Below are positions 1-64,000 of a stretch of 64,000 nt of DNA, one piece after another. Source of the stretch: Amyelois transitella (lineage: Eukaryota; Arthropoda; Insecta; Lepidoptera; Pyralidae); the NCBI RefSeq assembly GCF_032362555.1, contig NC_083507.1:1615001-1679000 (forward strand), written 5' to 3'. A program made the position numbers and the translations under genes. Under the pieces are notes generated by a model, which was not told where the DNA came from, did no database searches, and was given only the letters and a program-made list of their open reading frames with translations. Position 1 is the stretch's first letter, and every line of letters starts with the position of its first letter.

Positions 1-1764
1 GGAAGTGCTTGCAAATTTTTATAGAATGCTAGTCTGACAAAATTATTATACACAAAGAACTTCCCTTTTCCACACTATTCTAGGTCTACTTTTGAAGTTT
101 TTTATACTTATACAGATGTTAAAAACGACCATAGTTTAATTAGGATAGGATTTATCTTTGTTTATATAGTATATATGATTGGTTCATGGATATTACGACT
201 TGCGCTATGGTCGCTTTTAACATGCCATACAATTTTTTTTAATATTATACTCTGAAAGCTTTTTTCTTCCCCTCTTTATTATATTATAAATTCACTCAGG
301 GTGTTACATAAGAAAGCTAAATTGAACCTTACTTGTTCTATTTAAAGCTTTAAATAGCTTTGCATAGTGTTTTGTTGCGTAGTATAACTGCGTTCAATTT
401 GGAAGTTGCCTTATTAGACTGGTTTAAAAAATATATGGTAAAATGAATGAGCACTTATTGGCAGTGGAACAAAGAAGTTGATCTTTTAAAAATATTATTA
501 AATTCTATTAAAATTAAGTCCTGTGTTAGTTATCATTGCTCTTTAAATTTATTACATACTTTCAGGAAAAAAATGTATCAATAGAATAAAACTTTACTTA
601 AAGGCTGGAACTCTGCCTATTGGTCTGGGCACAAATACAAAATCATCATTAGTTATCAATTGATGTGTAGCAAACCAAATGGAAGACACTAGTATGGAGT
701 TCCGCTTGTAAAGTGGCCATATTTGCAATCACAAGTTTTGTATGCAAACAAGATCAAAGGACATGTTCATGTAGCTATTTAATTACAATTTATTGCAAAT
801 TCTGACGTTCCTGTGACAGACCCTGTAATATAGTATAACTGTTGTGATTGAAAGTGCGCTGAGCACTGAATCGCCGATCTTTGCTCTGAAGTTGACATAC
901 TAACAGATTGACGTACTTTCGCTTCCCCTACCTGTAGAAGTGATATTTTCTTAATGGAACGATATTGTTGCATGTTAATGTATGTATCCCAGAAAAGGGC
1001 CATAAGCGGTTATTGTTAGACTCAAAATTTGTGTAGAAACAGCAGCAAGATATCCTCAGAATGGAGGGAAGGACAAGCAGATAGCGAGCTATGGTCCAGT
1101 TTTAGTGTGACAAGCTTAAATTACCCTAAATAACAATATGCGTGCCGCAAATAAAATTGGGCAACTTTATTCTGTGTTCGCGTCTGAAGACTTGCCAGAA
1201 TGTATAAATGTTTCATTCCGAATTTTCTAACTGTTGTGACGTCAATGTAAATATATATTTTGTACTTATTGACTGACAACCAACAGCAATGTGCGAACAT
1301 TAAATATAATATGTGATTGTGATGAAAATGTATGCAGAAATGATGATTCCAGTAGCCGTAAGTAGGGCTCATCACAAATAAGGCGAAATTAGAAGATTTT
1401 AATGTATTAGAATGGCAACACTGCCGTCGAAAGATCGTCTAGTTTCGTCTTAACACAACTCAGTAATCTTAACGTGTTATATCATTAATTTTACGAATAA
1501 ATTCCTACATAATGAAGTATTTTCAAGACAAAAATATTTTTATAGTATATTTTTATTTATTATTAATTTGGCCATAGAGATGTTGGTTTTCTTTTTCTTT
1601 AATATAAAACCATTTGTTCCGAATATATTTTACATTTGAATACACACTTTTTTATTTACGTAATATCTATTTGCTAGTCAACCCCAAATGAAACAAATGC
1701 TTCTGTAACATTAGTTTATTGGTAAACATTTGTAAAAAAAAAAAAAACTAACCTTGCACTACTA
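1..1764. other. Gene-free flank downstream of NUBPL
   Basis: No coding exon or RNA gene could be supported here. The stretch is AT-rich and its open frames are short with no recognisable domain. It lies downstream of the minus-strand NUBPL stop codon, so its right-hand end should be that gene's 3' UTR. A minus-strand AATAAA (TTTATT on the plus strand) near 1552-1557 could be the polyadenylation signal, but nothing confirms it. Confidence 0.5.
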
Positions 1765-4700
1765 CTATTCAGTTATCTTCACCCGCTCCTTTTCCTTATC
1801 GTCTATATACCTAAAAACTTTGTTCGCCAGCTGCCTGTATTTCTCAGCGTGTATGCTATCTGGTAGAGCATATATTGCTGGTTTCCCACTATTGATGCAA
1901 TCCGACATGTTTTGGTCCACCTCGAAGCTTTCAATGACTTCTAAGCCCATTTGTCTAGCGGTTTCCTTAGTCTCTTTGCCGAATATATGGTTGATGGTGC
2001 CGCATTGCGTGCATATTGAGTGGGACATGTTCTCGACCATGCCGATGATAGGAACCTTTAGTTTCTCGAACATGTTCACGCCTCGTTTGGTGACTTGTAA
2101 GGCGGCCGATTGGGGAGTAGTGACTACTAGAGCACCTGCAATATTGATATTGTTTAAATAGTGACTCTGTCATAGCTATTCTCTATTGCGGTCACAGCTG
2201 TCGAAAACGATTAGCTTATGTTACGATTAACGATATTGGACTAAACCTTTGTCTTTATGTCAAAAACACTAGTCAACTGGTTTGAGTTGCATCAAATAGC
2301 AAACAAACCAGAAGGCTAAAGAAAATTCCAAAAACACTAGTGACAAATATAACATATAACTACAAAAATTATATAATAAAAAAAAATCCTTATTATTTAA
2401 GGATTTTTTTCACACATCCAGTTACTTGAATGTGCAGGTTTCCTCACGATGTTTTCCGTCACCGTAAGAGTAACGGTTATTTATCAAACGAATGTACATA
2501 ATTCGAATAGTCATTGGTACCTACATAGCCGGAGTGGGATTCGAACCTGTCTTTCTGTGCAACCGCGTTTTAACCAGGCACCTTACCCATTCGACAGCCG
2601 ACGCTCTTGTCTGGTCAGTCAGGTCAGGTCAACATTTTAATAATATAATAATAATCTACATACATACATAAAATCACGCCTCTTTCCCGGAGGGGTAGGC
2701 AGAGACTACCTCTTTCCACTTGCCACGATCTCTGCATATTTCCTTCGCTTCATCCACATTCATAACTCTCTTCATGCAAGCTCGGCGGTTTCGGGTGCTT
2801 TTGACCTGACCCTTTACCAGGACGTCCTTAATTTGATCAAGATACGTTCGTCTAGGTCTTCCCACTCCGACCTTTCCCTCCACACCCTCCATGTATATCT
2901 GCTTAGTTATCTTAATAATAATCTAACTATGCAATATCCCACCATCAATGGGCAGGTTCTGCGCCAGTGACAAATGCGTGTCTCCCGTGCCAGGAGGCGT
3001 GTCCACCACCAGGCAGTCCAGCGGGCCCCACGCTACATGCCTTGTCAGCCGTTCTAATGCTTGCATCACCATCAGGCCACGCCACACTACTGCATTCTCG
3101 CCCGATACTAGTAACCCCATGGACATGCTAAAAAAATTCAAAAATAAATTATTACATACATATGGTCACGTCTATATCCCTTGCGGGGTAGGCACAGCCA
3201 ACAGTCTCGAATAGACTGAATGGCCACGTTCAGCTATTTGGCTTAATGATAGAATTGAGATTCTAATAGTCTAGGTTGCTAGCCCATCTCCTTAAAAAAG
3301 AATACCAAGTTTATAAGCCTATCCCTTAGTCGCCTTTTACGACATCCATGGAAAAGAGATGGAGCGGTCCTATTCTTTTTTGTATTGGTGCTGGAAACCA
3401 CACGGAACATAAATTAGTTGTTAATCCAAACTTCTCATATTAAAGATAATCTTCTTTATCCTAGCATTAGTCCCAGTTACATCCTCAAATCTCTGGAGAG
3501 AAGCCCGGATTAAGGAGTCAACTTTGGTCTAGATAATAATAGGCAAAATAAAACTGTTGAGCAAAAGAAAGGCAGCCTATTACTGTTTAATTATTTTTGC
3601 GTATACATTTTTATTATTTGTTTTTTATTTGTATTTTTACATATATGGGACAAATTACACAGATTGAGTTAGCCTCGAAGTAAGTTCGAGACTTGTGTTA
3701 CGAGATACTAACTCAACGATACTATATTATATAATAAATACTTATATAGATAAACATCCCAGACCCAAGCCAATCAGAAAAAGTTCTTTCCTCATCATGC
3801 CCTGGCCGGGATTCGAACCCGGGACCTCCGTTGTCACAGACAAGCGTACTACCGCTGCGCCACAGTGGCCGTCGGCATGATGAATAAGTACTTGCTCATT
3901 GCAACACAGATACAAACTGAGGAAGCAACCTATATCAAAACAGACATCAGTTGGAAACTGTAATATGTATTTGTCTGGTTTTCACACTTTTGGATATTTT
4001 AATAAACTATCATAGGTAGACCCCATAGCGGACATAACTGGAATAACTTGATTCTCAGCAGTTTTAATAATTTAGATAACACTTTATACTGTTATAGATT
4101 CTATAACATTGAATTACATTAAGATGGACATACCATTTGACACCATAATTTAGTATAGGTTCAATGAGATGGTCATCATTCAACATGGGCTCTCCGGTGA
4201 TGTTCATCATGAGAGGTACAGACGGCCCAAATACGTCTGCATCGAGCAGCCCTATTTCTTTATCTGGTTCTATGACCTTCATTGCACATGCTAGGTTAAC
4301 TGTAATTACACATACAGCGGTCAGCATTAGACTTTTATACATACATAAAAATAAAATCACGCCTTTTTCCCGAAGGGGTAGACTCTGCATCTTTTCACTT
4401 GCAACAATTTCTGCATACTTCCTTTGCTTAATCCACATTCATAACTCTCATGCAGGTTTAGTGGTTTCCGGTACTCTTGACCTGACCCTTTGCCAGGACG
4501 TTCTTAATTTGATCAAGATATGTTCGTCTAGGCTTTCAAACTCTGACCTTTCCCTCCACACTCTCTTCTCGTATATTTGCTTAGTCAACCTGCTTCCTGC
4601 TTTGACTATTATATGTAATGTAATGTTTGTTAATGTCATGACACATTATTGACTGAAGCCAAATTAAAAATTTAATTACTGAATTGGACCTTCATTACCA

Positions 4701-5767
4701 ATGGATTGAGGATGAATTATTATAAAAAATTATAAATAGTACAGGTATTAAATGTGCATGTAACATACCTTTATTTTTTTTTTGGACATTTATAATAAAT
4801 AAAGGTATGTTAGGCATGTGTACTACCTGTATTATTTATAAGTAGTATAATGAAACATGAAAGTTTTTATTACAAGTATTTTTTCCTACAATCCTATTTC
4901 AAAAGCCAAGAGACAGACTCAGCTTGGTGGGAAGAAGAGTGAGAATCTTCTTTGTCAATTTCTGTGACCTTATTACTTCATTCAAAAGAAAATATTACCT
5001 GCAGTGGTAGTTTTTCCTACTCCTCCTTTGCCAGATGCAACTAATATAATGTTCTTGACACCTTGCAGTGGTTTCTTCTCAGGTAACCCGCGCCCCATGA
5101 CCTTGGCTCTGTGCTCATTGACATCAGTTTTAGTGTTTTTGTGTCTAATTGATAATAAAGGGGAAAACTGAAAAATAAAAAATTCTAAATATTTAGTACT
5201 CACTTTAGGTCGACGAAAGGAATATGATAAATTACATCACTACTTATTAAAAATATATAATCTATTTTCTCTGTATGTATGTATGCGGTAATCTCTGAAA
5301 GTGTGCCATGTGGTTCCCGGTACCAATACAAAAAAGCTCACCATCTCTTTCCCATGGATGTCGTAAAAGGCGACTAAGGGGTAGGCTTATAAACTTGGGA
5401 TTCTACTTTTAGGCGATGGGCTAGCAACCTGTCACTATTTGAATCTCAATCCTATCTTAAAGCCAAATAGCTGAACGTGGCCTATCAGTCTTTACAAGAC
5501 CGTAGGCTCTGTCTACCCCGCAAGGGATATAGACGTGATTATATGTATGTATCTCTGAAAGTTGTAGACGGATTTTGTTCCTATTTGAAATGTTGGAAAT
5601 TGGGATTTCTGAGGAAGGTTTGGTTTGTATCTAAACATGCTACCCTTGCGAAAACAGGGCATGTCGCTAGTAGAAAAAAAAAAACAATATTATGTTTTAC
5701 TTACGCAGTTGTTCAATGAGACTACAATTTGCTTATTAAATCTTTGTGCGATGCTGTGAATCAACAT
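1765..5767 (-). CDS. NUBPL: NUBPL/Ind1, mitochondrial P-loop Fe-S carrier for complex I (5 exons)
   Basis: Exons on the minus strand are 5705-5767, 4999-5167, 4134-4299, 2943-3127 and 1765-2135. All junctions have GT/AG sites and matching phases, giving 317 residues against about 319 in human NUBPL. The protein belongs to the Mrp/NBP35 ATPases and delivers iron-sulfur clusters to respiratory complex I in the mitochondrial matrix. Residues 1-30 are basic and hydroxylated, as expected of a mitochondrial presequence. Then come [14 protein letters not shown], the deviant Walker [12 protein letters not shown] (about 67-77), [13 protein letters not shown], the switch [14 protein letters not shown], and the CTQC metal-binding pair (Cys236, Cys239) before a GLEV segment. 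The start is the only ATG upstream of the exon 1 donor that keeps frame. Introns hold SINE and LINE fragments, but none breaks an exon. The splice sites are inferred by eye. Confidence 0.93.
2517..2607 (-). repeat. tRNA-derived SINE head (family F)
   Basis: The minus strand carries a B-box-like GGTTCGAATCCCACTCCGG preceded by GTCGAATGGGTAAGGTGCC. The same arrangement recurs at 35862-35945, so this is a dispersed element and not a tRNA gene. It lies in the last NUBPL intron. Confidence 0.6.
2658..2910 (-). repeat. LINE 3' end with (TATG)n tail (family B)
   Basis: Read on the minus strand this encodes the C-terminus of a reverse-transcriptase-type [14 protein letters not shown], then [20 protein letters not shown], then a stop inside GGCGTGA followed by TATGTATGTATG. 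A GRP...Y.DQI segment followed by a DR..W motif is typical of the end of non-LTR ORFs. At about 250 bp this is one of the longest of some sixteen family B fragments in the window. It sits in a NUBPL intron. Confidence 0.75.
3154..3405 (-). repeat. SINE family A, near full length
   Basis: This matches the window's commonest repeat. In sense the family starts GTGCCGTGTGGTTCCCGG, passes through GGATGTCGTAAAAGGCGAC and TAGGCGATGGGCTAGC, and ends ATATAGACGTGA plus (TATG)n. The copy lies in a NUBPL intron 26 bp upstream of the acceptor of exon 4. Confidence 0.85.
3641..3874 (-). repeat. tRNA-derived SINE (family E)
   Basis: The minus strand has an A-box-like GTGGCGCAGCGGTAGTACG and a B box GGTTCGAATCCCGGCCAGGG. 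A shared tail follows (TTGAGTTAGTATCTCGTAAC, CTTCGAGGCTAACTCAATC). Related copies lie at 34679-34905, 40040-40262 and 51817-51905. The long tail and the multiple copies mark it as a SINE and not a tRNA gene. Confidence 0.8.
4338..4590 (-). repeat. LINE 3' end (family B)
   Basis: This is another copy of the [11 protein letters not shown]...SAYPSGKEA-type LINE terminus, more diverged, with the (ATAC)n tail complement on its left. It sits just upstream of NUBPL exon 3 in transcript order. Confidence 0.7.
5302..5550 (+). repeat. SINE family A with 11-bp target-site duplication
   Basis: A near-full-length copy runs from GTGCCATGTGG to TATGTATGT. It is bracketed by ATCTCTGAAAG at 5291-5301 and 5551-5561, so it inserted by target-primed reverse transcription. 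The target was another repeat, whose CTCTGAAAGTTGTAGACGG continues on the right. It lies in NUBPL intron 1. Confidence 0.88.
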
Positions 5768-6384
5768 CTTGTTCGATTGCACTATTACACTTGAGATTAC
5801 CTGCAATATAAGCTTAAACTGCAAATCCTTATTATCAAAATCAATGTACAATGTATACTTGCTCTTTTTTAATATATTTTATAAATTAAATCGGCAAATA
5901 TTTTTACAATGGAAGTCAAATTTGAATCAATGTCAAATATGTACTAGGTAGGTACGTCGAGAACTCAATGTCATACGTGTCATTAATTTTTTTCATAGCC
6001 AAAATGCCAGTATTGCTATCACTTATATTTTTTTTAAAAGGCTTCTATTCACGTTGCAATTTATCTCTGGGTCCTGTCGGTGCCATATTGTTACGCAGCT
6101 CATAAGCAGCTGCGCACTTCTGCCTGTGTGTCTTACTTGTGTAATGTAAAGAAAATAACAAATCTGAATTACCGATTGGACCAAGTCAGTTCTAATATTT
6201 TGGGATGGTAACAGCCCTGGCTGACAGGATCTTTGGCGTTGATTGATCATGCAAGGATGTTTAAAAAAGATAATGTCATTTCATTTGTCATGTGCGGTGC
6301 GACATGTCGGTATTTTCTGCGACATATTTTCGAAAAATCTTCCGAATTCTTTGCGGCGGATTTTAACTAAAGATCGATGTAACA
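5768..6384. promoter_or_regulatory. Head-to-head spacer, likely bidirectional promoter of NUBPL and the C6orf136 homologue
   Basis: Only 617 bp separate the divergent start codons, and I see no other gene or typical dispersed repeat inside. Both flanking proteins are, or are predicted to be, mitochondrial. No TATA box or initiator can be assigned with confidence. The promoter role is inferred from gene arrangement alone. Confidence 0.5.
6377..6382 (+). promoter_or_regulatory. Start-stop uORF before the C6orf136-homologue start
   Basis: ATG is followed at once by TAA, two bases before the main ATG at 6385. If the transcript begins upstream, this minimal uORF would lie in the leader and could slow or reduce initiation. 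The sequence is plain; the effect is inferred. Confidence 0.4.
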
Positions 6385-9300
6385 ATGGCTATAGTTTTAC
6401 GTACATTTTCTCATAAAATTCTACCCATAAATGGAATAGTTTCCACTAAAAGCCATTCCAGCCGCTTGGCTCGAAAAATTCCCTTACGAACACAGTTTCT
6501 AGAAGATGTAAGTAATAACCAAAGATCTTCTCTGGTTAGTGAGTTCTAGCTGTTTTTAAGCTATTGTTATGTGTTTACTTACATTGAATTCATGCATAGT
6601 GTTTTACATAATGTAGCCATAATACCTAGCATACGCCATTTATCAGTGAAGTTTTCCTTGACATTGAATCAATTAGATGGTGCTTGGCAGCCTGTCGTAT
6701 TACGTGATCGAGGATGTTTATTATATTTTTGGGGTTATATCAAACACTTTGCTTTCTTGCTACATTTGATACTTGGTTTACCTATTGATTGACTTTTGCA
6801 TTTTGAACTATCAACCCATTTTAAAATCTTATCTGTTACTACCTACGTCATTTTTGCCGGTTATCTTAACACGGTTATATTTTATAACTAGCGACTTCTA
6901 CAAACTGAATGTCAACTATAGTGAGGCAAAAAATAAATCAGAATCCTTAACCCAAACTTACACCAAAAATGGCCTGAGAAAGAAAAAACCTTGAAAGCAC
7001 TGTAGATTCTGATTCTGAAGATAATTTCAGAATGCTGTTAAATATATAATATGCTATGACACACCCATATACCATATATACTGATTTATAAAAATCTTAA
7101 AAATATTTTTTATGGGACATTTCAATATCAAATAAATTACTTAAAAACAAAGTTAAGTTGACTATTGCTTCCAAAGCATCAGTGCAGAAGACGCGTTAAC
7201 AAACTGCACTGCAGCATTTTCTTAAATAACTTCAACTATAAGCTAATCAATGTTATAAACCGTTCCTTATCACTTTAACTATGTATATGCAATATTTCTG
7301 TCAAATCTGTTAGTGGTTTCTACTAAGATTAAGGTTTTATTGTAGTAGTTGAACTAAATTTCCTTTTGTGAAAAACATGCATACATAATTTCACGAAATC
7401 TGTTTTTTTTTTTTTAGTTTCTGAGCCAACGTCGCATATCCAGCTGTCAATTGCTGCCGAAAACATCCGTGGACACCAACATAGATGACATCTACTTGCA
7501 CGAGATATTGAACTCCCCTCAAGCTCACGAGTACCAACCAAAGTTCCACAATGTTAACCATTATGACTCCGATGACAACAGATTGCCGGGTGAAATAGAA
7601 ATGAAGGCTCTACGGCTGACTTCTGATGACTATATTGAGAGGAGAGTTCCGGACCACAATTTTAATGATATTTCTTTCAGTAATTTAATAGACCTCGCAA
7701 AATATAATGAGGTAAGTGCTTGTCTTTTTATTTCATTTATGTCAACAAAACAAAATTCATTGTAATACATATGGTCACGTCTATATCCCTTGCCGGGTAA
7801 ATGGAACCAACAGTCTTGAAAAGACTGAATGGCGACATTCAGCTAATTGGGTTAATGATAGAATTGAGAGTCAACCAGTTACAGGTTGCTAGCCCATCGC
7901 CTAAAAAAGAATCCTAAGTTTGTAAGCCTATCCCTTAGTCGCCTTTTACGACATCCATGGGAAAGAGGTGGAGTGGTCCTATTCTTTTTTGTATTTGTGA
8001 CGGGAACCACATGGCACCAATCATTCATTTTAATAGGCCTACCAATCTTTTCAAAATTGTAAGCTTTGTCTACCCCAATCATAACTCTCTTACAAGCTTG
8101 GCGATTTTGGATATCCTTGATGTTACCTTTGGCCAGAATGTTCTTGATTCAAAAATTCCTGATTCCACATCACCACCTGAGGTAGAATATGTATGTACAC
8201 AAACTGTACCTAGTTACGACCTAGTTAGTAACTATTTTCAAGGAATAAGTGATTATTATGATTGATCAAGGTGAGTATGTAGGCCTAGTATAATAACTTC
8301 TTTCTGCTTGAGTGCATCAAAATAAACTTAAACCCTAAACCACAAAGAAATATTTATTAATCTTTCAGGACCTAACACCTACCTGCCTCTCAGACTTTGA
8401 AAGAAACGCGGTGGCATTCTGTAGTGAGGCATCATCCCCGTCTCCCGCCAACAAAACCTCAGAGCCAAATGAAGGAAAGCCTAGCGAGGAACAACTGATG
8501 AGAGTGTACCACGTTCTCTCTGAAACTGTGAGTATTTTAATGAAGATTTTTTTTATGAATGAAAGAATGAATTAACTCTCTGTCACTTTGGGAATATAAT
8601 GCATTAGTTATTAGTTATTTTGAAAATTAATCTAATTTACTTTATTAATTGTTTAATTAAATTATTATATTTTTCAGATGCCTCATCTTTTTGTGAAGCC
8701 ATTGGACTATAGCATATACCATCCAAATTTGGTGTTTGTCAATAATATTAGGGGTGTTACAACTGTGTAAGTTGTTACTATTTATTTACGAGTATATATT
8801 GAAACTATTAAACTATTCCGGTTACTGAATGACTGACGGTTACTGAATGACTGACGGTCTGACATTGATAACGCACAGCCCAAACCGCTTTGTCTAGAAA
8901 TATGAAATTTAGCATGTAGTTACTTATTTGAACGCATAATTGGTTTTTTTCTTCTGCAGCCAAACCCTAGTTGTATAATAATATTATATAATAGTAAACA
9001 TATACAGACTAAACAATATTTATATGTGCCCAGTTGATATATATTATTTGTCCATCAATCTACATGGTAAAACAATATAATAATTAAACAAACCCAAATT
9101 TGTTTTCAGAGGTTTATTCCAGTATGTGAAACAAGTAGCGTTGCTTCGTACTGTAGGCCATTTCAAATTCGCGTATGTGAACTTTGAAGTTATAAAAATA
9201 ACGGCCCATCCCGAAGACTCATCTATAAAGTAAGTAGTTTGTGGACAAACATGATAACTAAGTGATTTGGATTATTTTCCACACTTTCTGATAAAGTAAA

Positions 9301-10915
9301 GGTGGCAAAGTTGGCAGCTCCGTATGATTACATTACAATCTTACATATAAGCACGTCTGTCACGAAAGAGATGGAGTGGTCCTATTGGTTTGATTTTCTA
9401 TTGGTGCCAGGAACCACACGGCTATAGCTAAATAATGTTAATGTTTCAGAATGAGATGGCGAGTCCGAGGTATATCCGGTCTGAAGGTGTTCTTCATGTT
9501 CTGGAAGTACAAGCTGTGGAACATCAAGCAGACTTTCCAGGAACAGGAACTGTGAGTCAAACACGCATTCGTTTTTACCAGATGTGTCCAGCCCTGTAGC
9601 ATGGTACGCGCGATGAACCAGAGAGACGCGCGAAATTACTGTAAGGTCACGTTACCTTAACTAGCTGTGCCCGCGACTTCGTCCGCGTGGTATAATTATT
9701 TTTGTATTTGGTATAGTTATTTTTATATCATTGAAGCCCTCAAGGATTCAATTTTCCCCGTTTTTTTCACATTTTCCATTATTTCTTTGCTCCTTATAGT
9801 TGTAATGTGATGTTATATAGCCTAAAGCCTTCCTCGAGAAATGGTCTATTCAATACAAAATTTTTCAATTCCAGCCAATACAAAATTTTTCAATTTTTCA
9901 TTAGCGCGTTCAAACAAACAAACTCTTCAGCTTTATAATATTAGTATAGATGGTAGAATTGAGATTCAAATAGTGATAGGTTGCTCGTCAATCGCCTTAC
10001 AGATGAGTCTCAAGTTTATGAGCCTATCTCTTTAGCCGTCAGCCATGGGAAAGATATGGAGTGGTGCTATTCTAAAGTGATGGAAACAGGCGGCATTTCA
10101 AATTTTTAGACCAAAAAATGTTGATTTAAATTCAATTTGGATATGTCAGTTTCCTCGTAAATGCATATGAATCAGTAACGTCTTCCTAGTAACATGTTCA
10201 CTTCCTATTTCATAGACTTAATTATCATTAATCTCAATTCTATCGAATTGAGATTCAAATAGTGACAGGTTGCTAACCCATCGCCTAAAAAAAAATCCCA
10301 AGTTTGTAAGCCTTTCCCTTAGTCTGTGTCCCTTAAAATAATTATAATTTGATTATTTTCCAGGTGGTACGATGGTTTCTCAACGTTCTACGTGGGCGGC
10401 GATGGTCTCATACAGAAGCACATTGCTGACAAAGTAAGTTCTAATTATTACCTACGTTTTTATTTGAAAAAATTAAAACATGTCTAAAAAGCCCAAATAC
10501 TTGGAGTAATTTCAAATAATAACTTGGCTGTTCCTTCTTGGACTAAAATCATAGAGGAAGATTTAATTTATAGCTAAATTTAAGGAATAAACAGTACCAC
10601 GTGAAGGGTCCGTGTCTAGCATAAGTCGTAGATCAGATTGTCCATTGAGGTAAAAATTCTAGAATTGTTTGCCTCAATGAGCAATCGAATCTGAAAACAT
10701 CCTCAGTGTATTCCAATAAAATTTAATTAATTTTACAGGTGATGCCCGACCAAGACACGATCATCGATGACGCAGAAAAGGCGCCAATCGCGGCGAAAAT
10801 AGCCTTGCTTATCGGACTTTTACCGCGCAATTACCTCTCTGATGTGTCACCCTACTTCAGCTCGTCCGCAGGCACCACGGACGCCACAGCCCTGCCTTTC
10901 AAAGTCCTGGAGTAA
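6385..10915 (+). CDS. C6orf136: C6orf136 homologue, DUF2358 protein (8 exons)
   Basis: Exons are 6385-6507, 7418-7711, 8369-8527, 8678-8766, 9110-9229, 9450-9551, 10364-10433 and 10739-10915. Phases agree throughout and give 377 residues. The first 40 residues are rich in Arg, Ser and Lys and lack acidic residues until the exon end ([14 protein letters not shown]...), which suggests mitochondrial import. Residues 41-190 are poorly conserved in appearance. From about residue 180 the protein follows the DUF2358 pattern of human C6orf136: [70 protein letters not shown] and VMPDQD. The family has a nuclear-transport-factor-like look and no established biochemical role. The gene is complete and ends before a clear poly(A) signal. 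Intron repeats do not interrupt exons. Confidence 0.9.
7128..7236 (+). repeat. Dispersed repeat family G
   Basis: The sequence around CATCAGTGCAGAAG and AACTGCACTGC recurs at 33655-33833 in the same orientation and at 49735-49862 inverted. I do not recognise the element. It lies in intron 1 of the C6orf136 homologue. Confidence 0.6.
7764..8017 (-). repeat. SINE family A
   Basis: A near-complete copy with its tail on the left and GTGCCATGTGG head complement on the right. A diverged LINE B fragment follows at about 8070-8160. Confidence 0.8.
9364..9421 (-). repeat. SINE family A, head fragment
   Basis: Only the first 58 or so bases of the element remain, ending in the complement of CCGTGTGGTTCC. 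It lies 28 bp upstream of an exon of the C6orf136 homologue (9450-9551). Confidence 0.65.
9661..9950 (-). mobile_element. Nonautonomous Helitron-like element (Lep1 type, family C)
   Basis: On the minus strand it starts TCTATACTAATATTATAAAG and ends with a GCGGACGAAGTCGCGGGC hairpin and CTAG, inserted next to T. TC...hairpin...CTAG ends without target duplication are the Helitron hallmarks. No Rep/helicase coding remains. The copy has a small internal duplication of TTTTTCAATT. Confidence 0.75.
9950..10326 (-). repeat. Two broken SINE family A fragments
   Basis: Pieces at about 9950-10085 and 10245-10326 match the middle and head of family A (TAGAATTGAGATTCAAATAG, CATGGGAAAGA). They are separated by unrelated sequence. 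Both lie in the intron before 10364. Confidence 0.6.
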
Positions 10916-11402
10916 CTTCACGGCATGCGCAGGCTTGTGCTACTAACACTTGATGTCAAATCATAGCATTATTAATTAAATGATACCTACAAATGCTGTT
11001 TTACAATCAGTTGGGCGAATTAAGATAGACATTTTTACAATGTTGTCATAAGAATGGTAGCTTTTTAAATTCATATTGGCAACATCACAAAAAGCGCGAA
11101 TAACTAGCGCTGGAGAGTAGGTATGAACAAATTAGGGAAATAATGGAAGTAGGATTACACCAAAAATGATATCGATGAAATACATTTTGATATGTAATAT
11201 TGTTTGTGATTTGTGAGTATTATTATATGACTAACTCAATGGATTACTCTATTTTTAGTTATCATGTCACAGCTTTCATCATTGTTTTAGATTTTATTTT
11301 GTTAAACTTCATAATACAATTCGTGAAGTGCTTCAAGCAATATTTGTTAGTTGTTGTAAATGCCTTGCGTTAGTTATTTACTAAAGTTATGTATTTCGAT
11401 AC

Positions 11403-11408
11403 AATAAA
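11403..11408 (+). terminator. Polyadenylation signal of the C6orf136 homologue
   Basis: AATAAA lies 488 bp after the stop codon, followed within 30 bp by a T/G-rich stretch (CAGTTATTTGTTTTATT). It is the best-placed signal in the 3' flank. Confidence 0.6.
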
Positions 11409-11889
11409 GAATTATGAGAACAGTTATTTGTTTTATTCTATTTGAAATCCTTATTTTATTGTAGTTACCATTTCTTGGATCGTTGTCTGTTTTATGCGCA
11501 TGATGTTTGATCTTGTCTTATTGTTCAACCCTCCCAATCCTACTGGCATTTTTATATCTGTTGAAATCCCGAAAAGGATCGTATATAATCATGAAAAATT
11601 CACAGTAATTATACATAATTAAATACTTGCTAAGCCGCTCCTTTTCAATGCTTTCTGCAATGAAAATATTTCTCCAAAATAGTAGTTATTGATGTAGCCA
11701 AAAAGTAGAAATGATTTGTCATACTGGCAACTCAGTATGTGACTGCCATTTTCATCGACAGAAGTTTGTTGTCAAATATTTTTACAAAAATAAAAGTCTG
11801 ATCGAGTATCACGTATCAATTTAGTTTAATTTTTTAAAATAAAATCTGTTAGGAGTTATAATTAAAAAAAACTGTTGCAATTTTATGTC

Positions 11890-12005
11890 AATTGTGCTGA
11901 AAGGACATTTGTTTGGTGCATCGGTTCACGGTCAGATATCCCAAAGGAAAGGAGGTCTAGGCAAGAAAAGAATTGTTGCATTGTTCGTCTGATGTCATGA
12001 CTACG
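11890..12005 (+). other. Possible untranslated first exon of MVB12
   Basis: A strong donor (CTACG|GTGAGT) ends at 12005. It lies 600 bp past the previous gene's poly(A) signal and upstream of the next plus-strand acceptor that precedes coding sequence (20065/20066). An ATG just before the donor would read ACT ACG and then hit TGA in the next exon, so this exon should be leader only. The left boundary is a guess. The 8-kb intron this implies would need transcript evidence. Confidence 0.35.
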
Positions 12006-13169
12006 GTGAGTTAAGTTTGTTCTTTTTGAGATAACGGTAAATTAATAAGACGTTTAATCGCGTGTGAGGTCATCGTTCGCGCTATCTTCTAACCAATTGG
12101 AATTAATTACTCATCTCGGGCTGGTGCAGTCTCCGTGTACGTAACATTGTGTTGGTTTGTTGAAATTGTTACATGGACCAGTGCCAACTCGGTCGGCGGT
12201 CGCATAACATTGCAAATCTTGTTGTGCTTTAAATAGATTCTTTGATAGTAAAATCTATGTGATAACAGTTGTGTGTTTTTGAAGATTCTGTCATCTGTGA
12301 TGTCTCTGTGTGTGGGTGCATAAATTGAGTGAATAAAGTGCATAATAGAGGAGTGGTTGTCCATTGATTACAGAACATTCATTTTCCTTGAAAAAGGTTG
12401 GTATTCCTTGTTCAAATTTACTATAAAGTTGGTTTAAGACTGTTAGATAGACTGTTATCTGTTAGAAGATGGCTCTTGTGTTATTTATGCAAAAGGTCTG
12501 GAGTGACCACTCACCCTAATAGATTGTTCTTCTTAAGTCTAGGTTAAGGTGGTAGGCTTATGCAATTTTATCCTTTGTAACTCCACTTGTTTTTTCAAAA
12601 CAGCTTTCACAAATAATTTGGGTAATGTGCCACCTTAAGCTGATAGGGCTGATCTCAAGACTAAAAGAGAAAAACAACCACTTACCAAAGAAAATTTGAT
12701 GATGAAATAATTTTTAAAACCTAGTTCATTTGGCTTCAACTAATGATAAAAAATGAATGTTCATGGAAGGCTTCTTGACTGCTGGGCCTGTTTGAAAGTA
12801 GGTTGTATTAACAAAGAATAACAGTGTATTCATTTTCACTTTCAATTAGCATTAGAAATTCACAATGGTTGTTATGACTCACATACAGGCTGTTGATTGT
12901 TGTATATTAGGAGTGCTCTCATTTTTTTTTGTAAACAACATAACTACATATAACAAACTAGACAGAGCCGGGCCTTCAAAAGACGGAAGGGCCATGTTTA
13001 GCTGTTTGTTTTATAAAAAAATTTGTTCACATTAAAGTATACTTTAAAATATTTATATGTGTAAAATTATAATCATAGTAAACTAATTTTTCATGCTGGT
13101 ATGGAACAATAAAATAGAACATAGTTAATGATACCTGCTCTTTTTTTCCATATAGATTAAAACATCAAA

Positions 13170-13324
13170 AAGGGAGAGGCCTATAAAATTAGGATTCTTC
13201 TTTTAGGCAGTGGACTTGCAATCTTTCACTATATGAATCTCAATTCCATCATAAAGACATTTCAAGACTGTCGGCTCTGTTTACCCCTCAAGGGCTATAG
13301 ACATGATTATATGTATGTATGTAT
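13170..13324 (+). repeat. SINE family A, 5'-truncated
   Basis: The 3' half is present (TAGGATTCTTCTTTTAGGC through CTATAGACATGATTATATG plus TATG repeats). The head is missing, as is usual for incomplete reverse transcription. Confidence 0.75.
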
Positions 13325-13830
13325 GAACTGACAAATGTCTTTAAAAAGACATTGTTAAACATTGATATGGGTGAATAGTTCAGACATGCTGATGCCAAAA
13401 GTGTGATTTTTAAAATTTTCTGTATGATTGTGAAAACTTTCACGCTGATTTGAATGCGGTTTTCTCTACTTATAAATTGGTATTATATATAAATTCCCCC
13501 CACCTTTTTAAGAGAAAATACAGGTGGCCAGCTTCTACAGCGAATTTTTACGGCAAACGAAGTCAGGGGCAATAGCTAGTGAATAATGAGAAAAAAATTC
13601 TTGTTACAAAACACATGTAAGTAATTTGTTAACATATGCGTCCTATCTTTTGATGTTGGTTGTTCTCACTGATAAGATATGGTGACTATTACCATTGTTT
13701 ATGTTATGGGGCAAATGAAAGATTTACTTGTCCTATTTACATCTCATTTACTTATCATTGTTATCACATTGTAGTTATTTCAAGATTCAAGAAATCCATT
13801 CCGATGTTTCTATCTGTGGTTAAGCTATTC

Positions 13831-14091
13831 ATACATACATACATATGGTCACGTCTATATCCCTTGCGGGGTAGACACAGCCAAACAGTCTTGAAAGACA
13901 GAATGGCCACATTCAGCTATTTGGCTTAACAATAGAATCGAGATTCAACTAGTGACAGGTTGCTAGCCCATCGCCTAAAAAAGAATCCCAAGTTTGTAAG
14001 CCTATCCCTTAGTCGCCTTTTACGACATCCATGGGATAGAGATGGAGTGGTCCTATTCGTTTCTGTATTGGTGCCGGGAGCCACACGGCAC
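13831..14091 (-). repeat. SINE family A, full length, with target-site duplication
   Basis: GTTAAGCTATTC at 13819-13830 and GTTAAGCTAATC at 14092-14103 bracket the copy, 11 of 12 bases identical. That defines its ends as the (CATA)n tail complement and the GTGCCGTGTGG head complement. Confidence 0.87.
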
Positions 14092-14309
14092 GTTAAGCTA
14101 ATCACAAACTTTAATTAGCATATAAATACATACATATTTTCAAGTCTTATCTCTTACGGGGCTTGACGTAGTGATAACGTCATCTCGAATACATACACAA
14201 ATCTCATAACGAGTTGATCACGATTTAAACGATAAATGTATTAAGTATGTAAAGTTTATTGCTGCTTTATTAAGATTAAATGTCTTATTACGAGATCTGG
14301 AGAGAGACG

Positions 14310-14545
14310 TTAAAGGCGACTAGGGGGAAGGCTAATAAACTTAGGATTCTTCTTGTAGACGATGGCCTAGCTAACTTTTCGAATCTAGAATAGAATAGAT
14401 TTATTTTTAATATTGGATACAAGGTATCAATAATTGACTATTCGATCATTCAAGCCGTACGTGGACTTTCTGCCGTTTCAAGACTGTTGGCTCTGTCTAC
14501 TCCGCAAGTGATATATACGTGATTATATGTATGTATGCATGTATG
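14310..14545 (+). repeat. SINE family A, interrupted copy
   Basis: The middle (GGCGACTAGGGGGAAGGC, GATTCTTCTTGTAGACGATGG) and the tail (GACTGTTGGCTCTGTCTAC plus TATG repeats) are present. About 80 bp of foreign AT-rich sequence separates them at about 14390-14470. Confidence 0.65.
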
Positions 14546-14717
14546 GACACATAAAACAGCTCAACGCCTCATGTTGAGATTTCGCAATTATAGACATAGG
14601 TAAAGAAACGTCTAGTCTGCTTAGAGTCTAGACTTTGACCTTTATGACTCCGTCTCGACTTAGGGGTCCGTTCTCGTTTCTCGTCTAGACTGAACAATGA
14701 ACTTTAGAAGTGAGGCG

Positions 14718-15926
14718 TCTAGTTTCAAAGTCCGCTAAAAGACTTTTTCATAAAAATTGAGGTAATAGATAAAAATGGCGCCAGGACGTATTCTTTTTAT
14801 GATGTCATTATCATCTCTCATCAAAAACTGGCAAAACCTATAGAAATTTGCACTCAAAACTTTACATTCATTGCAAATCCCGCTAAAATACGTGTTGTTT
14901 ACTTCAAAATCCGCTAAAAAGAAATTAGCCAATGACAGCGCGGTATTGTGATCACGTGTCATTCAAAACAGTATGGCAGTTTTTTTATCTCAGGTGAAAG
15001 GTTGCTCCGGTTTTTTATTGTTTTTAATAAGAAAACATAGAGAATTTAGTTCAATTTGTGCAAAAATGTGATCCTAAGGAAGCGCGGAAGAAACTACGCG
15101 ACATTCCTTCATGGAAACGCACTAAGGAAACTCGAAAACTGTAGGTAAAAAGTTACTGTAAAACTACTTTCAAAGTGTTTTGATGGTGTTATGCAAAATG
15201 AGTAATTAGTATAGTTATATATTGTAGGTACATTAATTTTTCAGTCAACACGTACTTACAAAGTACCTTCATTATATTTAGTTTTAATATTCACATTTAA
15301 TTTTAATATCAACCTGATATTTAACGTTTAAGGATTGTTAAATTAACTACCGACTTCGTACTTAGTATTGAATACTGTTTAGCAAAAAAATAAATGATAT
15401 AATGATGCGTATGACGGTCCACGCTTCTTGAAAATTAATCTGATAATAAACAATGGAATAAAATCGAATAATGCGTGGTATGTACTACCTGACATAATCC
15501 ATTCACATTAATGCTTTTACCTGCTTTTTCCAATGATAGTATTAAAACTGCTAATATTTTATTAATTATTTTGTTTTATTTTTAAAACCAAAATTTATTC
15601 ACTTACTGTCTTGTCCGTATTGCATAACGCTTTTTATTGCTAGTCCCTGTTTGCAACAAATCCCTCTAAAACTCGTGACGTTTGTTTCAAACTCCCTTTA
15701 AATTGATTGTTCGTAGCAAAATACGCCATAATGAAAATATTTTACGTTATATTTAAAATTATAACATGCATTTCCAAATAATTAGGTTAGTTCCGGTATT
15801 ACCAGAGTAGAATCCACAAAACCTGCTAGTATTTTTTGTCTTAGTGGTAAATTTAATATAAAAAAAACGTTTTTTATATATTCCTTAAATTTTTGAAACA
15901 GCATTTTAGCGGACTTTGATACTAGA
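14718..15926. mobile_element. Nonautonomous DNA element of about 1.2 kb with 24-bp terminal inverted repeats
   Basis: The left end TCTAGTTTCAAAGTCCGC continues AAAAG (14718-14741). The right end (15903-15926) is its reverse complement at 22 of 24 positions. The core CCGCTAAAA recurs just inside the left end (near 14880 and 14910), like subterminal transposase sites. The interior has no transposase-like ORF. A clean target-site duplication is not visible, so the superfamily is unknown. Confidence 0.6.
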
Positions 15927-15993
15927 TGACTCAAGTATAGATTTGTTGTTACTATAATTTTATATATTTAGATTATTGTGTTATGTATTATTA

Positions 15994-16258
15994 GTGCCGT
16001 GTGGCTCCCGGCACCAATACAAAAAAGAATAGGACCACTCCATCTCTTTCCCATGGATGTCGTAAAAGGCGACTAAGGGATAGGCTTACAAACTTGGGAT
16101 TCTTTTTTAGGCGATGGGCTAGCAACCTGTCACTAGTTGAATCTCAATTCTAGCGTTAAGCCAAATAGCTAAACGTGGCCATTCAGTCTTTTCAAGACTG
16201 TTGGCTCTGTCTACCCCGCAAGGGATATAGACGTGACCATATGTATGTATGTATGTAG
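15994..16258 (+). repeat. SINE family A, full length, with 7-bp duplication
   Basis: This well-preserved copy runs from GTGCCGTGTGGCTCCCGG to (TATG)n. ATTATTA occurs at 15987-15993 and 16259-16265 on either side. Confidence 0.85.
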
Positions 16259-16494
16259 ATTATTAAGATGCGTGCGTGAAAATCAAATTGGAATGTTTAT
16301 CGTTACTCTTCAAATAGTAATAATTTATACGTGAAACAGTCATATACATATACACTCCTCCTTTTCCAGTGGGGTAGGTAGAGACTACATGTTTCCATTT
16401 GCCACGATCTACTCCTACTGCTTCCAAAGTGGAAATCCGCTATTTATTAGAAGAAATATATACCTACTTACAGGAATTTTATTCGTGAATAATT

Positions 16495-16670
16495 CATACA
16501 TACATATAATCACGTCTATATTCGTTGCGGGGTAGACAGAAGGGGTAGGTAGGGTAGGGGTAGCTAACAGTCTTGAAAAGGCGGCACGTTCATCTATTTG
16601 GCTTAGTGATAGAATTGAGATTCGAATAGTGACGGTTTGCTAGCTTATCTTCTAAGCCTAAATTTAAGGC
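16495..16670 (-). repeat. SINE family A, partial, with internal GGGTAGG expansion
   Basis: The tail half is recognisable from ATACATACATATAATCACG to GATAGAATTGAGATTCG. A short GGGGTAGGTAGGGTAGG repeat has grown inside it. Confidence 0.65.
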
Positions 16671-17175
16671 GTGTTAATACTTAGATACCTTTATCACGCC
16701 TTATCCTTACGTCTTTGGGGTAGACAGAGTTATTACTTCTAATTCAACTTTAACGGAACCCAATATGTACCCCGCTTCCCTGTGAGGTTTTTTCTAAGAA
16801 ACTTCAATTAATTGAATGTACGACCACGTCTGTGTCACCGCATTGTTTTAAATTAAAACGTGGGAGGGCGTTGACCCTAGGGGTCGATTCATGAACATTG
16901 ACAAGGCGCACCCTATCTTCCAACTCTCATAATGCTGTGTTTGCTGATGGAATTGTGATTCAAATAGTTGACAGGTCGTCTTAACGAGGAATCCCAAGTT
17001 TATTAACCTTGATTGACTTGGAATTGTCATGGTGATCTGAGAAATACCGAATACCTACTCCTCATTCGGTGATGTGAGGTATGGAAAGGTAATTATAAAC
17101 AAGGCTTTACGCTCACCCCCCAAAGTATTGCCTGTTATTTACCCAACCGTGAAATTGCCATGAATTACTATTAAA

Positions 17176-17436
17176 TCTAATATTATAAAGCTGTAGTTTG
17201 TTTGCTTGTTTGAACGCGCTTATCTCAGGAACTACTGGTTTGAATTGAAAAATTCTTTTTGCGTTGAAAAGACCATTTATAGTGGAAGGCTTTAGGCTAT
17301 TTATCATCACGCTGCAACTATAAGGAGCAATAATAAGGGAAATAGTGAAAAAAACGGGTAAAATTATTCATCCTTGAGGGCTTCAATGATGCCCAAAAAA
17401 ACTATTCCACGCGGATGAAGTCGCGGGCACAGCTAG
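17176..17436 (+). mobile_element. Helitron-like element (family C)
   Basis: It starts TCTAATATTATAAAGCTG and ends GCGGATGAAGTCGCGGGC, ACAG, CTAG, followed by TT. This is the Lep1-type layout in plus orientation. It abuts the 142-bp array that begins within about 20 bp. Confidence 0.75.
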
Positions 17437-17454
17437 TTTACAATAAACCGGATG

Positions 17455-18125
17455 ACTAGCGCATTGCGCGTGCACTTCATTCATAGGAACAATGTATTTG
17501 TAAACGCAATGATTCGTTAAACGATTGTCGGCTAGTGTTGGGGCAAGTTGATTGACTTTGACGCTCAAGTCTTTTGTTTTTCATGATGTAGCAACGGACA
17601 CAACTGGCTCTTGCGCGTGCACTTCACAAAACATTGTATTTGTAAACGCAATGATTCGTCAAACGATTGTCGGCTAGTGTTGGGGCAAGTTGATTGACAT
17701 TTAGGCTCAAATCTTTTGTTTTTCATGATGAAGCAACGGACACAACTGGCGCTTGTGCGTGCACTTCACAAAACAATGTATTTGTAAACGCAATGATTCG
17801 TTAAACGATTGCCGGCTAGTGTTGGGACAAGTTGATTGACTTTGAGGCTCAAGTCTTTTGTTTTTCATGATGAAGCAATGGACACAACTGGCGCTTGTGC
17901 GTGCACTTCACAAAACAATGTATTTGTAAACGCAATGATTCGTCAAACAAATGTCGGCTAGTGTTGGGGCAAGTTGATTGACATTTAGGCTCAAATCTTT
18001 TGTTTTTCATGATGAAGCAACGGACACAACTGGCTCTTGCGCGTGCACTTCACAAAACATTGTATTTGTAAACACAATGATTCGTCAAACGTTTGCCGGC
18101 TAGTGTTGGGACAAGTTGATTTTTT
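17455..18125 (+). repeat. Tandem array, 142-bp period, about five copies
   Basis: The marker TGTATTTGTAAAC occurs at 17493, 17635, 17777, 17919 and 18061, so the spacing is exactly 142 bp each time. Units differ by point changes only. No long ORF or known element is recognisable in the unit. A decayed extra unit may lie at about 18330-18475. It sits in the probable MVB12 intron 1. Confidence 0.85.
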
Positions 18126-18604
18126 TTTGAGACTTATATTGCTTGGGCTGATCCCTGACAGGTAAATTATGTTAATTTAAGACTTTGACTTTTGTACCCT
18201 GAGCCATTTTCTGTCTTTCAAAGTTTTTTTTCACTTCAACCATGCGAATTACTTATGTTATTGAAATGGACAATCAGCGAAAATTGTTTTTAATCAACTG
18301 CAATTCATTAAATTTAAAATGATCAATATTCACGAGTTGAATAACTTGCACAACACTATGTTAGAACGTTTATTTCATTCATAGAAACAATGTAGATACC
18401 TGTTTGTAAACGGAACTTCGGCTGCTAAGTGTTGAATAGCGCGTGCCCAAAACACTGTAGTAATTTACGCTTTAGGTCTCTGAAGAAGCAGGTCATGGCG
18501 ATGCAAATGAATGAACTATTATAAATATTAGATAAACCAGGATTTTAAATGATATAAATATGTATATAAGTAGTCATACTAACATTATAAATGCGAAAGT
18601 TAAA

Positions 18605-18868
18605 GTGCCGTTCCCGGCACCAATGAAAAAAAAAAAAATAGGACCACTCCATCTCTTTCCCATGGATGTCGTAAAGGGCGACTAAGGGATAGGCTTATAA
18701 ACTTGGGATTCTTCTTTTAGGCGACGGGCTAGCAACCTGTCACTATTTGAATCTCAATTATATCATCAAGCCAAACAGCTGAACGTGGCAGTCTTTTCCA
18801 GACTGTTGGCTCTGTCTACCCCGCAAGGAATATAGACGTGATTATATGTATGTGTATGTATGTATGTA
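18605..18868 (+). repeat. SINE family A
   Basis: A near-complete copy with a shortened head (GTGCCGTTCCCGGCACC), an A-run near the start and a (TATG)n tail. Confidence 0.8.
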
Positions 18869-19108
18869 ATCTGTCTGTTTGTATTTCGGTTAAACGCTGG
18901 ATTTATTTCGATTAAATATGTTTTGTTTTATTCGAGGTCTGATATATTCTTTGTTCGAGATTTTTTACGAGTGCGAATTCCCGGGCTAAAGCAGTATATT
19001 TATACTTGTTATATAAATAATAATTTTAATTACTGTAAAATACTAACCATAGGATTAACTGTTTAAAGAACGAAGTTAAAATAGTGTATTTTTAATTTTT
19101 TTGAAGCA

Positions 19109-19325
<217 letters not shown>

Positions 19326-19750
19326 TCTGCTACTGGCTAGTTCTTGTCATCAACGTCAGTCAATACATGGGAAATCAATGATTGTGAGAAATCGCATCAT
19401 AAACAATGACACTAACAGGAAAATAACATAAAGGTTCTGAGAAGATTCTTGTTAATGAATAGTTTGTTTGAATTGCGACATATTGAAAAGACTTGTGTTC
19501 ATGAAGTCTGACCTAAAAATATAAAGATTAAATCACGTTGAATATTCCAAAAGAGGGTTGTCGTAAGATAAGACAGCCCTTTTGATCAGACAGACGGTCT
19601 GAAAATAACATTTTTAAATACATTTAATCACGTCTTCACCCTTGGGGCTGGACAGAGTTAGAAAACTTTATTTCGATTATTATTATTACTATAGATTTTT
19701 ATAGTTGCAATTACTTCACTCACTTAGAATGCAATCTATATCTATATTTC

Positions 19751-20007
19751 TATATTTATATTATAAAGCTGAAGAGTTTGTTTGTTTGAACGCGCTAATC
19801 TCAGGAACTACTGGTTCGAATTGAAAAATTATTTTGCGTTAAATAGATCATTTATCGAGGAAGGCTTTAGGCTATATAACATTACGCTGCAACTTTTAGG
19901 AGCGAAGAAATAATGGAAAATGTGAAAAAAAAACGGGGAAAATTCATGTGGGCTTCAATGTTGCCCAAAATAACTATTCCACGCGGACGAAGTCGCGGGC
20001 ACAGCTA
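19751..20007 (+). mobile_element. Helitron-like element (family C), 58 bp before the first MVB12 coding exon
   Basis: It begins TATTATAAAGCTGAAGAG and ends with the GCGGACGAAGTCGCGGGC hairpin plus ACAGCTAG. Its right end lies just before the acceptor at 20064-20065. Confidence 0.75.
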
Positions 20008-20094
20008 GTTAAGATATATTGCTTTGGAAACAAAGGATATTAAGTATGTATTTATCTTGTTCCAGGGCATCCAATCGGCAGTAGCACAAACAGC

Positions 20095-20103
20095 ATGACA
20101 TAG
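20095..20103 (+). promoter_or_regulatory. Two-codon uORF before the MVB12 start
   Basis: ATG ACA TAG ends four bases before the main ATG at 20108 and lies in the same exon. It would be translated first if ribosomes scan from upstream. A repressive effect is inferred only. Confidence 0.4.
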
Positions 20104-20107
20104 CACC

Positions 20108-23100
20108 ATGTCTAAAATGCTAAGCGCGCTGGACGGCGCGCTGCCCGACGAGCGGCCGCTCCTCTCGCTACTGATAGTGGAGAGCGTGGCCAAGTGTCCC
20201 ACAGGTTAGTGTCGTGTGCCTGAAGCTGACAGCTAGACAGGTGTAGGTAATGATAGCTCCAAGTTCAAAATGTTGAGCGGCCGCTCCTCTTGCTACTGAT
20301 AGTGGAGAGCGTGGCCAAGTGTCCCACAGGTTAGTGTCGTGTGCCTGAAGCTGACAGCTAGACAGGTGTAGGTAATGATAGCTCCAAGTTCAAAATGTTG
20401 AGCGGCCGCTCCTCTTGCTACTGATAGTGGAGAGCGTGGCCAAGTGTCCCACAGGTTAGTGTCGTGTGCCTGAAGCTGACAGCTAGACAGGTATAGGTAA
20501 TGATAGCTCCAAGTTCAAAATGTGGAGCGGCCGCTCCTCTCGCTACTGATAGTGGAGAGCGTGGCCAAGTGTCCCACAGGATAGTGTCGTGTTCCTGAAG
20601 CTGACAGCTAGACAGGTATAGGTAATGATAGCTCCAAGTTCAAAATGTTGAGCTGCCGCTCCTCTCGCTACTGATAGTGGAGAGCGTGGCCAAGTATCCC
20701 ACAGGTTAGTGTCGTGTGCCTGAAGCTGACAGCTAGACAGGTATAGGTAATGATAGCTCCAAGTTCAAAATGTTGAGCGGCCGCTCCTCTCGCTACTGAT
20801 AGTGGAGAGCGTGGCCAAGTGTCCCACAGGTTAGTGTCGTGTTTCTGAAGCTGACAGATAGATATAACCACCAAAATAACCACTCTTAAAAGTAAAGACT
20901 CTTAAGATTACTTCGAAAGATTGTAAATTGAGAAGAAATTTTGCTAACGTAATTCATTTCTGCCATTTAATATATCGCCAGGGACGGCATCTATTACCGC
21001 CTTCAAAAACGGAGGTTCTCAGTTTGTGTGTATTTATGTTTGTTCGCGATTACCTCGCGTTTCGCTGAACCGATTTTGATGCGGTTTTCAGAAACGTGTT
21101 TATTACACTTAGAAAAAAAATTTAGAAATAAACCGACTTCAAAAAATGAGGATATCGATTGGAGGCGGATCCCTTGTTTTACAAAAGTTATGTTTTTACT
21201 TTGTCGGTGGTTTTCGTATGGCGTGTTTTAAGATATCGCCACTCACCTCACCGTGGTGTGTTGCAGGGTACTGGCCGGTCAGCCGCACCTACGATGAAGA
21301 CGCGGACGCTGGACTCATGCGGCAGAACGGACTCTTCACCAAGAAACCTAGTCATTACATATGCTTGTCTAAGACTGAAGGTGAGATAAACATTATCCTT
21401 TGTATAAATGATGCTGAGTGATTGACTGATATACATATATCCGAAACCGTTTGCGATTTAATTTGGTTTGAAATTTCCTGATACATACATATAATCACGT
21501 CTTTATCCCTTATGGGGTAGGCATAACCTATAATCTTCAAAAGACTGAAGGCCACGTTTAGCTATATGGCTTAATGATGGAATTGAGATTCAAATAGCGA
21601 CAGGTTGCAAGCCCATTGCCTAAATGAAGAATCCGAAGTTTATAAGCCTATCCCTAAGTCGCCTTTTACGACACCCATGGAAATAAGAGGGAATATTGTA
21701 GTAAAATAGTGAATGTTGTTGTTATATCATCCAATTAGGTTCGGTATCGAACGATGATTGTCATCATTGGTCAACGGGTCAGAAACAGATTTGACCTTCA
21801 TCGTACAATGAGAGTGAACGTTATGATTTTTTTTTTAACTAGATCTTAGCCATTTGACCGTGATCTATATTTATAGCGACCGGTAAATACGCGTTTTTTT
21901 TTGTTTCAAATTGTTTTTAACATCAACTGGTTTAATTGAATAGATATATTTATGCAGTTAGATATTATATTTCTTAGTAAAACCAAGTTTACAACCTTAG
22001 ATTTTTTTAATTTCATTTGTCATCTTTGCGTGTTCCCGTTTGTACCGGTGTATGTTATTATAACAGCATCAATAGCTACTATTTTATCAAGTCATCATCT
22101 TACCCGTGCCGTGCATCATCTTACCGGTGCCGTGTGCATATAATCACGTCTATATCCCTTGCGGGGTAGACAGAGCCAACAGTCTTGTAAAGACTAATAG
22201 GCCACGTTCAGCTGTTTGGCTTTAAGATGGAATTGAGATTCAAATAGTGACAGGTTGCTAGCCCATCGCCTAAAAGAAGATTCCCAAGTTTATAAGCCTA
22301 CCCCTTAGTCGCCTTTTACGACATCAATGGGAAAGAGATGGAGTGGTCCTATTCTTTTTTCTATTCGTGTCGGGTACCACACGGCAATTTATCAAGTCAT
22401 TATCTTCATTATCCCAGGAGTGCCGGGTATGTTATTATACCCGCATCGATAGCTTTCACTTTATCAAGTAGGACCGCAACAATAGCTACTATTTTATCAA
22501 GTCGTCATCTTACCCAGGAGTGCCGGGTTACGTCACGGACGGCATGCTAATAGTCAGTAATATGTATGTTTGTTATATATTTAAACGAGCAATTCTTGTA
22601 TATATGTAATCAGGATCTCGGAAACGGCTCCAACGATTTTCATGAAAGTTACAGATAAGGGGCTTTTCGGCTCAAGGAATCGATTTCCTTGATAAATCGA
22701 TCCTAGGTTCGAGAAAAGCTCGGTTCCCAAGACATATAAACATTTTAAAAACCGCGTTTTAAGAAACTATATCAGCGCCATCTATAACGCGGATGTAACG
22801 ATGAATCATTTAAAAAAAACCTACTGAATATAAATTTCAAAAAACACGTTCTACCAAAAACAAAATACCGAGCAAAGCTCGGTCAACCAGGTACTGTTTG
22901 TTATTATAACAGCATCAATAGCTTCCATTATCAAGTCACCATCATACCCAGGTGTGCCGGGTTACGTCATGGACGGCGTGCTCATAGTGGGGGAGAGGGA
23001 GGCCGCCCCGGCCGGGTACAGCGTGGCGGGGCGCGCGGGCAAGCGGCGGCTGTGCACGCGCGTGTCGCGGCCGCAGCCCGCCGCCGCGTGCCCGCCCGTC

Positions 23101-26100
23101 ACCGACGTCATCGTCTGCTCCAAGATGAGGGCGGCGCCCCGGGGCTTCATACTGGCCGGGTGAGTGTTTTTTTTTTTTTTTTTTTTTTTCTCACACGCAA
23201 GCGTTCTTCCGCTGCGCCACAGAGGCCGACGTTGTTGTTCGATGTTGATGTTTAAACTTGTAGGTACCTATAACGCACTGGCCGCTAAGAAAAAAAGTAA
23301 ATTTTAAAAAAATTAAAAATGACGGTGTTCTTTTGTTAATTTTCACAATGATGATTTAAGACGAATTGGTGTTAGGATTATTTTTATGTTTTAAGTTTTT
23401 TTTTAATATCGTTTTCTTTATTTTTTACCAACACACAGTTTTTTATTTTACATCCCGGCTAATTATCTAAACAGTTGTGTTGCCAAAAGATTTGATATGT
23501 AATTATTATTGTAAAGCGATATGAAGTATCCTGTAATCTTTATTGATATTATAAAGGTGAAGTGTTTGTTTGTTTGAACGCGCTTATCTCAGGAACTACT
23601 GGTTCGAATTGAAAAATTATTTTCGTGTTGAATAGACGCCTACAAGAAGATTCCCAAGTTCTTTAAGGCCGAGGTTCGTCCCAACTGGGAGCCCCTTGCG
23701 CGCTTTTGCCGAAAAGGCTGTTAGGAGGAGCGTCAAGCCCTCGCCTAAAAACGTCCCGCTGTAATAGTGAATGCCCTTCAGGCAAACTATGTTCTCATAG
23801 TCAAAAAAAAAAAAAAAAACTTTAGCCTTTCCTTTGGTCGCCTTTTACGACATCTATGGGAGACATATTGTTAAGTGTGATCCTATTCTAAAATGCCGGA
23901 AACCACGGAAGGGAAGTGACGGGATGTCGTAAAAGGCGACTAAGGGATAAATAAGCTTATAAACTTCGGGATTCTCCTTTTAGGCGATATGGGCTAGCAA
24001 CCTGTCACTACTTGAATCAAAATTCTATCATAAAGCCAAACAGCCGAACGCGGCCTATCAGTCTTTTCAATACTGTTGGCTCTGTCCAACCCGCAAGGGA
24101 TACAGACGTGACTATACGTATATACATATGTATTGTTTTTATTGTTATAGCGAGGTGAACGGCAAGACTGTATGCTATAAGGTGAGCGGCGGTAGCGCCG
24201 AAGTGTCGCCGACGCACAAGCCGAACGAGTATGAGAACATCGTAACGAACGTCACGCCTGAAGCTAACAGGAGGTGGGGATACATACATACATAAAATCA
24301 CGCCTCTTTCCCGGAGGGGTAGGCAGAGACTACCTCTTTCCATTTGCCACGATCTCTGCATATTTCCTTTGCTGCATCCACATTCATAACTCTCTTCATG
24401 TAAGCTCGGCGTTGGGTACTTTTGACCTGACCCTTTACCAGGACGTCCTTAATTTGATCAAGATATGTGGTGGGGATGTTTCTCCTTTTTTTTTGACGTG
24501 ACAACGTCTTATAATTCGATTGAGCCGGCTGAACGCACGAAAAAACATGACTCATGCGGCGTTACCTCGCTCTGAGGCGTTCCATGTAAGGCTTGAAGTG
24601 CAAGCGAGAGCGCGCAACGAGCGACAAAGAGGCATATTTGGTCTTCGCGTTCGGCAGCGTATACCTCCTTCTCTATATAATATGTACATACAAATCTATT
24701 AAACAAATGAAATTAGAATTTTCTTTTGAAAAATGCTACCATTCTATCAGTATTTTCTTGAGACGTTGTCACGTTCAACTATCTTTAGTAATCCGACTTT
24801 ACAGACAACCGATTTTTTTTTCTATTTTCTAGTCTTCTCTTGTCCATTTTGTCTTGAATTTTAAAATGTAGCTCCAAAAAAATTTTTACAAGAGACTTGT
24901 CACCTGGTACCAATGTTAAAAAAGAATAGGACCACTCCATCACGTTACCATGAATGTTGTAAAAGGCGACTAAGGGATAGGCGTATAAAATTGGGATTCT
25001 TCTTATGGGCGATGGATGGGCTAGCCTGTCACTATTTGAATCCCAATTCTATCATTAAGCCCAATAGCTGAACGTTGCCTGTCAGTTTTTTAAGACTGCT
25101 GACTCTGTCTACCCTTCAAGGGATAAATAGTTATATGATGATGGTGATGTGTTTTGATTAATTCAAAAGCTACTTATTTTGATTATATTAAAACAATAAA
25201 GACTGAGTTAACGAAAGTTAACATAAATTAATCAGAAATTATATAATAATAAAAAAGAGAATTAACATAAACTAATCAGCATCCTACAGTTTGTTACCAA
25301 AAGTGCTAATCTGTTATTCTACAAAAGTTTCTCAATACACTTAACTAACAATAATTATACATACATACATACATAAAATCACGCCTCTTTCCCGGAGGGT
25401 TAGGCATAGACTACCTCTTTCCACTTGCCACGATCTCTGCACACTTCCTTCGCTTCATCCACATTCAATAATTATAAACGCATCCATTCCAGACTGCGTC
25501 CGGTGCCCGAGAGGCCTCCGAAATTGTCGCCATTAGTAACCGAACTCAACGCTCTGAACCTGAAATCTGGCGTCTACCCGACGGTGGAGGACTTCAGCAC
25601 GGACCACGATTACGAAGCTCTGACTCCATCCTACAACGTGAAGCCCTGCCGGCCGGCGCCCGTGCCGCCGGGCCGGTCGCCGGTCCGGTCGCCGCCCCGG
25701 AGGAAGGGCCCGGCGCCGTTGCCGACCGGAAATAATTATAAGACCTTGGGAATGATGAACGGGTTGGAGGGAGTGCCGTTCGTGCTGAATCCAAAGCTGA
25801 GGGGGCTGCCTGATGATACGCTGGTGAGTGGATGAGATCAATAATTATTAACTAACTAGTCGTCCGCGTGGAATACAGCGGGAATTTTGCGACAAAAAGT
25901 AGCCTATTGATGTTATACTTTTTAGGGTTTTCAGCTACCGACATAGCAAATTTTATCACAATCGGTTCAGTGGTATTTGCGTGAAAAAGTAACTAACATA
26001 CATACATACGCAAAAGTGAATACATACATACTCACTTTCGCGTTTATAATATTAGTGTGATAACAAAAAAATGATTCTGACCACATTAAGAGACACAAAG

Positions 26101-26556
26101 TAAGTTTGAGACTAGTGCATTTTTTGGCTTCATTATGTGGTCATAACATAACTCTCTATAATAATATAAAAGATGTCAAAGTCTGACTTAAACGTATATC
26201 GATATACAGCAGTTATGGAAATATCATATTCTCTCATGAAAATTCCACTTCTTCTTAATCAGCTTCAGACGGAAGAGATGACCTTGATTTTATTAGTGCG
26301 CCTCAGTCTTTTTCTAATTGGAATTTTATAGGGAATTGTATTGTTTTGTCTCATTCGATTTGGCCCAATATGAAAGAGATGAAAAGAGACAGCGTCACTC
26401 GATTTTTTTATTACCATGTCCTTTTTTTTTTAAATCCAGCCAACTTTTATCATGTGGTTATCTTTTCAGACACAACTGCCTGTGATCAAACGCCGATCCC
26501 GCTTCGAACTCGACCGAGATTACTCGTACAATTTTGCGGTCGAGCGGCAGACGTGA
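20108..26556 (+). CDS. Mvb12: MVB12, ESCRT-I subunit with MABP and UMA domains (6 coding exons)
   Basis: Coding exons are 20108-20204, 21267-21380, 22952-23159, 24151-24273, 25493-25823 and 26470-26556, with consistent phases and 319 residues. MVB12/FAM125 is the fourth subunit of ESCRT-I, which sorts ubiquitinated cargo into endosomal vesicles at the limiting membrane. Residues about 20-165 form the MABP domain: IVESVAKCPTGYWPVSRTYD, then DADAGL, YICLSKTEGVPGYVMDGVLI, then RLCTR, VTDVIVCS, GFILAGEVNGKTVCYKV. A Pro/Arg-rich linker follows (about 200-260). The C-terminal UMA domain has EGVPFVLNPKL and ends DRDYSYNFAVER, the part that docks MVB12 on the ESCRT-I core. Exon 3 is strikingly G/C-rich. 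The exon 1 end and the exon 3 start are duplicated in neighbouring introns (separate entries). Confidence 0.92.
20151..20865 (+). repeat. 125-bp tandem array copying the end of MVB12 exon 1 and its donor
   Basis: AGCGGCCGCT-type starts fall at 20151, 20276, 20401, 20526, 20651 and 20776, exactly 125 bp apart, with no indel between copies. Each unit holds the last 54 bases of coding exon 1, the donor ACAG|GTTAGT (GATAGT in one copy) and about 65 bp of intron. The first unit is the functional exon. The other five have no acceptor and read into TAG at once. Confidence 0.92.
21481..21685 (-). repeat. SINE family A, head missing
   Basis: It matches from the (CATA)n tail complement to CCTTTTACGACACCCATGG and then stops. 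It lies in MVB12 intron 2, 100 bp after the donor. Confidence 0.75.
22135..22385 (-). repeat. SINE family A
   Basis: A near-full-length copy within MVB12 intron 2. It interrupts a locally duplicated block: GCATCAATAGCTACTATT lies on its left and related sequence on its right. Confidence 0.8.
22386..22565 (+). repeat. Duplicated acceptor and start of MVB12 exon 3 (pseudo-exons)
   Basis: CCCAGGAGTGCCGGGT occurs at about 22413 and again near 22512, matching the real junction CCCAG|GTGTGCCGGGTTACG at 22951. The second copy extends through ACGTCACGGACGGCATGC into a diverged version of GYVMDGVLIV, then loses similarity. The upstream intron motif (ATTATAACAGCATCAATAGC) is also repeated near 22055, 22430 and 22905. 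These look like decoy acceptors without a usable exon. Confidence 0.75.
23194..23230 (-). repeat. Family E SINE fragment after a T-run
   Basis: Behind a T-run at 23167-23189, CAAGCGTTCTTCCGCTGCGC is the complement of the family E A-box region. Only this piece remains, in MVB12 intron 3. Confidence 0.5.
23548..23632 (+). mobile_element. Helitron-like element (family C), 5' fragment
   Basis: ATTATAAAGGTGAAGTGTTTG through TTGAATTGAAAAATT-like sequence matches the first 85 bp of family C. A family A SINE remnant follows immediately. Confidence 0.6.
23633..24125. repeat. Head-to-head pair of SINE family A copies with a poly(A)-tailed insert
   Basis: A minus-strand copy (23633-23910) faces a plus-strand copy (23920-24125) that ends 25 bp before MVB12 exon 4. 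The minus copy is split at about 23668-23821 by sequence that ends TATGTTCTCATAGTC plus about 16 A residues. That insert looks like the 3' end of a poly(A)-tailed non-LTR retrotransposon, but I cannot name its family. Confidence 0.65.
24278..24478 (-). repeat. LINE 3' end (family B) at an MVB12 donor
   Basis: The (ATAC)n tail complement begins about 5 bp after the exon 4 boundary (24273), so the donor GTGGGG is followed almost directly by the element. Its reading frame shows [16 protein letters not shown]. Confidence 0.75.
24898..25140 (+). repeat. SINE family A, diverged
   Basis: Recognisable from GGTACCAATG and GAATAGGACCACTCC to CAAGGGATAAATAG. The tail is lost. It lies in MVB12 intron 5. 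Confidence 0.7.
25359..25467 (-). repeat. LINE 3' end (family B) just before an MVB12 acceptor
   Basis: The element ends 25 bp upstream of the exon 5 acceptor (25492). Together with the copy at 24278 it brackets the same intron. Confidence 0.75.
25852..26066 (-). mobile_element. Helitron-like element (family D variant)
   Basis: The left end ACTAGTCGTCCGCGTGG is the complement of the CTAG terminus. The interior has the shared AATCGGTTCAGTGG block, and the right end reads CGCGTTTATAATATTAG. It lies in the last MVB12 intron. Confidence 0.6.
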
Positions 26557-29500
26557 GACGGGAATATACACTTTATAATTACCGCCGTAAGGTTGATAAT
26601 GCAGTTTCTTACAATGGCGGTATACACACTGTAAATATATTCGTTGCATTCGACTATGAGATTACTATCTTTGTTTCAATGATGAGTTTAGTAAAGGTTA
26701 CATACATATATAGTATGGACGAGCAGCCGACGTGAGGTGTGAAATACACTCTATAACTTTAGGCATAAGGTTGATAATGACGATATTCAGAATTAAAATT
26801 CTCTGAGTTGTATCAGTCGTCGGACTGTTAATATTTTAAACACAAACGATTATGATATTTGCTGATTATTTTATTGATGCTATTGAAATGGACGGCAATT
26901 TAAAATGGCCGACAGATTGATTGGTAAATTATATTATTTATAGAAACCTTTTATATGCTATGTTACAGACAAAATCATGATTAATAAAAATTGTACAGTG
27001 CAGCAATTTCTACGCCAACTCAGCTGTGTTTAATTCCATATATATATTTATAGTTTATATAGTTTAAAATGTCACGTATGGAGAATTTTTTTAATATTTC
27101 AAAGCTTATCAACCGATCATATCTCAATGTGAACCTGCTTCGCGATTCGTTGAGATTGTCAAACATATAGAGTTTAGGATGTATTTAGAACAAAAGGATA
27201 TTAAGTCGCCATACGAAACGAGCCATCAACATGTGATAATGAATCTTATGCAAAAGGACATAGGAATTATTTTGTTTTGCATGTCACCTTTAACATTAGG
27301 CATGGCAGTAATTTTAGTGGTTTAAATTTGAAATATTACAGGTAAAAGCAATAAATCATTAATAAATTCACAATCTTGCTATACAATTTAGGAAAAATAT
27401 GTACATATATGAAATTAGAAATGCTTTTTTTTTCAACTTTTTCAGTATTTATCAATTATTACTGGTTGTGTATGTATTGAGACTAAATTATACCAACTTT
27501 TATAGATGTTGTATAGTGTATCATACATTTACATAATATTCCGCTTTTATCAATCTTTGCGACAAATTATAAGTTAAATTACCTATACACCCTTATTTTA
27601 TAAACGAAATAAATAATTTTCCTGAATTTGTGCCAAAACATGGCATAATATATACGTATTAGGGATTTTTTGTACGTGAATGTATTTATTTATTAGAAAA
27701 TATAATTTTATTCGTTTATGTGAAATTGTATTAAATTATGTAGTGTTTGATGAATTGTAAACTAATTACATTATTAATGTAGTAATAATGTTTATACATA
27801 TCCTTTAATTAGAACCGAGTGTTGATAGACAAATAATACAAGCATAAAGAACACTACTTTTGACATTATTGTGCATAATTTTAATTACGTTATTTAAAAA
27901 TAATTTGACATAAATATGTAAAAACAATATGATTTTACTGTAAATACAATAAAAAATTATTATACCTATTATAGGTATAAGGTTGATATTATATTTTATG
28001 TTCATTGATTTACTTTGCAAATCATTCAAGGTTTTTAAATTTATAATGAAATACTCTGTTAGCACTCGGCACATTGGTGTGTGGTGAGATTCGTAATGAG
28101 TTGTCCCAGTTCAAATCATTTATTTGTGAAAACGTGAGAAAATTTTTTAGTCAATACCAAACAAATTCTCATTTGCGACTATAATTCATCAAATCAAGTT
28201 TTCTCTTATTTCGTCAGGGTGGCGGATCTTATCCATTAAAATTATAATCCAAAAAAATCGTTGAGAAAAGTAAGAAATAAAACGCGAAATAAGTCTGACC
28301 GACATTTAAGACGGTGCGTGCGCGCATAATGACCTGTACGAGTTTTTATTAAGGCGGGCTTAAAAAAAACAGATTTTGAATGGGACGATTTCTTACGAAT
28401 ATGTTTGAAAAGGAGGCCTTTGCGTCTTGCAGGCGTTAGACTGATGTTCGAATTACTACGTTAGTGGAAATAATGAGGTTGGTAGCTGTAACACGAACAT
28501 TTAATAGTTCGTTGACATACAGCCCGCGCTATTCTAGAGAGAGATAGCGAACATTCGACCGTTTGGTTTGAATGCGAATTTTTTTTAGTACGGTAAATCT
28601 TAAATACAATCTTTTCGAGTTTTTTTTTTTATTTAACCATAGAACAGCAAAACGAAAGGTTACTGTTCCATTTTCAATGTTAATTGTTTCATTTGTAGTC
28701 GTTGAATAAACCCTTTAAAAGTAGCCGAGATGTAAATATATTACGTAATAAATTACACAGATCGAGCTACACATTTAGAAGTTACTCTCCCTAAATCCAT
28801 ATAGTACTATTATTGGAACAACTCGTAGGACCATTGTAAGTGTTGTGAATTTTATTGAGCGATCCATTCTACCATTAGTAGGAAACAAGCTGATGAAATA
28901 TGATTTGGCGTTCGGTCTTGTCGATTTTTTTTATGTAATTAAATAACATTGTTACATGTATTTTAATAATGTTTTAACAAGGTTCTAATTGATTTTGTCT
29001 CTTTCTCACCAAGCAATGTCAGAAAGAGACAATAAATAAAAACATTTCAACTATAGTGACAGATAATAGTTTCGTATTAGTCAAATTTGTTTATTCTGTG
29101 CATATTAAATAACTAAACGAATTATACCATCCCAATCCTGTGTTCTATATTGTGCCAAATAGAATGCACGTCCATATTAAGTTCAATACTTTTTAATGGC
29201 ATAATCTGTTTGTAGACTGCTTAACACGTAGCCTGCCATAGTAGAATTGCTAATACAAAGATTATATACCTGTCAGTCACCGGTGTCTGACATGGCAGTC
29301 TATGTGTTAGTTTTTTTACGAAAAAAACCTCAAATTATGTCATTAAAATTAATAGATATGGACCTTAATTGCGGAATTACGTCGTGGTTACCCGGTAGTG
29401 TGCCAGCCAAGTCCACTAGTCAGCGAGTTAAATAATAATATTTTGCGACTTTACATCGATTCAAATAGCTCAAACCGAGTATACTAAAATGTAGTATAAA

Positions 29501-31530
29501 TAATAAATGCATGCACGTATTATCTTTTACATACCTATATAGCACAAGTTACACAGTAATTGAAGCGGTTTGTTTTGTATCTTGTGTTATGGTATATTAT
29601 GTACAAGATACCAATAAGTTATTTTGTGTAACTCCTTTAAATCTTTTATCTTAAAAATATTAGATCGCATTGTTTTAATTTTACCGCAAGCAGTTTGCGA
29701 TAGAGTTAAATTCGTGTATCTCAACTTTTGTCAATTTCTGCACATATCTAGTTTAATTAGTGTTGGTTGGTTCGTTGCAAAGAGATGCGGTAGCTTACAC
29801 ACAAATAATGTAGTTTTATTTTGACGATGCCACTTGTAAGTTCAAATAATTTATTTAGTTTATACTAAGATTTAAGCACCGCATCTTAGTATTTAGATAA
29901 TATAATTCAATTGGAGAAGTACAAATATTTAACGGTGGGTTTTTGTCATGCATATTAAATAGCTTTCTAGTGAAAATTTGCCAATGTATAAATAAAAGTC
30001 TTTTTTTTAATTATTCAAATTGATAAGTATTCTACAATGAATAACTATAACCACGATTCAGTCCTCGCAACATGGCACGCGCTACGCCATTTTTATATTA
30101 TTTTACCGCGCGAAAAACTATTGCTGTCTCGTTTCTTATTTTGACGTGAAACGTGACAGCGATAGTTATTCGCGCGATAAAAAACAGCTTCGCGCGTGCC
30201 ATACGCCGGGGGCAGGGAGAGTGACTCAACCCTGTAATATTTGTACTTATTTGTATGAATCTTATAGATTATATTATTTTAATTTTTTTTCGGAAGAATA
30301 GATTCCGAGATGTTTTTAGACGTAATTTGTGCTTGAGACGGGGGAACGAGTGGACGTGTTGAAAGAAATGATTGTTGATTTCCGGCGCAGATTTATATGT
30401 AAATCTTTCTCATAATATAATATTGTAAATATAAATTTATAATGCAATAAGAATGTTAGAATGCTTTTTTTAAGTAGAGATGAGATGATATTTCACTGAA
30501 CTTTTGTTTAGTCATTATGAAATGAATAATAAATTATTGACTGATTAATTTGTGGTTTCATTTTGAAGCTTACGACCGTAGTTTCGAAGAGATCGTGTTA
30601 TTTCAGGTTTTAAATAAATAAAATTTTAAAAATAAACACCAGTGTTACCAAAAATATTTGTATTACAAAATATTGTTTCACAATAATTGCGTCAATTTAA
30701 GTTCACTACTTACGTTATAGCACAAATGAGAAAGAAAAAAAGAAAGAAAAAAACTTAAAACAATCATTTTTTAATATTTCAAATAAATCCTGCAACACAA
30801 GATATCAACTGCACTCAATAGTAAGTTCTATTTAATTTCAATAAAAAAAGTCTTTCACTACGTACAGTAGGTCATAGTGTGACGTTGTTCTTTAAAATTC
30901 ATAAAAAGTTTCATATTATTGGCATTTCATTTTTGAGGAAATCTTTTAAAATTTAAAATAATAACACGGTAATTTAAGAAGCGTCAAGAAGATATATACT
31001 CGTATAAATAAGATACAATAACATAATTCTCACAAGCATTATTAAACAATCTTTTGTTTACGTAGATAACTTTACAAACTTGACTTATTAAGTATATTTA
31101 CTTACAAATTTATACAATATATGACATATATATATATGACAAATTGTACATATAACAAACAGCACATGAACTAGGTAGATTTAATATGACGAAATATCTT
31201 TATAAAAATACTTTGCCAAGCAAACCGTGAAACCTTTGTATGCAGTAGCAGTTCCCGAGGTCAAAGTTATTTTTAAATAGATAATTAATAAAACATATGA
31301 GAGTAGCTGGAGATGCAATGTATTTTTTTTTGGTAATAGAGAACAAAAGCGCTTTAATAAATTGATTATATGCAGCATTATTTCTGGAAATTTACGAATG
31401 AAATTGTTGTTTGTCTATATAAATATCTTCTTTTTCCCGGCTGCGTATGACTTCAGATTCATTAAAAAAATATATTAAATTATAGTTACATAAGAAGAAG
31501 AAAATTTATCTAACTCATAATATCAATTAT
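26557..31530. other. MVB12 3' UTR and gene-free AT-rich spacer
   Basis: MVB12 and SMG7 converge on this region, and no exon could be supported. An AATAAA at 26983-26988 could end MVB12, but the region has many such hexamers. Apart from the fold-back at 30072-30202 I saw only AT-rich sequence and faint repeat scraps, for example a family E tail piece near 28750. Confidence 0.5.
30072..30202. repeat. 131-bp fold-back (MITE-like hairpin)
   Basis: The ends ATGGCACGCGC and GCGCGTGCCAT are inverted. Inside, CGCGCGAAAAACTATTGCTG pairs with CAGCGATAGTTATTCGCGCG around a short AT-rich loop. A clear target duplication is not seen. Similar but looser sequence lies at about 52920-53045. Confidence 0.6.
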
Positions 31531-31538
31531 GCAATAAT

Positions 31539-32022
31539 TAGAAATGAAACGGATATCCGTCATGTGGCCTATCCGGCGGCCTTAATACTATCCGGCCGAA
31601 TACCGGATATATTCGAACGAATAGGCATCCGGCCGAATCGGCGAAAAAGTATTTGGAAAAAAAATATTTATAATGAATTATTTATTTTATATACTTAGTC
31701 TTAAGAAATATTAGTATTTTAATTTAAAGTAGAAAATGAATTAATTAGTACTCATACTTTATTAAAAGCAAATTATGATGAATAAAAACCAATTTATCTG
31801 TATTGAGAGGTAGCAGGCAACAATAAGATATTGAATGATAGAATTGCTAACTTCGTTCATCAAGAAAAATACCTGAAGCTAGCCGAGGCCACCTAATCGT
31901 TCGTGCGCCGCATCAAAGGACTAAGTTCCACCGGATATTCGGCGGCCGGATATCCGACTATCCGGCCAAGTGGTTGGCCAAATATCTGGTATCCAGCCCA
32001 ACTACTATCCGTTCCATCTCTA
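31539..32022. mobile_element. hAT-type MITE, 484 bp, with 8-bp target-site duplication
   Basis: It starts TAGAAATGAAACGGATA and ends TATCCGTTCCATCTCTA, an imperfect terminal inverted repeat of the TAGAGATG type known from hAT elements. GCAATAAT (31531-31538) and GCTATAAT (32023-32030) flank it, 7 of 8 bases identical and the length expected for hAT. TATCCGGC motifs repeat inside both ends. No transposase is encoded. Confidence 0.85.
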
Positions 32023-32030
32023 GCTATAAT

Positions 32031-32599
32031 TCCCCCGTAACAATCCATTACACTATTTAATATGCTGTTGATTATATGTACACCTTCTAATAGTAATGTC
32101 TAACTATTCACAAAATTAGACACCAACAATACAATTTAGCTTAATAGTTTCACGGTCTTAATAATTTTATTTGTTAAGTTGCGTTCTGTGGCGCTCAATG
32201 TGCGCACAAGGTCCCTGGTTCGATCCCCGGTCAGAACATAATGTTATTACTGTGAACATATTTGTCCAAATAATTTCGTTAAAACTATGACAAATACAAA
32301 ATGGTTCGTACTAGCCAAGAGCTCGAGGGACTTAATTTTTGTAACGTTGGACAAGACAAGAAGTGTCCAGAAGAAAAAATAAATAAAGTTAAAAAAAAAG
32401 GTCGAAAAGATTCGAGAAACGGTCCCTTGCGCTTCGCTTGGCGGGGAATATTTTAAAAACGCCTCATTTCTTGCAGAAACATAAAAAAATTGCAGATGCT
32501 TAAACCATTATAACAATCCTCTCTATGTATTATACAATAACTATCAATTTGATCACAGTTAAGCTACAGTACAGTGGTCCGGGTCAGGATGGGTCGTCA
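32031..32599. other. SMG7 3' flank with a truncated tRNA-like piece
   Basis: This should contain the SMG7 3' UTR. TGTGGCGCTCAATGTGCGC and CTGGTTCGATCCCCGG near 32187-32240 resemble tRNA boxes but are too close together for a tRNA. A minus-strand AATAAA at 32166-32171 might be the poly(A) signal. Nothing else is recognised. Confidence 0.4.
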
Positions 32600-35500
32600 T
32601 CATTGCGGCGGCGGCGGCTTTACCTGCTTCTGTTGTTCGAGGAGTCGTTCTAGCGGAGAGGGCCCCGGGCCTGACCATAGAGACTGAAATTATATTGAAA
32701 CGTGGCATTGAGCAATCCGGTTGAACGTGACATGGATTGGTTGGATTGGTTGCTATTAGTTCTGTCTACCCAGCAAGTGATAACGTGATATTTGATACTT
32801 TTCCAGAGATCGTGGCAAGTGGAAAGAGGTAGTCTCTGCCTACCCCTCCGGGAAAGAGGCGTGATTTTATGTATGTATGTATGTTGATACTTTTTCAATA
32901 CATGACGTTAATATATTATTACATGACGTTTTACTGCTTTCTCAAATTCTTTTGTTTGGAATAATAATTTGTAGTTAGGATAAGGACAAATATAGTAAGA
33001 ATTCAGGCAACTGAATATTTCAGCAAACTAAATTAGGGCGCCCAGTTCAATTAATTTTATATGCATTTGCATTTTATTTTATATGTACAGCGCCAATCAC
33101 CTTTCTATTTTAATTTCCTCCCACCCTAAGGTTGACTGGAAGAGATTGCTTTAGCGATGAGGCCGCCTTTGTACCTCATTACCTTTGTTTTTATTTTCTG
33201 TTTTTCTTTTTCTTATGGTGCAATAAAGAGCCTATGTATCTATCTACAATCAAGTCCAGGTAGTTTAGGTCTCTCAGGCTCTCATCTTGGCGTGTTCCCA
33301 GTTGCACCCTCCGCCACTATGCTTCGGACCTGAGGTCCGCTTTCTTACTTTTCGTATGACTGGAGTCTCTTCGTATAAGTAACAAACTTACCCACCCTTT
33401 GGTTCGTGGTTCTAGTGTACCTCAGGCTCCTTTTAAAGAGGAACGCATAAGGAAAGCCCAGAGGATGGTCAATTTAGATGAGGTTCTATCAATTACTGAT
33501 TTGTCCACGAAAGTCGAAGTTTGTTTGTTCGTAATATCTTTATTGCATATAAATTTAAACAGTAACAAGAAAATAGTAATGTTACTGTGTAAAATACGAA
33601 GTTATGATGACTTTAGATGAGATCATCATATGTAAATATTAAAATTTTTGCTATTCATTTTATTATTTCAAACATCAACAATTGTCATATCTTTTGGTTT
33701 CCCAACATTGGTTCACGTCAAATAAATTACTAAAAACTACGTTCACTGCCGCTTCCAAACCATCAGTGCAGAAGAAACGGCAACAAACTGCACTGCGGCA
33801 TTTTCTTCAATACAAATAATCAACTTCACAATTATCAAAACAAAATTGACTTAAGTCTAATCAAATCGTTTGTCAGCGATATGTCCACAAACGTCGAATT
33901 TCGAAAAAGTATAGATCGAATCAAATATTTTTTATGTATCGGCAGAAAAAAAAGTAAAAGTCAGGTAAAGCATTTACCTGTTGAGGATGCGCGTGCGCGT
34001 TCCCCCAGGCGCCGGTGTCGGGCGCTCCGCTGAACAAAGAGTAGGTACTGCTCGCTGTCATGTCGCGACGAGCCTGAACACATATAATAAATAAATAAAT
34101 AAGTAAACATATCATTATATAGTGTAGTATTAATAAGAATATTGAGTGCCGTGCGGTTCCCGGCACCATTAGAAAAAAATTATAAGACCACTCCATCTCT
34201 TTCCCATGGATGTCGTAAAAGGCGACTAAGGGATAGGCTTGTAAACTTGGGATTCTTCTTTTAGGCGATTGGCTGATGAGCAACCTGTCACTATTTGAAG
34301 CTCAATTCTATCATTAAGCCGAATAGCTGAACGTGGCCTATCAGTCATTTTAGGGCTCTGTCTATCTCGCAAAGGATATAGACGTAATTCTATGTATGTA
34401 TTCTATTAATTTATTAAGGACGTCCTGGTGAAGGGTCAGGTCAAGAGTACCCGAAACCGCCGAGCTTGCATGAAGAGAGTTATGAATGTGGATGAAGCGA
34501 AAGAAGTATGCAGAGATCGTGGCAAGTGGAAATATGTACCTAGTCCTACCCCTCCGGAAAAGAGGCGTGATTTTTTGTATGTACGTATGTAGTATTAATG
34601 AGAAAGCGTCTTTAGATGAGTCAAACTATCTAGTGTACCCGTATCGAGGCTCCCGGAATCGAACCTTAGTAAACTAGGGACGGCCTCTGTGGCGCAGCGG
34701 TAGTACGCTTGTCTGTGACACCGGTGGTCTCAGGTTCGAATCCCGGCCAGGGCATGGTGAGAAACGAACTTTCTCTGACTGTCCTGGGTCTTGGATGTTT
34801 ATCTATATATGTATTTATTATAAAAAAATATAGTACCGTTGAGTTAGTATCTCGTAACACAAGTCTCGAACTAACTTCGAGGCTAACTCGATAAATAATA
34901 ATAAATAAATATATACTTAATAGCGGCCCGCCCCGGCTTCGCACGGGTGGACATATTTTTGTGTTTTATGTTTTGAAATAAATTTATTTCAAAACAAATT
35001 TATGCCTATGTCACTGTTGAAGGTCTATTCTATATCTGTGCTAAATTTTATCAAAATCGGACCAGTAGTTTTTGAGTTTATTCCACACAAACATACAAAA
35101 ATACAAATCTTTCCTCTTTATTATTAGTGTGGATGTGGATATATACGGGACAGGTTACACAGATTGAGTAATTTGTCGATATGTGTAATCTGTCCCGTAT
35201 AGAGTTTAAAACAAACTCACCCCGATTTGGTCCATACTCTTCAACGGCTCATTCGCAGTGTCATTGAAGTTGATATTCCTCTGCATATCCATATTGCCGA
35301 ACCGACTATCCGGTTCGTTTGCCGGATACCCGGTTTTTGGGACCGGCAGCGGCTGGTAGCTCATCTTGTTGAACTGTGGGTACATCGAGGCGTCGTACCC
35401 CACCGCGGGGTAGTTGAAATTGTTCAGGGATGAGCTGAAGGAAGGTGACGTCACCATGTTCTGTAGAGTCTGGAGTTGGGGTTGACCTTGAAAAAAAAAT

Positions 35501-38500
35501 CATCTTTTAGCCACAGTGCTCGGCCTCTTAGTACTTATTTTAGAGACTGTGGGCTCCGTCTACCCCATAAGGTACAAAGACGTGAGCGTATATACCTACA
35601 TATGTATGTAAAAATCTGCTGATTTAACTGAGATAGTGCACATTATTAACTGACTTCAAAAAAGGAGAACGTTCTCAAATTCGACTGTATATTTTTAACT
35701 GTTAACGGCTACCATTCCGTGTGGTTCCCGACATCTTAGAATAGGACCACTCCCTCTCTTTCCCATGGATGTCGTAAAAGGCGACTAAGGGCACGGATTC
35801 TAATAAACTCGAAACTTCTTTTAGGCGATGTGCTAACAACCTGCACACGGCCGGTACATGGCCGAAGTGGGATTCCAACCTGTGCATTTCTGCGCATCAC
35901 GCATTCTAACCACTTCACTGATTCGACTCGCCTACGCTCTCCATCATACATACCTATCGTCGACTGCATATAATTAGGTCCAATCATATCTTTATTCTGC
36001 GCCAAACCCTGATTCTGATTGAAACTCGGCATCTGATAGCCGATATTCGTCGGCGGAGGCGTATAAAAGTTCGACTGCAAATTCATAGATGGCGTTGTGT
36101 ACGCATTATTGAACGATTGGTCGGGTTTCCACCACGTAGGTTGGCACTCCCGCTGGTTGTTCAACCAATTCGGTTGCTGGGTGTTGAACAGCGATTGATT
36201 CTTGAAACTGTCATCGCGGAATATATTCTCGTTCTCTTGCGCGTTCTGCCAGTACTTGTATTGGTTCGCGAATCTCGGCGGCAGGTCGTTGAGGAAATTC
36301 TTTTTGTCGCCGGACATTTGATAATTGTGACCGAACTTCTGGACATCGTGGAACATGTCGTGACGGGAACTCTGCTTTTGTAATGCGGCCGTTCGCACGT
36401 CGATCTCCTTCGGGTTGACAACGGGCAGTCTGATGTTGCTGCCGACGCCTGAAATAAATAAATTTTAATGATTCCTTTCTGAGATATGAAGTTACATACA
36501 TACGGTCACGTCTATATCCGCTGTGGGGTAAACATAACAACAGTCTTGAAAAGACTGATCGGCCACGTTCAGCTATTTGGCTTAATGATAGAATTGAGAT
36601 TCAAATAGTGACAGGTTGCTAGCCCATCGCCCTTAAAAAAAGAATCCCAAGTTCGTAAGCCTATCCCTTAATCGCCTTTTACGACATCCATGGGAAAGAG
36701 ATGGAGTGAGTCCTATCCTTTTTTGTGCGTGTGCCGGGAACACACGGCACATAATATAAAGTTGATGAAAACAAACTTTTTTTTTTTTGGGAAAACTCAG
36801 GTAATTTAAAGCGGGAATCGAACCCAGACCTTTTGATACATTGTCAAAATTACAGAAATGTTTTAGTAATTCTTAAACACTTTTTTAAACATACAGCCTT
36901 ATTATTTTTTATAAGAAAGAATCTAAAGTCATGACGTATTACGATCACTATATTATTATAGTCTTCCTATTTTCTTTGTCTGTAAGTGTATGTGCTAATC
37001 TCGGAAAGTTATGGAAGGATTTTATTCCCGTTTGAAACGTTGGAAAGACTGTTCACAGACTAAGGTTTATATCTACAATATAGTTATTAATATTAGTTAG
37101 TTTATATCAATAATTATAGTTTTTATATACACGTGCAAAGCCGGGGCGGGTTGCTAGTTTACAATAAATAAAACTTACCTGGCGGCTGATAATTAGGATT
37201 ATAACTGATCCCCGCATTTTGTATTCCATAATTCTTCTGGAAGTTCATTCTCGGCTCGTTATAAGTCTGTGTTGCCATATTCGGCGCCCAATTACCCTGC
37301 TGAGGCGGGTGTTGGTAGTTTTGCTGAGGATTGGTAGGATTGGTAGTTTTTTGTTCCCTCTTCTCCTCCTTCTCCTTCTTGGGTTCCGGGTCCGTGTTGA
37401 CAAGGTGGGGATACCCGGCGGACTTGTCCTTCAGCGAGAGAATTCCCCCGGTTTTTCTGCCTATAGGGAGGTTAGCTAGGGACTTTATTGGTTTTGGTTG
37501 TATTATTTTGGGTTTCTCATCTTTGGTCTCGGTTTCGGCCGAGTCCGGTGTGGGCGGCGGCGTCACGAATTTCACCTGTCAACATACATACAAACATAAA
37601 ATCACGCCTCTTTGCCGGAGGGGTAGGCTGAGACTACCTCTTTCCATTTGCCACGATCTCTGCATACTTCCTTCGCTTCATCCACATTCATAACTCTCTT
37701 CATACAAGCTCGGCGGTTTCGGGTACTTTTGACCTGACCTTTTACCAGGACATCCTTAATTTGATCTAGATACGTTGGTCTAGGTCAATATTCACCTGTC
37801 AAATAGGTACAATATAACTAATAATGAAAACATTATTGTCCCAATACTAAATAACTTGATCCCTGTGACAACTGCCTATCCCTTAGTCGCCTTTTACGAC
37901 ATCCAAGTGATAGAGATGGAGTGGTCCTATTCTTTTTCTATTGGTGCCGGATACCTAAAGGCACTGTCGGGATTCACACAGCAAAAAAAAATTGTAAAAA
38001 AAAGAACGATTAAAGATGGTCTTTAGACTGGCTACAACCTCATCTCGGAGAGGAGCCTGTGGGATCGGCTTTGGCTTGGACCACTGACAGAATTGAGATT
38101 CAAACAGTGACAGGTTGCAAGCCCATCGTCTTAAAGAAGAATCCCGAGCATTTATAAGCATATCCTTTATTAGTGGTCCTATTCTTTTTCATATTGAACC
38201 GGTGCCGGGAACCACACGGTCTTACATATATATACATATAGTCACGTCTAAATCCCTTGCGGGGTAGACAGAGCCAACAGTCTTGAAAAGACTGAATGGC
38301 CACGTTCAGCTATTTGGCTTAATGATAGAACGATATAATGATAGAATTCCACATGTTCTTTGTGATTTTAATTCACCATCGCCACAAGCCTTTCCCTTTT
38401 ACGACATCCGTGGAAAAGATATGGAATGGTCCCATTTTAAAGGTGCCGGGAACCACACGACACCGTGTGTATGAGAGCAACGTCACCTGTTTGTTAGACT

Positions 38501-41500
38501 CCTCCTGCTTCCTCATGATGGCCGCCATTGCGATGTTGACGCGAGGCTTCTTCTCCTTCTTATCCTCACTCTTGTTGCATTCTTCACCAGCCTCCGGCTC
38601 CTGCGATATCATCAGGTTAAGATGACTTGGATTACTATTTAGACGATATTATCCTTGGCGCGAACGCTTTATTTGTTTGTAATATCTTTATTGTATAGAA
38701 ATTTAAACAGTAACAAGAAAATAGTAAGTACATAGTTATAAAAGAAACAAATCACTTGCAATGGCGGACTTATCCCATGAAGGGATCTCTTCCAGTCAAC
38801 CGGCAAACAATAAAGGAAATAGATAATTCAGTAAAAAGCGGCAAGTCACAGATATTAGCAACAATATAATAATATACTAACAGAAATACATATCTTAACT
38901 GAATAAACAACAATAACTAAACTCAACTCAACGCTATTATCCTACTAATATTATAAATGCGAAAGTTTGTATGTCAGGATGACAATATGGATGTTTGTTA
39001 CTCTTTCACGCAAAAACTACTGAACCGATTACGATGAAATTTGGTATGTGGGTAGCTGAAGACCCAGAATAACACATAGGCTACGCTTTTTTATCCCAGA
39101 GTTCCCGCGGGATTGATAGGGTTTCCATGCGGACGAAGTCGCGGGCGGCCTCTAGTCTTAAATAATACAGAGGGGTTAGTGCGAGTTTTAATCGATCAAA
39201 CGCGTCGACTAAGTTAACGCGAATTTAAAACCCTATGTCATTGAGTATGTATCACGTAACACGCTTCGAACTTACTTCGAGGCGTACTAAATCTGTGTAA
39301 TATGTCCCGTATATATTTATTCCGATTATAAAGTCATACAGCTGAATGTGTCTTTCAGTCTTTTCAAGAATGTTGACTAGGTCTACCTTGCAAGGAATAT
39401 CGACGTGACTATATGTATGTATTCATGTACAAATATATATAGCACAATTGGCGGACTTAGTGCTAGAAGCATTATCTACCTGTCAACCAGAGACGGGAGA
39501 ACTTTATGTGGGGTCAAACAAAATTAATATATTTATATTTTACTAAATATAATAAACATACATAAAAACTACAAAACAAAAAGACTATAAATATAAAAAG
39601 ACTAGCTGTGCCCGCGACTTCGTCCGCGTGGAATAGTTATTTTGGGCATCATTGAAGCCCCCAAGGATGAATAATTTCCCCCGTTTTTTTTCACATATTC
39701 CATTACTTCTTTGCTCCTTATAGTTATAGCGTGATGTTAAATAGCCTAAAGCCTTCCTCGATAAATGGTCTATTCGACGCAAAAATATTTTTTTCAATTC
39801 GAACCAGTAGTTCCTGAGATTAGCGCGTTCAAACAAACAAACTCTTCAGCTTTATAATATTAGTATAGATTATTCACCTGGTCATCTTGTGTAGAAGCCA
39901 ATGCCCGTTCTTCCCTCGCTCGTTCCAACGACCCCTGTGGTTTCAGTATACCAACGCGTTTCTCGCGAACTGAAGAAAAATAATTATTAATTTAATTTGG
40001 AACTAAGAAAATAATAAATTTAATTTTAAATTATTTATACGGCCTTTGTGGCGCAGCGGTAGTACGCTTGCCTGTGACACCGGAGGTCCCGGGTTCGAAT
40101 CCCGGCCAGGGTGTGATGAGAAAATAACTTTTTGTAATTGGTCTGGGTCTTGGATGTTTATATGATAAAATATAGTATCGTTGAGTTAGTATCTCGTAAC
40201 ACAAGTCTCGAACTTACTTCGAGGCTAACTCAATCTGTGTAATTTGTCCCGTACATATTTATTATTTATGCCATTTATTTATACAAAGCTGAAGACAGAA
40301 GTCCGTAAAAAAATTTAAAATGTCAGATCCCAAGACTTGAAACAGGGTGCAACTGGGAACACGCAAAGATGAGAGGGTCAAAACGATAATTGCTCTAAAT
40401 CGAGAAAAAATCCTATAATTTTCTAAAATTTTTGCCATTATTGGCGGCTCCTCGTCGCTGTCCCGCGCCCCGGGCTCGCCCACAGACACTAGCTGACGTC
40501 AGAGAGACATGTACCACTAGAGCCCCGACCTTTCTCCCGGAAGTCCGCCTCGGAGATCACTATGGGCGGCGGCGGCTCCTCGTCGCTGTCCCGCGCCCCG
40601 GGCTCGCCCACAGACACTAGCTGACGTCAGAGAGACATGTACCACTAGAGCCCCGACCTTTCTCCCGGAAGTCCGCCTCGGAGATCACTATGGGCGGCGG
40701 CGGCTCCTCGTCGCTGTCCCGCGCCCCGGGCTCGCCCACAGACACTAGCTGACGTCAGAGAGACATGTACCACTAGAGCCCCGACCTTTCTCGCGGAAGT
40801 CCGCCTCGGAGATCACTATGGGCGGCGGCGGCTCCTCGTCGCTGTCCCGCGCCCCGGGCTCGCCCACAGACACTAGCTGACGTCAGAGAGACATGTACCA
40901 CTAGAGCCCCGACCTTTCTCCCGGAAGTCCGCCTCGGAGATCACTATGGGCGGCGGCGGCTCCTCGTCGCTGTCCCGCGCCCCGGGCTCGCCCACAGACA
41001 CTAGCTGACGTCAGAGAGACATGTACCACTAGAGCCCCGACCTTTCTCGCGGAAGTCCGCCTCGGAGATCACTATGGGCGGCGGCGGCTCCTCGTCGCTG
41101 TCCCGCGCCCCGGGCTCGCCCACAGACAACTCGGCTAACGATTCGGACAGTTGCTCCCCGCCCACGGTGGCAGCCGTAAATGTAAGCTCGCCGTTTTCTT
41201 CTCTGTCAAATAGAATACTATACTCTGTTAAATAAATTCTTCTGAGGATCAATAAAGTTTTAAACAAATAAATTAATTAAAATATGTACATAATACATAA
41301 AATACTATCTATTTTGTAAGTCGCATTTCAATGAAATAATATACCTACAAGTCAATGAAATAACGACCTTATCACAAGTGAATTAAACTTAAAATCCAAA
41401 AACAAAATATCTCCAGCTGTCTCGCTCGTAATAAGCGTAATTCAAAAAGCGCGGTTCGCTTTGATAGGCGGATAAGTTCAAATTATTGCGCTATAAAAAA

Positions 41501-44500
41501 AAATATTCTGCGTTTAAAATCGGTGTAGGTAAGACTTCTGTAAACCGTTGAAGAAGTATTCACAGACTCACGTGTAGGAGAGGCAATCGGGCTGAAGTCT
41601 CGCGAGTTCCTTCGCGAGAGCCACGAGTCTGCGCGCGCGCAGGCGGTGTTCCAACTCCGGCTCGCTGCTCAGCGATAATGACGACACTTCCGGCGGCCTG
41701 TGTGTCACCAAACAACAGCATTGAAGGCACTGGCTATTATTATGTATTCTACTTGTACATTATGTTCATTTCATTCAATAAAATTACATGACCATCATCA
41801 TAAAATATATATGTCCGTGTAGTTTCCTACACGTTCCCGTGAGATTCAAATATTGACAGGTTCGTCGGTCGCCTACAAGAAGAATCCCAAATGTCTCAAA
41901 CAAGTTTACCCTCAGTCGTCTTTTACGACATCCACGGGAAAGATATCTGTTTCTTCAGTCGGGAATCACACGACACCCACTAGATGGCTGTCGTAAATAC
42001 AAATGCCTCATTAAGGCGGCCCAGAAAAATCTGTCATCACTTGTGGGTGCTTAAACATACATACATACACATGGTCACGTCTATATCCCTTGTGGGGTAG
42101 ACAGAGCCAACAGTCTTGAAAAGACTGATAGGCCACGCGCAGCTATTTGGCTTAATGATAGAATTGAGATTCAAATAGTGACAGGTTGCTAGCCCATCGC
42201 CTAAAAAAAAGAATCCCAAGTTTGTAAGCCTATCCCTTACTCGCCTTTTACGACATTCATGGAGAAGAGTGGTCCTATTCTTTTTTGTACTGGTGTCGGG
42301 AACCACACGGCACGGGTGCTTAAATGTGAGGTCTGGTCTACTTTAGATAAATAAAAAAATAAAAATCTTTATTGGCCTAAAAGAAAATATGTTACATACA
42401 TTCCATACAAGAGGAAGTAAATAAAAGTACATCCTACTTAATATTATAAATGCGAAAGTTTGTATGTCAGTATGGATGTTTGTTACTCTTTCACGCAAAA
42501 ACTACTGAACCGATTACGATGAAATTTGGTATGTAGGTAGCTGAAGACCCAGAATAACATATAGGCTACTTTTTATCCCGGAGTTCCCGCGGGATTGATT
42601 CCACGCGGACGAAGTCGCGGGCGGCCTCTAGTACTTAATATCTAAACTGGGACAGAAATAAAACATGCTACACAGTATTAACAAAGATTCCCACACTAGG
42701 CTAAGCCTGTTTCGTGGGTAACCTTTAGAGTCTTACTTGTCCTCAATCTGCGAGTCCAAATCGGGTAGTTTGCCACCATATGTGTCCCAGCAGGCGTAGT
42801 TGGCGAACCGCAGACCTTCGAAAGACGCCTCCAGTGGCAGGAACCCGTTTAGCTCCTCATCTTCAGGCAATGGCACCGTGTCATCTGGAGAAATAATCAT
42901 TAATGGCTTTTACATACATATGTACGGTCGCGTTCATAATTGCAGTCATAGTTCGCAAAACTTTATAGCTTGCACCGCTGCTATCACTCACACATTCACA
43001 CAAATAACACAATAAACAACAAGCGGTGAAACGTTGGGTAACGCGCCATCAAGAAGAGGGTAGTGTAAAAAGTCGACCCCGCAGCGACCGTCGTCCGCTA
43101 ATAATCAACACAGCGACAGCCACACAGCGGAGATCCATGGTGGAACAGTACGAAAATAATGGCTTCATACCGACCAGAATATTTGCGGAACAGTTCGACA
43201 CATCAGTGGTTACTGTTCGTCGAGTTTGCATCGTGAGGGACTACACCACAGACAGCCAGCAAGAAAGCCGTATTTATCCGAAATAAATAAGCAAAGACGT
43301 TTAGAATTTGCTCGGCAGTATTTGGATTTTGCCTGGAAAGAAGCGATATTTACGGACGAAAATTTCGTTTATGTCATCACAACACGGTAGGCTTCATTTA
43401 TGGCGAAGAAATGCAACTCGGTATGAAGAAAAAAATATTGTGCCAAATATGGAGTCTGAACACATATCTGTAAATATGTGGGGCTGGATGAGTGCTGCTG
43501 GACCTGGGGAACAGGTCTGGATAGCAGGACGCGCTACAGCTGCTCATTATGTGCAAGTGCTGGAAGAAACCATGTTACCAACTGTGCGGTATATTTATCC
43601 GATTGATGATATGCCAACAATATCATTTGTGCCCTGTGCATCGAGTCCATATAGTGCGTGAAAGCTTCTGCCAGTTTATATTAAAACTACTAATTACTTA
43701 GATAGTATTTAAGGACAGCTTCAATATCTTTTCTTTATGAAAACGAATAATTAAGCTGTAACCGTAATAACAGGAGATAAGTAGATGATACAATTAGTGT
43801 AATATGCTGTATGTATAGCTTTATATAATCATCAATATGTAAACAAAACTATAGGTAAACTGTTTCAATAAAATTTACTGTGCCGTGTGGTTCCCGGCAC
43901 CAATACGAAAAAGAATAGGACCACTCCATCTCTTTCCCATGGATGTCGTAAAAGGCGACTAAGGGATAGGCTTATAAAATTGCGATCCTTTTTTTAGGCG
44001 ATGGGCTTGCAACCTGTCACTATTTGGATCTCAATTCCATCATTAAGCAGAGCAGCTGAATGTGGCCATTCAGTCTTTTCGGGACTATTGGCTCTGTCTA
44101 CCCCGCAAGGGATATAGACGTGACTATATGTATGTATGTATAAAATTTACTAATTTTAATTATTGAATGTTTTATTTTCTCCCTCTTGTTTAATATTTCT
44201 TGCTGATTTCCGTGTTTGAAGACAACTTTCCGTGTTTGTAATTCTTAGATATCAGTTAGTTAGTCAGTCAGTTACTTAGTTCAAATGGCACCTTGAAACA
44301 TTAAAAATTGTCAGTAACACTAATTTTTTTTTAATAGGCAAAAAAAATCCTTGAGTAACTTCGGAATCCAAGTAACGCTAGTAACTAGAACAAGCGAGTG
44401 TGTGCAAGCGAGATTATCTAATATATCTTAGATCTCACTTGCTCACACAAGTAATAAAATTGCTACCCAATAACTTTCAAAGGAACCACTACCTATGTTA

Positions 44501-47500
44501 GGGTCGTGTGCAGATAAACTTTCAACCTTATTGAAATGTCATAAGTCTGGCAGTCGCAGGCTTCCCTCTATAGGCAAATCTTATGCAAATAATGAGAGAC
44601 AACGATATCTCGATCGACAATTATCGGGCCCAGTTCGGCCATCGTTGATTACCGTCTCTTTCTGTTTTGTTATGTTATAATATGTCATAGAATAATAAAC
44701 TGTTTTACTTAGTAATCATTGGTATTAAAGACCGTATTCATTTGATGGAATATTTTTTCTTTTTAAATATGCATGTGTGTGTGTGTCTAGTGGAACCACA
44801 GTGCACGCTATTTTAACCCGTAAGAATTTTAAAACTATGACTGCAGATATGAACGCGATCGTACATAAAATCACGCCTCTTTCCCGGAGGGGTAGGCTGA
44901 GACTACCTCTTTCCACTTGCCACGATCTCTGCATACTTCCTCCGCTTCTTTCACATTCATAATTCTCTTCATAGAAGCTCAGCGGTGTTCCTTAATGGCT
45001 TTTCAAGAAAAAATAATCCACAAAGGTTGCTAAGGTCTGACGGGAGATTTACCCAATTCAGAATCATGCGCATCCGTGCTTCTCTCCAGAGAGTTTAGGA
45101 TGTGATCATGATTAACGCCAGGGGGAAGAAGATATTACTTGTATACATACATACATACATATAATTACGTCTATATCTCTTGCGGGGTAGACAGAGCCAA
45201 CAGTCTTGAAAAGACTGATAGGCCACATTGAGCTATTTGCCTTAATGATAGAATTGAGATTTAAATAGTGACAGGTTGCTAGCCCGTCGCCTAAAAGAAG
45301 AATCCCAAGTTTATAATCATATCCCTTAGTCGCCTTTAACAACATCCATGGGAACGAGATGGAGTGGTCCTACCTAACGTATATATGCGTGCGGAATGCC
45401 ATTCAAAAATGAATCTTGATATGTTTACATTAAGATTCATTTTCAAACAGACAGTCGTAGGTATGTTTATTTCAATCACTTACTTAGCGGGTTGAGTCTA
45501 TTGTCTAAAAAACGGTAGAAAAAAAACAGAGATGTTACATAGGCGGGACTTATCGCAAATGCAATCTCTTCCAGTCAACTTAACAAGACACCCTGTATAG
45601 TTGTGTGTATGAAAGGTGTAGCTGTTCAAGACACCCTGTATAGTCGTTTGTATGAAATGTGTAGCTGTCCAAGACACCCTGTATAGTCGTTTGTATGAAA
45701 TGTGTAGCTGTCCAACACACCCTGTACAGTCGTTTGTATGAAATGTGTAGCTGTCCAAGACACCCTGTACAGTCGTTTGTATGAAATGTGTAGCTGTCCA
45801 AGACACCCTGTACAGTCGTTTGTATGAAATGTGTAGCTGTCCAAGACACCCTGTATAGTCGTTTGTATGAAATGTGTAGCTGTCCAAGACACCCTGTACA
45901 GTCGTTTGTATGAAATGTGTAGCTGTCCAAGACACCCTGTATAGTCGTTTGTATGAAATGTGTAGCTGTCCAACACACCCTGTATAGTCGTTTGTATGAA
46001 ATGTGTAGCTGTCCAAGACACCCTGTACAGTCGTTTGTATGAAATGTGTAGCTGTCCAAGACACCCTGTATAGTCGTTTGTATGAAATGTGTAGCTGTCC
46101 AAGACACCCTGTATAGTCGTTTGTATGAAATGTGTAGCTGTCCAAGACACCCTGTATAGTCGTTTATATGAAATGTGTAGTTGTCAAAGACACCCTGTAT
46201 AGTTAGTTGTGTGTATGAAATGTGTAGCTGTCCAAGACACCCTGTACAGTCGTTTGTATGAAATGTGTAGTTGTCAAAGACACCCTGTATAGTTAGTTGT
46301 GTGTATGAAATGTGTAGCTGTCCAAGACACCCTGTATAGTTGGGTGTATGAAATGTGTAGTTGACAAAGACACCCTGTATAGTTAGTTGTGTGTATGAAA
46401 TGTGTAGCTGTCCAAGACACCCTGTATAGTCGTTTGTATGAAATGTGTAGCTGTCCAAGACACCCTGTATTGTATAGTCGTTTGTATGAAATGTGAAAAC
46501 GCGCAGTGTCCGGCGCCTGCCACCCATACTCACACGTGTCGGCGCGCAGAGCGTGCGCCCGCGCAGCGGAGGCGGCGCGCGCCAGCGCCGGCCACAGCGC
46601 GGGCGCGCGCCACGCCCGCCAGCGCAGCGCCGCGGGCGCAGCTGTCAGCCACGACGCCCACACCTTCACTGGGGAACGTATATACATATAATGTCGTCAC
46701 AGCACTGAATTACAGCAGCAACCAGCCATCGATGTTATATTAGACGGGAATGAATGGAAGCGATTCTATATCTACACTAAGCCACTCTATTGATAAAGAG
46801 AAAAGATATCTTGTTCTATCTCTATACCAGCTACCTAAGCACTTTTCAAGACTAGTACTTAGGTAGCTTGTAGCTTGTAACAGTTTTACAAATACTAATA
46901 TATAAGATACTAGAGGCCGCCCGCGACTTCGTCCGCATGGAAACCCTATCAATCCCGCGGGAACTCCGGGATAAAAAGTAAAAGTTACCTATATGTCATT
47001 CTTCAGCTACCTACATACAAAATTTCATCGTAATCGGTTCAGTAGTTTTTGCGTGAAAGAGTAACAAACATCGATACTGACATCCTGACATACAAACTTT
47101 CGCATCTATACTAATATTATAAAGCTGAAGAGTTTGTTTTGTTTGTTTGTTTGTTTGTTTAAACGCGCTAATCTCAGAAACTACTGAACCGATTTGAATA
47201 ATTCTTTCACTGTTAGATAGTCTATTTATCGAGGAAGGCTATAGGCTACATTTTATCCCGGATTTCCTACGGGAAACGTCAACAATGCAGGTGCAAGTTG
47301 AATGAGTCGGCCATCTGCAAGCTTTCCACGCGAACGCTGCGCAAACCAACAATGATATAGTAAAACAACTAGAGGCCGCCCGCGACTTCGTCCGCATGGA
47401 AACCCTATCAATCCCGCGGGAACTCTGGGATAAAAAGTAGCCTATGTGTTATTCTGGGTCTTCAGCTACCTACATACCAAATTTCATGGTAATTGGTTCA

Positions 47501-50500
47501 GTAGTTTTTGCGTGGAAGAGTAACAAACATCCATACATCCATACAAACTTTCACCTTTATAATAGTAGTAGGATGTACTAAAGATGTGAAGTACATTTTT
47601 TGCCACAAAAAAGTCCGCGTGAGCATATATCTATCTCTTAAGGTTTACTTACAATAACCACTTTTATGTTCATTTTTTAAGATTATTTTTTCATTATAAA
47701 CATAAGTTATTTATATAGTTATTTCTTTCGGCTTTTCATGTAGACTAAAATTTCCATTTACAGTATATAAATCAAACGAATAGGTTTTGAGATATAGTCG
47801 TTATAAGCAATTTGCAGCGAAACATTTAATACGGCGAACCAGCGTTCTTTCTAATACGCGTGACCGCCTGACCGCCCTTTCGATCGCCCTGCTCTATCCT
47901 ACTTCCTACATATAGATAGGTATCATGCTACTTATAATACTTCCTTTGTATGTAGCAGTGAAAACTGCATTCAAATTGAACCCGTGGTTTTGGAGATACA
48001 TGCTAACATTCATTTATGTAAACAATTGTAAACTGCAGCGCATCCTGGTGATTTGTAACCGTAACACCTATCTAAGAACATGCACCAATAAAATCTAAAT
48101 CCAGTAGTGAAAACCGCATTAAAATCGGACCAGTAGTTTTGGAGATATATGCTAACATTGGTTTGCACAAACAAACACAAACGCACAACCTCTCACCCTA
48201 AACGCATATATACGGTCACCCTTCGGTCGCGGGCCAATGTGGGCCAAGTCGTCGCCAAGTCGCATAACAATTAGCAGCTATAATTGATAAAGCCGAGGAG
48301 GATGTTTGCAAAAATAAATATGATGCCCAAAATAACTATTCCACGCGGACGAAGTCGCGGGCACAGCTAGTTTATAATATTAGTAGGATAACCTCAATTA
48401 ACAAAAAAGTGACTGCAAAAAGGCCTATTTTTAAAATAAAATATTGATTTTGATGTCTTGTAATACTCACAGGCAGCCAAGTAGGTCTTCTTAGACGGCG
48501 TGCTGTACGCGGACAGCGCCAACGCGAGCACGCTATTGGCGCACAGGCTCTGCGCCAGCGCAGCGCCGCGCGCCTCGTCCGCGCTCAATTCCGCAGTATC
48601 CAGCTTCAAATCCTCCGTGCACGAGTGTACTAACCAGATTAATACGCACGCCATCTTGAGAGAAAATTTCATTTAGTTTTTGGGATAAATAGGGATAATC
48701 CTAATTATTGATGGTGGTAAAAGGTAAATAATAAATATATTACTTTGAAACGTGCCGTGTAGTTCCCAGCACTTTACAATAATACCACTCCACACATCAT
48801 ACCCATGGATGTCGTAAAAGACGACTAAGGGAATGGCTGCGATGGGCTAGTACCCAAAGTACCCAATTCCACCAATTTGAATCTCAATTCTATTGTTAAG
48901 TAATACAGCTGATCGTGGCCTTTCAGTCATTTTGCTCTGACTGTTGACTCTGTCTACCCGGCATGGGATAAAGACGTGATACGTGACGTGATATGTCTGT
49001 ACTTTGCATCGCAAGATGATAAGATAACTTACCATAAGTTGTCAAAAAATGGTATTGATCAATGTACAGTCACTTGTAAGAAAAACATGAACCTTCCGTC
49101 TCTCCCACTTTTTTCAAATACAAATACTTTATTTGCTATAAATGCGGTACAAATATAGGTGTTACAAAGCATATACATTTCGCGCATTTAAATAAATAAA
49201 TATATACGGGACAAATTACACAGATATTCAACCAGTCATGGCATGCAAAAATACAGAAAATTTAAATTAAAATATATTCATACACATGAATATTAAGTTC
49301 ACTTCAACACGAGTTTATCTGCAGGCGACTGTACATACGCGTCTCGCTCTTTACTTCAAAAAGGAAACATCCTCACCTGTATCAGTGTGTCAGGTTCGAA
49401 GCTCTGAGTGCCCACTAGCGGTGTTAGGAACGAGTTTAGATTGTTCACTATAGCGGTCGCCGTGTCTAAACTGAAACAAGGGCAATTTTAAGGTTAGAGG
49501 TCTCAAGTTATACATACATACATAAAATCACGCCTCTTTCCCGGAGCGGTAGGAAGAGACTACCTCTTTCCACTTGCCATTGTTGATATATATATAAGTC
49601 AAGTTATATTGGATTTTTATTGTATTTATTATTTTATTATTAAAATCTCATATAAAACAATTAATTTGAACAATGTGTTCTCCCGTACACATTTCTAACT
49701 TCACAACTATCCAAATAGTTGTGAAGTTGACGTTGTTGAAGAAAATGCTGCAGTGCAATTCGTTACCGCTTCTACTGCACTGACGCTTTTGAACCGACAG
49801 TAAACTTAGTTTTAAGTAATTTAAGTTAACGTCAACCAATGTTGTGAAACCGAAAGATATGACAATTATAATTTTTTTTTCATTATTGTAGGACCTACCT
49901 ACCCTAACGCCTACCCCTAAGTCACGTTTTACAAAATCCATGGGAGAGCGATGAATGGTCCGATTCTTTTTACTATTCGGTGCCGGGAACCACACGGCAT
50001 CAGGTCCATCGGATCCGTAAACGGGCACATCACTAGCAGTAACGGGGTGTACTCACTCCTCGACCGTGTGTATCAGGTGAACGGCGCGGATCATCTCAGC
50101 GACGTAACTCTCCGCGTCCAGCCGCTGAGGAGTCGCAGCCGATTGCGCCTCCCGGGATGTTAAACCGGGTAATACGGGCAGGTCTTTGGTTTGGCTGTAA
50201 TAACATAAATACATACATAAAATCACGCCTCTTTCCCGGAGGGGGTAGGCAGAGACTGTAATAACAACACAATATATATGTATATCACTAGCTGTGCCCG
50301 CGACTTCGTCCGCGTGGAATAGTTATTATGGGCATCATTGAAGCCCTCAAGGATGAATAATTTTCCCTGTTTTTTTTTTCACATTTTTCATTATTTCTTT
50401 GATCTTTAGAGTTGCAGCGTGATGTTAAATGTTATATAGCCTAAAGCCTTCCTCGATAAATGGTCTGTTCAACGCAAAAATAATTTTTCAATTCGAACCA

Positions 50501-53500
50501 GTAGTTGCTGAGATTAGCGCGTTCAAACAAACAAACTCTTCAGCTTTATAATATAAGTATAGATATAGATTTTCTTCTGTGTCTGTTATTATAGGGGACA
50601 AAATGTAGAATAGAATAGATTTGAGGATGAAAGTTTAAATGAAAATCAATAATGTAACCCGTGTGAAATCCGGGCTTAGTATAGTTAGTAAGTACACAAT
50701 ATAATTAAGATGTGTGATTTCATTCGACTAATTTTTTTTGTCCTATTTTTGTTTGGCATAACGAGTTACGCATACTATTTTTTGTCATAATAGTTTTTTG
50801 GCATAATTGGTTTTGGCATACTATTTCAATAGGTATAAATATAGTTCAGACTAATTTATTTTTTGCGCGGAGCAGATGTAGTGTAATGCGTTATAAGGTG
50901 AATACTTCTTAGGTTAGGTAAGGTTATGCTAATAGTAGATATGCTTAAAGAAATATGCCTAAAAAGTTATGCCAAATAATATTATGCGTAACAATTATTA
51001 GGCTAAACAAAAGTATGCCATGTAAAATGATGACACAAAATTTTATGCTAATAGATAGAGAAACTATATATGTATGAATGTATGTAAGTATATATGTATG
51101 TCTGTATGTATCGTGTACGTGTACGGACCCGGCGGCGGCGGCGGCGGCGGCGCGCAGCGTGCGCGCGAGGTTGGCGCGCGCGGGCGGGAAGGGCGCGCGC
51201 ACGAGCACGCTGCGCACGTGCCAGTACAGCGCGCGCAGCCGCGCGCCCAGCCGCCACCACACCAGCGCCAGCTGGTTGTACGGCTGGCCCGAGTGCGCCG
51301 ACACCATCAGCGCGTGTCTGCGCACAACGGTACAACTGTCACTGTCACTGTCAACTGTCTGCTTGTCTTTATTCATTAAAAATAACTATATAAAGAGAGA
51401 CAATCTATTTTATTTATTCATATTAATAGAAAACCAAATGAATTAGCCTGTCCCTTAGTCATCTAATACGAAATCCATGGGAAAGATGTGGAGAGGTTTT
51501 ATTATTTAGTGCTGGGAACCACACAGCGACTACACACTTAAATTTTTTACTAAGAAATTGTGACGTCATACCGCTGCGGTCTCCCCAGCGCCCATCATCA
51601 CCGCCCGGGGCCCTTTACGAAAGCATGCACGTGTCCTGGACCTTCGCCTTTGGTCTACTTCAGCGCTCACTAAAGTTGAGTACCTACCTCATTGACTACA
51701 CGATAGCTAAACCCACGCCCTCTTAAACATTGTAAAACTAGTCCTAACCTAACAAAAATTGAAATTATCCTATGGATTTAAATTATATCTTATATCCCTT
51801 ACGACGACTACGATTACCTCTGTGGTGCAGCGGAGTGAGCTTGCCTGTGACACCGGAGGTCCTGGGTTCAAATCCCGGCCAGAGTATGATGACATACAAA
51901 CTTTCTCTGATCGATCTGGGTTCTGGGTAGGTACTCAATATGCTCACAAAATTTCATTGAGAATCGGTCAAGCCGTTTCGAAGGAGTACAGGAACGAACA
52001 TTGTGACACGAGAATTTTATATATAACACAATACCTGTAGAAGGTGTGAGCCTGGCGCAGCTGCTGCCTGTAGCGCGCCAGGTCGCCGAGGTGCACGAGG
52101 CAGTGCTGGCAGATGTACTGCGCGGCCGCGGGCGGGGGCGCGGCGCCGGGCTCCGCCCCCCACCCCTCCACCAGCCCCAGCAAGGACGCGCGACGTCTAG
52201 TGGTAGAAAAATAACATTTTGCTTGAATTTTTTAATTTCACTCGGAGTGGTTAGAACAATTAGGGAATACCAGAGTAAAGGGACGTGGTTTCTTATCATA
52301 AATAACTTTTGTAAGAAGGGAACTCTTACTTAAAAAAAAAACAAAAATATTTCCAATTAATAAAAAAATTTACAGTCGGTTAAATTTATAATACCTTATA
52401 AGCGTAACAAACACTTAACTGAAAACCGCATCAAAATCAATTTAATGAAACGCGAGATAATCGCGGACAAAAATTTTTGTTGCGGTAAATTTCAAACCAC
52501 ATAATTTACTGCAACACACACTCATTAGTAGGTACATACTTATTCAAAACTTATTTACCTAAAAGGCAAGTCTAGCTTAAACGTGGTACATATTTGGTGA
52601 AGTAAGCACAGGTAAAATCCAGCCGCTGCCTGTAGGACCCATGTCAGCATCGCTTGACCCTCGCTTCGGAGTGGGTTCTGTAAAATAAAAAACACAACAA
52701 TTTTGTAATAACATTATATTAATGAAACCAGTCCATATTTAGTGTTCTTATAATAGACGAAATTATGGGTGGTTGTTAGAAAGTTGATTTTATAATTAGT
52801 CTGGTTTAAGGAGGAGTACTCACTTTATACATTACTGTTATTTTTAACTAGAGTATGCTTCTGTTGCTAAAATTCTATTCATTGCCAGTTGTGTTGGAAT
52901 TACGAAAAACACTTCCAGGGCCCGTAGCAGGGCATGCGCTTCTCTGTTTTTCTTGTGCAAAAAAAAACTATCGCTCTTTCGCTTTTTATTCGAAAACTAT
53001 TGCACTTTTGCATTTTATTATAATGTGAAATGGAAAAGCAAGGCTGTGCATTGATATCAGTCAATCAGTGCATTCTTTTATTCTACATATCCTTTTTACA
53101 AAGTAAGCGGCCTTCAAGTGAAAATGCTGTCAATACTAAAAAAAGATTAAAAGGTTATGAGTTACCTTTCGGTCTTTAATAATGGCTTGCAGTGCTTCAA
53201 TCTGCTGCTTGAAGCCAATGTTCCACAGGTCTTGCTCCACTTTTTTGTCCAGGGCATAGTCCAAATCTAGCACTAACACCTTTTGATACACCTGCGATAA
53301 AAATGAAGAGTTATTGTCTGAGAGAGTATTAGGTCTGACATTGTGAAGGTGTACTTTTAGTCTGATTCTGGTGTTATCCAATGTCTTTTATCAATACAAT
53401 GAATAAATTGAACGAAATGTGCTTTTCTCCAGACATATTTTTTCAATAATTATCTTTTTTGTAAAATAGCTATTGTGCATAGACAAAAAAAAAGGTTTTT

Positions 53501-54148
53501 CATTATAGTAACAATAATAAGAACACCTGATGTACCACCATGATGATTTCATCTAGAACAGCTGGTTAGAAATAAACTATACATACATACATACATACAT
53601 ACATACATAAACTCACGCCTCTTTCCCGGAGGGGTAGGCAGAGACTACCTCTTTCCACTTGCCACGATCCCTGCATACTTCCTTTGCTTCATTCACATTC
53701 ATAACTCTCTTCATGCAAGCTCGGCGGTTTCGGGCACTTTTGACCTGACCCTTCACCAGATGTCAGGAAATAAACTATAAGCATAATTATTCACTTTTCC
53801 AGAAATTTATTAATTAATATTTACATACTTTTTGTAGTTGCTGTTGTGAAGCCCAAAGACTGCGTTCTTGTAGCATTGATGTTCCACTTTTGAATTTCAA
53901 TATCTTTTCCTTTAACTCATCTGCCTCCCTGAAAATACATTTTTAATATAGATGGTTGGAAGGCTTCCACGTGAAAATATAGGTGATATGAAAAATTACT
54001 TTTCAAAACAAAGATTACGACTAAGAAATGAGTAAATTATAATTAAGCAAGTGACCCTTGGTAAAATGAAACAGTAACTTTTGATGACAGGTTATGTTTA
54101 TAATAAGTTTACAAACCTCAGCATCTGCACAGCCGCGTTTAAAACCAT
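32600..54148 (-). CDS. SMG7: SMG7 (EST1C), nonsense-mediated mRNA decay adaptor (20 exons found, one apparently missing)
   Basis: Minus-strand exons: 54117-54148, 53829-53928, 53166-53291, 52559-52677, 52035-52196, 51125-51317, 50057-50194, 49377-49470, 48471-48654, 46534-46668, 42737-42884, 41572-41697, 41042-41202, 39878-39969, 38487-38600, 37179-37575, 35954-36448, 35221-35486, 33978-34073, 32600-32683 (about 1087 residues; human 1137). SMG7 binds phosphorylated UPF1 and recruits decay and deadenylation factors in the cytoplasm. The 14-3-3-like domain has YALDKKVEQDLWNIGFKQQI (Lys72 aligns with human Lys66) and YICQHCLVHLGDLARYRQQ; TPR-like helices follow, e.g. GQPYNQLALVWWRLG. Then come LPEDEELNGFLPLEASFEGL and a long Pro/Gln/Asn-rich tail with TYSLFSG and GPSPLERLLEQQKQ, as in human. 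Phases agree except between exons 6 and 7. The exon 13 donor (GTCGGG) is weak; GTACAT 15 bp on keeps the same frame. Exons 5, 6 and 10 are very G/C-rich. Confidence 0.92.
32803..32884 (+). repeat. LINE 3' end (family B), short
   Basis: GAGATCGTGGCAAGTGG through TCCGGGAAAGAGGCGTGA and a TATG tail. It is the shortest form of the family and lies in the last SMG7 intron. Confidence 0.75.
33030..33235 (+). repeat. Probable non-LTR retrotransposon 3' end (family H)
   Basis: AAGGTTGACTGGAAGAGATTG and GCAATAAAGAGCC look like the 3' end of a transcribed non-LTR element. Complements of the GACTGGAAGAGAT segment recur near 38780 and 45560. The family cannot be named from the sequence alone. Confidence 0.45.
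33655..33833 (+). repeat. Dispersed repeat family G
   Basis: ACCATCAGTGCAGAAG and CAACAAACTGCACTGCGGC match the copies at 7128 and, inverted, at 49735. It lies in an SMG7 intron 145 bp from exon 19. Confidence 0.6.
34145..34402 (+). repeat. SINE family A
   Basis: Near-complete from GAGTGCCGTGCGGTTCCCGG to a short TATG tail, in the intron before SMG7 exon 19. Confidence 0.82.
34418..34592 (+). repeat. LINE 3' end (family B)
   Basis: AAGGACGTCCTGGTGAAGGG through GAAGCGAAAGAAGTATGC to the TATG tail, directly behind the SINE A copy. The coding remnant is frameshifted near the end. Confidence 0.72.
34679..34905 (+). repeat. tRNA-derived SINE (family E)
   Basis: CTGTGGCGCAGCGGTAGTAC and CAGGTTCGAATCCCGGCC form the Pol III box pair, followed by the family tail TTGAGTTAGTATCTCGTAAC and CTTCGAGGCTAACTCG. 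Confidence 0.82.
34920..35200 (-). repeat. Helitron-like variant followed by an inverted family E tail
   Basis: GCGGCCCGCCCCGGCTTCGC to about 35133 resembles a family D relative. At 35140-35200, TATACGGGACAGGTTACACAG and its complement TGTGTAATCTGTCCCGTATA form a palindrome from two opposed family E tails. It ends about 20 bp from the SMG7 exon 18 donor. Confidence 0.5.
35715..35850 (+). repeat. SINE family A, 5' half
   Basis: CCGTGTGGTTCCCGACATC to TTTTAGGCGATGTGC, then a switch to the family F SINE. A small family A tail piece lies just left at about 35545-35610. Confidence 0.65.
35862..35945 (-). repeat. tRNA-derived SINE head (family F) beside the SMG7 exon 17 donor
   Basis: The minus strand reads GAGCGTAGGCGAGTCGAATC and later CAGGTTGGAATCCCACTTCG. 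The head starts about 9 bp after the exon 17 boundary (35954). It matches 2517-2607. Confidence 0.6.
36493..36750 (-). repeat. SINE family A
   Basis: A full-length-looking copy that starts 45 bp upstream of SMG7 exon 17 in transcript terms. Its tail complement is on the left. Confidence 0.82.
37582..37785 (-). repeat. LINE 3' end (family B) beside SMG7 exon 16
   Basis: The tail complement begins only 7 bp from the exon 16 start (37575), so the acceptor's pyrimidine-poor tract (GTATGTTGACAG) is partly made of the repeat. Confidence 0.75.
37870..38463 (-). repeat. Three family A SINE pieces in a row
   Basis: A head fragment lies at 37870-37965, a head-half fragment at 38085-38220, and a near-complete copy at 38222-38463 that has lost its centre. 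All are in the same orientation, between SMG7 exons 15 and 16. Confidence 0.7.
38940..39155 (+). mobile_element. Helitron-like element (family D)
   Basis: It runs from TCCTACTAATATTATAAATG to GGACGAAGTCGCGGGCGGC and CTCTAG, next to T. It shares its 3' hairpin with family C but has a different interior (AACCGATTACGATGAAATTTG). Confidence 0.72.
39602..39869 (-). mobile_element. Helitron-like element (family C) touching the SMG7 exon 14 donor
   Basis: The 5' TC end lies about 8 bp inside the intron (exon 14 ends at 39878; donor GTGAAT). The CTAG end is at the left. It is otherwise a standard copy. Confidence 0.78.
40040..40262 (+). repeat. tRNA-derived SINE (family E)
   Basis: TTGTGGCGCAGCGGTAGTAC and GGGTTCGAATCCCGGCCAGG boxes, then the usual tail ending TGTGTAATTTGTCCCGTAC. 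Confidence 0.82.
40441..41130 (-). repeat. 128-bp tandem array copying the end of SMG7 exon 13 and its donor
   Basis: TGGGCGGCGG (plus strand) falls at 40563, 40691, 40819, 40947 and 41075, each 128 bp apart, with a truncated sixth unit from 40441. Units hold the GEPGARDSDEEPPPPIVISEAD coding end, the donor region and about 40 bp of intron. The functional exon is the 5'-most unit on the minus strand. Units differ by single bases, such as CTCGCGG or CTCCCGG. Confidence 0.92.
41839..41977 (-). repeat. SINE family A, diverged fragment
   Basis: GAGATTCAAATATTGACAGG and TTTTACGACATCCACGGG mark the middle and head; the tail is gone. Confidence 0.6.
42056..42313 (-). repeat. SINE family A, full length, with 11-bp target-site duplication
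   Basis: GGGTGCTTAAA at 42045-42055 and again at 42314-42324 brackets the copy exactly. Confidence 0.9.
42432..42631 (+). mobile_element. Helitron-like element (family D)
   Basis: Starts TCCTACTTAATATTATAAAT and ends GCGGACGAAGTCGCGGGC, GGCCT, CTAG. It is a close sister of the copy at 38940. Confidence 0.72.
42940..43700 (+). pseudogene. Broken Tc1/mariner-type transposase
   Basis: The first open part (43026-43286) gives an HTH-like KRWVTRHQEEGSVKSRPRSD segment. A frameshift separates it from a second part (43308-43661) with RQYLDFAWKEAIFTDE-like sequence in the alternative frame, then VNMWGWMSAAGPGEQVWIAG and HYVQVLEETMLP. The FTDE aspartate is the likely first catalytic residue. The region where the second aspartate belongs is damaged and the rest is missing. 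It lies in the SMG7 intron between exons 10 and 11 and is not a gene of the host. Confidence 0.75.
43880..44140 (+). repeat. SINE family A, full length, with 11-bp target-site duplication
   Basis: TAAAATTTACT stands at 43869-43879 and 44141-44151. The 261-bp element between runs from GTGCCGTGTGGTTCCCGG to TATGTATGTA, giving the family's exact ends. Confidence 0.93.
44861..44990 (-). repeat. LINE 3' end (family B)
   Basis: ACATAAAATCACGCCTCTTT to TCTTCATAGAAGCTCAGCGG; the upstream coding part is cut off. Confidence 0.72.
45140..45374 (-). repeat. SINE family A, head truncated
   Basis: Tail and body are present (ATACATATAATTACGTC to GAGATGGAGTGGTCCTAC), and the first 30 or so bases are missing. 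Confidence 0.78.
45584..46497 (-). repeat. 43-bp minisatellite, about 21 copies, 37 bp from the SMG7 exon 10 donor
   Basis: Units such as CCAAGACACCCTGTATAGTC plus GTTTGTATGAAATGTGTAGC repeat head to tail. Longer variants with TAGTTAGTTGTGTG cluster at the right end. Because 43 is not a multiple of 3 and the unit has no stop on the minus strand, all three minus frames stay open and translate to one cycling peptide. It lies in the intron after exon 10. Confidence 0.93.
46910..47107 (-). mobile_element. Helitron-like element (family D)
   Basis: CTAGAGGCCGCCCGCGACTTC at the left is the CTAG end; the interior has the CCTACATACAAAATTTCATCG block. It abuts a family C-like start at 47105. Confidence 0.7.
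47105..47275 (+). mobile_element. Helitron-like element (family C relative), partial
   Basis: TCTATACTAATATTATAAAG and a (GTTT)n expansion begin the copy. AACCGATTTGAATAATTC differs from typical family C. No hairpin end is found. Confidence 0.55.
47369..47573 (-). mobile_element. Helitron-like element (family D)
   Basis: CTAGAGGCCGCCCGCGACTTC to TTATAATAGTAGTAGGA, complete by comparison with 38940. Confidence 0.72.
48322..48371 (+). mobile_element. Helitron-like 3' end (family C fragment)
   Basis: Only ATGCCCAAAATAACTATTCC, the GCGGACGAAGTCGCGGGC hairpin and ACAGCTAG remain, 100 bp from SMG7 exon 9. Confidence 0.65.
48751..48980 (+). repeat. SINE family A, diverged
   Basis: GTGCCGTGTAGTTCCCAGC to GGGATAAAGACGTGATACG, with several small deletions. 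It lies in an SMG7 intron. Confidence 0.7.
49511..49580 (-). repeat. LINE 3' end (family B), short
   Basis: CATACATAAAATCACGCCTC to CCACTTGCCA next to SMG7 exon 8. Confidence 0.65.
49735..49862 (-). repeat. Dispersed repeat family G
   Basis: The complement of the 33655 copy: AAGAAAATGCTGCAGTGC and AACGTCAACCAATGTTG. Confidence 0.6.
49893..49998 (-). repeat. SINE family A head fragment beside SMG7 exon 7
   Basis: CCTACCCCTAAGTCACGTTT to GGTGCCGGGAACCACACGG. It lies within 60 bp of the exon 7 end (50057). Confidence 0.68.
50207..50562 (-). mobile_element. Short LINE B end plus Helitron-like element in the SMG7 exon 6-7 gap
   Basis: A family B tail piece at 50207-50260 is followed by a family C element at 50288-50562 (CTAG end left, TATAGAT right). 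They fill the part of the intron nearest exon 7, where a conserved SMG7 exon would be expected. Confidence 0.72.
50730..51055. repeat. Unclassified repeat rich in GGCATAA/TTATGCC inverted motifs
   Basis: Left-hand motifs (TTTGGCATAACGAG, TTTTTTGGCATAATTGG, TTTTGGCATAC) are answered on the right by complements (GAAATATGCCTAAAAAGTTA, TATGCCAAATAATATTATGC, AAGTATGCCATG). The centre has TTGCGCGGAGCAGATG. It looks like a fold-back or satellite-like mobile element, with no family assigned. Confidence 0.45.
51446..51525 (-). repeat. SINE family A head fragment
   Basis: TGTCCCTTAGTCATCTAATACG to GTGCTGGGAACCACACAGC, strongly diverged, in the SMG7 intron between exons 5 and 6. Confidence 0.55.
51817..51905 (+). 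repeat. tRNA-derived SINE head (family E)
   Basis: CTGTGGTGCAGCGGAGTGAG and GGGTTCAAATCCCGGCCAGAG boxes; the tail is replaced by other sequence. Confidence 0.7.
53579..53765 (-). repeat. LINE 3' end (family B) with long (CATA)n
   Basis: At least seven CATA units precede AACTCACGCCTCTTTCCCGG. The coding remnant runs back to GTGAAGGGTCAGGTC-type sequence and stops at an ATAAACTAT motif present on both sides (53573-53581 and about 53770-53778), a likely target duplication. Confidence 0.75.
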
Positions 54149-54803
54149 ATTGATAGAGGCTTAAAGCCTCAATATTTGTCATAGCATTAGTAAATAAATC
54201 AAATAGTAATTAGGTAATGGTGCTGGAATAGTTGTAAAGAAATTGAAATGAAATAAACTAAAAACAATCGAGATCCATGCAGAAATGTCAGTCAAACTGT
54301 CATTGAAAACAAGTCTACATGAGTCTGTCAAAAAGCTGTCACAACCATGTGACGTCTTCTTTTTTCTCTGATATTGCGAACATTTGCGAGGCATTAAGTT
54401 TTATATGACCAATGTTTTATTCTCTTCTTTCTCTAATAGAAGAGAACTGAAGAAAGAGAGAAGATAACATAGATTTACTTATACATTCTTAATATGTTCT
54501 TAATGTTTATTATGAGTCTTCGAGCACCAATTTATTTATAGTATGACAAAGACAAGACAACAGCAGTGCAACAGCCACGTTTGTGCCAAGGAAAAGAAAA
54601 ATAAGTTGATATGTCAATATCAATATTGTCAAAACCAGTCAAATTGTTCCTGACAGGAAAAAAAAGGCCTATGAGAGCAACAAAAAGAAAAAAGGGTAGA
54701 ATCTGTTTGTTTTTGTATGTTAAATAGTGTACTATCTTGCAAATTATTAAATTTATTTGCAAGTTAGAATTATAATTTCGTCCTCAATTTATTTTATTAA
54801 AAA
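54149..54803. promoter_or_regulatory. Head-to-head spacer, likely shared promoter of SMG7 and the BTB gene
   Basis: Start codons of the divergent genes are 655 bp apart with no dispersed repeat recognised between them. No core promoter motif can be assigned with confidence. A short palindromic stretch (CTCTTCTTTCTCTAATAG, then GAAGAAAGAGAG) lies near 54421-54462. Confidence 0.45.
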
Positions 54804-56478
54804 ATGTCAGAAGAAACTTCTATTAGTTCACCAAGCGTGATCACACCGGTACAGTATGATAAATAATCTAAATTAAGGAAATGACTCATTATCTACTCAT
54901 TTATTGATAACACATATAATTACAAAAACCTTGTGTGAATTAAATATTTACAGCTTTTCGAAGCTGTAAATATTTAATTCACTACACTAGATATCAATAT
55001 ATTTCTGGAAAGCATGAATTACCAAAACCTTCTATAATCAGTGATTCATTGAGAGTTAATTGACGTTATTACAGGAGCACCCAAGTGTTGTCTACTCATA
55101 CAAAACCACTCAAACAAATAACGCTAGATGGTTATACCTAGAGGACATATATCAAAAGTTTTACCGGCCATACATTTATGACCTTGGAGGGACTTATATA
55201 GAGGATGTAGCTGATTACTGGTTCCAATATAAAACAGACCTAATCTCGGGTGTGTTTCTCCTACATATCTTTGTTTTGAATAGAAATGACGGCCCTTTCT
55301 CCGTCGCCATCACTACTACCAACGTCATGGAGTTTGAGAAAAAAAGTTCATGCGTTTTCCTACAAAGTTCATTGAAAGAATTCAAGTTCCCCAAAGTAAA
55401 AGAATTGAAGCAAAATTACTTAGCAACATTCAGTTTTAAAGAAATCGATGTGGAACTTTTGAAAGGCAAACAATTTTATATACCAATCACTTTCATCGTC
55501 AATGAATTAGATGATGAGTTAGTGGAACGTGTGAAATCTAAACATGATTTTGGATACTTGTTAAAGGAACCTCTTTGTTCAGATTTCACTATAGAAGCTT
55601 CAGATGGGTACAAGTTTCAGGTAAGCTTGAATCATTCCAAATCATTTAGTCAATGTTTGTTTTTCAACATGCCTGACGTGACATTTAGTGTAACCGGCCA
55701 GCACTCTGCTGCCCCTACCACAGATGCTGTCAAAATTTATATATTTTATCTGTGGAATTTATGTCCTGGCAAAGGGTCAGGTCAAGAGTACCCGAAACCA
55801 CCGAAGTTGCATGAAGAGAGTTATAAATGTGGATGAAGCGAAGGAAGTATGCAGAGATTCTGGCAAGTGGAAAGATGTAGTCTCTGCCTACCCCTCCGGG
55901 AAAGAGGTGTGATTTTATGTATGTATGTATGTGGTATTTACCACCATAGATTTGATTCTAACAGGCACATGTGATTTTCATAGGTATACTACCTAGAGTT
56001 CTTCAGATTGGCAACCCAAAACGTAATAAATACAATGTTTTAGGTTCACCAGGCCCTTTTGGCTGAAAGTAGCGAGGTTTTCAAAGCCATGTTCAAGGAT
56101 GAGACGGCGGAAAGTCAGAGACGTTATCTCAAACTATCTGATGTCTCCAAAGAAGACCTCCAGTGCGTCCTAGAGTTTATCTACACGGGCACTATCGCTG
56201 AGGTTGAGAATTGCAACATTTTCAACATCCTTCAACTCGCGGACCAGTTCAATCTCGGAGGGCTACATGACTTGTGCCAATATGTCCTCACTCAGCATCT
56301 GAGTACGGATAATGCGTTAGAAACATTACAGTATGCTGACTTTTACAATGCCGGATTTCTTAAAAAAGCTACGTTGAAAATGATCAGAAACAATAAAGAT
56401 ATTATTAAGTCGAGCATGTTTAAGGAATTAAAAAGTGTGGAATTAGCGCGGGAACTGTGCGAATACCTAGCTTTGTAA
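54804..56478 (+). CDS. BTB/POZ domain protein (3 exons)
   Basis: Exons are 54804-54848, 55075-55620 and 56044-56478, all junctions in phase 0, giving 341 residues. The N-terminal part (about 20-175) has no motif I recognise with confidence; its aromatic, beta-rich pattern could be a degenerate MATH-like domain. From about 184 a BTB domain follows: DFTIEASDGYKFQVHQALLA, ESSEVFKAMF, LKLSDVSKEDLQCVLEFIYT, then LQLADQFNLGGLHDLCQYVL. It ends in a short helical BACK-like stretch (YADFYNAGFLKKATLKMI). Proteins of this build, SPOP-like or standalone BTB, usually dimerise and often act as CUL3 adaptors, but no CUL3 role can be read from sequence alone. There is no Kelch or zinc-finger region. A LINE fragment sits in intron 2. 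Confidence 0.85.
55760..55933 (+). repeat. LINE 3' end (family B) in BTB gene intron 2
   Basis: CTGGCAAAGGGTCAGGTCAAG to AAAGAGGTGTGATTTTATG plus TATG repeats, in transcript sense. Its end lies 110 bp upstream of exon 3. Confidence 0.75.
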
Positions 56479-56839
56479 ATGATAGAAATCTGTTTATATA
56501 TGAATCTATATTTATATAAATCTTCCATTACTAAGTGACTGACAGACCACGTGCAGTCGAAACTATTGGGCGTAGGAAGCTGAAATATAGCATGTAGTAT
56601 CATTCTATATTTCAGCATGTAGTATCATGCTATATTTCAGCTTCTTACGCCCAACAGTAGGCATTAAACGAGGATTTTCCAAATTTCCCGCGGGAACGGA
56701 AGTTAATGGGATTTTAGATTTAACCGAGGGCATACTTTAGTATTGTTTATGGCCTCCTTGGCATTGGTCAAGGTCATGTGTAGGACTGCAACTAACTTTA
56801 GATGTCTGTAACGATAGAATCTCTGCCTATAAGGGGATA

Positions 56840-57003
56840 TCCTACTAATATTATTAATGCGAAAGTTTGTGTATGTCTGTTTCTCTTTCAAGCAAATAAT
56901 ACTATACCGATTACGATGAAATTTGGCATGTAGGTAGCTGATGACCCAAAATAACACACAGGCTACCCCGGAGTTTTTATCCCAGAGTTCCCGCGGGATT
57001 GAT
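56840..57003 (+). mobile_element. Helitron-like element (family D), 3' truncated
   Basis: TCCTACTAATATTATTAATG through GAGTTCCCGCGGGATTGATT; the CTAG hairpin end is absent. Confidence 0.65.
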
Positions 57004-57469
57004 TGTTATTTTATTATAGGGTTTTATTAATCAAGTTGACCTTAAACCTAACTTATTAATAATTTGAGAGTGTGAGTAAATATTAAAATAATGTATGTGA
57101 CGGGTTTAAAACCCAGATAAATATTTTTGTTGGGTATCAACCACTAATCCACAGATGCTCAATATAATGCAAAGGAATATTTATATGTCTATGGTCTGGT
57201 CTATATACATTTATGTCTGTGATTTAAAATATGCTTTCATTTTAAGGATAATTCTATTTGATAACACATTTTGATCTTACTTTTGTTACTAGAAAATAAA
57301 AATGTTACTTATTTCTTTACAAAACTTTATATAGTTGCTAAGGTTTTCTAAAAAAAAGTTGAATGTATTCATAACAAACGATTAATTAAAACGAGTTTAT
57401 TTTGTACTATGCAACGAATTTTATTTAGTTCTAAAAATGACAGATGATTTAGTGGTGTCTTTTGAGATG

Positions 57470-57680
57470 ATCTACGAAAAAAGCTACACTTTGTAGACGG
57501 TGGTGTACGAAGAATTGTACATTTTGTAGATGGTCTACGAAAATGCTACACTTTGTAGACGGTGTACGAAAAATTGTACATTTTGTAGATGGTCTACGAT
57601 ATGCTACACTTTGTAGACGGTGTACGAAAAATTGTACATTTTGTAGATGGTCTACGATATGCTACACTTCGTAGATAGAA
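57470..57680 (+). repeat. GTAGATGGTCTACG minisatellite, first locus
   Basis: Two related half-units alternate: TTTGTAGATGGTCTACGA and TTTGTAGACGGTGTACGAA, with a combined period of about 60 bp and about 3.5 copies. A few more half-units occur at 57860-57950 after a LINE B insertion. The core is an imperfect palindrome (GTAGA...TCTAC). Confidence 0.8.
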
Positions 57681-57753
57681 AGTTTTAAAAAGGTTTATTT
57701 TTGAAAAACTAATTCCAAAGTGTATTTCTAGCATGAATAGAAACAATATTTTA

Positions 57754-57860
57754 TGGATGAATGAAGCGAAGGAAGTATGCAGAGATCGTGGCAAGTGGAA
57801 AGTTTTAGTCTCTGCCTACCCCTCCGGGAAAAAAGCATGATTTTATGTATGTATGTATTG
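57754..57860 (+). repeat. LINE 3' end (family B) inside the minisatellite region
   Basis: AATGAAGCGAAGGAAGTATG to TGATTTTATGTATGTATG; minisatellite units lie on both sides. Confidence 0.75.
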
Positions 57861-58159
57861 TAGATGGTCTACGAAAAGTGGCACACTTCTTACGATGGTC
57901 TACAAAAAATGGTACATTTTGTGGACGGCTTACGAAAAGTAGGTACACTAATCTCGGAAAGTTGAGGACAGATTTTGTTCCTGTTTGAAATGTTGGAAAG
58001 AGGATATTCTGAGGAAGGTTTATATCTATAAATGTTACTCGTGCGAAGCCGGAGCGGGTCGCTCATTTATAATAATAGTAAGTATACGATAATTGTTCAC
58101 ATTTCTAAGTTAAATGGTTACTGCTATGCGGATTATTACGGATTGATAAGAGATAAGGT

Positions 58160-58255
58160 ACAGGACAGGTAACTGCAAGCGTCATTTGCGCAATGCGGTG
58201 CGCATGCGCGGCCTCCGCTCCGGAGCGCGGCTCGCCAGCTGCGGGTAGGGATGGG
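58160..58255 (+). other. Possible G/C-rich untranslated first exon of the 58793 gene
   Basis: A G/C-rich island (GCGCATGCGCGGCCTCCGC, GGAGCGCGGCTCGCCAGC) ends at a good donor ATGGG|GTGAGT. Its ATG joined to the next exon gives a short frame that stops, so it would be leader. The left edge is arbitrary. Confidence 0.35.
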
Positions 58256-58429
58256 GTGAGTTTAACCCACTCTGAAAAATGAGGTGTATTTATTTATACC
58301 CCGAATATTTAAGGGCGCAGCATATATGGCATTGTGGATCATACTTGGACATTACCTAAAGCCTGGAATGGAGTATGTTTCACATACCTACATAATACGT
58401 AAAACAATATCAAAAAAGTATCACTCTTC

Positions 58430-58500
58430 TTTCTCGGAAGGGTAGGCAGAGACTACATATGTTTACTTGCCACGATTCCTACATACATTTATTCATCCAT
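58430..58500 (-). repeat. LINE 3' end (family B), diverged
   Basis: CTTCTTTCTCGGAAGGGTAGG and ACTTGCCACGATTCC, upstream of the first coding exon of the next gene. Confidence 0.6.
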
Positions 58501-58792
58501 AAAATATTGTTTGTATTTATCCTATCCTTAATACACTTTGGTATTAATTGTACAAAAATAAACCTTTTTAAAACTTTCAGAATATAGATTACCTAGTAAG
58601 TCTTCTTTCCCTAACTTTACTACCTCGACTTTTCCAAAAATTCCATTGCCTCGTTCTTATTCTAAAAATTAAAACTCACAATAAATCCAATCTCAAACTT
58701 GGAACACCGCACCGCCCTATACTGCAGCATTTTCAAGGTTAGATCTCTCAGTGGGCTGCAAGCAGCCGTCGGGCGCACACGATGGGTGCGCG

Positions 58793-61456
58793 ATGACGTC
58801 ACGCGCCGACCACGTCGAGCTCCTGCCGCTGAAGTCGGCTTTGGTGAACAACAACAGGGATGATGACACGTATTACCCGCCCAATAACAATACGCCGTCG
58901 AGCTCGCACGATTATACGCTGCTATCGAAGAGGACGCCGGCGTCGAAGAGGTATTTCTTTTGTCCCGATTATGTTTGATGTTTGAAATTGGAATGTTTTG
59001 TTTTTTTTTTTAAATTTTTTTTTTGTGTATTGTTGCATCAGATGATACGTTTCAGTTAGCCTTATAATTCTTACAATTATTAAAATAGGGGGTTTTTGAC
59101 GTGAATTAATAACTTTAGTAACATTTCAAAAACTAGAAAAGTTTCAACTATTTTGTCCAGCTTGATATTTCGAAGTTTAAGTCTTATTTATTCTATAACT
59201 TACACCTATTCTTCGTATATCTATGAATACTAAATATATTTTGTAAAATTAATATTCTCCTAGTACATTATTCTTTTATATTATCTCTGTCAATAGGAGT
59301 CCTAGTTCTCCCCAAGGATAACTTTACAAATTACAATTAACCACCACAGTTTACAGGCAATACCCAGCATTTCCTTGTTTATGTAACTTTACACCTGTAC
59401 TCAAAACCGGTATGTCTCCAGGCTCCTCTCCCGCGCCGCCCAGCCTGCCCCCACGCCCCTGGTGACACTATGTGGTGCTCCGCCCCCGTCCCGCAGGCGA
59501 GAAGAGCTTGCAGCCTTGGCCAATTTGAGGAAGAAGGTGTCTCCAGCACTGCTCCAGCCAGATAGGTAAAATTGCACAATTTATTTAGTTTATAAGTAAG
59601 TAGGGAGGTCTTTTTTCTTTCTTTTTTTTCTAACTAAGGGATAGGCTTAAAAACTTGAGATTCTTTTTTTTTAGGCGATGGTTAGCAACCTGTCACTATT
59701 CGAATCTCAATTCTATCGTCAAGCCAAAAACTGAACGTGGCCTATCAGTCTTTTCAAGGCTGTTGGCTCTGTCTACCCCACGATGATAGAATTGAGATTA
59801 AAATAGTGGCAGGTTGCTAGACCGTCGCCTAAAAGAAGAATCCTAAGTTCATAAGCCTTTCCCTTAGTCGCATTTTACGACATCTATGGAAAAGAGTGGT
59901 CCTATTTTTTTTATTGGTGCCACGAACCACACGGCACCGATACGGTACGATTTTATGTATGTATCAGTTATTAATCGCGGAAGTAGCTGTAGGTAACAGC
60001 TTGTAACTAAATAATTAAAACAGAGTCAGCTCTTTGCAAATTCCACCCTTTCAAGTGAATTGCGTGTCTCGCGCTAATAAGGTTCAAGGTTCGAGCTTTG
60101 AGTTGATACCGGATGGCACTGATATAATTGAAAGAGTATTTATAGTTAAGAATTAAAACATGTACATTGTATATATTTAAAACTAGCTGTGCTTGCGACT
60201 TCGTCCGCGTGGAATAGTTATTTTGGGCATCATTGAAGCCCTCAAGGATGAATAATTTTCACCGTTTTTTTAACACATTATCCATTATTTCTTCATTCGT
60301 TATAGTTGTTATGTTACATATATATTAGAGTCTTCATCGATAAATGGTCTATTCAACGCAAAAAGAATTTTTCAATTCGAACCACTAGTTTCTGAGATTA
60401 GCGCTTTCAAACAAACTCTTCAGCTTTATAATATTATAGTATAGTATATAGTGACGTCATCTTCGGTAGCAGATGACACCGATATCATTGTAAAGCTATT
60501 TATAGACATGTTCGGTTGCCCTTTGAAAGGAATTCAATTTGAGATCAGGAGATACGTGATGAGAATGCGACTGATCGGGACAGTCAATTGGATTTTTGTG
60601 AGCTAAATGTCACGCTGTGAAGAATTCTTAGTACCATTTTGTGTGTGAAAGTGGAATGTGTATGGCGTAATTATTTTATTTATTCACTAGCTGTGCCCGC
60701 GATTTCGTCCGCGTGGAATAGTTATTTTGGACATCATTGAAGCCCTATAAACTTGGGATTCTTCTTTTAGGCGATGGGCTAGCAACCTATCACTATTTGA
60801 ATCTCAATTCTATCATTAAGCCAAATAGCTGAACGTGGCCATTTGGTCTTCAAGACTGTTGGCTCTGTCTACCCCGCATGGGATATAGACGTGACGATAT
60901 GTATGTATGTATGTATGTATGTATTGAAGCCCTCAAGGATGAATAAATTTCCCCGCTTTTTTCACATTTTCCATTTTTTCTTCGCTCCTAATAGTTGCAG
61001 CGTGATGTTATATAGCCTAAAGCCTTCCTCGATAAATGGTCTATTCAACGCAAAAAAAAAATTTCAATTCGAACCAGTAGTTCCTGAGATTAGCGCGTTA
61101 AAACAAACAAACAAACTCTTCAGCTTTATAATATTAGTATATTAGTATATATTAATGTAGTTACATCAAGGAAAAAAGTAAAAAAAGGTGCCGTGTGGTG
61201 GTGTGCTTACAAACTTGGGATTCTTTTTCAGGCGATGGCAATTCCAAGTTTGTAAGCCCATCCCTTAGCCGCCTTTTACGATATCCATGGGAAGGAGATG
61301 GAGTGGTCCAATTCTTTTTTTGCCGGGAACCACACGGCACTGAATTCCACTGGCAACGAACTCAAGACAATGTCGAATTGTTCCAGGAACAGCAAAGACA
61401 ATAACGAGGCGAAGGCGGAGGAGACGCTCGACAACCGACCCAAGTTGCTGAAGAAG
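58793..61456 (+). CDS. Unrecognised gene, N-terminal 124 residues (3 exons; incomplete)
   Basis: The exon with the start codon is 58752-58950 (acceptor CTCTCAG before it), followed by 59422-59565 and 61387-61456. Phases fit (2, 2, 0). I chose ATG 58793 (MTSRADHVELLPLKSALVNN) because no upstream in-frame ATG exists in the exon, although the frame is open to the acceptor. The protein is Ser/Asn/Pro-rich at first (TYYPPNNNTPSSSHDYTLLS), then basic and probably helical (REELAALANLRKKVSPALLQ) and charged (NEAKAEETLDNRPKLLKK). No membrane segment or known domain is visible. Exon 2 has a second in-frame acceptor at 59496 that would drop 25 residues. I do not recognise it. The remaining exons should lie beyond the window. 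Confidence 0.6.
59630..59937. repeat. Tail-to-tail inverted pair of SINE family A fragments
   Basis: A plus-strand piece (59630-59777) meets a minus-strand piece (59779-59937) at CTACCCCACGATGATAG. Both have lost their tails. The pair could fold as a 150-bp hairpin. Confidence 0.7.
60183..60446 (-). mobile_element. Helitron-like element (family C)
   Basis: CTAGCTGTGCTTGCGACTTC at the left, ATTATAGTATAG at the right; typical interior. Confidence 0.75.
60687..61140 (-). mobile_element. Helitron-like element (family C) split by a SINE
   Basis: The CTAG end is at 60687, and the element resumes after the SINE at ATTGAAGCCCTCAAGG and runs to TTAGTATATTAG. Removing the SINE and one target copy restores a standard family C layout. 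Confidence 0.8.
60747..60922 (+). repeat. 5'-truncated SINE family A nested in a Helitron, with 11-bp duplication
   Basis: ATTGAAGCCCT stands at 60736-60746 and 60923-60933. The SINE starts in mid-body (TATAAACTTGGGATTC) and ends in a (TATG)n tail. The Helitron-like host is therefore older. Confidence 0.9.
61189..61340. repeat. Head-to-head SINE family A hairpin
   Basis: GTGCCGTGTGG at the left and CCACACGGCAC at the right enclose GCTTACAAACTTGGGATTC and its complement GAATTCCAAGTTTGTAAGC-like sequence. It lies 45 bp before the exon at 61387. Confidence 0.7.
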
Positions 61457-61525
61457 GTATGTCACCGTCAAATACTCGTAGTACGAATACTTGGTACCTG
61501 TGTATGTAAATCTTTATTAAAAAAA

Positions 61526-61785
61526 TGTGCCGTGCGGTTACCGGCACTATCGGGACCAAGGGCGACTAAGGGATAGGGTTTAGGGTCCTGTCCATATCTT
61601 TCCCGTGAATGTCGTAAAAGGCGACTAAGGGATAGAGTTTGGGGACCTGTCCGTATCTTTCCCTCGAATGTCGTAAAAGGCGACTAATTGATAAGCTTAG
61701 GTATATACTTGGGATTCTCCTTTTAGCGATGGGCTACCAAACTGTCACTATTTGAATCTCATTTCCATCATTTAGCCAAAATTAA
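61526..61785 (+). repeat. SINE family A with internal triplication
   Basis: The segment GTCGTAAAAGGCGACTAAGGG with its flanks occurs about three times at a spacing of about 60 bp, then the body continues normally. It looks like replication slippage inside a SINE. Confidence 0.7.
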
Positions 61786-61830
61786 TGTGGTATATCCACT
61801 CTTTACTGTCTCGTCTAGTTCTGCTATTCT

Positions 61831-62104
61831 GTAGATGGTCTACGAAAAGTTGTAGATAGTCTACGAAAGCTGCTACAATGTAGATGGTCTACGAAAGCTG
61901 CTACAACGTAGATGGTCTACGAACGCTGCTACAATGTAGATGGTCTACGAAAACTGCTACACTGTAGATGGTCTACGAAAGCTGCTACAATGTAGATGGT
62001 CTACGAAAACTGCTACAATGTAGATGGTCCACGAACGCTGCTACAATGTAGATGGTCTACGAATGCTGCTACAATGTAATTGGTCTACGGAATCTGCTAC
62101 AATG
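61831..62104 (+). repeat. GTAGATGGTCTACG minisatellite, second locus
   Basis: About ten units of 28 bp, consensus GTAGATGGTCTACGAAAGC plus TGCTACAAT, continue the motif seen at 57470. A SINE family A piece (62105-62250) and a Helitron-like 3' end (to 62288) follow. Confidence 0.85.
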
Positions 62105-62288
62105 GACTACGCCATCTCTTTCCTATGAATGTCATAAAAGGCGACTAAGGGATAGACTTATAAACTTGGGATTCTTCTTTTAGGCGATGGGCTAACAAAC
62201 TGTCACTATTTGAATCTCAATTCTATCATCAAGCCGAATAGCTGAAGGAGGCCAATTTACGCGGACGAAGTCGCGGGCAACAGCTAGT
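62105..62288 (+). repeat. SINE family A body plus Helitron-like 3' end
   Basis: CCATCTCTTTCCTATGAATG to AATAGCTGAAGGAGGCC is family A. It joins ACGCGGACGAAGTCGCGGGC and a CTAG end with no interior. Confidence 0.65.
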
Positions 62289-62477
62289 ATTTATATATGG
62301 CAGGTCTTCCTGACTATCAGCGCGTTAATGCGGTATAAAACGGCGATATCGCCAGGAAATGAGTCTCTTCAGGCTGATAATGGCCTGGATTAAGGGCAGC
62401 GAGTCCTAAACGCTGACTCAGCTGATCGGAGCGATAACGTTAATACGACGACGAAGGGCCTCTTGTTATATAAAGTA

Positions 62478-62715
62478 TTAGCTGTGCCCGCGACTTCGTC
62501 CGCGTGGAACAGTTACTTTGGACATCATAGAAGTTTTTAGGGTTGAATAATTTTCTCCGATTTTTTTCACATTGTGCATTATTTCTTCTTTTCTTATAGT
62601 TGCAGCGTGATGATAAATAGCCTTAAGCCTTCTTCGATAAATGTTCTATTCAACACAAAAAGATTTTTTTAATTCGAACCAGTAGTTCATAAGATTAGCG
62701 CGTTCAAACAAACAA
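62478..62715 (-). mobile_element. Helitron-like element (family C), 5' end lost
   Basis: TAGCTGTGCCCGCGACTTCG at the left to GCGCGTTCAAACAAACAAAC at the right; the TC start is replaced by the following duplication. Confidence 0.7.
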
Positions 62716-62716
62716 A

Positions 62717-62902
62717 CCATCTCTCCTCCTCGATCAGGTTATAATGGAATAATATTTTTTTCTGATTGACCTGGGTCATAAATGTTTAACTATTTAAATA
62801 TTCATTATACCATCTCTCCTCCTCGATCAGGTTATAATGGAATAATATTTTTTTCTGATTGACCTGGGTCATAAATGTTTAACTTTTTAAATATTCATTA
62901 TA
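62717..62902 (+). repeat. 93-bp tandem duplication
   Basis: CCATCTCTCCTCCTCGATC begins two near-identical 93-bp units at 62717 and 62810. The unit (TCTGATTGACCTGGGTCATA) derives from a family E SINE interior, and the family E tail follows at about 62903-62960. Confidence 0.82.
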
Positions 62903-62982
62903 AAATATAGCATCGTTAAGTTAGTATGCCATAACACAAATTTCAAACTAACTTTTGGGCTATAAGAGCTGAACGTGGCCCA

Positions 62983-63123
62983 AAGATATCCCGTCTACAT
63001 CCCTTGCAGGGTAGACAGAGCTAACAGCCTTGAAAACAGTGAAAGGCCACGTTCAGTCACAGGTTGGTAGCCCATCGCCTAAAAGTACTATCTTAAGTGT
63101 ATTAGCTTATCCCTTAGTCGCCT
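62983..63123 (-). repeat. SINE family A, internal deletion
   Basis: CCCGTCTACATCCCTTGCAGG joins GGCCACGTTCAGTCACAGG, so about 35 bp of the body is missing; the head is also lost. Confidence 0.65.
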
Positions 63124-63132
63124 AACAAGCTT

Positions 63133-63920
63133 AACGAGAACCATAAAACTTTACAGCCCTCAGCCTTGCACATAACGTATGTATGTCACCGCAAACGCCA
63201 GTATCGTTTTATCGCCTTGGAAACTCTGACCGCGCTGAAAAAGTTGAGACTGAGTGCACTTATATTAAACTCAATAATAACTATGCATGTGCACTTCATC
63301 GCACCACCAACTTATAGTTTTTCTGTTTGGTCAGCCGGTTGACTGGTAGAGAAACCAAACTGCATTAATTCCACCTTTTGTCCATTGTTTTGTGTAATAA
63401 AGTTTTAAATAAATTAATTAATAAATAATTTCATACATACATAACATCACGTCTATATCCCTTGCGGGGTAGACAGAGCCAAAAGTCTTGAAAAGACCGA
63501 AAGGCCACGTTCAGCTGTTTGGCTTAATGATAGAATTGAGATTCAAATAGTGACAGGTTGCTGGCCCATCGCCTATAAGAAGAATCCCAAGTTTATAAGC
63601 CAATCCCTTAGACGCCTTTAACGGCATCCATGGGAAAGAGATGGAGTGGTCCTATTCTTTTTTCTATTGGTGCCGGGAACCACACGGCACTAATTACACA
63701 ATAATTTCATGAAAAAAATATGTTTTACATACTGTGGTGTATCGTGTGGTTTCCAGCGCTTTAGAAGTTTAAAATGAAACAAGCTTTATGAGAACCATAC
63801 AACTTTACAGCACCCAGCTTTGCACACAACGATTGTCGAACCGCGAACGCCAAGAGCGTGTAATTGTAAAACGCCTTGGTAACTCTAACCGCGCTGTAAA
63901 AATTAAGACGCAGTGCACTA
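63133..63920 (+). repeat. Direct repeat pair flanking a SINE
   Basis: Sequence at 63133-63260 (AACCATAAAACTTTACAGCC, GACCGCGCTGAAAAAG, GCAGTGCACT-like end) recurs at 63776-63920 with moderate divergence. The interval holds AT-rich DNA and a family A SINE. I do not recognise the repeated unit. Confidence 0.65.
63433..63691 (-). repeat. SINE family A, near full length
   Basis: From the (CATA)n complement to GGTGCCGGGAACCACACGGC. AATAATTTCAT lies directly on its left and again 9 bp beyond its right end, so the target duplication may extend slightly differently. Confidence 0.82.
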
Positions 63921-64000
63921 AAACGTATGTCATAATTCTTGAAATACATTCATCTTTCTTATTTTTTCTTTTTTTTTTCGCTAAATAAATAAATAAAGAA

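What the first reader, a model, noticed from the sequence alone, without database searches (positions are those of the whole stretch)
40441..41130. A second array of the same design, 128 bp x6, at SMG7 exon 13
SMG7 exon 13's 3' coding end, donor and about 40 bp of intron are also repeated six times with a constant period. As in MVB12, the functional unit is the 5'-most in transcript order. Two unrelated genes 15-20 kb apart showing the same architecture, similar period and same copy number is unexpected. It suggests a shared mechanism, such as replication slippage or rolling-circle duplication at G/C-rich exon ends.
Basis: partly seen in the sequence, partly recalled or inferred. Interest (0 to 1): 0.75.

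Follow-up and report, generated by a model that had tools for sequence, protein, structure and literature searches.

The report
Exon ends repeated into following introns
The end of a coding segment of an insect gene, with the start of its intron, is copied about five times into that intron, and the same arrangement recurs at many other genes of this genome.

Summary
The array is real: window 40443-41128, period exactly 128 bp, five full units plus a 46-nt partial (5.36 copies, not 6), units identical except at one synonymous site. It repeats the 3' end of an SMG7-like exon (minus strand) with the start of its intron; the unit joined to the rest of the exon is the 5'-most. Its only match in the 327-Mb assembly is itself.

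It is not a curiosity of two neighbouring genes. In 19 arbitrary 10-kb stretches, 7 of 38 predicted exons have a same-strand copy within 2 kb downstream, 0 upstream, 0 inverted; with the window 9, 1 and 0 of 62. Genome-wide, donor octamer AGGTGAGT found twice at about 110-170 bp spacing gives 37 loci, 16 with chains of copies; at 14 of the 16 the repeated end is an open coding frame. Two acceptor octamers gave 2 chains at 46 loci, one of them again a donor array.

Best reading: ordinary tandem duplication is tolerated where it straddles a donor, because the first donor still works and the extra copies fall in the intron. A mutational hotspot at exon ends is not excluded.

The parts
40443..41128 (-). 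SMG7 tandem array: 5 units of 128 bp plus a 46-nt partial
   Evidence: TRF; units listed
41001..41128 (-). Unit 1 (5'-most in transcript), contiguous with the upstream exon; 87 nt up to the candidate donor, then 41 nt
41042..41202 (-). SMG7 exon, from acceptor TTTGACAG to candidate donor AAAG|GTCGGG
   Evidence: read by eye; ORF; donor weak and phase not matched to the next recognised exon
40489..41000 (-). Units 2-5: downstream copies, each with its own copy of the candidate donor
40443..40488 (-). Truncated sixth copy (46 nt, exon sequence only), followed by a different sequence, AATAATGG...
38488..38601 (-). Next recognised SMG7 exon, phase 0 at CGCAG|GAG
39879..39969 (-). Possible small intervening exon that would reconcile the phases (unproven)
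   Evidence: best of the listed candidates; coding score low
20150..20862 (+). MVB12 exon array: 5 units of 125 bp plus an 88-nt partial; unit 4 has lost its donor (GT to GA)
   Evidence: first donor joins the next exon in phase (read by eye)
22042..22988 (+). Acceptor-side case: decayed copies of the intron end plus exon start upstream of the next MVB12 exon
   Evidence: the only upstream hit
17455..18121 (+). 142-bp x 4.7 array, not at a recognised exon (comparison)

Best explanation
A tandem duplication with its left breakpoint in the exon and its right breakpoint in the intron created a second copy of exon end, donor and intron start. It then grew to about five copies by unequal exchange or slippage. 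The spliceosome keeps using the first donor, so the mRNA is unchanged and the extra copies are carried in the intron as a minisatellite that is homogenised and later decays. The same thing happens at many genes of this genome. It is seen mainly on the donor side because a duplicated acceptor, or a duplication wholly inside an exon, would more often damage the transcript. Shown: the arrays, their position, their recurrence and the donor bias. Inferred: first-donor use, the duplication mechanism and the selective filter.
For: Array anatomy. The same design at PI4KB (L009, six donors at 171-173 bp spacing), in an MTA-like gene at two exons (L018), and in L005, L011, L012 and L019, all from arbitrary stretches; in six of the nine downstream cases the copied part reaches the donor in the alignments. 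Exons with a downstream, upstream or inverted copy: 9, 1 and 0 of 62; outside the window 7, 0 and 0 of 38. Genome-wide donor-octamer chains: 16 of 37 loci, 14 of the 16 with an open coding frame at the repeated end, six of the 16 with a Pfam hit over the cut-off and four more below it. Acceptor octamers: 0 of 29 and 2 of 17 loci form chains; 16/37 against 2/46, p 2.3e-5. Use of the second donor would add a stop in 9 of 11 arrays and a frameshift in 7 of 11, so the first donor must usually win. The first donor joins the next exon in phase at MVB12, PI4KB, MTA-a and the UBE3-like gene (contexts, read by eye). Copy identity ranges from 68% to over 99%, as expected for a continuing process with decay.
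Against: Exon downstream copies exceed G/C-matched non-exon segments by an odds ratio of 3.5 (9/62 against 23/500, p 0.005). Slower decay, since one copy is under selection, can explain perhaps two-fold of that (my estimate); the rest is not explained by a filter alone. No RNA data: first-donor use is inferred. At SMG7 itself the candidate donor is weak and its phase does not fit the next recognised exon. Last copies are truncated in SMG7 and MVB12, which a single clean duplication does not give. In three of the nine downstream cases (L011, L012, second L018 exon) the aligned copy stops 52, 72 and 12 nt short of the donor.
Confidence: 0.62

Rival explanations
1. Exon 3' ends are a mutational hotspot for nucleosome- or Okazaki-sized tandem duplication, for instance through transcription, R-loops or chromatin at the exon-intron step, so the supply as well as the survival of duplications is raised there.
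For: Residual 3.5-fold odds over G/C-matched DNA. 14 of 16 octamer chain loci have a coding exon end although 0 of 6 AGGTGAGT in 254 kb lay at a predicted exon end, two of the 6 being inside decayed exon copies (judged). Seven exon spacings lie at 125-206 bp.
Against: Duplications not recognised as exonic have similar spacing (112, 132, 132, 142, 149, 164, 179 bp). Persistence and detection favour exon copies. The octamer search prefers donors. Arrays of 31, 44, 47 and 70 bp also occur.
Confidence: 0.2
2. The arrays are kept by selection: extra donors recruit U1 snRNP, protect the intron from premature polyadenylation, or tune output through unproductive splicing to later donors and NMD.
For: Donors are intact in 5 of 5 full SMG7 units, 6 of 6 PI4KB units and 7 of 7 Hsp110-like units. 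Use of the second donor would give a stop in 9 of 11. SMG7 is itself an NMD factor (recalled).
Against: Intact donors are expected in young arrays. MVB12 unit 4 lost its donor. Older copies have decayed (L011, L012). The genes named here share no evident function.
Confidence: 0.1
3. Assembly or amplification artefact.
For: No raw reads could be seen.
Against: 33 contigs for 327 Mb, contigs 1-20 being 9.5-13.9 Mb long. Copies carry variants and graded divergence from over 99% to 68%. The arrays sit repeatedly at exon ends.
Confidence: 0.03

Closest known systems
IFI6 (6-16) minisatellite with multiple splice donors, human (Turri et al. 1995, title seen in a reference list; passages of PMC4526556)
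   Same: A tandem array at an exon end in which repeat units serve as splice donors
   Different: There the citing paper says two downstream repeat units are used as donors for isoforms; it is one gene, and unit sizes were not seen here. Here many genes are affected, units are mostly longer than 100 bp, and use of later donors is not shown
Internal tandem repeats at exon-intron boundaries of human segmental-duplication genes (De Grassi and Ciccarelli 2009, PMC2812944; outline and passages)
   Same: Tandem repeats at exon-intron boundaries that alter gene structure
   Different: Average unit 30 bp, 4 copies; restricted to recent paralogues in segmental duplications; no donor-side bias in the passages seen
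[quoted passage not shown] potato RdRp case PMC4974935; abstract and introduction)
   Same: A tandem duplication across an exon-intron boundary
   Different: [quoted passage not shown] here the donor side is duplicated and the copies lie in the old intron

Membership tests
Minisatellite / VNTR | Head-to-tail copies of a unit with high identity | tested here: met
   5.36 copies of 128 bp, one variable site
Minisatellite / VNTR | Copy number varies between individuals | not testable with these tools
   one assembly only
Splice-donor minisatellite (IFI6 type) | Each unit carries a donor at the end of an exon | tested here: inconclusive
   units carry AAAG|GTCGGG, but this donor is weak and its phase unmatched; the donor of unit 1 fits at MVB12 and PI4KB
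Splice-donor minisatellite (IFI6 type) | Later units are used as donors in mRNA | not testable with these tools
   no RNA data
Intron gain by tandem duplication | A new intron is created | not tested
   no relative or RNA available; copies lie downstream of the exon, in its intron
Transposable or introner element | Same sequence at many loci | tested here: not met
   one match, the window itself (that search skips very common words); array units differ from gene to gene

The most novel reading that the evidence does not exclude
In this genome the 3' ends of coding exons are preferred sites for repeated, roughly nucleosome-sized tandem duplication coupled to transcription or splicing, so a sizeable fraction of introns begins with living or decayed copies of the preceding exon end and a run of spare donors.
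Probability: 0.2. Interest if true: 0.8.

Novelty: new variant of a known kind. Interest (0 to 1): 0.58.

Why it matters
Partial exon duplications that straddle a splice site are raw material proposed for intron gain, alternative donors and new exons, and the papers read here cite only scattered cases of intron gain by this route (passages, introduction). A genome that carries many such copies, from over 99% to 68% identical, makes it possible to test how splicing chooses among repeated donors and why donor-side but rarely acceptor-side duplications survive.

Tried and rejected
Rejected: a transposable element behind the array (one match). A special significance of equal copy number (5.36 against 5.7, and 2 to about 18 or 24 elsewhere). 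The common repeat just upstream of the MVB12 and 142-bp arrays as a cause: what looks by eye like a copy of it also lies at about 39.6-39.8 kb, but not adjacent to the SMG7 array. An 'in-frame cassette' reading of SMG7: 87 nt of exon per unit is a multiple of three and CTAG precedes each copy, but the pseudo-intron would be only 41 nt; not pursued.

Led nowhere: Pkinase family search as an exon sampler, since it does not score short repeated exon ends apart. Pfam gives nothing for the HECT-like L005 exon, the integrin-like L026 exon, L044 and the DOCK-like L049 exon, so those names, like Hand, USP22, SMC2, CLASP, FBXL, MTA and PLA2G6, are recalled; Hand and USP22 peptides were never scanned. 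Literature: nine searches; of these 63, 85 and 95 returned no paper and 36 one unrelated paper. That is a limit of the terms as much as evidence. Zhuo et al. 2007 (human introns from tandem arrays) is not held and is known here by title only.

Results against the reading: non-exon DNA also carries local direct copies (20 and 24 of 600, some of them being copies of exons themselves; 15 and 8 of 250, or 8 and 4 of 162 without likely repeats). Read-backwards controls of the octamer searches are not empty (13 against 56, 13 against 29, 28 against 71, 12 against 44), and for one acceptor octamer the control exceeds the query (62 against 19). Of the 17 loci, two are a real-looking donor with an unrelated second octamer (L030, L033) and three are unclear or TE-like (L025, L028, L031). 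Nine of the 22 loci were not read. At 408-438 bp spacing there are 44 hits at 14 loci; nine of these loci are arrays of shorter period or were seen at shorter spacing, five are isolated. One array (L050) covers a stop codon and 3'UTR, not a coding donor. The independent octamer AGGTAAGT did not complete.

Rows dropped before counts: L001 (the window itself) and L014 (a 3.8-kb tandem repeat) from the exon and control counts. Five spans of array or decayed copies were dropped and thirteen masked. Coding segments under 20 bits were left out. The 54-exon list was chosen by hand; one search repeats it on all 62 predicted segments with the same 9 and 1. The window was chosen for its arrays, so 2 of the 9 are ascertained; the 7 of 38 outside are not. 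Sub-threshold cases: two downstream that look like real decayed copies (L009 1389, L018 2221), one downstream 15-mer, two upstream of 22 and 16 nt.

Full report
Observation. The stretch 40443-41128 is a tandem array of constant period: 128 bp, no indels, 99% matches. Read on the minus strand, the strand of the gene, it has five complete units and a 46-nt partial. The first unit continues the exon that starts at 41202; the last, partial copy stops inside exon sequence and is followed by a different sequence. Units 1-5 differ at one position (C, G, C, G, G), synonymous in the functional copy; the alternating order suggests exchange among units (inference). Pfam places EST1 and EST1_DNA_bind domains on this gene (SMG7-like) and the MVB12 domain on the neighbour. 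The assembly is 327 Mb in 33 contigs and the array matches only its own place. I take the organism to be lepidopteran from contig number and repeat types; that is recall, not a call.

Anatomy. Each unit has 87 nt up to the candidate donor AAAG|GTCGGG and 41 nt beyond. That donor is weak (3.1 on a small PWM, against 11.3 and 10.3 for MVB12 and PI4KB, which are in the PWM's own list) and ends in phase 1, while the next recognised exon begins in phase 0. A small intervening exon or another donor within the unit would solve this; neither is proven. MVB12 has the same layout with 125-bp units and an in-phase first donor; its fourth unit has lost the GT.

Is it special to these two genes? I took 20 arbitrary 10-kb stretches, one on each of contigs 1-20 at 3.0 Mb. 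By TRF (periods up to 500) the only array there with period of 60 or more and at least three copies was a third case: six donors at 171-173 bp spacing at the 3' end of a phosphatidylinositol 4-kinase beta exon, donor AAG|GTGAGA (identity by sequence to solved PI4KB). More sensitive scans found two-copy or decayed cases at two exons of an MTA-like gene (L018; BAH domain) and in L005, L011, L012 and L019. In six of the nine downstream cases the copied part reaches the donor; in the second L018 exon, L011 and L012 the alignment stops 12, 52 and 72 nt short.

Counts. One stretch (L014, a 3.8-kb repeat) was left out, so 19 stretches and the window were counted. A codon model gave 62 predicted exons of 20 bits or more after dropping array copies. 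Same-strand copies within 2 kb: downstream 9, upstream 1, inverted 0 and 0; outside the window 7, 0, 0 and 0 of 38 (downstream against upstream p 0.021 and 0.016). A hand-made list of 54 exons gave the same 9 and 1, and 7 and 0 of 31 outside the window. Non-exon segments: 20 right, 24 left, 5 and 7 inverted of 600; with G/C of 0.43 or more, 15 and 8 of 250. The downstream rate exceeds the G/C-matched rate (9/62 against 23/500, p 0.005; 7/38, p 0.003); the upstream rate does not (1/62).

Genome-wide. AGGTGAGT twice with a gap of 100-130 bp gave 56 hits at 17 loci, 6 of them chains. I read all 17. Nine are exon-end cases with a recognisable peptide: Hsp110-like, BTB, alpha-macroglobulin-like, integrin-alpha-like, EGF-repeat, CYFIP, Hand-like, myosin and USP22-like. 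Pfam supports six of the seven that were scanned; integrin gave no hit, and Hand and USP22 were not scanned. At USP22 the exon's own first donor reads GTCAGT and the octamer appears in later copies; at the Hand-like locus the fetched piece began inside the array, so its first copy was not seen. Three more of the 17 are plausible, two are a donor with an unrelated second octamer, three are unclear or TE-like. A gap of 131-161 gave 71 hits at 22 loci, 11 of them chains. Of these 22, 13 were read: ten chains and C22, the eleventh chain (C29) and C31:1012k; nine were not. Joined, the two searches give 37 different loci and 16 different chain loci. In 14 of the 16 the repeated end is an open coding frame; in two (C27:5343k, C23:6558k) it may be a first or untranslated exon. 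Pfam hits over the cut-off support six of the 16 (HSP70, BTB, FragX_IP, glycogen debranching enzyme, radial spoke 3, a helicase HA2 domain), and hits below the cut-off four more (RME-8, C1, HEAT, LRR). Acceptor octamers with a gap of 100-130: TTTTCAGG 29 hits at 29 loci, no chain; TTTGCAGG 19 hits at 17 loci with two chains, one of which is a 44-bp donor array at a RING-like exon. Chains at 16 of 37 against 2 of 46 loci: p 2.3e-5. The two donor searches cover a wider range of gaps than the acceptor searches; at the same gap alone it is 6 of 17 against 2 of 46. In 254 kb AGGTGAGT occurs 6 times, 0 at a predicted exon end, two of them in decayed exon copies, so random placement would not put nearly all chains at exon ends; that sample is small.

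Why the first unit. In 9 of 11 arrays examined, splicing from the second donor would bring an in-frame stop, and in 7 of 11 a frameshift; in the UBE3-like gene it would do neither. So correct expression needs the first donor in ten of eleven. Exon definition and first-come splicing (established ideas, not tested here) would favour it, while a duplicated acceptor puts a competing AG in front of the true one. That gives a simple filter: donor-straddling duplications survive, acceptor-straddling ones mostly do not. The one acceptor-side case found, upstream of the next MVB12 exon, has the true copy last, as the filter predicts.

What remains open. The filter explains the direction but not all of the excess over G/C-matched DNA; slower decay of a pair with one conserved copy may give about two-fold (my estimate). 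Seven exon spacings (125, 128, 150, 158, 171, 174, 206 bp) and seven not recognised as exonic (112, 132, 132, 142, 149, 164, 179 bp) lie in one range, near nucleosome or Okazaki size; longer spacings of 241 to 1343 bp occur at L011, L015, L019, L021 and at window places near 9.95, 22 and 63.1 kb. That hints at a general small-duplication process in this genome. A hotspot at exon ends is possible and would be the more surprising result.

Known relatives. Splice-donor minisatellites are known at single genes (IFI6, passages), and internal repeats at exon-intron boundaries are described for human segmental-duplication genes with 30-bp units (passages). Tandem duplication across a boundary can create introns (abstract and introduction of PMC4974935). 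What I did not find described, with searches, is a genome in which donor-side copies are this common and acceptor-side ones rare. I therefore file it as a new variant of a known kind.

Noticed in passing
L014 (C13:3000001-3010000): A tandem repeat of about 3.8 kb fills the stretch (6.2 kb aligned to itself at 98%); not identified.
   Followed up: no
window 45584-46495: 43-bp x 20.8 minisatellite inside the SMG7 gene next to a G/C-rich coding-like stretch at 46502-46675 (minus).
   Followed up: no
window 17455-18121: 142-bp x 4.7 array upstream of MVB12, directly after what looks like a copy of a common repeat; not at a recognised exon.
   Followed up: partly
L005 1260-1644 (minus): UBE3/HECT-like exon (name recalled) whose decayed copy would extend the exon by 174 nt in frame without a stop if its donor were used.
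   Followed up: partly
C29:4496068-4496497, C10:10037071-10037254, C28:5137931-5138135: Exon-end donor arrays with much shorter units: 31, 44 and about 47 bp.
   Followed up: partly
L050 (C11:6597800-6598350): 102-bp array spanning a stop codon and 3'UTR, about ten copies.
   Followed up: no
C10:8160911-8161174: 128-bp repeat, three copies of an acceptor-like octamer; not read further.
   Followed up: no
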